A stretch of 38,060 nt of DNA, taken from positions 1 through 38,060 of the forward strand of contig DASTZZ010000008.1 of NCBI GenBank assembly GCA_035764005.1. The letters run 5' to 3'. A model generated the notes under the pieces. The model saw only the letters and a list, made by a program, of their open reading frames with translations. It was not told the DNA's origin and searched no databases. Each line of letters starts with the position of its first letter. Position 1 is the stretch's first letter. The translations under genes and the position numbers were made by a program. The DNA is from Terriglobales bacterium. Lineage in GTDB: Bacteria > Acidobacteriota > Terriglobia > Terriglobales > Acidobacteriaceae. Shown piece after piece: positions 1 to 38,060 of this stretch.

Positions 1-680
1 GCTTGAATCTGCGAGGCGAGCGTCGGAGAGATAACGGTTTCGCTTAAGAAGCGCAAACTTGCGCCACCCGAAGCTGCGGCTCTTACCTTGTAAGCCAGGA
101 TTGCTTGGGAAAAATCTCCCCAGTTGCGCTGCTCGCCGCGATAGCTGGAACTCGTCGAGCGATCAGGATCATAGAGATCGAGGACCGAAGCCTGCGCGAA
201 GACATCAGTCGCCCCATTCGACGCTGGATGCTGCGGATTGCCTTCGATCTTCGTCGGACGAAACTCGTTGCTCTTCACCAGCAGCGGAATGCCGCCAGTC
301 GGAAACGGCATCGTTGTCGCGAAGAACTTCGGAATTCCCGGAATGAGATCTTCCGGCTGACGAATGTAGGGAACGATGGCCTCGGCTGGCTGACGCGTGC
401 AGGCGGAGAGTCCCGCGAGAGCCATTGACGCTCCCGCCAATTTGAGGAAGTTGCGACGTGAAAGCCCATCCTCGGCGCGACTCAGCTCAGCGACGCCTGC
501 GGGAAATTCGTTTTCGAGAAGCTCTTCAAAGCCAGGTTCATCGATCAGCTCTTCCAGACTTCGCCAATACTTCTTGCCTGTTGAGGCGGAGAGCCGCTCG
601 CGTACCTGCTGGAGCGTTAGTTTGGTTTTGTGCGGGGTTGGCGAGGCCTTGATCTGCACCAACTCGGGGTGATTCTCCAT
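1..680 (-). CDS. actB: ActB-like alternative complex III subunit (Tat-variant molybdopterin oxidoreductase), C-terminus beyond window
   Basis: Reading leftward from an ATG at 680, an open frame runs without a stop to the window edge, giving about 226 residues of a protein that is usually near 1000 residues. It begins MENHPELVQIK and has a late, internal Tat-type motif SRRNFLKLAG at residues 74-83, followed by a hydrophobic stretch and a cysteine (LAGLSACTR), then the conserved run EAIVPYIRQPEDLIPG. This arrangement, with the twin arginine about 75 residues in, is typical of ActB in alternative complex III, which passes electrons from quinol to periplasmic acceptors. In ActB the molybdopterin-like domain lacks the cofactor and a later domain binds Fe-S clusters; those parts lie outside the window. 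The gene follows actA by 66 bases on the same strand, which supports the assignment. The frame was followed codon by codon to base 3. Confidence 0.85.
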   Translation of the reverse strand, partial: MENHPELVQIKASPTPHKTKLTLQQVRERLSASTGKKYWRSLEELIDEPGFEELLENEFPAGVAELSRAEDGLSRRNFLKLAGASMALAGLSACTRQPAEAIVPYIRQPEDLIPGIPKFFATTMPFPTGGIPLLVKSNEFRPTKIEGNPQHPASNGATDVFAQASVLDLYDPDRSTSSSYRGEQRNWGDFSQAILAYKVRAAASGGASLRFLSETVISPTLASQIQ

Positions 681-746
681 GTCTGTCTCTAAATCAACTT
701 CTCCATTTGCCAAACTGCGCCGCCCACTACCGCAGGCGGCTCCGTT

Positions 747-1514
747 TTATCTGTGGCAGGTTTCGCAACTTTGAATTTCGTTTGGAGTACGCACGTGATA
801 CTGCGCCACCAAGTATTTGCCCAACGACATCTGATCTTCGAATTTTTTCCAGTGCTGCATCGGCTGGCCGGTGAGCTGATAGTACGGGCCATCCAGGGAA
901 CAATTTCCCGTCCCATCTTCGCAGAACACCGGACTTGCCGTGCTCGGGCCCTTCCAACCCATATTGAAAATCGGGTCGCCTACCGGACGAATGTTCTTGG
1001 CCGGATTGCGATGGCAGTCGAGGCACCACTCCATCTGCAGACTTGCGTGCTGATAGGTGAGCGGCATCTCGTCGATTGGGCCATGGCATGAGGCGCAGCC
1101 GATTCCCTTATTAATGTGGATCTCGTGACTGAAATAAACGTAGTCGGGCAAATCGTGCAGCTTGGTCCACCAGATCGGAGTGCCGTTGCGGTAGCTGGCG
1201 CGCACAGGTTCGAGAATGTCGGCGTTGGTCCAGATCTCGGAGTGGCAATTCATGCACGTTTTAGTTGGCGGAATTCCTGCAAAATTGGAATTTTCCACAG
1301 AGGTGTGGCAGTAACGGCAGTCGAGTCCGAGGCCGGACACGTGGTGCTGATGGCTGAAAGGCACCGGCTGCTCGAGTCGCTCGCCCTCGCGTGTGACGTA
1401 AGGCGAACGCTGCAATTCATTCAGAGTAAGCGCCAGGCTGGTGACGACAAGCCCAAGAATGACGAGGCTCATGCGTGCAAGCCCGTTGGCACCTCGGTTA
1501 AAAACTTGTGGCAT
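747..1514 (-). CDS. actA: ActA-like pentaheme cytochrome c subunit of alternative complex III
   Basis: A 255-residue protein with one N-terminal membrane segment (about residues 13-31) and five CXXCH heme-binding motifs at residues 66-70, 87-91, 140-144, 164-168 and 250-254. Five c-type hemes behind a single uncleaved anchor match ActA of alternative complex III, which stands in for the cytochrome bc1 complex in many Acidobacteriota and Bacteroidota. The hemes face the periplasm and relay electrons from the complex to a soluble cytochrome or directly to an oxidase. The last heme motif is almost at the C-terminus, so the protein is complete. actB follows 66 bases downstream. The upstream region carries a long inverted repeat at 1645-1690. 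A periplasmic multiheme cytochrome such as an NrfH/NrfA-type relay is a less likely reading because of the neighbour. Confidence 0.88.
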   Translation of the reverse strand: MPQVFNRGANGLARMSLVILGLVVTSLALTLNELQRSPYVTREGERLEQPVPFSHQHHVSGLGLDCRYCHTSVENSNFAGIPPTKTCMNCHSEIWTNADILEPVRASYRNGTPIWWTKLHDLPDYVYFSHEIHINKGIGCASCHGPIDEMPLTYQHASLQMEWCLDCHRNPAKNIRPVGDPIFNMGWKGPSTASPVFCEDGTGNCSLDGPYYQLTGQPMQHWKKFEDQMSLGKYLVAQYHVRTPNEIQSCETCHR

Positions 1515-1644
1515 CGAAACGTGTCCTGACTTTTATGTAAGGGGCACGAGCCGCGCACATCGCGTCAGCTTTATAGGAGTGCACCGGTTGAACGTTTATG
1601 ACAGCAGCAACAATCAGGAATAAAACGGAGAATTATAACAGGCG

Positions 1645-1690
1645 AAAATTTTCTGCAAAGCAATTGGCAAAATTTTTTGCAGAAAATTTT
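1645..1690. promoter_or_regulatory. Perfect 15-bp inverted repeat upstream of actA
   Basis: Bases 1645-1659 (AAAATTTTCTGCAAA) are perfectly complementary to 1676-1690 (TTTGCAGAAAATTTT) with a 16-base spacer. It lies about 130 bases upstream of the actA start and about 90 bases past the end of the abrB-like gene, both read leftward. It is much richer in A and T than its surroundings. It may be an operator for a dimeric regulator, or a weak terminator after abrB, although no clear T-run follows the stem in that direction. Confidence 0.45.
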
Positions 1691-1720
1691 TTGCTGGCGA
1701 ACCGGAAGAGGAAAGAAGAG

Positions 1721-1779
1721 GAGCGACTCTTGTGTTGTTGGGCGCTGAGTGAAATCGAGAATGTTGTATCGAGCCCCAT
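1721..1779 (-). pseudogene. Remnant of a PIN-domain (VapC-like) toxin start
   Basis: The stop codon of the AbrB-like gene overlaps an ATG at 1779 in a TGATG arrangement, the usual coupling between antitoxin and toxin genes. Reading leftward this ATG gives MGLDT, and a shift of one base at about 1765 continues as NILDFTQ. Together this resembles the MxGLDTNxLxRYxTQ start that carries the first catalytic aspartate of many PIN-domain toxins. After about 17 residues the resemblance ends and no PIN body follows. The sequence therefore looks like a toxin gene reduced to its first codons. The evidence is short, so this is a moderate-confidence call. Confidence 0.4.
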
Positions 1780-2033
1780 CAACGTCGCCTAGCCGGCACT
1801 TTGCGGGTGGCACTATCTCTCATCGCTGTCTCCATCTGCTCGAGAGAAATAGCCCGACGACCTCCAGACCTCAACATGGCGCGCAACGCCGTTGCTGGAA
1901 GCTTCGGCAAGATAACCGCGCTACCATCAGGATGCACGAAGAACTTCACGCAATCTCCCGGCTTCAACCGAAGGTGATCGCGGATAGCTTTGGGGATTGT
2001 CACTTGCCCTTTAGCAGTAATTACGGATTCCAT
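1779..2033 (-). CDS. AbrB/SpoVT-family DNA-binding protein, probable antitoxin
   Basis: An 84-residue protein whose first half, MESVITAKGQVTIPKAIRDH followed by LRLKPGDCVKFFV, is the classic swapped-hairpin AbrB/MazE DNA-binding fold (residues 1-45). The tail (about 46-84) is basic and would be the region that binds a toxin partner in a VapB- or MazE-type antitoxin. Such proteins bind the operator of their own operon as dimers. The toxin gene expected directly downstream is reduced to a few codons (1721-1779), so this antitoxin is probably an orphan. It could alternatively act as a stand-alone regulator of the adjacent act operon, but nothing in the sequence shows that. Confidence 0.8.
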   Translation of the reverse strand: MESVITAKGQVTIPKAIRDHLRLKPGDCVKFFVHPDGSAVILPKLPATALRAMLRSGGRRAISLEQMETAMRDSATRKVPARRR

Positions 2034-2168
2034 TTGAATGAGTCCCCGTTTTCATGCTGGTAACAGCATAGAGGAAAGATTCGCGCTGTGACCACAATTG
2101 GTCTTGACGAGGGTTTTTAGTTGAGCGCTGCTTGAACTCAGAAGACAATGTGAGCAATGGATCATAGT

Positions 2169-2422
2169 GTGGCTGACTTCACGATTGTTGGCGCAATCCG
2201 CTCGATCGAAGTCATTGCTCTCGGCAAGCCACAATCGAGAATTACGGCGGCTCAGAAAAGCCTATGAGCGAGGAAGATGGAAAAAACTCAAAGGGAAGCG
2301 CGACCATTCAGCTTTCGGACAGTACCCAAGCAGTAGCGGAGCTCCATTGGTATGAAGCGCAGGGCATTGGCAAGAAAGAATTCAAAATCAAACGTTTCCT
2401 CCATGAGCCGCCCGCAAGCTAA
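2169..2422 (+). pseudogene. Small conserved-type gene broken over three reading frames
   Basis: Three overlapping frames on the plus strand read as successive pieces of one small protein. Frame one from GTG 2169 gives a start ADFTIVGAIRSIEVIALG. The next frame, from about 2226, gives HNRELRRLRKAYERGRWKKL. The third, from about 2295, gives SATIQLSDSTQAVAELHWYE and then QGIGKKEFKIKRFL to a stop at 2422. I recognise the order 'I-x-x-IE-x-IA ... RLRK-Y-G-x-WRKLKG ... AELHWYEAxGIGxKExKIKR' as that of a short uncharacterised protein common in soil bacteria; this is recalled, not searched. Two single-base shifts, one in the AAAGGG run near 2293, would explain the breaks. They may be real decay or sequencing error. 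The last segment alone is an intact 52-codon ORF from ATG 2264, so a short protein could still be made. Confidence 0.5.
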
Positions 2423-2636
2423 GGCGGGCTTTGCAATTTGCATCAAAAACGCCGACTATCCGGCTTCGCTGGAACTGCGCAAGGTGTATCGGGTGTTCGC
2501 CGACAAAGAAGCTGCGGCGCACGAACTTCTGAGAATAGTCGACGAATCTGGAGAGGATTACCTGTATCCCAAAGGCTACTTTATTCCGGTAACTCTGCCG
2601 AAACCGGTGCAGCGGGCGCTTACGTCGATTCCTTAG
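2403..2636 (+). CDS. Small conserved hypothetical protein
   Basis: A 77-residue protein when started at ATG 2403 (MSRPQAKAGFAICIKNADYP), which overlaps the last 20 bases of the preceding broken gene. A longer frame begins at 2352, but its extra 17 residues lie inside the other gene and are basic and unpatterned, so the internal start is preferred. The body SLELRKVYRVFADKEAAAHE, then RIVDESGEDYLYP, looks like a small beta-rich domain that I have seen in uncharacterised proteins of soil bacteria; its function is not known. There are no membrane segments or metal motifs. Confidence 0.6.
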   Translation: MSRPQAKAGFAICIKNADYPASLELRKVYRVFADKEAAAHELLRIVDESGEDYLYPKGYFIPVTLPKPVQRALTSIP

Positions 2637-2666
2637 AGCTATTTCTCGGTTTCCGAACGGAGGCTA

Positions 2667-2784
2667 ACGCGCGCAGTTCGCGTGAGCAGGAGTAAGGAAT
2701 GGCTATGGACTTTCCAAGGGCTTAAGGAAAGATTCTCGAAGATCATAGGGATTCCTCCGCCAAAACCCGGCGTTCGGAATGACG
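2667..2784. repeat. Dispersed intergenic repeat, short copy
   Basis: The left part (2667-2700, with GCGTGAGCAGGAG) and the right part (about 2748-2784, GGGATTCCTCCGCCAAA then GGCGTTCGGAATGAC) match the two ends of the larger element at 4267-4659. The copies share long identical runs, so this is a mobile or amplified intergenic repeat. It separates the small hypothetical gene from the end of the aldehyde dehydrogenase gene. Confidence 0.7.
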
Positions 2785-2793
2785 AAGGGAAAA

Positions 2794-4230
2794 TCAGGCC
2801 ATCACCAGCAACCGTCTCTCCGTCATCTCCTCAATCGCATAGCGAATGCCTTCGCGTCCGAGACCCGAGTCCTTTACTCCACCGTAGGGCATGGGATCGA
2901 CGCGGAATGTCGGCACGTCGCCGACGATCACTCCGCCCACTTCTAGCCGGTCAAAGGCGCGGAAGATCAGGCGGGAGTCGTGGGTGAATAGTCCCGCTTG
3001 AAGACCGTATTGGGAATCATTGGAGCGGGAGAGGGCGTCGTCGAAATCTTCGTACGGCTCGATGGTTGCGACTGGAGCAAAGATCTCTTCGCAATTGACT
3101 TTCATCTTTGGAGTGGTGGCTGAGAGGAGCGTCGGCATAATCAAAGGACCCTTCGTCGTTCCGCCGCAAAGAACCTTGGCTCCGGCGGAAACTGCTTCCT
3201 TGATCCACTGTTGAACCCGCTCGACATCGCTGCCGCGAATCATAGGTCCAACATCGGTCGATTCGTCCGAAGGATCGCCGACGCGCAACTTTGCTGCAGC
3301 CTCGACCATCTTGGCCGTGAACTCGTCGAAGATGTCGGCATGCACGAGAATGCGCTGCACCGAGATACAGCTTTGGCCGGCATAGGTGAATGCTCCGGAT
3401 GTGCAGCGTGCGACGGCATAGTCGAGATCCGCGTCGTTGTGAACGATGACCCCAGCATTGCCTCCGAGCTCCAGGACGACACGCTTCTTACCGGCATCAC
3501 GCTTGAGTTGCCATCCCACTTTGGCACTACCGGTAAAGCTGAGCAGCTTCATGCGTTCATCGGCGACGAGCGACGCGGCGTCATCGTTGCTCAAGGGCAA
3601 AATGCTGAACGACGAGGCAGGCCATCCCGATTCGAGGATGAGTTTGCCTAACAAGAGTGCGCAGAACGGGGTCTGTGGAGCAGGCTTGAGCACAACCGGA
3701 CATCCGGCTGCCATCGCCGGCGCCAGCTTGTGGGCAACGAGATTCATCGGAAAATTGAATGGAGTAATGGCTGCAATCGGACCGATAGGGAAGCGACGGA
3801 CAATGCCCCATCGACCTTCCGTCGCAGGAATGAAGTCGAGCGGCATGTACTCGCCGTAAATCCGCACCGCTTCTTCAGCCGCGGTGGTAAAGGTCAGCAC
3901 CGCGCGATCGACTTCTGCGCGCGCAGCTTTCACCGGCTTGCCTGCTTCAAGCGTCATCAGACGAACAAAGGTATCTTTGTGCTCACGGATCTTTGCGGCG
4001 ACGCTGAGCAGCGCGTCTTTGCGCTTGTAGGCAGGAATCTGCCGCAACTCGGCGCTGGAAGTCTCAGCAGCTGAAATCGCGCGTTCGAGATCTTTCTCCG
4101 TTCCCAGCCATGTGCTGCCGATCGGTTTGCCAGTGTACGGCGAGTTGATTTCGACGCGCTGTCCAGCGGTGATCCACTCGCCAGCAACGAGAAAGCCGGA
4201 TTCGAGCGGCGAGCGTTCAAAGGTTTGCAT
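2794..4230 (-). CDS. NAD(P)-dependent aldehyde dehydrogenase
   Basis: A 478-residue member of the aldehyde dehydrogenase superfamily. Numbered from the ATG at 4230, the catalytic set is visible: Asn159 in ITPFNFP, Lys182 in VVLKPA, Glu254 in LELGGN and the nucleophile Cys288 in YAGQSCISVQ. The C-terminal PYGGVKDSGLGREG is the usual end of the catalytic domain. It oxidises an aldehyde to the acid in the cytoplasm; the overall pattern is closest to the lactaldehyde/glyceraldehyde-3-phosphate (GapN-like) branches, but substrate cannot be read from sequence. The frame opens earlier, at 4278, but those 16 extra residues come from a dispersed repeat; the ATG at 4230 has AGGGG about six bases ahead and is preferred. 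It stands alone, separated from hemG by the 393-base repeat element. Confidence 0.92.
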   Translation of the reverse strand: MQTFERSPLESGFLVAGEWITAGQRVEINSPYTGKPIGSTWLGTEKDLERAISAAETSSAELRQIPAYKRKDALLSVAAKIREHKDTFVRLMTLEAGKPVKAARAEVDRAVLTFTTAAEEAVRIYGEYMPLDFIPATEGRWGIVRRFPIGPIAAITPFNFPMNLVAHKLAPAMAAGCPVVLKPAPQTPFCALLLGKLILESGWPASSFSILPLSNDDAASLVADERMKLLSFTGSAKVGWQLKRDAGKKRVVLELGGNAGVIVHNDADLDYAVARCTSGAFTYAGQSCISVQRILVHADIFDEFTAKMVEAAAKLRVGDPSDESTDVGPMIRGSDVERVQQWIKEAVSAGAKVLCGGTTKGPLIMPTLLSATTPKMKVNCEEIFAPVATIEPYEDFDDALSRSNDSQYGLQAGLFTHDSRLIFRAFDRLEVGGVIVGDVPTFRVDPMPYGGVKDSGLGREGIRYAIEEMTERRLLVMA

Positions 4231-4266
4231 GTGGTCCCCTAAAGTTAATGATATTGCGCTGCGTTC

Positions 4267-4659
4267 TTGTTCTGTCATTCCGAGTCCGCCGCGGCGGACT
4301 CACGCGCAATTTGCGTGAGCAGGAGAGAGGAATCCCCACAGATAGCCATGCGCTTAACCTGCATTTCTCACCACGGGGACACGGAGAGCACGAAGAAACC
4401 CTTGAGAATGGCCGAATCTGCTGGCCCAATCTTGAGTGGCCGTTGTTGCCCAACCGGACGGACCGACGCGCGCCCTCGCGCGGGTTTCGGTTCCGATACC
4501 AGAACCGCAGTGTTTCACTTTACGTCGAGTACGAACTCATCAACCGAAACCCGGCCGAGGCCGGCCGCAGGTGCTTTCGAGAAACCGCGCTTTAGGAAAC
4601 GTCTTGGAAGACGATAGGGATTCCTCCGCCAAAGGCTGGCGTTCGGAATGACAGAACAA
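4267..4659. repeat. 393-base repeat element with 17-bp perfect terminal inverted repeats
   Basis: TTGTTCTGTCATTCCGA at 4267-4283 is the exact reverse complement of 4643-4659. Inside are the same end motifs as the short copy at 2667-2784, a 'caccacggggacacggag' repeat (4364-4400) and no convincing gene. It fills the gap between hemG and the aldehyde dehydrogenase gene, a stretch of about 430 bases without a gene. It has no transposase, so it would be a non-autonomous element or an amplified repeat. Confidence 0.65.
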
Positions 4660-4663
4660 ACAA

Positions 4664-6082
4664 TTACGAATAAGTCACTAACTGTGACCTCATTCTCCTG
4701 ATGATGGCATCGGCCGCCGAGCGCCCTATGCGAACGCAATCGGGAATGCCGATTCCGTGATACGCATTCCCGGTGAGATGCAGGCCGGGGAAGCGCTGCA
4801 TATGCATCTCCAGGCTGGCGACGCGCAAAAGGTGTCCGACTTCGTACTGCGGCATGGCGTTGTGCCATTTGTAGACGCGAGCGAAACGCGGCTCAGTCTG
4901 GATGTTCAGAATCTCGCGCAGCTCCCGCCGGACCAACTCGAGGATTCCGTGCTCGCTAAGCTCCAGGATTTCTGGATCACGTGCGCCGCCGAGGAAGACA
5001 CGCAAGAGCGCCATCTCCTCGGGAGCGCGATTCTCGAACTTGTTATGGACGAACGTGCATGCCATCACGCGCTTACCTTCGCTGCGAGGAACGAGAAAGC
5101 CGAACCCTGCAGGCAAGCGCAAGTCGGCGCGTTTGTAGCCAAGGGCGACCGTAACCGCGGACGTCGACGAGAGCTCGCCGAGAATTTCGACTGGCCGTTC
5201 CGATCCGGGAACCTCCTTCATAAGCCTGGCCGTGACGTGTGGCGGGACAGCCAGAATGATGTGATCAAATTCTTCTTCCGCGCCTTCGCTGGTGACGCTC
5301 CAACCGGAACTGCCTGGCCGCAGCATGTCTACGGTCGAGGACGCATGCAGTGTCTCGCGTGGGAACTGGCGCAGGATGGAATCAATGATTCGCTGCATAC
5401 CTTCGCGGAGCGAGGTGAATAAAGGTGGCGTTCCGCCGGGGTTGTGATTTTTTCGGCTCTCCAACGCGCCTCGGACAAGACTGCGATGTCGCGCCTCGGA
5501 TTCAACCATCTGCGGCAGCGTGGCGCGCGCGCTGAGACGGGAAGCATCTCCACCATAGACCCCTGAGAGCAGCGGGTCGGCAAGACGGTCCACGACCTCG
5601 GCATTGAAGTGCCGCGAAACGAAACTGGCGACGCTTTCATCGTCATCGACGCCGAGAGGCTCGGGAGGAAGCAGATATTCACTCAACATCGCCAGCTTTG
5701 TGCTCGGCGAAAACAACCGCGAGCGGAGAACGGGCGCGAGCTTCGTCGGAACCATCATCTGAAGTCCCGCCGGAATCTCCTCCAAACGCCCCTGAACCAA
5801 AACGTAGGTTTTGCGTTCGGCATCGCGCGATCCGATGAGCTGGCCCGACAGCCTCAGATCGTCGCAGAGTTCTCGTGCCCAGGGTTTCGACGTCAGGAAA
5901 GAATCAGGTCCAGCCTCAACCAAACAGCCTTCGACGCGTTCGGTGCGAATTACGCCTCCGAAACGCGAATCAGACTCGAAGACGACGATCTCGAGCGGCG
6001 CTCCTTTGCGGCGCTCCTGCTCGAGATAAAAGGCGGCAGTAAGCCCGGAGATACCTCCGCCGACGATGGCGACGCGAATCAT
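4664..6082 (-). CDS. hemG: Protoporphyrinogen/coproporphyrinogen oxidase (HemG/HemY type)
   Basis: A 472-residue FAD-dependent oxidase. The N-terminus MIRVAIVGGGISGLTAAFYL has the dinucleotide-binding GxGxxG at residues 8-13, followed by the acidic residue in VVFESD. Conserved family blocks follow: FGGVIRTE, EAGPDSFLTSKPWA, LADPLLSGVYGGDASRLSAR, and the C-terminal FAD-binding segment LHLTGNAYHGIGIPDCVRIG at about residues 434-453. It removes six electrons from protoporphyrinogen IX, or from coproporphyrinogen III in the coproporphyrin route, using oxygen. It lies 61 bases after hemH in the order hemE-hemH-hemG, which places it firmly in heme synthesis. Whether the organism uses the protoporphyrin or coproporphyrin branch cannot be decided here because hemN/hemF and hemQ are not in the window. 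Confidence 0.93.
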   Translation of the reverse strand: MIRVAIVGGGISGLTAAFYLEQERRKGAPLEIVVFESDSRFGGVIRTERVEGCLVEAGPDSFLTSKPWARELCDDLRLSGQLIGSRDAERKTYVLVQGRLEEIPAGLQMMVPTKLAPVLRSRLFSPSTKLAMLSEYLLPPEPLGVDDDESVASFVSRHFNAEVVDRLADPLLSGVYGGDASRLSARATLPQMVESEARHRSLVRGALESRKNHNPGGTPPLFTSLREGMQRIIDSILRQFPRETLHASSTVDMLRPGSSGWSVTSEGAEEEFDHIILAVPPHVTARLMKEVPGSERPVEILGELSSTSAVTVALGYKRADLRLPAGFGFLVPRSEGKRVMACTFVHNKFENRAPEEMALLRVFLGGARDPEILELSEHGILELVRRELREILNIQTEPRFARVYKWHNAMPQYEVGHLLRVASLEMHMQRFPGLHLTGNAYHGIGIPDCVRIGRSAADAIIRRMRSQLVTYS

Positions 6083-6143
6083 GGTGAATTGGTCGGGAAA
6101 GACCAGATTAGCTTAGACGAGAAATTGTCGGCAAAAATGAGCG

Positions 6144-7076
6144 TTACAGGGCGTTCTTCGTGACCTCTGCCGTTGCCCTCGTGACCTTCGTGTTCGCTCT
6201 TCCCCGGCTCGTTACTAAATCCGCCAAAGCAGCGATGAAAGCCGGCGAGTCGTTCAATGATGCCGTCCTCACAACATCGACGCCTATACGAGAGCCAAGG
6301 TCCCGGAATGCGATATCGATGTCATACAACACTTCAACATGATCGCAAACGAAGCCCACAGGCTGGATCAGCACGCGGGAGTTGCCGGCATGTTTTAATT
6401 TCGTAATCGTCTCCTCTACCGTCGGGCCAATCCACGGCCCTCCCGACATTCCCTGGCTCTGAAAAGCAAATGTCCAGCGACCGTGCGGCAGTCCCACACG
6501 CTGCGCCACAAGAGCTCCGGTTTCCCTCGCCTGCTGTTCATACGGATCGCCGTCGCTGATGGTTCGCGCCGGAACACTGTGGGCGGTAAAGATCACGGGA
6601 ATGTCTGTGCCAAACTTCGCTCGCGCAGCTTCGAGCTTTTCAGCAAAGGCATTAATAAGAAGAGAGTGCTCATGCCAGGACTCGATGAAGTCAATCGCGA
6701 TGCCGTGGGCAGCGCCTTCCAGCGCCTTGCGGTAGAGTCCAACGCTGGTACGGGAATTCTGCGGGGCGAGGCAGAGCGCGACGGCAGAGCTAATGCCATC
6801 AGCAAGCATTTTGGCAACAACATCCGCAATGTATGGCTTCCAGTTACGCATGCCGACGTACACCGGCATCTTGAGCGATTCGGACAGAAGCTCGCCCTGA
6901 CGCATGGTGATGCTGGTGAGCGGAGAACGTCCGATGAGTCCATAGCGATGCTTTACTTCCTCAATGACCGAATCGGGAACAGGGCGTCCACCGGTTACAT
7001 TGTGCAGGTATGCTGGGACGTCGGACACGCTGTCCGGAGTTCCGTGCGCGAGCAGTAAGACTCCAGTTTTGCCCAT
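6144..7076 (-). CDS. hemH: Ferrochelatase with repeat-encoded C-terminal tail
   Basis: A 310-residue ferrochelatase, starting at ATG 7076, two bases after the hemE stop. A TTG six bases earlier is possible but less likely. It opens KTGVLLLAHGTPDS, and carries the metal-insertion histidine in VIFTAHSVP (His166) and the acidic partner in VCDHVEVLYD (Glu248). It inserts ferrous iron into the porphyrin at the end of the pathway. The natural fold appears to end near FIAALADLV. The last 20 residues, RGRANTKVTRATAEVTKNAL, are encoded by a dispersed repeat (6150-6205) that also encodes the tail of glucokinase at the other end of the window. The tail is therefore probably a read-through into inserted repeat DNA rather than part of the original enzyme. 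Confidence 0.93.
   Translation of the reverse strand: MGKTGVLLLAHGTPDSVSDVPAYLHNVTGGRPVPDSVIEEVKHRYGLIGRSPLTSITMRQGELLSESLKMPVYVGMRNWKPYIADVVAKMLADGISSAVALCLAPQNSRTSVGLYRKALEGAAHGIAIDFIESWHEHSLLINAFAEKLEAARAKFGTDIPVIFTAHSVPARTISDGDPYEQQARETGALVAQRVGLPHGRWTFAFQSQGMSGGPWIGPTVEETITKLKHAGNSRVLIQPVGFVCDHVEVLYDIDIAFRDLGSRIGVDVVRTASLNDSPAFIAALADLVTSRGRANTKVTRATAEVTKNAL
6150..6205. repeat. 'gtgaccttcgtgttcgc' dispersed repeat, inside hemH 3' end
   Basis: On the plus strand this stretch reads ttcgtgacctctgcc, then ctcgtgaccttcgtgttcgc. Close copies are at 36108-36160 (inside the glucokinase 3' end), at 29421-29445 (just before the phospholipase D-like gene) and, inverted, at 36059-36083. In hemH and glk the repeat is read in the same frame. 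Confidence 0.75.
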
Positions 7077-7078
7077 AA

Positions 7079-8146
7079 TCAATACGCCGCGATGGGAGCA
7101 CCCGAACGTTTGCGGCTGAGGCTGTAGGAGTGTACTTCGTCTACAAGCGCGAGAACATTTTCCACCGGAGTGTCGGGAAGGATTCCATGGCCGAGATTGA
7201 AGATGTATCCGGGCCTTCCCGCTGCTGATTTCAAAACTTCTCGTGCCTGCTTGCGCAGATCGGCTTCCGGAGCAAAAAGCGCTACGGGATCGAGATTGCC
7301 TTGAACAGCGAATTTATTGCCGAGCGTCTCGAAAGCCTCATCGATAGGAATGCGCCAATCGACGCCGATCACCTCTGCGCGCGTTTGTTTTATCTCATTG
7401 AGCAGCGTTGCCGTGCCAGTTCCGAAATAGATCACTGGCACGCCGGTGGCTTTCAATTCCGCGATAAGGGTTCGTGTATGCGGGAGGACAAACCGGGAGT
7501 AATCGGCAGGCGAGAGAGAGCCAACCCAGCTATCGAAAACCTGGATGGCATCTGCTCCTGCCTGAACCTGGGCCGTAGCAAACGGAGAGAGCACGCGAAT
7601 CAGTCTTCGCATGAGTTCGTTCCAGGCTTCTGGGTCGCGGTACATCAGGCTTTTTGTATGCACATAGTTGCGTGATCCTCCGCCTTCGATCATGTAGCTG
7701 GCGAGCGTGAATGGAGCGCCGCAGAACCCAATCACTGGCAACCGCTCGGCAAAATGGCGCGCGACGATCTGGAGGGATTCGGCTACGTATCCGAGTTCGG
7801 AAGCGCGATCGGTCTTGAGCTGCGCTATGGAACCCGCATCGCGCAAAGGATGCGCGATCTTCGGGCCATCGCCTTCTACGAACTCGAAATCCAAGCCCAT
7901 GACTTCGAGGGGGAGCAGCAGATCGGCAAAGATGATGGCCGCGTCAACGCCCAATCGTTCGGCTGCGGTGATGGTCACATCCGCAGCGAGTTCTGGAGTT
8001 TTACAGATCTCAACGATCGAGTGCTGTTTTCGGACCTGCCGGTACTCGGGCATGTAGCGCCCAGCTTGGCGCATGAGCCAGATGGGGGTCACATCCACCG
8101 GCTGCCGGCGGCAAGCGCGAACAAAGCGGGAATCCGGAGCCGACAT
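7079..8146 (-). CDS. hemE: Uroporphyrinogen decarboxylase
   Basis: A 355-residue uroporphyrinogen III decarboxylase. The diagnostic N-terminal block PIWLMRQAGRYMPEYR is at residues 21-36, followed by AAIIFADLLLPLEVMG with the active-site aspartate and by GFCGAPFTLASYMIEGG. It converts uroporphyrinogen III to coproporphyrinogen III in the cytoplasm. It is the first gene of the leftward hemE-hemH-hemG group, with hemH starting two bases after its stop, so the two are almost certainly translated from one message. Length matches the family. The upstream 210 bases before the next gene carry only a small GTCCG/CGGAC hairpin (8302-8318). Confidence 0.96.
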   Translation of the reverse strand: MSAPDSRFVRACRRQPVDVTPIWLMRQAGRYMPEYRQVRKQHSIVEICKTPELAADVTITAAERLGVDAAIIFADLLLPLEVMGLDFEFVEGDGPKIAHPLRDAGSIAQLKTDRASELGYVAESLQIVARHFAERLPVIGFCGAPFTLASYMIEGGGSRNYVHTKSLMYRDPEAWNELMRRLIRVLSPFATAQVQAGADAIQVFDSWVGSLSPADYSRFVLPHTRTLIAELKATGVPVIYFGTGTATLLNEIKQTRAEVIGVDWRIPIDEAFETLGNKFAVQGNLDPVALFAPEADLRKQAREVLKSAAGRPGYIFNLGHGILPDTPVENVLALVDEVHSYSLSRKRSGAPIAAY

Positions 8147-8356
8147 CGAATCGAGGTTACCACGCTGAGGTTGTCAGCGAGGTAAAGACTGGGCAAATCG
8201 TAAGCCCGATCGGGAGTATCAGCTTCCCCGCTGCACGGAAATTGGGAGGCAATTCAAAACGGGAATGCGGAATCAACAACTTACGTCTTTTCAATACGAT
8301 AGTCCGTTAAAACCGGACGGATCGCGCCACGTTATGCCAAATACGTTCCGGCAGGC

Positions 8357-8599
8357 TTAAATTGCAACCTCCACCGTAGGACTATCCGGCGTTTCATATT
8401 TCCAGCGCCAACCATCGGCGATGCGTTCGATGTAAGCGCGGTCAAACAACTCCGCAGTGGCTTTGGCGACCACCTGCACATCGTAGCCGAGGCGTTTACC
8501 TATGGCGGCATTACTGATTGGATTCCTGTTGGTTTCGCTGTGCTGGAAAATCACGGTTTTAATCTGGCCTGCAAGTCTGTCGTTCGAGTTCATGCCCAT
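8357..8599 (-). CDS. Small hypothetical protein, possible winged-helix fold
   Basis: An 80-residue protein if started at ATG 8599, which has AGGA about seven bases upstream; the frame is open up to 8677 but the extra 26 residues look unstructured. The sequence SNAAIGKRLGYDVQVVAKAT followed by ELFDRAYIERIADGWRW has the spacing of a short helix-turn-helix plus wing, as in MarR- or DprA-like domains, but this is an inference from pattern only. It could be a small DNA-binding regulator. It is transcribed away from the secreted hypothetical at 8676. Confidence 0.5.
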   Translation of the reverse strand: MGMNSNDRLAGQIKTVIFQHSETNRNPISNAAIGKRLGYDVQVVAKATAELFDRAYIERIADGWRWKYETPDSPTVEVAI

Positions 8600-8675
8600 T
8601 AGATTCCTGCATGGCTGTTCTGGTTCCATTAAACAGCTTGCCCTATAGCTCTGCTGCGGCGTATTTTTTCCAACC

Positions 8676-8996
8676 ATGAAACGGCTACTGCTCTGCGCCT
8701 TTCTACTTTCTCCAGTGCTTGCGCTGGCCGCCGACGATTATCCATTAACACTTACGGTCATCAGCGCCGAGAGATACAACCACGGCGGCTACATTACGAC
8801 CAACATCATCGGCTGGCTTTCTGACGATCCACAGCGGCAACAACTGCACATGGTCTGTGATACCGGCATCTTCAGCCGTGGTCCTGACGGGCGTGCCAAC
8901 AGGTATGCGGCACGCCGCAACAAGCCGCACGAAATAAAGATTGGCGCGCGCGAAATGGGGAAGGACAAAATCAAGGAGCACACGTGTAAGTATTAG
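8676..8996 (+). CDS. Small secreted hypothetical protein
   Basis: A 106-residue protein with a clear Sec signal peptide: MKRLLLCAFLLSPVLALAAD, cleaved probably after ALA at residue 18. The mature part is short, beta-rich in appearance and contains two cysteines (in HMVCDTGIF and EHTCKY) that could form one disulfide. No family was recognised with certainty. It stands alone between a divergent hypothetical gene and the convergent beta-galactosidase gene. Confidence 0.6.
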   Translation: MKRLLLCAFLLSPVLALAADDYPLTLTVISAERYNHGGYITTNIIGWLSDDPQRQQLHMVCDTGIFSRGPDGRANRYAARRNKPHEIKIGAREMGKDKIKEHTCKY

Positions 8997-9029
8997 TTCC
9001 GCTAACTTGGAAATGCTCTAAACGCCTGC

Positions 9030-10628
9030 TCAGAATCTGCCTAGTCGAACCCGTACTACTTCAGGCTGCTCGTGGAAACGGAGGCCGCGATCTGTTTCGT
9101 CGCCATTCCACAGGCGAAGGCCTTTCCACTGTCCTTGCTCGTAGGTTCCCTGCTCAGCAGAGAGAACCTGCATTCGCAATCCCGGAAGCCTGCCGGGAAG
9201 GTGGAAGCTGACGCTGGCATCGACGCCAGTCAACAGGAATTCGTCGGCCCCGAGCTGTGCGATGAGTGCCACACCATGGGCATCGCTCGTGCCTGGCGGA
9301 CGGCGGCCATCGCGTTGAGGGAAGCCGTAAGAAACGGTCGCTTGCCAGCTGCCAAAATCGATTTCCTGTTGCGGTTGCCCTGGCTCCTCGACAGAGGTCT
9401 TGAGTTTTCCATCGAAGTTCCACTGAGCGATTTCGTTGCTCATGGAACCGAGCAGAGCGAAGTTGCGCGCATGAGCTTTAGGAGGTTCACTTCCAGGAAT
9501 GTCGCCGTCGGGGTGGTCAATTCCAAATGGGGAAAATCCGATCGCGCCATCTCCGAGAGCGTAGAAGAGGAACTTGGCAAAATCGTCGCTGCGTCCTGTT
9601 TCCGGAATCCAGACCGGATTATCGGGTCGGGCGTAAGCGTGCAGCACGTCGCGATAAATACCAGACTCGCTGTTGTAGATATCGGGACCAATCATGTCAG
9701 TGGCCGGAGCTAACGCGCGCCAGAGCCCGACGTACTTTTGCACTGCTCCGCCACTCGGATATTGAATTCCAGGAATGGCCATGCGCCTCTCGGGTAACTC
9801 GGCGGGCGGGTAACTCAGCCATACGTTGATGTAGAGCGGAATAGCAAACTCGGCTTTGCCGGCCGCCGCGATTTCATTTACATACTTCGCCTGGTGATAA
9901 AGCTGAAACATTTCATCCGCGTCTGCTCCAAACACCTGGCTCCATGTGCCCGCAGATTTATGAACGACATTCAGTAAGTCCGATGGAACCTGTCCGGCAA
10001 ACTGCGCGTTTGCTGCGGGAGAAAAATCGCGCACGCTGCCGATAATTCCCGACTCGTTTTCCACCTGCACGAGCAACACCGCATGCTCGGTCTGGTCCAA
10101 AGCTTTCAGATGACGCATCAGCGCAACGAACGCCGCTTTGTCCGCCTGAAGGGTTGCTCTTGAGTTGGCAGTAAGTACGTCGATCGGCTCTCCGTCTTTA
10201 TTGATCACCCGAGGGAATCGCTTGGTGTCGGTCTTCACCCAATCGGGAACGTAATGCATGTTTCCGTTCTTCCAGGTTCCAAACCAGAGCAGGACAACAT
10301 GAAGGTTGTGCTCGCGCGCTCCCTTGACAATTGCATCGACATTCCCAAAATCGAACTGACCTTCGCGAGGCTCCATCTGTTCCCAGTACACGGGCGCTTC
10401 AACCGTATTCGCGTGCAGCTTTGCGAGAGAGTCCCACACCTGCGGCAGTTCCGAAGGCCAGGCGCTGGAATTGTGGATCTGTCCTCCCAAAATGAGAAAG
10501 GGATGACCATCGACCAGCAGTGCCCAGCGCCCATCTTTCTGGATAACGCGGGGCGCTTCCGCCGCGTGCAGGAATGCAGTTGTGACAATCAGAACAGCTA
10601 GAACGATAGATTTGGAATGTGCGCGCAC
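9030..10628 (-). CDS. Secreted GH35-like beta-galactosidase
   Basis: A 532-residue protein with a signal peptide (about residues 1-23, ending AFLHAAEA). The catalytic TIM barrel follows: HPFLILGGQIHNSSAWP, ANTVEAPVYWEQMEPREGQF, VVLLWFGTWKNG, then LVQVENESG with the likely acid/base Glu192 and VWIPETGR with the likely nucleophile Glu343, and a C-terminal beta domain. These blocks fit GH35-type beta-galactosidases of the Caulobacter/Acidobacteria kind that carry a DUF5597-like C-terminal domain. The enzyme would act outside the cytoplasm on plant or microbial galactosides. There is no sugar transporter or regulator next to it, so the substrate is not indicated. Confidence 0.85.
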   Translation of the reverse strand: MRAHSKSIVLAVLIVTTAFLHAAEAPRVIQKDGRWALLVDGHPFLILGGQIHNSSAWPSELPQVWDSLAKLHANTVEAPVYWEQMEPREGQFDFGNVDAIVKGAREHNLHVVLLWFGTWKNGNMHYVPDWVKTDTKRFPRVINKDGEPIDVLTANSRATLQADKAAFVALMRHLKALDQTEHAVLLVQVENESGIIGSVRDFSPAANAQFAGQVPSDLLNVVHKSAGTWSQVFGADADEMFQLYHQAKYVNEIAAAGKAEFAIPLYINVWLSYPPAELPERRMAIPGIQYPSGGAVQKYVGLWRALAPATDMIGPDIYNSESGIYRDVLHAYARPDNPVWIPETGRSDDFAKFLFYALGDGAIGFSPFGIDHPDGDIPGSEPPKAHARNFALLGSMSNEIAQWNFDGKLKTSVEEPGQPQQEIDFGSWQATVSYGFPQRDGRRPPGTSDAHGVALIAQLGADEFLLTGVDASVSFHLPGRLPGLRMQVLSAEQGTYEQGQWKGLRLWNGDETDRGLRFHEQPEVVRVRLGRF

Positions 10629-10775
10629 GTTCTAACCTCGCGCGCACACTATATGCGTCCGTGATGAACGTGACAACGACTTCCGTTCGAATGAAACCGT
10701 GAGATTCGGAGTGCGAAACGAAGCTTTGGTCTGCGGAGTCTGGGAAGGTCTGCTCGCTTAAAGCAAAAATCCATG

Positions 10776-12209
10776 CTAAGACAAGGCGCTGACAAGAGAT
10801 GCTGCCAACGCTCGCTCGTCTTCGACAAAGATAGTTCTCAAGTCGAACAGCAGGCGATCGGCTTCGATGCGCGCGATTACAGGTGGAGACTGTTTTCGCA
10901 ATCTGCTCAACAACTCCTCAGGGCTATATCGTTCGGAAGAGACTGAAATCACGAATGTCGGCAGAGTCGCCGTCGGCGCCGTTCCTCCCCCGATGACAGA
11001 CTTGCCTTCCATCACCTGAAATTTGCATCCGGCGATTGCGTTGAGTTCATGCAGAAAGTTTTCGGCGCGACTGCGAATCCCGTCCGCCGGAGCGTAGATC
11101 ATCTGCAAAGTTGGAATCGCTTCATAATCTTGACGAACGTAAGCGAGGAGCGTGGCCTCGAGAGCTGCGTACGTGAGTTTGTCGACGCGCAGTGCCCGGA
11201 AGAGAGGGTTCGAGCGCATTCGCTTTACCAGTTCCGGCCGTCCTGCAATTACGCCGGCTTGCGGACCGCCCAGAAGCTTATCCCCGCTCACGCACACAAC
11301 GTCGATTCCTATCGCAAGCGCTTCATGCAGACCGTACTCGCCCTGCACGCCAGCCGACGCGAGGTTCACCAACAGACCGTTTCCGAGATCTTCCATAACG
11401 GGAATGCGATGCTTACGTCCTAATTGCGCTAACTCTGCTGAAGAAGGCTGCTCGGTGAAGCCGATCATTGCGAAGTTAGAGCGATGAACGCGGAGCAGGA
11501 GGCGCGTATTCGGTGTGATTGCCTTTTCGTAGTCGGAAAGACGCGTGCGGTTGGTGGTGCCGACTTCGCGAAGCTGCGCGCTGGACTTGGCCATAATCTC
11601 CGGCACGCGGAACGAGCCGCCGATTTCCACCAGTTCGCCGCGCGACACAATTACTTCACCACCTTCAGCGAGTGTGTTCAGCGCGAGCAGAACCGCGGCC
11701 GCGCAGTTGTTTACGACGATCGCTTCGAGCTTGGACTCGCTGGTTTTTCCTTCTGCAGAAGCATTGGCATCGAGCAGGCGCTCGAAGAGTCTCTGTACAT
11801 GGACATCGCGTTTGCCGCGCTCTCCCGAATCGAGATCAAATTCCAAATTGGAGTAAGCGGAGGCGATGCTGACAAGGTGATACAGAGCCTCGCGGGAGAT
11901 CGGTGCACGTCCGAGGTTGGTATGAAGAATTACGCCGGTCGCATTGATGACTTTTTGGAGCGAATAGCCAAGCGACCGTCGCAACTCGCGTTCAACTGCG
12001 TCGGGAATGCCATCGATGGCAAGTTGCGCTCGGCTCCCATCGATACTGCCGGAGCTGATCTCCTTTCGGAGACGATCGAGAACGGTGCGGACCGCGTCAG
12101 CAGTAGCCACGCGGCCCTCGCGTTCGAGTGACTCGCTAATTGCGGAGGAACGAAGAAGTTCGTCCACCGACGGAAGCTGCCGCAGCCAGTCCGTTTTCTT
12201 TACTGTCAC
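10776..12209 (-). CDS. selA: L-seryl-tRNA(Sec) selenium transferase
   Basis: A 477-residue pyridoxal phosphate enzyme that converts seryl-tRNA(Sec) to selenocysteinyl-tRNA(Sec). Family blocks are clear: LPSVDELLRS near the start, KVINATGVILHTNLGRAPIS (about residues 86-105), VNNCAAAVLLALNTLA, EVGTTNRTRLSDYEKAI, and VCVSGDKLLGGPQAG with the cofactor lysine Lys311. The start is GTG at 12209; no ATG is available before the conserved N-terminus. This start lies inside the preceding LytTR gene, giving a 74-base overlap. Presence of selA implies that the organism makes selenoproteins, but selB, selC and selD are not in the window, and no in-frame UGA selenoprotein was noticed. Confidence 0.95.
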   Translation of the reverse strand: MTVKKTDWLRQLPSVDELLRSSAISESLEREGRVATADAVRTVLDRLRKEISSGSIDGSRAQLAIDGIPDAVERELRRSLGYSLQKVINATGVILHTNLGRAPISREALYHLVSIASAYSNLEFDLDSGERGKRDVHVQRLFERLLDANASAEGKTSESKLEAIVVNNCAAAVLLALNTLAEGGEVIVSRGELVEIGGSFRVPEIMAKSSAQLREVGTTNRTRLSDYEKAITPNTRLLLRVHRSNFAMIGFTEQPSSAELAQLGRKHRIPVMEDLGNGLLVNLASAGVQGEYGLHEALAIGIDVVCVSGDKLLGGPQAGVIAGRPELVKRMRSNPLFRALRVDKLTYAALEATLLAYVRQDYEAIPTLQMIYAPADGIRSRAENFLHELNAIAGCKFQVMEGKSVIGGGTAPTATLPTFVISVSSERYSPEELLSRLRKQSPPVIARIEADRLLFDLRTIFVEDERALAASLVSALS

Positions 12210-12633
12210 TCCCGTATTTCACCAGATGCTTTCCTTGCGAAGCAATGGGAAGCAGCTTTTCCAGCTTACTGCGATGGCGGCGGCTCATCTTGAGCTGCGA
12301 TCCATCTTGCAGAACCAGGAGGTAGTCGCCGCGCTGCAGAGCGTGCGATTCCTTCACGCGATCTAGGTTCACGATCGTGCAGCGATGCACGCGTCCGAAC
12401 TTCTGCGGATCCAGCCGCTGCTCAATCGCGTTTATGGTCGAGCGAATGCGGAACACCTGTCCCGCAGAATGAATATGGACGTAGTTGGCTGCTGCGGAGA
12501 GATAGTCAATATCCGCCACAGTCTGTAGAAAAATTCGGCTCTGCGACCGAATCACGATCTTCTTGGGGTACTCGCGCGGGACTTCCGCTGACTGCATTCC
12601 GGGAGCCTGCACACAGGGCGAAACAGTAGCCAT
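12136..12633 (-). CDS. LytTR-domain DNA-binding protein without a receiver domain
   Basis: A 165-residue protein starting at ATG 12633, which has GAGGAG nine bases ahead; an earlier start at 12666 is less likely. Residues 23-118 are a LytTR domain, with the conserved strands IFLQTVADIDYLSAAANYVH, FGRVHRCTIVNLDRV and LLVLQDGSQLKMSRRHRSKL. There is no response-regulator receiver domain, so it is not a simple partner of a LytS-type kinase. The last 45 or so residues are unrelated to the domain, and their codons overlap the start of selA by 74 bases. It may regulate its own operon including selA, but that is an inference from position. Confidence 0.85.
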   Translation of the reverse strand: MATVSPCVQAPGMQSAEVPREYPKKIVIRSQSRIFLQTVADIDYLSAAANYVHIHSAGQVFRIRSTINAIEQRLDPQKFGRVHRCTIVNLDRVKESHALQRGDYLLVLQDGSQLKMSRRHRSKLEKLLPIASQGKHLVKYGSDSKENGLAAAASVGGRTSSFLRN

Positions 12634-13063
12634 ACACTCCTCAATGCGCTTTGAATTCGACAACAAACTCCTCGGCCGCGCGATGCGCGAGCCCTGGTTG
12701 GAACGGCACGATCGAGGAGCTGGTTTTCTATACCGCTTAAACCTCGGAAGCAGGAGATTTCATCCAGAAAAAAACGGGCTGTCGGCTCTTGGCAGTCGGC
12801 CTTCGGCCAAAAGGACGCTTCGCGGGTTCCTTCCCCATCAGTTCTTTTCTCAGTGACTCCGCGTCTCCGTGGTGGAACGGCCGGCAGGAGCAACCCGGTG
12901 GTAATCAGGTGTTTCCCTCGTATAACTAAGAGCCTGACCAATTTAGGCCTTACGATGAGTGTGGTAACGTTAGCCCAACTTACGGAGTCCGCGCTGATCG
13001 TGTGTCAATTTTGGGCCTTGGTCCGGTCCCGACACATCTGCGCGGCATGGCTGCCCATCGATT
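12634..13063. other. Intergenic stretch of 430 bases with a dispersed repeat
   Basis: This gap between the divergent LytTR and TPR genes holds no convincing gene. Bases 12851-12875 (cagtgactccgcgtctccgtggtgg) are an inverted-orientation copy of the 'caccacggagacacgg' repeat also present at 4364, 17494, 17621 and 30608. Promoters for both flanking genes must lie here but none is distinct enough to mark. Confidence 0.6.
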
Positions 13064-16045
13064 ATGGCTCTCGGTTTTACGTTCAATAAAGCGAAGATCC
13101 TCAGCGCCGCTGAGAAGTACGTGCAGCAAGGCAAGCTGCAGAACGCAATCGCCGAATACGAAAAGGTCTCGAAGCAGGATCCCAAGGACCTCACGGTCCT
13201 CAACACCATCGGCGATCTTTACGCCCGTCTGGGCCGCAACGACAGGGCCTCAGAATTCTTCAGAAAAGTTGGAGACGCATACGCCTCCGATGGTTTCGTC
13301 GTAAAAGCCATCGCGATGTACAAGAAGTTGACGAAGCTTGGCGCGACCACGCCGGATGCGCTGGTCCGCCTGGGCGATCTGTACACCCAGCAAGGCCTCT
13401 ACAACGATGCTCGCGCCCAGTACATGACGGTCGCCGATCAGTATCTAAAGAACAACGACAAAGAGAGCGCCGCCGGCATTCTGAAGAAGATGCTGGACCT
13501 TGATCCGGAAAACGCGGCGATGCAGACCAAGGTCGCGGATCTCTATCAAAAGCTCGGCAGAAATCAGGAAGCGCTCGACATTTACTTTCATTCCGCGCAG
13601 GCGTTGTTTCAGCGTGGATCTACCGCAGAGGCCGAAGAAGCCCTGCGGCACGCGTTAAAAATCGATCCCAAGTACGAGCCTGCTCTGCTGCTTCGCGGAC
13701 AGTTGGCCGTGACCTCCGGAAAGTCCGACGCCGCCATCTCCAACCTGGAGAAGCTGCAGGACCTCGACACGCGCCCCGAAGCGCTGCGACCACTACTGCA
13801 GGCTTATATAAAGAGCGGTGAGTTCGATAAAGCGGAACCGATTGTCGACAAGCTGGTGACGGCTCACCACGACTCATCCGTGGTTGCCTCCTATTCCGAA
13901 GCGTTGCTCGCTGCCGACCGTTCCGATCTGGCGGTAGCGCTGTACGAAAAATGCGCCGACAAATTTCTCGCAGAAAATAAGCAGGAGTTTCTCGACAAGC
14001 TAACTGCGCTCGTCTCCAAGATCAAAGAAAACGAGGCCTCCCTGCAGTCGATGCTCGCTCTGTTGCGCAAGTCCGATGCTCCCGCTCACGCCATTCGCGA
14101 AGTGCAGGAGTTACTGGCCAACGTTTATGTGCAGCACGGCGAGCTACAGGCGGCCGCGGATCTCTATCAGGAACTCGCGCAAGCCGAGCCCGAGAATCCC
14201 CTCCACGACCAGAATTACAAACAGATCGTTTCCAGAATGGGGACAGACTCGGCCACCCGTGAGCTTTCCAGCGAAGAGGGCGGCCAGGCGCTCATGCTCG
14301 ATGAGCTTGAGGGCGCGCCTGCCGTTGCTCAGGAATATTCGCGCGATCTAGCCGAGGAGATCACCTCCGCGCTCACCGACTCTGAGCTCTTCGCGAGCTA
14401 TAACGTCCCCGACAAGGCAGTCGTTCCCTTGGAGAAAGTTCTCTCAAAGGCGCCGAACGACGTCCGCGTTCGCCAGCGCCTCGCGGCCTTGTACGCAAGG
14501 CTCGGTCGCTTTGCCGATGCTGCCGCATGCTGCAAAGTGTTGTCGGAAGTACATAGTGTCGCCGGCAATGCCGATCAGGCCAAGCAGTTCCGCGACATCG
14601 CGACACGATACGAGCAGCAGGCAGGAGGAGCCGTGCCAAGTGCTGCCGTGGCACCGGTCGACGCTCCTCTTCCCCCGCCTCCCGCGATCGAAGTAGTGCC
14701 GGTTGAGCCCATCCCGTTCCAAGCCTCATCCGTTACTAATGCAGAAGTCGAAACGCCGGCTCCGCAAGCTGCCGCGGCCACGGAATTCGAGATTGCTTCT
14801 GCTCCGGTGCAAGAAGCGCCCGCAAAAGCAGAAGCTCCGGCTCAGCCCGAAGCTCCAGCTCACGCCCAAACTGCGGCGCACGCCGAGGCCGAGCACGGCG
14901 ACTGGGAAGACATGCTCACAGTCGAAGCGCCGACGGCATCCGTGCAGGAAGTCACCGCCCAGGATTCCCCTGACGAGATCGCCGAGGAAGCTCGCTTCTA
15001 CATCGATCAGGGCATGCTGGCGGAAGCGAAAGCGGCGATTGCCCGCTTGGAGTCGAGCGCATCGAATCATCCCGCTCTGGCCGAGTTACGTGAAAAATCA
15101 AAGCTGGTGGAAGCCGCGGCTCCAGCAGCGGCTCCGGTTGAAGCTGCACCTGCGAAGCACGTAGCCGAAGCCGCGCCCATCGCTGTTCCGGAACCGGAAG
15201 TTCGAAAAGCTCCGGCCCCGCAAGCTCCTCGTCAGCCAACGCACGAGGAAGAAGAGGTATTTGCAGATCTTCTCGCGGAGCCCACTCCGGCAGAAGCTCC
15301 AAAACCAGCAGCGAAGCCAGTGGTCGTACCTGCGCCTGCGCAGCCCAAGACAGCAACGATAGCTGCGGCAGCAGCTGCGGCCTCACCTCCGGCGGTCGCC
15401 GACGATCCGCTTTCGGGCCTGCTCTCCGATCTGGAAGACGCGCTCGGCGACATAGCTCCGCCACCCACAGCGACCAAACCCGCAGTAGCCGCGGCCAAAG
15501 CTACGGCTGCGCGAGCACCAGAGCCTCAGCCCGTTGCAGTCGCAGCGGGGCCACAGCCGACCGCAAACACGGCCACGGCTACGATGAGCGACGAAGCTAG
15601 CTCCATGCTCTCCGATCTTCTGCACGAGTTTAAAGAGGAGGTGGAAGAGCCGGTCGCCGAAGCTGACGATCCCGAGACTCACTACAACCTTGGCGTCGCC
15701 TTCCGCGAGATGGGACTGCTTGACGAAGCGATCGGCGAGTTGCAAAAGGTCTGCCGCTCGCTCGACAACGGGCACTCATTCTCGCAGCCGATCCAGGCCT
15801 ACACCTGGCTGGCACAGTGCTTGGTGGACAAAGGCGCTCCGCAGGCGGCGATCCGCTGGTATGAGCGGGCACTAACGGTCAGAGGAATTAACGAAGACAG
15901 CCGCCTGGCCGTCTACTACGACATGGCCAACGCCTTCGAATCTGCCGGCAATAAGAAAGCTGCTCTCGACAACTTTATGCAGGTATACGGCGCGAATATC
16001 GACTATCGCGACGTAGCCGACCGTATCCGCAGCCTGAGTAAGTAG
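13064..16045 (+). CDS. Large tetratricopeptide-repeat protein with Ala/Pro-rich linker
   Basis: A 993-residue protein with no signal peptide. Residues 10 to about 520 are tandem TPR units (for example KLQNAIAEYEKVSKQDPKDL and DLYARLGRNDRASEFFRKVG). Residues about 520-860 form a low-complexity linker very rich in alanine, proline and glutamate (runs such as APAKAEAPAQPEAPAHAQ), interrupted by a short helical segment around EEARFYIDQGMLAEAKAAIA. The C-terminal 130 residues return to TPR form, starting at DDPETHYNLGVAFREMGLLD. Such proteins are scaffolds, and in Acidobacteriota and Deltaproteobacteria similar ones are found near type IV pilus or gliding genes; no partner is present here to say which. 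It is followed after 19 bases by a small membrane protein gene. Confidence 0.85.
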   Translation: MALGFTFNKAKILSAAEKYVQQGKLQNAIAEYEKVSKQDPKDLTVLNTIGDLYARLGRNDRASEFFRKVGDAYASDGFVVKAIAMYKKLTKLGATTPDALVRLGDLYTQQGLYNDARAQYMTVADQYLKNNDKESAAGILKKMLDLDPENAAMQTKVADLYQKLGRNQEALDIYFHSAQALFQRGSTAEAEEALRHALKIDPKYEPALLLRGQLAVTSGKSDAAISNLEKLQDLDTRPEALRPLLQAYIKSGEFDKAEPIVDKLVTAHHDSSVVASYSEALLAADRSDLAVALYEKCADKFLAENKQEFLDKLTALVSKIKENEASLQSMLALLRKSDAPAHAIREVQELLANVYVQHGELQAAADLYQELAQAEPENPLHDQNYKQIVSRMGTDSATRELSSEEGGQALMLDELEGAPAVAQEYSRDLAEEITSALTDSELFASYNVPDKAVVPLEKVLSKAPNDVRVRQRLAALYARLGRFADAAACCKVLSEVHSVAGNADQAKQFRDIATRYEQQAGGAVPSAAVAPVDAPLPPPPAIEVVPVEPIPFQASSVTNAEVETPAPQAAAATEFEIASAPVQEAPAKAEAPAQPEAPAHAQTAAHAEAEHGDWEDMLTVEAPTASVQEVTAQDSPDEIAEEARFYIDQGMLAEAKAAIARLESSASNHPALAELREKSKLVEAAAPAAAPVEAAPAKHVAEAAPIAVPEPEVRKAPAPQAPRQPTHEEEEVFADLLAEPTPAEAPKPAAKPVVVPAPAQPKTATIAAAAAAASPPAVADDPLSGLLSDLEDALGDIAPPPTATKPAVAAAKATAARAPEPQPVAVAAGPQPTANTATATMSDEASSMLSDLLHEFKEEVEEPVAEADDPETHYNLGVAFREMGLLDEAIGELQKVCRSLDNGHSFSQPIQAYTWLAQCLVDKGAPQAAIRWYERALTVRGINEDSRLAVYYDMANAFESAGNKKAALDNFMQVYGANIDYRDVADRIRSLSK

Positions 16046-16064
16046 ATGCTCTACAATCAGGACT

Positions 16065-16448
16065 ATGGATCGCGAGGCCAAGGTTCTGAATTTTCCGGCA
16101 GCAGCATCGTCCGACGGGAACCTCGCCACCAAGATGGAGGGACCAGTGGCCACTGAAGCTCAGGCATCAAATGCCCTGGTTTCGCCCGCTCCGTCGGAAG
16201 CTCCACCGCCGATCTGGATGCAGCGCCTGGCGATCATCAGCACGGTCATCATCTGCTGCTGGATCGGATTCATCCTCGCCGCCTTGCCTTGGCTGCCGCA
16301 ATGGACAGAAAACAGCCTGATCAGCGACTTCCCGAACCTGCGCTGGCTGATTGGGACAGGATTCGTCCGCGGTCTGGTCACCGGCATCGGCATCCTCGAT
16401 CTCTGGATCGGAATCTCAGAAGCCGTTCACTATCGCGACCGGCGCTAA
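16065..16448 (+). CDS. Small membrane protein of unknown function
   Basis: A 127-residue protein with a cytoplasmic-looking N-terminal 50 residues rich in alanine, serine and proline, and two predicted membrane segments: about residues 54-75 (LAIISTVIICCWIGFILAAL) and about 93-115 (LIGTGFVRGLVTGIGILDLW). It starts 19 bases after the TPR gene and is probably in the same transcript, followed 66 bases later by the LOG-family gene. No known family was recognised. It might anchor the TPR protein, but this is only suggested by adjacency. Confidence 0.7.
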   Translation: MDREAKVLNFPAAASSDGNLATKMEGPVATEAQASNALVSPAPSEAPPPIWMQRLAIISTVIICCWIGFILAALPWLPQWTENSLISDFPNLRWLIGTGFVRGLVTGIGILDLWIGISEAVHYRDRR

Positions 16449-16514
16449 GACGCGTTCCGCTGCATGCATCCTGTAATCTTGAAGTCCTGAATTTTTCCTG
16501 CTGACCGGTATCCG

Positions 16515-17477
16515 ATGACACAAGACGACAAACCGCCCCTAGCCAAAGCGCCACTGGCTTACGAAAATCCGGCATTCCTAAACAGCCCTGAAGGACGCGC
16601 ACTGCGCATCCTCGCCGAATACTCCGAGCCGCTGGCGCGCTTCCGTCGCGAGCGCATCCAGGACACAGTCGTGTTCTTCGGCTCCGCACGCTTCGCCAAT
16701 CTGCATTCGGCTCAGCGCGCCCTGCAGCTACTCGAAAAGCCCGGCGCAGCAACGCCCGCTCCCGAGCACGAACAACCGGCCACGCTCGATGGAGCACTGC
16801 ACGGACGAGAAAATTCGTTGAAGCTCAAGCGGGCAAAAGCTGCAGTCGAGATGGCGCGCTACTACGAAGATGCAAGGCGCCTCGCGTTTCTGCTGACGAA
16901 GTGGTCGATGAAGCTGCACTCCAAGCGGCATCGCTTTGTGGTTACGTCAGGCGGCGGTCCGGGAATTATGGAGGCCGCAAACCTCGGTGCCAGTGAGGCC
17001 GGCGGGAAGACGATCGGCCTGAATATCCGCCTGCCCTTCGAGCAATTCCCAAATCGGTACATCACGCCGGAACTCAATTTCGAGTTCCACTACTTCTTCA
17101 TGCGCAAGTACTGGTTTGCGTATCTGGCGAAGGCGCTCGTGATCTTCCCGGGAGGATTTGGAACGCTGGACGAGCTCTTCGAAATCCTCACCCTAGCGCA
17201 GACCGAAAAACTGGCAAAGAAGATCATCGTGCTCATCTACGGGCGCGAATACTGGAACCGCGTACTCAATCTCGACGTTCTGGTCGATTCCGGCACGATC
17301 TCTCCCGAAGATAAAGATCTCTTCTGCTTCGTCGACACGCCGGAGGAAGGCTTCGAGATGCTGCGCGACGGCCTAACGAAATATCACCTGCAAGCACAGC
17401 AAGTGCCCGCAGAACCAGAACGGGAAGAAGCCAAAGACCAAGGCGAATTTCCCGAAATCGCCAAGACGCGCGGCTGA
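16515..17477 (+). CDS. LOG-family protein (possible nucleoside 5'-monophosphate phosphoribohydrolase)
   Basis: A 320-residue protein with the Rossmann-like LOG core. TSGGGPGIMEAANLGASEAG is at residues 144-163, and the signature PGGFGTLDE at 212-220, preceded by MRKYW with the conserved Arg-Lys pair. LOG ('Lonely Guy') enzymes remove ribose 5-phosphate from nucleotide monophosphates, including cytokinin precursors; the longer bacterial versions such as PpnN act on purine nucleotides. The 110-residue N-terminal extension (ILAEYSEPLARFRRERIQDT) is typical of the TIGR00730-like long group. The last 30 residues are charged and disordered. Substrate cannot be assigned from sequence. Confidence 0.88.
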   Translation: MTQDDKPPLAKAPLAYENPAFLNSPEGRALRILAEYSEPLARFRRERIQDTVVFFGSARFANLHSAQRALQLLEKPGAATPAPEHEQPATLDGALHGRENSLKLKRAKAAVEMARYYEDARRLAFLLTKWSMKLHSKRHRFVVTSGGGPGIMEAANLGASEAGGKTIGLNIRLPFEQFPNRYITPELNFEFHYFFMRKYWFAYLAKALVIFPGGFGTLDELFEILTLAQTEKLAKKIIVLIYGREYWNRVLNLDVLVDSGTISPEDKDLFCFVDTPEEGFEMLRDGLTKYHLQAQQVPAEPEREEAKDQGEFPEIAKTRG

Positions 17478-17493
17478 TTGCCGATCAGGCCGA

Positions 17494-17652
17494 GTTTTTC
17501 ACCACGGAGTCACGGAGACCACAGAGAATCAGGAAGCCCAATCCAATTCGGGAGGCGCAAGCGCCTTCCTTCGTGCCGGATCTTGCTTTGGTCGAAACCT
17601 GAAACTAGAAACCCTTTCCCCTCCGTGTCCTCGGTGTCTCCGTGGTAAAAAC
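17494..17652. repeat. Inverted pair of 'caccacggagacacgg' repeats between convergent genes
   Basis: The left copy at 17494-17530 (tttttcaccacggagtcac) and the right copy at 17621-17652 (ctccgtggtaaaaac) face each other, so transcripts from either side can fold into a long imperfect hairpin. It lies between the LOG gene and the thioredoxin gene, which converge, and may serve as a two-way terminator. The DNA between the arms holds no gene. Confidence 0.6.
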
Positions 17653-17656
17653 GCAC

Positions 17657-18196
17657 CTAATATCGCTTCACACGCGCACTCGGCGGATCACCTTGCCGCC
17701 CGCTGAGCAGCCAATCTACCGCTTCTTTCACGTCCTCCTCACGAGCCTCGCCATTGATCGCGCGTATGATTTCGCCTTTTTCGTCGATCACCAGCGTAGC
17801 CGGAACGATGTTTACTCCGGCAAGCTGCTCCAGCAGATCGACCGATGCTCCGGTGAACACAGGCAACTTGATTCCGTGCTCTGAGACATACTCGCGAACG
17901 GCAGGCTCCTTTTTCTGTTCATCGATCGAAGCGAGAATGAATGCGACGTTGCGATCGGCGTAGTGGCTCGCAATCTTTCCCAGACGCGGAAGCTCTTCCT
18001 TGCACGGAGCGCACCACGTAGCCCAGAAATTCAGGACAACAATTCGGCCCTGGTAGTCGGCGAGCCGGACTTTATTGCCGCCCAGATCTCGAAGCGTGAC
18101 CTTCTTTATGCTCTTCGCGCTCAGCGCTGACGAACTGAAAAGAAACAGCGCCATGCAGACAGCGCTTGCATGCACGCGGCGGAGGGTGATCGGCAT
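17657..18196 (-). CDS. Exported TlpA/ResA-like thioredoxin-fold protein
   Basis: A 179-residue protein starting at ATG 18196 (a TTG nine bases earlier is the alternative). An N-terminal signal peptide (about residues 1-27, AVCMALFLFSSSALSA) is followed by a thioredoxin domain: IVVLNFWATWCAPCKEELPR with the redox pair Cys62 and Cys65, and the cis-proline in NIVPATLVIDEKG. TlpA/ResA-type proteins keep cysteines reduced outside the cytoplasm, often those of apocytochromes c or copper proteins. Supply of reduced heme-binding cysteines would fit the multiheme ActA encoded in the window, but they are far apart and the link is an inference. Confidence 0.9.
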   Translation of the reverse strand: MPITLRRVHASAVCMALFLFSSSALSAKSIKKVTLRDLGGNKVRLADYQGRIVVLNFWATWCAPCKEELPRLGKIASHYADRNVAFILASIDEQKKEPAVREYVSEHGIKLPVFTGASVDLLEQLAGVNIVPATLVIDEKGEIIRAINGEAREEDVKEAVDWLLSGRQGDPPSARVKRY

Positions 18197-18321
18197 GGAT
18201 TCCAATGTACACGCCGTCCCAATAATGCATTTGAATTATTGCCGCCGAATGCTACTCACGCTTTACTTCTCCATCGCGTTTTCCCCTCGCCGGCTGTTTG
18301 CTTGACGCATTGGAGACTGTC

Positions 18322-19419
18322 ATGAATCGAAGCCGTTCTTTAACCGTATCGAAGCGTGTTGCCATCGCTACATGCACGTTGACTCTGGTGCTTTGTTCCA
18401 TTTCGGCCCTGGGCCAGGGATGTGTAGCCGCGCATACCGAGCAGCCACTGATCTCGGGATTGGCGCCGACTGACCAAATGCAATCCTTACACCATGGCGA
18501 TGGCTTCGCCGACAAGCTCCACAATCTGACAGTCACAATCGGCTTCCGCACCTATAGCTCTTACGCGCACTACGTTGGCACCGACTACCAGGCGCAGCGC
18601 GCGGCGCTGCACAATGAAGTGCAGAACCACGTGAATCTATACGACGTGTCGTTCAACTATCAGCTCACGCCCCGTTTCAGTATCATCGGCGATATCCCGG
18701 GACTCACGGCGACACGCCATCAGCAAGGCAACGTGAACGTCTATCGCGCGGGTGGAATCGGAGACATCACCGCAGGCGTACAGACCTGGATCTTCCGTCC
18801 TCCGACAGAGAGTCATGGCAACGTAGCGCTATCGTTCGCACTGAAGATGCCGACCGGCATCGACGACGCGAAAGGCACGACTATTCTTTCCAGCGGCACC
18901 ACGCAAGTTCGCAACTTCGATCAATCGATCCAGCCCGGCGACGGAAGCTGGGGTTTCACTTTGGGAACGCAGGCCTTCCGCCAGACGTACTTCCACACCA
19001 TGCTCTACTTTACCGGATCATGGCTGTTCAATCCGCGCGACACCAACGGCGTAAAAACCTTCCGCAGCGCTCCTCATGAGGATGTGATGTCAGTCACGGA
19101 TCAATACCTCTGGCGCGGCGGTTTTTCGCACAATGTTCCTAAAGTTCGCAACCTTGCGCTAAGCCTCGGCGGACGTATGGAAGGTGTGCCCGTGCGTGAC
19201 GCGTTCGGCGCCAGCGATGGATTCCGCCGTCCGGGTTATGTGATCTCGATCGAGCCTGGACTCGCCTACTCGTATCGCAACAACACACTCAACGTGAGCG
19301 CGCCCTGGGCGATGGAGCGCAACCGCAAGATCAGCACCGCTGACATTCTGAACCACACGCACGGCGATGCTGCTTTTGCGGATTACACGATAATCGCCGC
19401 GTACACTCGGCATTTCTAA
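18322..19419 (+). CDS. Outer-membrane beta-barrel protein of unknown function
   Basis: A 365-residue protein started at ATG 18322, which has GGAG six bases upstream; a TTG at 18298 opens the same frame. A signal peptide is visible (ATCTLTLVLCSISALGQG). The mature part alternates hydrophobic and polar residues in many strands, such as LTVTIGFRTYSSYAHYVGTD, LYDVSFNYQLTPRFSIIGDI and FADYTIIAAYTRHF, and ends in phenylalanine, as outer-membrane barrels do. A histidine-bearing N-terminal stretch (SLHHGDGF) is odd but not diagnostic. It could be a passive porin or transporter; similar proteins have been annotated only as hypothetical. It precedes the pga operon by 150 bases but has its own start and no clear link to it. 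Confidence 0.7.
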   Translation: MNRSRSLTVSKRVAIATCTLTLVLCSISALGQGCVAAHTEQPLISGLAPTDQMQSLHHGDGFADKLHNLTVTIGFRTYSSYAHYVGTDYQAQRAALHNEVQNHVNLYDVSFNYQLTPRFSIIGDIPGLTATRHQQGNVNVYRAGGIGDITAGVQTWIFRPPTESHGNVALSFALKMPTGIDDAKGTTILSSGTTQVRNFDQSIQPGDGSWGFTLGTQAFRQTYFHTMLYFTGSWLFNPRDTNGVKTFRSAPHEDVMSVTDQYLWRGGFSHNVPKVRNLALSLGGRMEGVPVRDAFGASDGFRRPGYVISIEPGLAYSYRNNTLNVSAPWAMERNRKISTADILNHTHGDAAFADYTIIAAYTRHF

Positions 19420-19572
19420 ACGAGAGCTTTAGCAGCCGTTTATGTTAGTTAGCTGAGGATCATTTGCTGTGCCGCCCTTCCGCTATTCCCGCGTTCTTTG
19501 CGCGCAAATATGCCGACGCTATCACATTTAGCAGTACCGCTACACGCAGGCCATAAATACGCTTAGCCGCTG

Positions 19573-21990
19573 ATGCCATGCGTGCTCAGCTACATCCCTG
19601 TCCGCTTCCGGTACCCTGCCTGCTTTCCGCTAAAGGGAGAACTCTCACGCGACGGGAAATGTACTGGCGTTCTCTCCATCATTCGCTCTCTGCAAACGCT
19701 CACGCTGTTGATGATTGTGGTGTTGCCGATGACGAGAGCGCCTGGACAGAGTCGGGAAGACGCTGTTCGGGCGGCACGGGACGGCCACACTGACGATGCG
19801 ATTCGCACATTGCAGACTATCGTGGCAAACAACAGAAGCGATACCGGTGCGGCACTCGACCTGGCCGTCATCCTGAGCTGGGCGAAGCGGCCCCGGGAAG
19901 CCACCGACGTCTTTGAACGAACTCCGGTAACGCAGATTCCCGAGTATGTGCTGCTCGCCATGACGCGTGCTTATCGCGATCAGCAGCGCTTTGGAATCGC
20001 CCAGGGACTGGCACACGAAGGACTTCGCCGCTTTCCTGAACAGAAAACATGGACGCTTCTGAATGTCCTGCTGGAAGGAGATCTCGCGTCAGCTGCCGGC
20101 GATCGCTTCGGGGCTCTTCGAGCATATGCGACTGCTCAGGAGATCGCTCCGAAAGAAGCAGGCATTTCAGCCGCGATGAGCAGCATCCTCATGCAATTGA
20201 ATGCTCCCTATGGAGCCGCATCGCTGTCTACGATTCCCGATCCAGGAATTCAAGCGGCCCAAGCCGCGGCGATGGTGCGTTGGGGAGCAAACTTCGAACC
20301 GCCGGAGCCGGCAAGGCGCTTTGAGGAAACCGATGCTGCGATTGGCAGACTGGAGGTTCTGATTCGGGACGCCGAATCCATGCACCCAGCCGATCGGGGC
20401 CTGGTGTTCCGGCTGAAACGCGATCGCGTATTGGCCTTGCGCAATCGGGAGCGCTGGAGCGATGCCGTGAAAGCCGCTGAGGAATTACGCGAAGCCGGAG
20501 ACTCCCTGCCGCCCTACGTTCGTGAAGCGGAGGCCGATTCGCTCCTGGCGCTTCGTCATCCAGAGGAAGCGCTGAGAGCTTATCGCGAAGTCCTCGCAGC
20601 CGACCCGAGCAATCGCAATGCGCGACAGGGTCTCTTCTATTCCCAAATCGAAACGGAAGATTTTCACGCAGCCTTCGCAACTACTGAAGAGCTGACGAGA
20701 GGACAGGAGCCCGGAATCCGTCTACGCCAACTGCCGCGCCCAGTTCCAAATCCGGACTGGCTGGACGCGCAGGTGTTGGGGGGCCAGGCACGCTACTACG
20801 CGAACATCGATTCCGATGCATGGAGACAATTAAAGCCACTAGCGAATGGAGCACCGGGGGCAGGCTATTTGCGGTCTGCGCTCGGCTCGGTTGCGGCGGA
20901 CAGAGGCTGGCCTCGGTGGGCCGACGAAGAAATCAACATCGCTGCGGAGATTGCCCCGGATGACCGAGGCATACAGGTGGCCGTGGCAGATTCCGACTTG
21001 CGGCGGAAGCGCTTCCGCGAGGCGCGCAGACGCGCAGAAGAACTCAATTCCCTTTTTCCCGGGGATGCCGCAGTTCAGCGATTGGTACGCGACATCGGCA
21101 TGCACGACGCCATGGAGATCCAGTTCGACACCGAAGCCCATCACGAAAGCGGCAGCGCTGCGAATCGTCCTGGGTCCGATTTCAATACCAATGTTCGCGT
21201 GTATTCCTCGCCTTTTGCGGAAAGGTGGCGCGCACTCGGCGCATTTGATTATTTCTCCGCAAAGCCTGAGGAAGGGCCGGTTCATCGAGTCCGCTACGGC
21301 GCTGGAGCAGAGGCAGAGTGGTCCGACTTCACCCTCGAAGCAATTGCCTGGAATAACGCCGGAGCCCTCTCTCGGGCGGGCGCAACTCTTGCGGGCACGT
21401 GGGAACCTACCGATCACTGGAGCTTCTCCGGCGATGGCGAACTGTATTCGAGCGAAACGCCATTGCGGGCTGTGCTCCACGGCATCACGGCCAGCGGAGG
21501 AAGCTTTCAGACGTCTTTCACAGCCAACGAATCACTTGCCACGTCGGGAAGGGTGGGGGCGTTCTCGTTTTCGGACGGAAACCAGCGTGTCGAAGGGAGT
21601 CTCACATTCTTTCGTCGAGTGCTTGACAGGCCTCATCTGAAGCTCAACATTCGTCCCGAAGTTTACGCTTCGCACAACACGCGATTCGATGCGCCCTACT
21701 TCAATCCCGCGCACGATGCCTCTGCAAACCTCAGCCTGGAGCTGAATCACCTCATCTGGCGGAGATATGAGAGAAGCTTTCGACAGAGCCTCACGATAGG
21801 CGCCGGACCATATTGGGAAGCACATTACCGCCCTGATTGGCTTGCGCAGATTCGCTACCAGCAGACCCTCGAGCTGCAGTCTGGCTTTGAGATTCACTAC
21901 CGCGTTGACCTTGGCCGGCGCGTTTACGACGGACTGCCGGTCCACGATGTAGGGATTGTCGCCGGGCTGAACAAGAGGTTGAGTCTATGA
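19573..21990 (+). CDS. pgaA: PgaA-like poly-beta-1,6-GlcNAc export porin
   Basis: An 805-residue protein, close to the 807 residues of E. coli PgaA. An N-terminal hydrophobic segment (about residues 34-58, TLTLLMIVVLPMTRAPGQ) acts as signal peptide. Residues about 60-500 are helical TPR-like repeats (EDAVRAARDGHTDDAIRTLQ; LALRHPEEALRAYREVLAAD), which in PgaA face the periplasm and guide the polymer. Residues about 520-805 are beta strands forming an outer-membrane barrel, for example VGAFSFSDGNQRVEGSLTFF. The start is uncertain: the ATG at 19573 adds a 30-residue leader before the hydrophobic segment. Its stop overlaps the pgaB start (ATGA), which ties the two together. Assignment rests on architecture plus the neighbours. 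Confidence 0.82.
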   Translation: MPCVLSYIPVRFRYPACFPLKGELSRDGKCTGVLSIIRSLQTLTLLMIVVLPMTRAPGQSREDAVRAARDGHTDDAIRTLQTIVANNRSDTGAALDLAVILSWAKRPREATDVFERTPVTQIPEYVLLAMTRAYRDQQRFGIAQGLAHEGLRRFPEQKTWTLLNVLLEGDLASAAGDRFGALRAYATAQEIAPKEAGISAAMSSILMQLNAPYGAASLSTIPDPGIQAAQAAAMVRWGANFEPPEPARRFEETDAAIGRLEVLIRDAESMHPADRGLVFRLKRDRVLALRNRERWSDAVKAAEELREAGDSLPPYVREAEADSLLALRHPEEALRAYREVLAADPSNRNARQGLFYSQIETEDFHAAFATTEELTRGQEPGIRLRQLPRPVPNPDWLDAQVLGGQARYYANIDSDAWRQLKPLANGAPGAGYLRSALGSVAADRGWPRWADEEINIAAEIAPDDRGIQVAVADSDLRRKRFREARRRAEELNSLFPGDAAVQRLVRDIGMHDAMEIQFDTEAHHESGSAANRPGSDFNTNVRVYSSPFAERWRALGAFDYFSAKPEEGPVHRVRYGAGAEAEWSDFTLEAIAWNNAGALSRAGATLAGTWEPTDHWSFSGDGELYSSETPLRAVLHGITASGGSFQTSFTANESLATSGRVGAFSFSDGNQRVEGSLTFFRRVLDRPHLKLNIRPEVYASHNTRFDAPYFNPAHDASANLSLELNHLIWRRYERSFRQSLTIGAGPYWEAHYRPDWLAQIRYQQTLELQSGFEIHYRVDLGRRVYDGLPVHDVGIVAGLNKRLSL

Positions 21991-23693
21991 AGCGGATCGC
22001 TCTACTCGCGGCCCTGCTTGCGCTGTTGTCGTCTCCTGCATTCAGCGCAGGGCGAGGCTCTCGATTTGTGTGTATCGCGCTCCACGACATCGTGGACAAG
22101 CAAGAGGACCTCGACGCCGATGCGATCACCAGCGAACGGTTGATAGCTCTCTTCGAATTCCTGCGCGGTAACGGTTGGACCGCCATCTCTCTGGACGACG
22201 TAGAAGCTGCCGTCAAAGCTAACCGACCGCTGCCGAATCGTGCCGTCCTAATCACCGTCGACGACGGCTATCGCAGTGTTTACACCAGGGTTTTCCCACT
22301 TCTGCTTGCCTACCGAATGCCGGCGGTAGCAGCCGTCGTGGGAAGTTGGATCGAGAGCGATCCATCGCACAAGCGCTACATTTCCTGGGATCAAGCTCGT
22401 GAGATGCAGCGCAGCGGACTGGTTGAGTTCGCCTCTCATAGCTATGACCTGCACCATGGAATCCTGGCAAATCCGCAGGGCAATGAACTCCCGGCCGCAG
22501 GCTTTCGCAAGTACGATCCCATTTTGGGATACGAGCAGGAAGCGGAATACCGTCTTCGCATCCGGGAAGACTTGGCCAGATCCGCAGCTGTGATGAGACG
22601 GGAGTTAGGGAAGTCACCACGAGCGCTGGTTTGGCCTTATGGGCGATACACGGTTGCTTCTGAGAATGTTGCCTTCGAAGCGGGGTTCAGGTTTGCTCTA
22701 ACTCTGGATTCCGAACCGGCTGATGCTTCCAAACCGATGGCGATTGCCCGATATCTTGTGGCCAGAGATTTCGACTTCAAGAACATTGCCAATGATCTGC
22801 GATCGCTCAACGAGCCTCCATCGGTGCAGCGTCTGGTGCGAATAGATCCATCCACACTCTGGAGTGCCGATGCCCCCGACTTCGAGAGTCGCCTGGGCCG
22901 CGCGATCGAAAGAGTCCGCACGATCGGCGCTACTTCCATCATCATCGAGGCTGCAGCATCAGGTGCGGATGGCGCGCTGAGTGGGGCATGGTTTCCCACC
23001 CCTAACCTGGCTGTGCGTGGCGACGTGTTTTCGCGCATCGCCTGGCAAATGCACACACGTGCTGGAGTCGAAGTTTTCGGACGACTCCCTGTGGGGGCCG
23101 CGCTCGCAACTTTGAAGGACCCGGAGCGCGTTCTCGCCCTGTTCCGAGATTTCGGCGAATCCGCTCCCATCGATGGCCTCTTGCTCGAGGATGTGCCTCA
23201 GCTAATCGGAATAAGGACGCGAGCCGCTTCCGAAGATGAAACGCCCTGGCAGGTGCGAAAGCGACGCGATGCTGTGGAGTACAGCACCTTGAATCCATCG
23301 GATGCACTGGCTCTTCGATGCTTCCGAGTGGTCGAGGAGGAGCGGCCTCGGCTGAGTCTGGCGGTGCTCACGGCGGATAAGACTTTGACCGGCCCCAGCT
23401 CCGTTGCGGATATGACCTTGATCGCCGCATCCAGCAAGCCCAAAGAAGCGGCTCGCCTGATCGAACGCTTGAAGAAAGTTGAAGGATCGCCTGATTTTTT
23501 TCCCCGACGCCTGGGCGTTTGGATCGAAGCTTCTAGCGCTCCCACCTCTTCCGATTTGATTGCTGTTACTCGCATCTTTCAGAGAAACGGTCTAAGCCTC
23601 ATCGGATGGAGTGACGACATGATCGGTGACAACCCTCCGGCTGCCTCGGTCGCGCGCGCCGTATCAGCTAGTTCATTTCCGGTAAGGTTCTGA
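21987..23693 (+). CDS. pgaB: PgaB-like poly-GlcNAc N-deacetylase
   Basis: A 568-residue protein with a Sec signal peptide (MKRIALLAALLALLSSPAFS). It lacks the lipobox cysteine that anchors E. coli PgaB. Residues about 28-280 are a NodB-type deacetylase: FVCIALHDIVDK, LITVDDGYRSVY with the catalytic base and metal aspartates Asp92 and Asp93, and FASHSYDLHHG with the metal histidines His151 and His156, then ALVWPYGRY. Residues about 285-568 correspond to the C-terminal glycoside-hydrolase-like barrel, though it is about 100 residues shorter than in E. coli. The enzyme removes some acetyl groups from the polymer in the periplasm, which is needed for its export. It starts within the pgaA stop and ends one base before pgaC. 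Confidence 0.9.
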   Translation: MKRIALLAALLALLSSPAFSAGRGSRFVCIALHDIVDKQEDLDADAITSERLIALFEFLRGNGWTAISLDDVEAAVKANRPLPNRAVLITVDDGYRSVYTRVFPLLLAYRMPAVAAVVGSWIESDPSHKRYISWDQAREMQRSGLVEFASHSYDLHHGILANPQGNELPAAGFRKYDPILGYEQEAEYRLRIREDLARSAAVMRRELGKSPRALVWPYGRYTVASENVAFEAGFRFALTLDSEPADASKPMAIARYLVARDFDFKNIANDLRSLNEPPSVQRLVRIDPSTLWSADAPDFESRLGRAIERVRTIGATSIIIEAAASGADGALSGAWFPTPNLAVRGDVFSRIAWQMHTRAGVEVFGRLPVGAALATLKDPERVLALFRDFGESAPIDGLLLEDVPQLIGIRTRAASEDETPWQVRKRRDAVEYSTLNPSDALALRCFRVVEEERPRLSLAVLTADKTLTGPSSVADMTLIAASSKPKEAARLIERLKKVEGSPDFFPRRLGVWIEASSAPTSSDLIAVTRIFQRNGLSLIGWSDDMIGDNPPAASVARAVSASSFPVRF

Positions 23694-24950
23694 ATGTTTT
23701 CGCCAAGTGCAGTTCACGCGATTCAATCTTTCTGTTTCGGCTATCCGTTCATCATGGCCTGGTATTGGATGGCCGGCGGCATACTGTATCGCTGGCTTCG
23801 CGAACGTCATCAGCCACCACCGGGCGAGCCTCCTCAGCTCGCTTCCTATCCGGGGGTCTCCGTTCTGGTGCCTTGCCGCAACGAAGCGGCGAATGCAGAG
23901 GAGGTCTTCACCGCGCTCGCGGCGTTGCAATATCCCGACTACGAGGTCATCGGGATCAACGATGCATCCACCGACAACACCGGCGCCATCTTGAATGATC
24001 TCGCACGACGCTATGAATGTATGCGCGTCGTACACCTGGCCAGCAATCAGGGAAAGGCAGTGGCACTCAATTGCGCGGCAATGCTCGCACGTAACCAGAT
24101 TCTCGTCTGCATCGATGGCGATGCATTACTGGATGTCCATGCGCTTACCTGGATCGTCGCAAAATTTCTCTCCGATGGTTCGATTGGCGCCATAACGGGA
24201 AATCCACGAATACGAAATAGATCCACCGTTCTGGCCAGGTTGCAAGTCGGTGAATACGGCACGATCGTTGGGCTTATCAAACGCGCACAGAGCCTGTTTG
24301 GATGGGTTTTTACCGTTTCGGGCGTAATTTGCGCCTTTCGCAAACGAGCACTGCAGGATGCGGGTTGGTGGTCCTCCAAAACGGTCACCGACGATGTCGA
24401 ATTAAGTTGGCGCATTCAGCTTGCAGGCTGGCGAATTACTTACCAGGCAAACGCCATCTGCTGGATTCTCATGCCGGAGACTTTGCGAGGTCTCTGGAAA
24501 CAACGCTTGCGATGGTCGGAAGGAGGAACACAGACCGTTCTCATGTCGGCTCGCCGGCTGCTTTCACCAAAACATTGGCGGGCTTGGCTCGTTTGGGGAA
24601 ACTACATCGTCAGCGTGCTTTGGTCCTTCACCATTGTGACCGCGCTTAGCCTCTGGCTAATGGAACGAATCGGTATCCATGTAAATACCGGCTTTCCTCA
24701 AGTCAGCCTGCTTCCGGCCTGGTGGGGAGCGGTGCTGACGAGCACGTATTTATTGCAAGCAACTATTGGGCTAGGTTTGGAGCGCAGATTCGAGAAAGGG
24801 CTTCTTCGAACCATCATGTGGCTCTCCTGGTATCCAGTCTTCTTCTGGATGCTGCAGGCGATAACTGCCGTGGCTGGACTACCAAGGGCTATCGTGCGCA
24901 TGTACCGGCCTCAAGGCACATGGGCAAGTCCCGATCGAGGTCTTGCGTGA
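23694..24950 (+). CDS. pgaC: PgaC-like poly-beta-1,6-GlcNAc synthase (GT2)
   Basis: A 418-residue membrane glycosyltransferase. One N-terminal membrane segment (about residues 12-33) precedes a GT2 domain with VSVLVPCRNEA, the UDP-binding VIGINDASTDN (Asp90), the metal-binding DGD at 141-143, the catalytic TDD at 232-234 in TVTDDVELSWRI, and the acceptor motif QRLRW at 270-274. Three or so membrane segments follow (ALSLWL, AWWGAVLTSTYLLQATIGLG, IMWLSWYPVFFWMLQAI). It polymerises UDP-GlcNAc and passes the chain across the inner membrane, together with PgaD. The ATG follows the pgaB stop directly, and the stop overlaps the pgaD start as GTGA. Biofilm polymer synthesis of this type is usually activated by cyclic di-GMP through PgaC/PgaD. 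Confidence 0.93.
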   Translation: MFSPSAVHAIQSFCFGYPFIMAWYWMAGGILYRWLRERHQPPPGEPPQLASYPGVSVLVPCRNEAANAEEVFTALAALQYPDYEVIGINDASTDNTGAILNDLARRYECMRVVHLASNQGKAVALNCAAMLARNQILVCIDGDALLDVHALTWIVAKFLSDGSIGAITGNPRIRNRSTVLARLQVGEYGTIVGLIKRAQSLFGWVFTVSGVICAFRKRALQDAGWWSSKTVTDDVELSWRIQLAGWRITYQANAICWILMPETLRGLWKQRLRWSEGGTQTVLMSARRLLSPKHWRAWLVWGNYIVSVLWSFTIVTALSLWLMERIGIHVNTGFPQVSLLPAWWGAVLTSTYLLQATIGLGLERRFEKGLLRTIMWLSWYPVFFWMLQAITAVAGLPRAIVRMYRPQGTWASPDRGLA

Positions 24951-25456
24951 ACCGCAGTGCTCCTCGGGTATCGCCACCTCCACTGATACGCGCCAAGCAA
25001 GTCCCCTTTTGGATTTTATTTCGGGATCTCGTGCTGACTGGTATCGCTTGGCTTGCGATCGCCCAATCCATGCGTGAGGGAATAAGGCTGCTATACGACT
25101 ATTTCAGTCCTCCCATGTTTGCGCTCACACGCACAAGAGCTCCGCAATGGCTCGATTTCTGGGATCCTCTGAGAGCGTTTGTCTTAATTGCAGCTTGCTT
25201 TGTCATTTGGCTAGCCTTCTGGTCATTGCATGGCGCGAGACGTTTTCGTGTAAAGCCACCAATCGCGCAGCCCAGATCCTTGTCCTGCGCCGAGCACGCC
25301 CACACCTTTGGAGTGACCGAAGATCAATTCACACGGTGGAAGAGCTATCGCATCGCGGTCATCGCGTTTTTTGCCGATCATCAAATCGCCACGGTCTCCT
25401 CGCACGATCTCGAACCAACAGTCGCAGCGGCCAGAGCGGCAAAGGCAGTCTGTTAG
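24947..25456 (+). CDS. pgaD: PgaD-like small membrane subunit
   Basis: A 169-residue protein read from GTG 24947, which overlaps the pgaC stop by four bases (GTGA). Two membrane segments are visible: ILFRDLVLTGIAWLAIAQSM (about residues 23-43) and LRAFVLIAACFVIWLAFWSL (about 71-91), with a loop between them and a polar C-terminal half. PgaD is poorly conserved and is best recognised by size, two membrane spans and position after pgaC, all of which fit. With PgaC it forms the synthase, whose activity in E. coli depends on cyclic di-GMP. The frame is open further upstream inside pgaC, but the coupled GTG is the sensible start. Confidence 0.75.
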   Translation: MNRSAPRVSPPPLIRAKQVPFWILFRDLVLTGIAWLAIAQSMREGIRLLYDYFSPPMFALTRTRAPQWLDFWDPLRAFVLIAACFVIWLAFWSLHGARRFRVKPPIAQPRSLSCAEHAHTFGVTEDQFTRWKSYRIAVIAFFADHQIATVSSHDLEPTVAAARAAKAVC

Positions 25457-25461
25457 CCCTG

Positions 25462-25485
25462 CGCTCCACGTGGAGCGTACGTTTT
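25462..25485 (+). terminator. Probable terminator of the pga operon
   Basis: CGCTCCACGTGGAGCG at 25462-25477 is a perfect palindrome (6-bp stem, ACGT loop) six bases after the pgaD stop, followed by TACGTTTT. It is short but well placed to end the pga transcript. Confidence 0.5.
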
Positions 25486-25811
25486 CCGCGGTGCTCTTCG
25501 TTGTGGTTGCGCTTTCTATCTCAGCACTTTCCCGAGCCGGATGGCGCCTCGTTATGGTTTTGCAAATTGCCGCAACCCAGAGCCGGAATGCCGACAGTCG
25601 AGGATCTGGCTTCTAAATCCACGTCTTCCAGGCTTCTGTGCGTGGTTTCTGCGCGGAAGATGCACCGAAGTTCGTGCGATCAAATCATCTTCCAACAAAA
25701 TTTCTGCACCGCAAGTTGTGCTGCCTTCCGCGACGCTCTTCCTTATCCACCCGACTCCACAACATGGACAAGTTTTGAACAGGATAATCACAAAAATGAG
25801 GTTTATTTCTC
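25486..25811. other. Gene-free stretch between pgaD and the structured RNA
   Basis: About 325 bases with no supported gene. Short open frames exist on both strands, but none has a ribosome site or recognisable sequence. GNRA-capped hairpins, so dense further right, are absent here, which argues that the structured RNA does not extend into this stretch. Confidence 0.5.
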
Positions 25812-25839
25812 TTGCGCCTATCCGCCAAAGGAGTAAATT
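25812..25839 (+). promoter_or_regulatory. Sigma-70-like promoter in front of the structured RNA
   Basis: TTGCGC at 25812-25817 and TAAATT at 25834-25839 are separated by 16 bases. Transcription would begin at about 25846-25848, immediately before the 5' arm of the closing helix at 25855. No ribosome-binding site and ORF follow, as expected for a noncoding transcript. The match is partial, so the position relative to the RNA is the main support. Confidence 0.45.
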
Positions 25840-25845
25840 CACTTG

Positions 25846-27367
25846 CACGCGAGCGTGAGATGTCCTGAATCGCTCGAGCCTGAGTTTCAAAGTTGAGGCC
25901 TTCGCAAGAAGGTGGATGCTTGAAACATCGATTGGAACCCGCAGTTCCGTCGGAGAAGGGCAGTCGCAAGGCTGTTCTGACGCGAGACGAAGCCGAGAGT
26001 TCTGATCGAACAAGGGCCGGTTGCAGATCGACGAAAGTTGAAACGCAACTTGTTGCTGTGATCGATGATGCAGACGGGTGAGCAAACGAGCAGCGGCGAA
26101 AGCTGCTGACCGGGTGCAAGGATCGAGTGGCAAATAACCGCTCGACTCCGGAAGCCAGCGGGCTCCGCATCGGAAGCGCAGTTCAAAAGATTGCGAATTT
26201 CGATGCTAGGAACATCGGCGATGAAAGTTGCCGATATCTGAAAAGTCCGGCAGGTTGAGCATGGGTTGAGGCTTCACCGCTCCAGCCTGTGAGAACAAGC
26301 TCGGCGAAAGCTGAGTGAGTTCGCCAGCCTGCGAGCATGAGGTTCGGCGCAAGCTGGATTTCATGCGGGAGGTGCACTGGGGAAACCTGAGGCGCTCCTG
26401 AAGATTCTGCAGGCAGAAGTGATCAGCACTGTGGACGAAGGGTTTGATTGTGCGCAAGCGCAGTCGAAAGCTTCGGATCGCAGCCAGGTTGCCGGAGCCG
26501 ATGGCGTAAGCCAAAGGCAAGTTGCAGTCGTGCTGGAAACAGTGATTGCAACGAACACGGCGCTCCAGAAATGGAACGCACGAGCAGCAATCGAAAGATG
26601 GGCAGCTCGGGCAGATTGCGAAAGCGTTCTGCCGGTCACGGCGACTAAATCGCAGTACAGCGCATGGCGCAAGTCAAAGCGGGTGCGGCGGTTGTCAGTC
26701 AGACGCAGTCCTCCCGAAACGGGAAGATGGCGGTGACTGATGGTCGGCTCCGCTGGAACTGAACCCGAACTTCGGTTCGGACCAGGAATTCAGGGACGGA
26801 GCCCGGCGGGAAGTCCTCAGCATGGCGAACCATTCGGCGCGAGTCGGGTGCGGAGTTCATGCAGGCGGAAGCCCGATAAACCTGAACAGCGTGGCGCAAG
26901 TCACGACGGTAGATCGGCGAAGACCAACTGTGATGCTGCGTTGGGCGAAAGTTCAGCGTTGCAATCCAGATGGCCTGAAAGACTGGTAGTCCTCTCGCGG
27001 CGAAAGCGGTGGGATAGACGAGCCAGCCTAGAGACTACGGAGCTGAGAAGCGCAAGTTTTTCAGAATGTCTGTGGCCCTATCTCAAGCCCGAGAGGGTAA
27101 GGGATAACAAAGAGCGGCGACTTGGTGGACGGCCTGTCGAATCCAGGCAACAGGCTTCACCTTCGAGCACTCGCAGGACGGCGTCGCAAGACGAAGTCAA
27201 GCGTAAAGCTTCCGGTAACGGAAGGGGGCGCGAGGAGTGACAAATTCATCTGGTCTGCATGTGTGAGCAGCTGGTTCTGGAAACGGGATTGGCCAGCTCG
27301 ACAAAAATAGGACATCTCACCACTATCCACGGCCTGCATTCGCAAGGATGCAGGCCGTGATTGTTTT
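25846..27367 (+). ncRNA. Candidate giant structured noncoding RNA, about 1.5 kb
   Basis: The plus strand here is purine-rich, holds no credible protein gene, and folds into dense local helices by eye. Its ends pair perfectly over 12 bp: GTGAGATGTCCT 25855-25866 with AGGACATCTCAC 27309-27320. Between them I count about twenty hairpins with GNRA loops, for example loops at 25904, 25966, 26098, 26306, 26349, 26454, 26506, 26536, 26620, 26669, 26839, 26896, 26947, 27052, 27186, 27215 and 27280, plus a C(UUCG)G hairpin at 26765-26780. Larger helices enclose these: 25884-25890 with 25920-25926, 26251-26257 with 26283-26289, 26521-26528 with 26545-26552, 26695-26701 with 26734-26740, 26746-26752 with 26797-26803. 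A promoter-like pair precedes it and an intrinsic terminator (27328-27367) closes it. GNRA abundance is typical of large ornate RNAs and ribozymes. I do not recognise the family; function is unknown. Confidence 0.8.
27328..27367 (+). terminator. Strong intrinsic terminator after the structured RNA
   Basis: CACGGCCTGCATTC (27328-27341) pairs with GGATGCAGGCCGTG (27346-27359) around a GCAA loop: 14 pairs with one G-U. ATTGTTTT follows. It reads on the plus strand and begins seven bases after the 3' arm of the RNA's closing helix. Confidence 0.85.
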
Positions 27368-27373
27368 GGACGG

Positions 27374-27504
27374 TAATAGGCGATAAGCAGTCGGCAATAG
27401 GCTGATTCAATTCAGGCCCGAACCTTTAGGAGCTAAGCTGCCGAATCGTTACTCGCTCGCAGGGATTGTCGAAATCTGAGCCTATTGCGTATCGCCTATC
27501 GCCC
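27374..27504. repeat. Inverted pair of 'taggcgata' dispersed repeats
   Basis: The arm at 27374-27408 (taataggcgataagcag, caataggct) and the arm at 27478-27504 (agcctattgcgtatcgcct) are roughly inverted copies. A third copy is at 34965-34997. The 70 bases between the arms hold no gene. The pair separates the structured RNA from the DUF4142 gene. Confidence 0.55.
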
Positions 27505-27572
27505 TTGCAGCAAACCGCTGCCGTTCATCCCACCTCTAATTAAGCAAAGAAGCTTTTCAGAGAGGCATACGT

Positions 27573-28193
27573 ATGTACAGGCTTGCAGTTTTTATCCTCA
27601 CATTCTCATTTGCTGCGTTTGCGCAAACAGGTGCGCATACAAAGGCAAAATCCAAGGCAGGCGCCAATCCTGACGCTACATTTGCGAAGAAGGCGGCTCA
27701 GGGAAACATGGCCGAAGTCGCGTTGGGCAAGCTCGCTCAGCAGAATGCTCAAAGCGACGATGTCAAGAAGTTCGGCCAGCGCATGGTCGACGATCACGGC
27801 AAAGCCGAGCAGGATCTTGAGGGCGTCGCGTCGAAGGCAAACATCACCTTGCCGCAAGATGTAAACGCCCAGCAAAAAGCGGAGCAGCAGCGGCTCGAGA
27901 AGCTAAACGGCGCAGCGTTCGATCGTGCGTACATGGCGATGATGGTGAAAGACCACACCAAAGATGTCGCGGAGTTCAAGAAGGAAGCGAATAGCACCAG
28001 CGCGAACTCTGATTTGAAGGATTACGCGAAGCGCACTTATCCGACGCTTGAAGATCATCTGACGAATGCGAAGGCGGTGGACAACGCTCTTCCGAAATCG
28101 GCCGGAGCAAAGAGCAGCAAGAGCGGGAAGAAGAGCGCGGCCAAACCTACTGCCGGTGAAACCAGCGGCGGTACCGGTCTATTGCTTATCTGA
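27573..28193 (+). CDS. Secreted DUF4142 protein
   Basis: A 206-residue protein with a signal peptide (MYRLAVFILTFSFAAFAQ) and a ribosome site GAGAGG about eight bases before the ATG. Residues about 30-170 are a four-helix DUF4142 domain, a ferritin-like bundle: ATFAKKAAQGNMAEVALGKL, VKKFGQRMVDDHGKAEQDLE, FDRAYMAMMVKDHTKDVAEF, LEDHLTNAKAVD. It has the histidine and acidic positions common to the family but no proven metal site. A lysine/serine-rich tail (SAGAKSSKSGKKSAAK) follows. The function of DUF4142 is not established; the family is often found with envelope stress genes. It lies just after the large RNA but has its own leader. Confidence 0.88.
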   Translation: MYRLAVFILTFSFAAFAQTGAHTKAKSKAGANPDATFAKKAAQGNMAEVALGKLAQQNAQSDDVKKFGQRMVDDHGKAEQDLEGVASKANITLPQDVNAQQKAEQQRLEKLNGAAFDRAYMAMMVKDHTKDVAEFKKEANSTSANSDLKDYAKRTYPTLEDHLTNAKAVDNALPKSAGAKSSKSGKKSAAKPTAGETSGGTGLLLI

Positions 28194-28204
28194 CGAGTGG
28201 TCCG

Positions 28205-28240
28205 GAGACGGACCGGACTGGCCAGAGCCGGATCCGTCTC
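28205..28240. terminator. Hairpin between convergent genes, probable two-way terminator
   Basis: GAGACGGA (28205-28212) pairs with TCCGTCTC (28233-28240), and CCGG/CCGG inside extends the stem to about twelve pairs. It starts 12 bases after the DUF4142 stop and ends 16 bases before the stop of the opposing gene. No clear T-run follows on either strand, so its efficiency is uncertain. Confidence 0.5.
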
Positions 28241-28255
28241 CAGCCATTGGCTTTG

Positions 28256-29248
28256 CTACAGCTTTCCCAGATCAGCAATTCTCTTCTCTACGACTGCCGA
28301 GTATTCGGCAACATCCTTATCCGAATATCCAGCCGAACGGAACGCATCTTCAATCTGAGCAGGCTTGAGCTGCGCCAGCAGTCCGCCGATCCACTTGGCG
28401 TCCTCGCGGGGGATGTGGCGTCCGATCCAGCGCAGGCGCATCCGAGTTACGAAATTGGGAATCGAGAAAATTCCCAGAATGCCGATGACGGTAGAGTGCG
28501 CTGGAGAGCTGAAGTCAACGTAGTCCTGATGAACGTGCGTTATGAACTTCGAGCTCCGATATGCGCCTAAATCGCCTTTACCGCGACCCGGTCCGAGGCG
28601 ATAGCCAATTGATCCAAACGAAGCGCCCAGATCCGTGACAAGGTAGAGCTGCTCGCCTGATTTCTCTTGATAGATGGCATTGTTCTCGTCTTTTACATCC
28701 CAGTTGTTGAGCAAGGACATCATCACCCGCAGGCCATTGAATTTCCGAGTTCCCGAAAAAGGATTTTTGCGCCAGCGCCATTCTTCACCCTTCTCGGCGT
28801 GGTTAGGATGATGCTTTAGGCGAGCATCACGCGCTTCTCCTGCTTTGATCAGGTTTTGGCCCCGCTGGAGATTCTTGGGCAGGCCATCCACCTTTAACTC
28901 AGGCTCCAGGTAATCCTCCTCGGTGAAATAGCCGACAGCCCACAATAGACGCGTGGCCACCGTCTCCGGCTTTGCCTCGACCCCAAGCTTCACCTTCCAC
29001 TTGGTTCCGTTCTGGTCGCGAACATCGAACTTCGGATTTGAGCCGTTTGTGTCCTCCTTCTCAAAAATCACCGGCGGACGAGGCTGGTCCTTTTTGCCGC
29101 CAGAGCCATAGAGGAGGTTCTTGGCTGAGATATCGCCCGGATCTCTCCAGATTAAGATTTTCGGCGAAGAGGGGGTTTGGGCTATTAGAGGATTGGCGAG
29201 GAGAAGCAGCGAACCCGCCAGAAGGCGGCTAATTAGGCTCTTGCGCAT
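28256..29248 (-). CDS. Secreted protein with kinase-like motifs
   Basis: A 330-residue protein with a Sec signal peptide (MRKSLISRLLAGSLLLLANP, then LIAQ). No family name is certain. The order of motifs recalls the HipA/PI3-4 kinase fold: KWKVKLGVEAKPE (residues 83-95, possible ATP lysine and glutamate), then SLLNNWDVKDENN (178-190, resembling a catalytic loop with Asp184 and Asn189), then YLVTDLGASFG (202-212, resembling the metal-binding DFG segment at Asp206). An enzyme using ATP outside the cytoplasm would be unusual, so the kinase reading is a hypothesis. The C-terminal third is helical and charged. It is transcribed toward the DUF4142 gene and away from the phospholipase D-like gene. 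Confidence 0.7.
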   Translation of the reverse strand: MRKSLISRLLAGSLLLLANPLIAQTPSSPKILIWRDPGDISAKNLLYGSGGKKDQPRPPVIFEKEDTNGSNPKFDVRDQNGTKWKVKLGVEAKPETVATRLLWAVGYFTEEDYLEPELKVDGLPKNLQRGQNLIKAGEARDARLKHHPNHAEKGEEWRWRKNPFSGTRKFNGLRVMMSLLNNWDVKDENNAIYQEKSGEQLYLVTDLGASFGSIGYRLGPGRGKGDLGAYRSSKFITHVHQDYVDFSSPAHSTVIGILGIFSIPNFVTRMRLRWIGRHIPREDAKWIGGLLAQLKPAQIEDAFRSAGYSDKDVAEYSAVVEKRIADLGKL

Positions 29249-29420
29249 GTATATCGAACAGGAATCGCTGGTCGAGAGCGGCTCCCGAAAGGTTCCGTTG
29301 TGAAATCTTCAGCAGAGACTTAGATAGCCAGAGCACATGATTCGGCTGCTTAGGACCCGCGTTTGACCTGGAGGGCACGACGGTCTGCGAAGTACAGAAG
29401 CTCCGTGGCCTCGCCGTTGA

Positions 29421-29445
29421 GACTTCGTGACCTTCGTGTTCGCTC
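29421..29445. repeat. 'gtgaccttcgtgttcgc' repeat copy before the phospholipase D-like gene
   Basis: Bases 29421-29445 (gacttcgtgaccttcgtgtt and onwards) match the repeats at 6150-6205 and 36108-36160. An open frame starting at GTG 29427 would begin inside this repeat, which is why the later GTG at 29490 is preferred as the gene start. Confidence 0.65.
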
Positions 29446-29489
29446 TTCTCTGCTTTTTCCGCATCCAAGCTTCTCAGGAGCTCTGTCGA

Positions 29490-30599
29490 GTGAAGCTGTT
29501 AGTCCAGCCGGGAGACGGAATCAAGCCACTGGTGAAAGCCATTGAGCGGGCAAAGAGCTCTATCCAGATCGTCATCTTCCGCTTCGACCGCCTGGAGATC
29601 GAAAAGGCTCTCGAAGACGCTGTGAAGCGGGGTGTCGCGGTCGATGCCTTGATAGCGTTCACGAATCGGGGAGGCGAGAAGAACCTGCGCAAGCTGGAGT
29701 TACGCTTTTTGGATCGCGGCGTTACGGTCGCCCGTACCGCCGACGATCTGGTCCGCTACCACGGCAAAATGATGATCGTCGATGGGAAAGAACTCCACCT
29801 GCTGGCCTTCAACTACACGCAAATTGACATCGAGCGCAGCCGCAGCTTCGGCCTGATCACGCATGAAAAGGAGTTGGTGAAAGAAGCCGGCAGGCTGTTC
29901 GACGCTGACAGCAAGCGCCGCAAGTTTCGGCCGGGTTCACCACGTTTCATCGTTAGCCCGCTGAACGCTCGCAAGGAGCTTGGGAAATTCATCCAAGGAG
30001 CCAAGAAAGAGCTCCTGGTCTATGACGTGAAGATCACCGATCGCGAGATGCTCAAGCTCCTCGAAGACAAAGCACGAGCCGGGGTAGAAGTTCGCGTAAT
30101 CGGCAAAATGGCGCGTCACAACAGCCAGATCGCAGTTCGCAAATTGGAAAAGCTGCGGCTGCACACCCGCACCATGGTGCGTGATGGCAAAGATGTATTC
30201 ATGGGCAGCCAGAGCCTGCGCGAGTTGGAACTCGATTCCCGCCGCGAGATCGGCCTCACATTTCGTGATGCCGACATTGCAAAGGAAATCACCAAGGTCT
30301 TTGAAAACGATTGGAAAACCGGGGTAGTCGCAACCGGCGACGAAGCCGATGATATCGAGAAGCCGCCTGCAGCCAAAGTCGCGAAGAAGGTCGCCAAGAC
30401 CGTGACAAAAGTTCTGCCGCCGGTTGCGCCTGTCGTCGAAGACGTAATGAATGAGATTGTGCCTGCGGAAAACGGCTTTTCCATCGATCACGACGAGATC
30501 GAGGAGACAGTGAAGATCGCGGTCAAACAGGCAATCAAGCAGGCAGTCCGCGAAGCCGTGGAGGACGTAGTGGAACAGCAGCGCGAGCCGGAGGCGTGA
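29490..30599 (+). CDS. Phospholipase D-like protein with one intact and one altered HKD motif
   Basis: A 369-residue protein from GTG 29490, which has AGGAG nine bases ahead; the frame is open from 29427 but that start is repeat DNA. Two phospholipase D halves are visible. The first has VRYHGKMMIVDGKE with His91, Lys93 and Asp98 intact and LAFNYT after it. The second has LHTRTMVRDGKDVFMGSQSL, where the lysine is replaced by arginine (His225, Arg227, Asp232). The substitution suggests reduced or altered catalysis, since both halves normally meet at one active site. The C-terminal 100 residues are Ala/Lys/Val-rich, ending in an amphipathic helix (VKIAVKQAIKQAVREAVEDV). Without the repeat-derived leader it would be cytoplasmic. 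The stop overlaps the next start (TGATG). Confidence 0.85.
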   Translation: MKLLVQPGDGIKPLVKAIERAKSSIQIVIFRFDRLEIEKALEDAVKRGVAVDALIAFTNRGGEKNLRKLELRFLDRGVTVARTADDLVRYHGKMMIVDGKELHLLAFNYTQIDIERSRSFGLITHEKELVKEAGRLFDADSKRRKFRPGSPRFIVSPLNARKELGKFIQGAKKELLVYDVKITDREMLKLLEDKARAGVEVRVIGKMARHNSQIAVRKLEKLRLHTRTMVRDGKDVFMGSQSLRELELDSRREIGLTFRDADIAKEITKVFENDWKTGVVATGDEADDIEKPPAAKVAKKVAKTVTKVLPPVAPVVEDVMNEIVPAENGFSIDHDEIEETVKIAVKQAIKQAVREAVEDVVEQQREPEA

Positions 30600-31225
30600 T
30601 GGACAGGTTTTTCACCACGGAGACACGGAAGCACGGACGAAGGCGGACCGTCGTAATCACGAGTTTATGTGCCTTGGTGCTCGCTCCGACCGTCGCAGTC
30701 GCGCAAACGAAACCCGCGGAAAGGGTCAATCCGAACGCCGCAGTTTCGTCAGATTTTGAAAAGCGCGTGGCGGAGTACATGAAGCTGCGGCAGTCTGCGC
30801 AGAGCGGACTGACGACTCCGAAGAACACCCAATCGCCAACACAATTGACTGAGTATCAGCATGAGCTCGGTGATCGCATTCGCAGCGCACGGCCTCAGGC
30901 GCAGCAAGGCGATCTCTTCACTCCAGAGGTTGCAGATCTCTTCCGGCATCTTGTCTCACAATCGCTCAATGGCCCCCGAGGCATGCAAATTCGCAAGAGC
31001 TACCAGCGCGCTGAGCCCATCCGTGGTGTGCATCTTGCGGTGAACCAGGCTTATCCTGATGGACTAGCTTTGCAATCCATGCCACCGTCACTCTTGCTGA
31101 ACTTGCCCAAGCTGCCGAAGGAATTGGAATATCGGTTTGTCGATCACGAGCTCATTCTTCGTGACATCGCCGCTAACCTGATCGTCGATTTCATTCCTGA
31201 CCTCGCCACACCCAGCACGAAATGA
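30599..31225 (+). CDS. Secreted hypothetical protein with a repeat-derived N-terminus
   Basis: A 208-residue protein from ATG 30599, overlapping the stop of the phospholipase D-like gene. Its start, MDRFFTTETRKHGRRR, is a translation of the 'tttttcaccacggagacacgg' repeat at 30608-30643, and it runs straight into a hydrophobic segment and cleavage site (TVVITSLCALVLAPTVAVAQ). The basic part of the signal peptide is thus supplied by the repeat. The mature part (about residues 37-208) has a helical stretch RVAEYMKLRQSAQSG and a C-terminal beta-rich block, AVNQAYPDGLALQSMPPSLL, then YRFVDHELILRDIAANLIVD, seen in other acidobacterial hypotheticals. No function is known. It couples to the metallophosphoesterase gene by an ATGA overlap. 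Confidence 0.75.
   Translation: MDRFFTTETRKHGRRRTVVITSLCALVLAPTVAVAQTKPAERVNPNAAVSSDFEKRVAEYMKLRQSAQSGLTTPKNTQSPTQLTEYQHELGDRIRSARPQAQQGDLFTPEVADLFRHLVSQSLNGPRGMQIRKSYQRAEPIRGVHLAVNQAYPDGLALQSMPPSLLLNLPKLPKELEYRFVDHELILRDIAANLIVDFIPDLATPSTK
30608..30643. repeat. 'caccacggagacacgg' repeat at the start of a secreted-protein gene
   Basis: Bases 30608-30643 (tttttcaccacggagacac and following) are a copy of the dispersed repeat seen at 4364, 12851, 17494 and 17621. Here it is inside a coding frame and encodes FFTTETRKHGRR. Confidence 0.75.
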
Positions 31226-32160
31226 TCCGCAAGCTCGTCCTCGCAGCTCTGATCACCATTGGCGCGGGAACGCTCGCGTTTCGTCTGACGCCTTCGTCCA
31301 CCCCAACTCTGACGCAGGCGCCTGCAACGGCGCAAAGCCAACTCGAGGTCAAGCTGCCGCTGGAGCAGAAGTCGGTGCGCTTTGCCGTCATCGGCGACAA
31401 CGGCACTGGCGAGCAGCCCCAGTACGACGTCGCCGCGGAGATGGAAGCCTACGAAAGCGTCGTGCATTATGAGTTCGTGATCATGATGGGCGACAACATC
31501 TATGGCGGACACAAGCCAAAAGACTTCGAGCGCAAATTTGAAACGCCATATAAGCCGCTGCTCGATGCGGGCGTGAAGTTCTATGCCTGTCTAGGCAATC
31601 ATGACAACTCTGACGAAACGCTGTACAAGCCGTTCAACATGAACGGCCAGCGTTACTACACATTCAAGAAAGGCGACGTGCAGTTCTTTGCGCTCGACAG
31701 CAACTACATGGATCCGACGCAGCTCGACTGGATTCAGCAGCAGCTACGAGAATCGAATGCCAAGTGGAAGATCGCCTACTTTCACCATCCGCTCTATTCC
31801 GACGGGCGCTTTCATGGTTCTGATGTCGATCTTCGCAATCAGCTCATGCCCATCTTCGAAAAATACGGCGTCAACGTCGTGATGTCAGGTCACGACCACG
31901 TCTATGAGCGCTTCAAGCCCGAAGGCGGAATCTATTTCTTTTTGGTAGGAAACTCCGGCGAGCTTCGCTATCACAACCTGCGCCACGATGCCAGCGACAT
32001 GGCCGCAGGCTTCGATACCGATCGAACGTTCATGCTGGTTGAGATTGGAGGTGACAAACTGTACTTCCAGACAATTTCCCGAACTGGGCAGACGGTCGAT
32101 TCCGGCGTATTGCAACATCAACCGAAGCCGCCGGCCCAGAACACGCCGGCAACACAATGA
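31222..32160 (+). CDS. Exported calcineurin-like metallophosphoesterase
   Basis: A 312-residue protein with an N-terminal hydrophobic segment (KLVLAALITIGAGTLAF) serving as signal or anchor. The five metallophosphoesterase motifs are present: FAVIGDNGTG (residues 54-63; the second position of the usual GDxH is Asp, with Asn in place of the histidine region as in purple acid phosphatase-like members), MMGDNIYGG (89-96), CLGNHDNS (123-130), AYFHHPLYS (185-193) and MSGHDHVYER (221-230). These bind two metal ions and hydrolyse phosphate esters in the periplasm or outside. It is the third gene of the coupled phospholipase D-like, hypothetical, phosphoesterase group, which suggests joint work on phospholipid or phosphodiester breakdown; this is inferred from order only. 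Confidence 0.9.
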   Translation: MIRKLVLAALITIGAGTLAFRLTPSSTPTLTQAPATAQSQLEVKLPLEQKSVRFAVIGDNGTGEQPQYDVAAEMEAYESVVHYEFVIMMGDNIYGGHKPKDFERKFETPYKPLLDAGVKFYACLGNHDNSDETLYKPFNMNGQRYYTFKKGDVQFFALDSNYMDPTQLDWIQQQLRESNAKWKIAYFHHPLYSDGRFHGSDVDLRNQLMPIFEKYGVNVVMSGHDHVYERFKPEGGIYFFLVGNSGELRYHNLRHDASDMAAGFDTDRTFMLVEIGGDKLYFQTISRTGQTVDSGVLQHQPKPPAQNTPATQ

Positions 32161-32195
32161 GGCGCAATTTCGCGATGGCATGATCTCGCGACACC

Positions 32196-32232
32196 AAATC
32201 ACGAAATCGCGAAATCGGGAAATCACAAAATC
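32196..32232. repeat. Short tandem repeat of period 8
   Basis: AAATCACG, AAATCGCG, AAATCGGG and AAATCACA follow one another, then a partial fifth unit AAATC. It lies between the convergent metallophosphoesterase and GH63-like genes, in the only 97-base gap between them. Confidence 0.75.
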
Positions 32233-32257
32233 TGACAACCTGAGGGAGCAGTCCCCT

Positions 32258-34957
32258 TTAGCTTCGGACGCGCTTTGAGTTCTTCGGAGCGCTACTCTCC
32301 CTTGGCTCTCCATTCTGCTGCATGAGCTTTGCGATCAATCCAGTCCATCCGGTCTGATGTGAAGCTCCCAGGCCCGCGCCAGTATCGCCATGGAAGTATT
32401 CGTAAAAGAGCGCCAAATCTTTCCAATGAGGATCATTTTGGAACAGTACATTCCGGCCATGAGAAGGGCGACGTCCATCGTTACCTATAAGGAACAGGCG
32501 CGTGAGTCTATGGGACAGTTCTTCGGCAACCTGGCCCAGACTCACTAATTTTCCTGAGCCTGTGGGGCATTCAACTTTTACGCGATCGCCGTAATAGTGG
32601 TGATACCGCTGCAGCGACTCGATGATCAGAAAATTCATCGGCAGCCACACCGGACCGCGCCAATTCGAGTTGCCGCCGAACAGGCCGGTAGTCGATTCGC
32701 CGGGTTCATAGTCGACGACGTGCTCGCGGCCGGCGATCTCCAGACGAAAAGGATGCTCGCGGTGGTACTGCGAGAGACTGCGAATCCCAAATGGGGAAAG
32801 AAACTCCTTCTCGTCGAGCATGATCTTCAGGATTCGTCGCAGACGTTTTTCGTCGGCGATGGCCAGAAGCTGTCTCTCTTTCACTCCTTCGGCCTGGAAG
32901 CAGGCGATGTTCTCGGTGAGATCGGGACGGTTATCGATATACCACTGAATGCGATGAGCGAAGTTCGGCAGCCGCTGCAGCAGCCCCGGCTCGAGCGTCT
33001 GCACAGCAAAAAGCGGTACGAGCCCCACAACGGAACGGATGCGCATGGGGATATGCGAGCCATCAGAGATCCGCAGCACGTCGTAGTAGAAGCCGTCTTC
33101 CTCGTGCCAGATTCCCGCGCCGTCGATGTTGCGGTTCATCGCTTTTACGATGAAGAGGAAGTGCTCCCAAAATTTAATGGCCGTGTCCTCGTACACCGAG
33201 TCTTGCAGGGCCAGATCGAGCGCAATCATCAGCATGTGCAGGCTGTAGCTGGCCATCCAGCTCGTGCCGTCGGACTGCTCCATGTATGCGCCGCCGGGAA
33301 GCTGCTCGCTGCGATCGAAGGCGCCGATGTTGTCGAGCCCGAGGAAGCCTCCCTGGAAGATGTTGTTGCCCGCCATGTCCTTGCGGTTCACCCACCAGGT
33401 GAAGTTGATGAGCAGCTTGTGGAAGATGCGCTCGAGAAACGCAAAGTCTCCTTTGCCGGTCATGCGCCGTTCGATCTGATACACACGATGCGACGCCCAG
33501 GCATGCACCGGTGGATTCACGTCGGCAAAATTCCATTCGTAGGCCGGAAGCTGCCCGTTGGGATGCATGTACCACTCGCGGCATAAGAGCGTGAGCTGGT
33601 ACTTGGCGTAGTCCCAATCGAGAAGCGCGAGCGGAATGCAGTGGAAAGCCAGATCCCAGGCAGCGAACCACGGATACTCCCACTTGTCCGGCATCGAGAG
33701 GATGTCGTCGGAATAGAAGTGCTCCCAATCTGAGTTTCTCCCTGTGAGCCGCTGGCGTGGCGGCTTGGGCTGACCGGGATCGCCTGTGAGCCAGGTCTGC
33801 ACGTCATAGTTGTAGAACTGTTTCGACCAAAGCATTCCCGCGAATGCCTGGCGCATCACGCTGCGTCCATCAGCGGAGAGCGAGGCCGGGATGATGTCGC
33901 GATAGAAATCATCCGCCTCATAAATGCGCTCGCGAAAGACCTCATCGAACGCAGCCCCGAAATGATCCAGAGTACTGTCGAGTTTCTGCGTGAACTTCAG
34001 CTTTACTACTGCGCTTTCACCAGGCGGAATTTCGAGATCGTAATAGACCGCAGCTCTTGTTCCGACCTGCTCCGGATTCAGGCGATAACGGTGACCTTTG
34101 ATAATGAAGTCGTTGATTGCATCTTTCTGATAGAAGCCGCGATTCGGAACTCCGAACAGTCGGCGCAGATTGCTTTCGTTTTCGGTAAACAAAAGCTGCG
34201 GCGAACCTTCGCAGTACAGCCAGCGCTCTCCGTATTGCGGATGATAGACGCGCACCACCGGCAGGCCGTGCATGTCGGCCATCCGTTCCAATTTGGGCTT
34301 CTGATGCTCAACCGGCTCCTTGGCGCCCCACGACCACGTGTTGCGAAGCCAGATCGTCGGCAGCAGATGCAGCCGGGCAGCCTCAGGACCGCGATTCCAG
34401 GCGGTTAGTCGGATCAGAATTTCTTCACTCGATGCTTTTCCATACTCAATGAACAAATCGAAGCAGCGACCGTCGTCGAAGATGCCGGTGTCCGTCAGTT
34501 CAAATTCGGGATCGAGACGCGTGCGCCGGCGGCTTTCGTCGACCAGTCGCTGATAAGGAAATTCCTGCTGCGGATACTTGTACAGCGCCTTCATGTACGT
34601 GTGACAGGGCGTGTTGTCGAGATAGAAGTAGCACTCTTTTACATCTTCACCATGATTTCCTTCAGGACCGCTGAGCCCGAACAGCCGCTCTTTCAAAATC
34701 GGATCGCGTCCATTCCACATCGCGAGAGCAAAGCAGATGAGCTGGTGACGGTCGCAGAATCCAAAGAGACCATCCTCGTTCCAGCGATAAGCTCGTGAGC
34801 GCGCCTGATCATGCGTGAAGTAGCGCCAGGCATCTCCGTTCGCGCTGTAGTCCTCGCGCACCGTGCCCCATGCGCGCTCGCTCAGGTACGATCCCCAGCG
34901 CTTCCAATAGATTTCGTGATTTTTGTCTTGAAGAAGGCGTTCGTGTTCTTTGCGCAT
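32258..34957 (-). CDS. GH63/MGH1-like glycosidase
   Basis: An 899-residue cytoplasmic-looking protein, no signal peptide. It starts [20 protein letters not shown] and has an N-terminal beta-sandwich region (about residues 60-330, [40 protein letters not shown]). The C-terminal (alpha/alpha)6 barrel (about 370-870) includes [55 protein letters not shown] and [15 protein letters not shown]. These patterns are those of the mannosylglycerate hydrolase (MGH1)-like branch of GH63. Members act on glucosyl- or mannosyl-glycerate and on some alpha-glucosides. The substrate here is not shown, but placement next to pgl, glk and zwf would fit release of glucose that is then phosphorylated. Confidence 0.88.
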
Positions 34958-34964
34958 GAGGAGA

Positions 34965-34997
34965 GCAGTAGGCGATAGGCAGTACGGAATAGGCTAA
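34965..34997. repeat. 'taggcgatag' dispersed repeat copy
   Basis: Bases 34965-34997 (gcagtaggcgataggcag, then aataggct) match the repeats at 27374-27408 and, inverted, 27478-27504. It sits just upstream of the GH63-like gene. Confidence 0.55.
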
Positions 34998-35068
34998 CAA
35001 AGGATGGTGAGAGGCTTCGACTTGTTCGGGGGCGAGGATCCCACCATGGCAAACCTATACTCGGAACA

Positions 35069-35252
35069 CCTGTCATCCTGAAGCGCTTCTGTTGCGCGAA
35101 GGATCTCCCGCGATGTTCATACCTGACATGACACTCGCGAGGCTCTTCGGCCAGTGCTCGTCGAGCTTCGTAGAAGAGCCACGCCGACTGCATTGAAGTC
35201 GTACGAATTCCGGGAGATCCTTCGCGCAAAAGAAGCGCTCAGGATGACAGGG
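35069..35252. repeat. 184-base MITE-like element with 42-bp imperfect terminal inverted repeats
   Basis: The left arm 35069-35110 (CCTGTCATCCTGAAGCGCTT and on to GGATCTCCCG) is the near-perfect reverse complement of the right arm 35211-35252 (CGGGAGATCC to GATGACAGG). The 100 bases between the arms have no gene. The element accounts for most of the 314 bases between the pgl and GH63-like genes; the rest shows only the repeat at 34965. There is no transposase, so it would be non-autonomous or a folded intergenic repeat. Confidence 0.75.
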
Positions 35253-35271
35253 CGAGGGAGGATTCTTTGTT

Positions 35272-36030
35272 TTAGCTCGATACCTTCACTAACTTCGCCG
35301 CTGCGCGATCCAATAGCCAAACAAGCCGTGCATTCGTCGGCTTCACGTATTTCACCGGATACATTTCCGGACTTCCACCATCCATGACCTCGGCCAGCGC
35401 GGCGGCCTTATCTTCGCCTGCAACCATCAGCATCACCGACGCGGCGTTGTTGATGGTTGGCCTTGTAAACGTCACTCGCCACGTATTGAACTTGTCGACC
35501 CAATTCGCGACGACGCGCTTACTGAGTTCATTCAGCGCTGCCGTTTTGGGAAACAGTGAAGCAGTGTGTCCGTCCGGACCCATGCCGAGAAGAATCAGAT
35601 CGAAGCGTGGAAACTCGCTCTCTTTTAATCGAAAAGCCTTCGCGAGCTCTGCATCGTATTCCGCCGCAGCCTTAGCAGCATCCGGATTTTCGCAATGGAT
35701 GCGATGAATGTTTTCTTTCGAGATCGGCACCTTCGACAGTAGCGTCTCATTCGCCATGCGGAAGTTGCTGTCGGGATGATCCGGCGGAACATGTCGCTCG
35801 TCACCGAAAAAGATTTGCACGCGTGACCATTCGATGAGCTTCGGATTTGCTTTGAAGCGCTCAACTAAGACTGCATGGAGCGCCTTTGGAGTTGAGCCTC
35901 CAGAGAGCGCGACCGTGAATCGCCCGTGATCTTTGATCGATTGCTGGCAGCGCACAATGAATTCTTCGGCGGCAGCTCGGGCAATTGCTTGCAAATCATC
36001 GAGAATTCGGATGCTCGGTTTCTCAGGCAT
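35272..36030 (-). CDS. pgl: 6-phosphogluconolactonase
   Basis: A 252-residue protein of the Pgl/DevB family, which hydrolyses 6-phosphoglucono-1,5-lactone to 6-phosphogluconate. Diagnostic blocks are FTVALSGGSTPKALH (residues 38-52), VQIFFGDERHVPPDHPDSNF (71-90) and LILLGMGPDGHTASLFP (145-161), the last holding the catalytic histidine. Length is normal for the family. It is the third gene of the leftward zwf-glk-pgl series, starting 66 bases after the glk stop, with an inverted 'gtgaccttcgtgttcgc' repeat filling that gap. Confidence 0.95.
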   Translation of the reverse strand: MPEKPSIRILDDLQAIARAAAEEFIVRCQQSIKDHGRFTVALSGGSTPKALHAVLVERFKANPKLIEWSRVQIFFGDERHVPPDHPDSNFRMANETLLSKVPISKENIHRIHCENPDAAKAAAEYDAELAKAFRLKESEFPRFDLILLGMGPDGHTASLFPKTAALNELSKRVVANWVDKFNTWRVTFTRPTINNAASVMLMVAGEDKAAALAEVMDGGSPEMYPVKYVKPTNARLVWLLDRAAAKLVKVSS

Positions 36031-36058
36031 TCTTCCTATCCGACAGACCCCGAGGAAG

Positions 36059-36160
36059 AGCGAACACGAAGGTCACGAAGTTTACACAAAAGGTCACTAA
36101 GAATTCCTTGTGACCTCCTCCGTTTCCTCCGTGACCTTCGTGTTCGCCTTTCCCGGTTCG
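36059..36160. repeat. Inverted pair of 'gtgaccttcgtgttcgc' repeats across the glk 3' end
   Basis: The copy at 36059-36083 (agcgaacacgaaggtcac) and the copy at 36108-36160 (gtgaccttcgtgttcgcc) are in opposite orientation. The second lies inside the glucokinase coding sequence and encodes its last residues; the glk stop at 36097 lies between the two arms. Transcripts would fold there, so the pair may also act as a terminator or processing site. Confidence 0.7.
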
Positions 36161-37137
36161 CAATACATCATCGCAACGTGGGCGGCGCCGAGCAGAGCGG
36201 TCTTGTCGTTCAGCACCACACGCACGGGAATGCTCTCCATCAATGGACGCAAACGACCCTTATTGCGAAAGGCATTCATGAAACGAGGCTCCCGCAGCTT
36301 TGAAAGAATTTTCGGTGCAATCCCTCCACCGACGTACACGCCGTGGACTGCGAAGATTTTCAAAGCGAGATTGCCTGCGGCCGCTCCATAGATCTCGGCA
36401 AAGATATTCACCGCCTGCTCGCACAACGGGCTCTTTCCGCTCAGGCCGTTGCGCGTAACCACCACCGAATGATCGTCGCTGTTCTTGAACTCCTCAGTCA
36501 GCCAGGCTTCTTCCGTTCCTTTGCCGGTCTCGCGCAGAAACTCGTAGATGCCGAACTGGCCGGGGCCGGAGAGCACGCGTTCCCAACTCACGTGTCCGTA
36601 CTTTTTGTGCAGGTACTGCCAGAGTTCGGCTTGCAGATCGTTGGCGGGCCCAAAGTCGGCGTGTCCGCCTTCGGCGGCGAACGGAATGTGGCGAGTGCCG
36701 TCCCAAAACAGTCCGGCTTCACCCAAGCCTGTTCCGGCGGAGATTACAGCGGCGTTTCCTTCGCGGCCCGGAATGCCCGGCGTGAGAAGTTCGAAGTCTG
36801 TGTCTTCGAGTTCGGCAAGGCCGTAAGCGTTCGCTTCGAGATCGTTGATGAGATGGACGTTCTTAATTCCGGTGCTCGCTTCGAGTGCGGCAGCATCGAT
36901 GATCCAGGGCAGGTTCGACGCTTTCACTACACGGCCAGTGACAGGACCAGCGACGCCGAAACACGCGCAGGCGACCGCGAGCTTCTGCTTACTGTGAAAA
37001 TCCACAACTGCAGCAGCGAGGCTCGGATAGTCGCGTGCGTGCTTGATCTCCTCGGCAACGGGAACGAGATGGCCTTGTTTCCTCTCGAAGTACGCGAGAC
37101 GCACGCTGGTCCCGCCGACGTCACCGGCGAGGATCAT
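36097..37137 (-). CDS. glk: Glucokinase with repeat-encoded C-terminal tail
   Basis: A 346-residue glucokinase of the E. coli Glk type (PF02685), phosphorylating glucose to glucose 6-phosphate with ATP. It begins [20 protein letters not shown] with the phosphate-binding GDVGGTS at residues 5-11, and continues with [21 protein letters not shown] (catalytic aspartate), [14 protein letters not shown] and [13 protein letters not shown]. The ATG at 37137 overlaps the zwf stop (ATGA); the longer open frame to 37281 lies inside zwf and is not used. The last 18 residues or so, [18 protein letters not shown], are encoded by the same dispersed repeat, in the same frame, as the HemH tail. The enzyme proper probably ended near [10 protein letters not shown]. 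Confidence 0.93.
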
Positions 37138-38060
37138 GCGGGAACATTTCTCCAGTGGCGTCCGTCGCGGGTCATCAGATCGTCGGCTTCCTTTGGTCCC
37201 CAAGTGCCCGCGGGATAATTCGGGAACTCGCGCGGCGGTAGCGCCTTCCACACATCCAAAACGGGATCGACCACGCTCCACCCGGCTTCGACCATGTCGG
37301 CGCGCTGGAAGAGAGTGGCGTCACCAATCATGCAGTCGTAGAGCAGGACTTCGTAGCCGGTTTGCGCGGCGCCGCCGAAATAGTCCTGATAGTTGAAGCT
37401 CATGTTCACCGGCCCGACCTTGACCAGAGGACCGGGAACCTTCGCGCCGAATTTGAGCGCAATACCTTCGTCCGGCTGAACATTGATCACAAGTTGATTA
37501 CTCGGCAGGTGTGCAATATCGGTCTGGCGAAAAAGGACAAACGGAGCGCGTTTAAATTCAATGGCAATTTCCGTATGACGCCGCGCCATGCGCTTGCCAG
37601 TGCGCAGGTAAATCGGAACGCCGGCCCAGCGCCAGTTATCGATCGAGAGCTTCAGCGCGACGAAGGTTTCGGTTCGCGATTGCGGATTGACGCTCGGCTC
37701 CTGCCGGTAGCCGGGCATGCGCTCGCCTTTGGCCGTAGTTCCCGGACCATACTGCCCGCGAACCGCGTTTTGAATGACCTCTTCTCCGCTCATGCTGCGG
37801 ATGGCGTGCAGGACTTTGGACTGCTCATCGCGAACATCGTCGGCGTGGAAGGAGATTGGCGGCTCCATCGTTGTCAGGCTGATGAGCTGCATGATGTGAT
37901 TGGGGACCATGTCGCGGAGCGTGCCCGAGGTGTCGTAGTACCCGCCGCGACCTTCGACGCCGACTGTCTCTGCGACCGTGATCTGCACATGCTCGATGTA
38001 ATTCCGGTTCCAGATCGGCTCAAAGAGACCGTTCCCAAATCGGAACACGAGGATATTCTG
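37134..38060 (-). CDS. zwf: Glucose-6-phosphate dehydrogenase, N-terminus beyond window
   Basis: The frame is open from the stop at 37134 to the window edge, giving 308 residues of the C-terminal part of a protein of about 500. The first visible residues, [20 protein letters not shown], directly follow the catalytic RIDHYLGKE block, which is just outside. Further blocks include [33 protein letters not shown], and [20 protein letters not shown]. It oxidises glucose 6-phosphate to 6-phosphogluconolactone with NAD(P)+. An apparent start at 38048 is only a valine codon inside the conserved region. It overlaps glk by four bases, so zwf-glk-pgl form one operon making 6-phosphogluconate from glucose. 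Confidence 0.96.

Follow-up and report, generated by a model that had tools for sequence, protein, structure and literature searches.

Results

A noncoding RNA gene between a pga-like gene row and a DUF4142 gene

The window analysed here, 38,060 nt of contig DASTZZ010000008.1 from a Terriglobales bacterium, contains on its plus strand, at 25846-27367, a noncoding RNA gene of about 1.5 kb, which is preceded by genes for a polysaccharide deacetylase and a glycosyltransferase and by a PgaD-like ORF with a weak match (26.2 bits against a cut-off of 27), and followed by a DUF4142 gene. The element is folded and has no protein product, and its carriers belong to a little-known group of Acidobacteria, soil bacteria. 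The deacetylase, the family-2 glycosyltransferase and the weakly PgaD-like ORF lie in a row at 21987-25453 that resembles a pga-type exopolysaccharide operon; in the other carriers examined, no such row was seen immediately before the RNA.

An earlier note on this DNA had described the stretch as gene-free and as purine-rich on its plus strand, and both descriptions held. Stops interrupt all six frames of all seven full-length elements identified (5 to 20 per frame in each element). When six internal ORFs were compared with four relatives, 21 of the 24 comparisons contained internal stops, 15 of the 24 length differences were not multiples of 3, and the substitutions had no excess at third codon positions; protein coding on either strand is thus ruled out by the stops in all six frames and the codon positions of the six ORFs. 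GC and AT skew both lie between +0.12 and +0.22 in 500-base windows across 25750-27499. The window's own genome carries a single copy of the element, within which internal duplication amounts to just three two-copy repeats of 15-17 nt.

Directly 3' of the RNA, at 27373-27503, stand short palindromic or tandem intergenic repeats (GGCGATA... and GGCTATC units), and repeats of the same sort, with the same units, are found just past the RNA in one homologous locus (L021 of genome G012, around 7310-7348).

The plus strand is predicted to fold extensively

The same note had called the stretch packed with hairpins, and this held as well. The minimum free energy (MFE) z score of the whole window element is -11.8 for the plus strand as compared with -4.2 for the minus strand, and the homologue in G028 gives -10.4 and -7.8, respectively, all of these whole-element values being rough (8 shuffles each); the first 1000 nt reach z = -12.9 (20 shuffles). 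In a scan of the whole 38 kb, both strands, by non-overlapping segments of 300 nt, the two lowest plus-strand z values (-6.6 and -7.3) fall inside the element, and the remaining three segments inside it score -0.9, -2.2 and -2.3. Outside, the lowest plus-strand value is -4.5, from the segment at 27301, which contains the element's end, and the lowest minus-strand value is -6.0, from the segment at 36001. A perfect 18-nt inverted repeat (GCGAACACGAAGGTCACG / CGTGACCTTCGTGTTCGC) at 36060-36147, with low fold z on both strands (-3.8 and -6.0), is perhaps a REP-like intergenic element.

Counting every hairpin whose stem has 4 bp or more and whose loop is a GNRA tetraloop, we found 22 on the plus strand of the window element as against 0 on its minus strand; the seven full elements have 22, 22, 22, 23, 17, 19 and 19 on their plus strands and 0 each on their minus strands, whereas shuffled sequences (300 per sequence) had means of 1.3-1.8 and never more than 7 (mean 1.8 and maximum 6 for the window element). 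A search for 11-nt tetraloop receptor words found no pair in any of nine sequences.

Homologues support the structure by covariation

The proposal of an undescribed giant structured RNA of about 1.5 kb was strengthened by strong helix covariation together with the lack of a coding signature, and the helices covary both in the home genus (that of the window's genome) and in an independent pair of genera. In alignment A6, made of the five full home-genus rows, 121 of 511 pairs are changed on both sides and 93.1% of 2526 cells are paired; shuffles gave 53.2 two-sided pairs (sd 5.2), with 0 of 500 reaching 121, and partners slid by 1-3 columns gave 11-30. With two pieces from G003 added to the five full rows, RNAalifold called 436 pairs, 107 of them two-sided, with 2481 of 2579 cells paired, while 12 re-folded column shuffles of that alignment yielded 228-286 pairs, of which 11-32 were two-sided. 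The home-genus fold energy is -319 kcal/mol, compared with -108 to -130 in the re-folded shuffles. Since the structures were derived from the same alignments as the pair counts, they are favoured against the slid controls, a bias from which the re-folded shuffles are free. On its minus strand A6 folds at -395, as against -601 on the plus strand.

As an independent replicate, the elements of G028 and G012, taken alone, have 74 of 362 pairs changed on both sides (20 shuffles: mean 41.3, maximum 51) and fold at -427 kcal/mol versus -232 in shuffles. The minus strand of this pair also has 69 of 280 pairs two-sided, at -266 kcal/mol, because these are the complements of covarying helices. The alignments strongly support a conserved RNA structure.

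Domain organisation and paired ends

We list 57 predicted helices in window coordinates (59 in another tally). Downstream of a short 5' segment, a 5' domain (25884-26083, +) forms three GNRA-capped arms from helices H4-H9, all six of which have two-sided pair changes. A central domain (26091-26918, +) holds the 35 listed helices H10-H44 and, as gaps in alignment A1 indicate, is largely different or shorter in the two non-home genera. The 3' domain (26921-27299, +) is the body best conserved across genera, as seen in an 8-row alignment and in covariance model R1; carried through the terminator, that alignment has 129 pairs, 40 of them with two-sided changes. Within the 3' domain the motif AAAGAGC is invariant and unpaired in the 8-row fold, and overlaps the candidate helix P2 described below.

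The 5' segment itself (ACGCGAGCGTGNGATGTCCTGAATCGCTCGAGCCTG, 25847-25882, +), defined by a 34-nt pattern and the upstream alignment, is nearly invariant. The pattern, which includes one N, has 0 mismatches in 8 of 8 matches from three genera, and variation in the 36-nt start comes down to one A/C site and one T inserted in G002. Nucleotides 25855-25866 of this segment (+) pair with 27309-27320 (+) over 12 bp to form helix P1, which would close the RNA and agrees with the paired ends seen in the earlier note; 11 of the 12 pairs are invariant in the home genus.

A second long-range helix, the candidate P2, would join CGCTC (25871-25875, +) to GAGCG (27112-27116, +), one of its five pairs being non-standard in two of the five home-genus sequences. 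RNAalifold picked P2 in the 5-row home-genus alignment and, at the corresponding segments, in the G028/G012 pair; it did not pick it in a 7-row fold, in which 25872-25874 pairs with 26081-26083. These nucleotides are one rival partner, and CGAGCG at 25850-25855, complementary to CGCTC by eye, is the other. Because both helices are nearly invariant, P1 and P2 pairing rests on complementarity, not covariation. A palindrome of the 5' segment, GCTCGAGC, overlaps CGCTC and is present in all eight sequences that include its position. These complementarities would allow a nascent 5' hairpin to give way to pairing over long range.

Conserved transcription signals flank the element

A sigma-70-like promoter, TTGCGC-N16-TAAATT, lies at 25812-25839 (+), with TTGCGC at 25812-25817 and TAAATT at 25834-25839 separated by a 16-bp spacer. 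The promoter-like pair had been noticed before in this single sequence; in the nine aligned upstream regions CTTG, GAGTANATT and the spacing are kept in every one, the general form being TTG(NNN)-16-TANATT, 7 nt ahead of ACGCGAGCG. Judging by the -10 sequence, the RNA probably starts near 25846/25847. At the other end, an intrinsic terminator (27328-27367, +), found in the 3' alignment and the helix lists, consists of a 14-bp hairpin at 27328-27359 and a T-rich tail, ATTGTTTT, up to 27367. This terminator, too, had been proposed earlier, and all eight rows of the 3' alignment retain its hairpin, in shorter form in two of them (G028 and G012); the G005 row ends ahead of the T run.

Further upstream, at 25743-25762 (+), a conserved DnaA-box-like element consists of TTATCCACC followed by TCCACAA, the latter unchanged in nine of nine upstream regions. 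It is a possible activator site, for a putative binding protein. DnaA-box-like words number 23 in the nine upstream regions of about 135 nt (45.6% GC), or 18.9 per kb on both strands, compared with 0.87 per kb across the window; relative to shuffles the excess has P<0.05 in six of the nine single sequences, which are not independent, and is not significant in three (G003, G005 and G012). The dnaA gene lies on contigs other than the RNA's in the six carriers searched, though it may be close to the RNA on the chromosome. We offer a link to the replication origin through these boxes only as a lead.

Carriers of the RNA and their relationships

Full-length elements number seven, the window's own plus six homologues, with lengths of 1322-1535 nt, and represent three genera within a single family of Acidobacteriota. 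Three further genomes contain pieces, bringing to ten the genomes with all or part of the RNA; the named records are metagenome-assembled. The full elements can be aligned over 1.2-1.5 kb at 49-90% identity, pairwise values being 66-90% among home-genus elements, 63% for G028 with G012, and 49-54% between the two groups. A blastn search of 61 genomes, including the window's own, found the element in eight: six of the home genus, plus G012 and G028, which belong to other genera of the family. Home-genus matches are 74-80% identical to the window, the element being split over two contigs in G003 and into three pieces on one contig in G005. In G012 and G028 the blastn matches cover the 5' 40 nt and a 3' stretch, and whole elements of 1361 and 1322 nt, respectively, were read at their loci.

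Covariance model R1, built on 162 positions of the 3' domain (27071-27232), matches 9 of 300 family genomes, of which 8 were judged real, and 5 of 399 genomes of the class, of which 4 were judged real. It is found in all six home-genus genomes, in one of five genomes of the G028 genus and in the one genome of the G012 genus. A match in G183 (24.3 bits), with a low score and surroundings that look protein-coding by eye, was taken as chance and left out of the carrier counts. A weak second match in G002 (C465, 25.5 bits) was likewise not counted. Two more genomes of the G028 genus have pieces cut by contig ends (G188, the last 164 nt; G152, the first part). The 34-nt 5' pattern, with up to 3 mismatches allowed, occurs in 8 of 398 family genomes and 3 of 79 genera, missing G002 (inserted T) and G188 (5' part not assembled); in a list of 396 genomes of the phylum it occurs in one, the window's own, with no other carrier seen in that list. 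An exact shorter pattern hit 10 stretches in the GTDB species collection, six of them this RNA in Acidobacteriota records; the other four (L032, L033, L035 and L039) match the short pattern alone and were dropped as chance. The apparent absence of the element from G118 and G171 (genus g24) comes from assemblies that are 83-84% complete, and the filters used in the model searches over 40 genomes can lose weak matches, so that distant relatives may exist.

Assemblies break inside the RNA in three of the ten carriers, namely G003 (L018, L017), G152 (L046) and G188 (L044), perhaps through strain variation.

In a single-gene DnaA tree of 31 of 32 loci (G007, with no usable ORF, was left out), the carriers fall in two places, implying 2 changes; 1% of 200 bootstrap trees have 1. 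G012 and G028 group with support of 98/97, and the home genus (100/99) stands beside four non-carriers at 92/85. A single origin of the RNA may be compatible with the starred branches of this tree, and the carrier pattern may reflect old inheritance with losses, or transfer. The RNA is presumably chromosomal and old.

Neighbouring genes change between carriers

We named neighbours by Pfam for the window, G001 and G028, and by blastp likeness for the others. A response-regulator-like gene and an S4-domain gene flank the RNA in G001 and G004, and G003 has the same two neighbours, one on each of its two contigs. DUF4142 follows the RNA in G005, and in G002 it comes second, behind an ORF judged oxidoreductase-like by eye. 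Upstream of the RNA in G028 and G012 are a response regulator and a DUF6526 gene, joined in G012 by a further ORF, and downstream of it is dnaB. The carriers examined have no protein neighbour in common, and in most of them about 140-570 nt separate the RNA end from the next long ORF. Such variation in the downstream genes favours a role in trans.

Searches for a mobile setting were negative within their scope: the 38 kb window contains no tRNA, no Pfam name among those of the 13 ORFs scanned is phage-like, blastn against phage and plasmid collections returned 0 records, and four motif patterns had 0 matches in viral contigs.

No Rfam family matches

The Rfam check suggested in the earlier note gave no family at gathering score, out of 4227, anywhere in the 38 kb window, the covariance models of introns and known ribozymes included. 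With E values up to 5 admitted, four loci holding four elements gave three matches, all far below gathering score and regarded as chance: tfoR (25.6 bits, gathering 70) over the last 95 nt of the G012 element including its terminator, the only one inside an element, HDV-F-prausnitzii outside the element in L003, and ZNRD1-AS1_2. Searches of open PubMed Central papers brought up no account of such an RNA, in a corpus whose coverage excludes most subscription journals.

Discussion

A stand-alone RNA that would act in trans

We regard it as almost certain, from comparative sequence evidence, that the element is noncoding, has some 57-59 predicted helices, a conserved promoter and terminator and complementary ends (P1), is single-copy in the window's genome and is present in all home-genus genomes examined. 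With covarying helices in its homologues, no coding and its own transcription signals, it is by all appearances a large structured noncoding RNA. Our preferred reading, to which we assign a probability of roughly 60%, is a stand-alone gene for a giant structured noncoding RNA that would act in trans as an architectural particle. RNA polymerase would start near 25847 and stop at the terminator, producing a discrete transcript of about 1.5 kb, whose 5' segment would fold on itself first and then pair with the 3' end (P1), and perhaps with the 3' domain (P2), so as to lock the body; some 20 GNRA loops could dock in tertiary contacts, giving a single rigid architecture; and the folded RNA, neither messenger nor leader of a neighbouring gene, would act in trans, either as a protein scaffold, like OLE, or as a homo-oligomer, like GOLLD and ROOL. 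For this mechanism as a whole (discrete transcript, joined ends, docked loops, particle in trans) we see the odds as about even. More tentatively, and with the balance tilted against it, the element could be a new RNA class, larger than any other structured noncoding RNA of bacteria except rRNAs and introns, chromosomal in an Acidobacteriota lineage and acting as its own RNA machine (a particle, or a large ribozyme that matches 16S rRNA in size). Its 5' segment would then give up a local hairpin, once the molecule is complete, to pair over long range with the 3' end and the 3' domain.

An RNA-only cage or ring like GOLLD or ROOL, its subunits joined by loop contacts of which GCTCGAGC would be one, is an unlikely form for it to take, even if the many GNRA loops, the presence of the palindrome in all eight sequences and the lack of a common protein neighbour would all suit it. 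The palindrome is also explained by local or P2 pairing, and the element has no phage, plasmid or viral match. GOLLD and ROOL are described, in passages of PMC12286853, as phage or prophage RNAs often near tRNAs, whereas neither setting was found here, the tRNA scan covering the window.

Conservation beyond the needs of pairing could instead point to a large ribozyme, whose active site would combine the 5' segment, hardly variable as it is, with conserved parts of the 3' domain: the 34-nt start is free of mismatches in 8 of 8 matches at a whole-element identity of 49-54% between the home genus and the other two, and AAAGAGC is invariant and unpaired in the 8-row fold, though overlapping the P2 candidate. 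This we consider improbable, given that no known catalytic core was recognised and no ribozyme or intron family reached gathering score, the weak HDV-like match lying outside the element.

Two further readings are very improbable. A very long cis-acting leader or attenuator would suit the same-strand gene that follows the RNA (DUF4142 in the window; dnaB in both G028 and G012), but those downstream genes differ between carriers, the RNA is ended by a conserved intrinsic terminator, and about 140-570 nt follow before the next long ORF in most carriers; we favour an architectural RNA in trans over a cis leader because the neighbours change, a terminator is present and the capped arms are many. 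A remnant of a mobile element or intron, now without its protein, would account for the patchy distribution (3 of 79 genera in the family sample), but not for the single copy in the window's genome, the lack of an intron family at gathering score, the strong selection on structure, the RNA's own promoter and terminator, or its presence in all six home-genus genomes examined.

Comparison with known large RNAs

To our knowledge, apart from rRNA and introns, elaborate conserved folds are known for very few natural RNAs longer than 600 nt. Group II introns are large multi-domain RNAs with GNRA loops, a likeness to the element, which differs in having its own promoter and terminator and no intron family at gathering score in the window. 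HEARO, which has an Rfam profile, is like it a structured noncoding RNA of bacteria.

Our comparison with published RNAs draws on PMC12286853, PMC2864571, PMC11109978 and PMC5643018, and the printed sizes agree with the earlier note's statement that GOLLD, ROOL, OLE and HEARO are all shorter. GOLLD RNAs, many of them longer than 800 nt, are encoded by phages and prophages and often lie near tRNAs, ROOL env-120, a phage or prophage RNA, measures 659 nt, and the one HEARO studied has 343 nt and works with the protein IsrB (PMC12286853). GOLLD, ROOL and OLE have Rfam profiles and gave unexpected homo-oligomeric structures (PMC12286853). OLE, about 600-610 nt, occurs in Gram-positive extremophiles and anaerobes and has known protein partners (PMC5643018).

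Set against these, HEARO is IsrB-linked, whereas no such protein is found among the 13 Pfam-scanned ORFs. None of these ORFs is one that we take to be an OLE partner, and downstream genes differ between carriers. OLE, a large structured RNA acting in trans within an RNP, resembles the element as we picture it and differs in its size of about 600 nt, its known partners and its phylum, as well as in Rfam, where the element has no match at gathering score. The element shares with ROOL its large size, many loops and lack of a known protein partner, whereas ROOL is phage-linked, shorter at 659 nt for env-120, and has an Rfam family that does not reach gathering score here. Like GOLLD, the element is a giant, ornate, hairpin-rich bacterial RNA whose 3' part is conserved while the remainder varies more; the differences are a length of about 1.5 kb, nearly twice that of GOLLD, no viral match and no Rfam match at gathering score. 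At that length, with strong covariation and a defined start and end, the RNA is a direct target for cryo-EM and genetics, and it indicates that large ornate RNAs occur outside phages and Gram-positive bacteria too. By ancestry the element is in no family of the RNA library searched; if large ornate RNAs are regarded as one kind, it is a new family within that kind.
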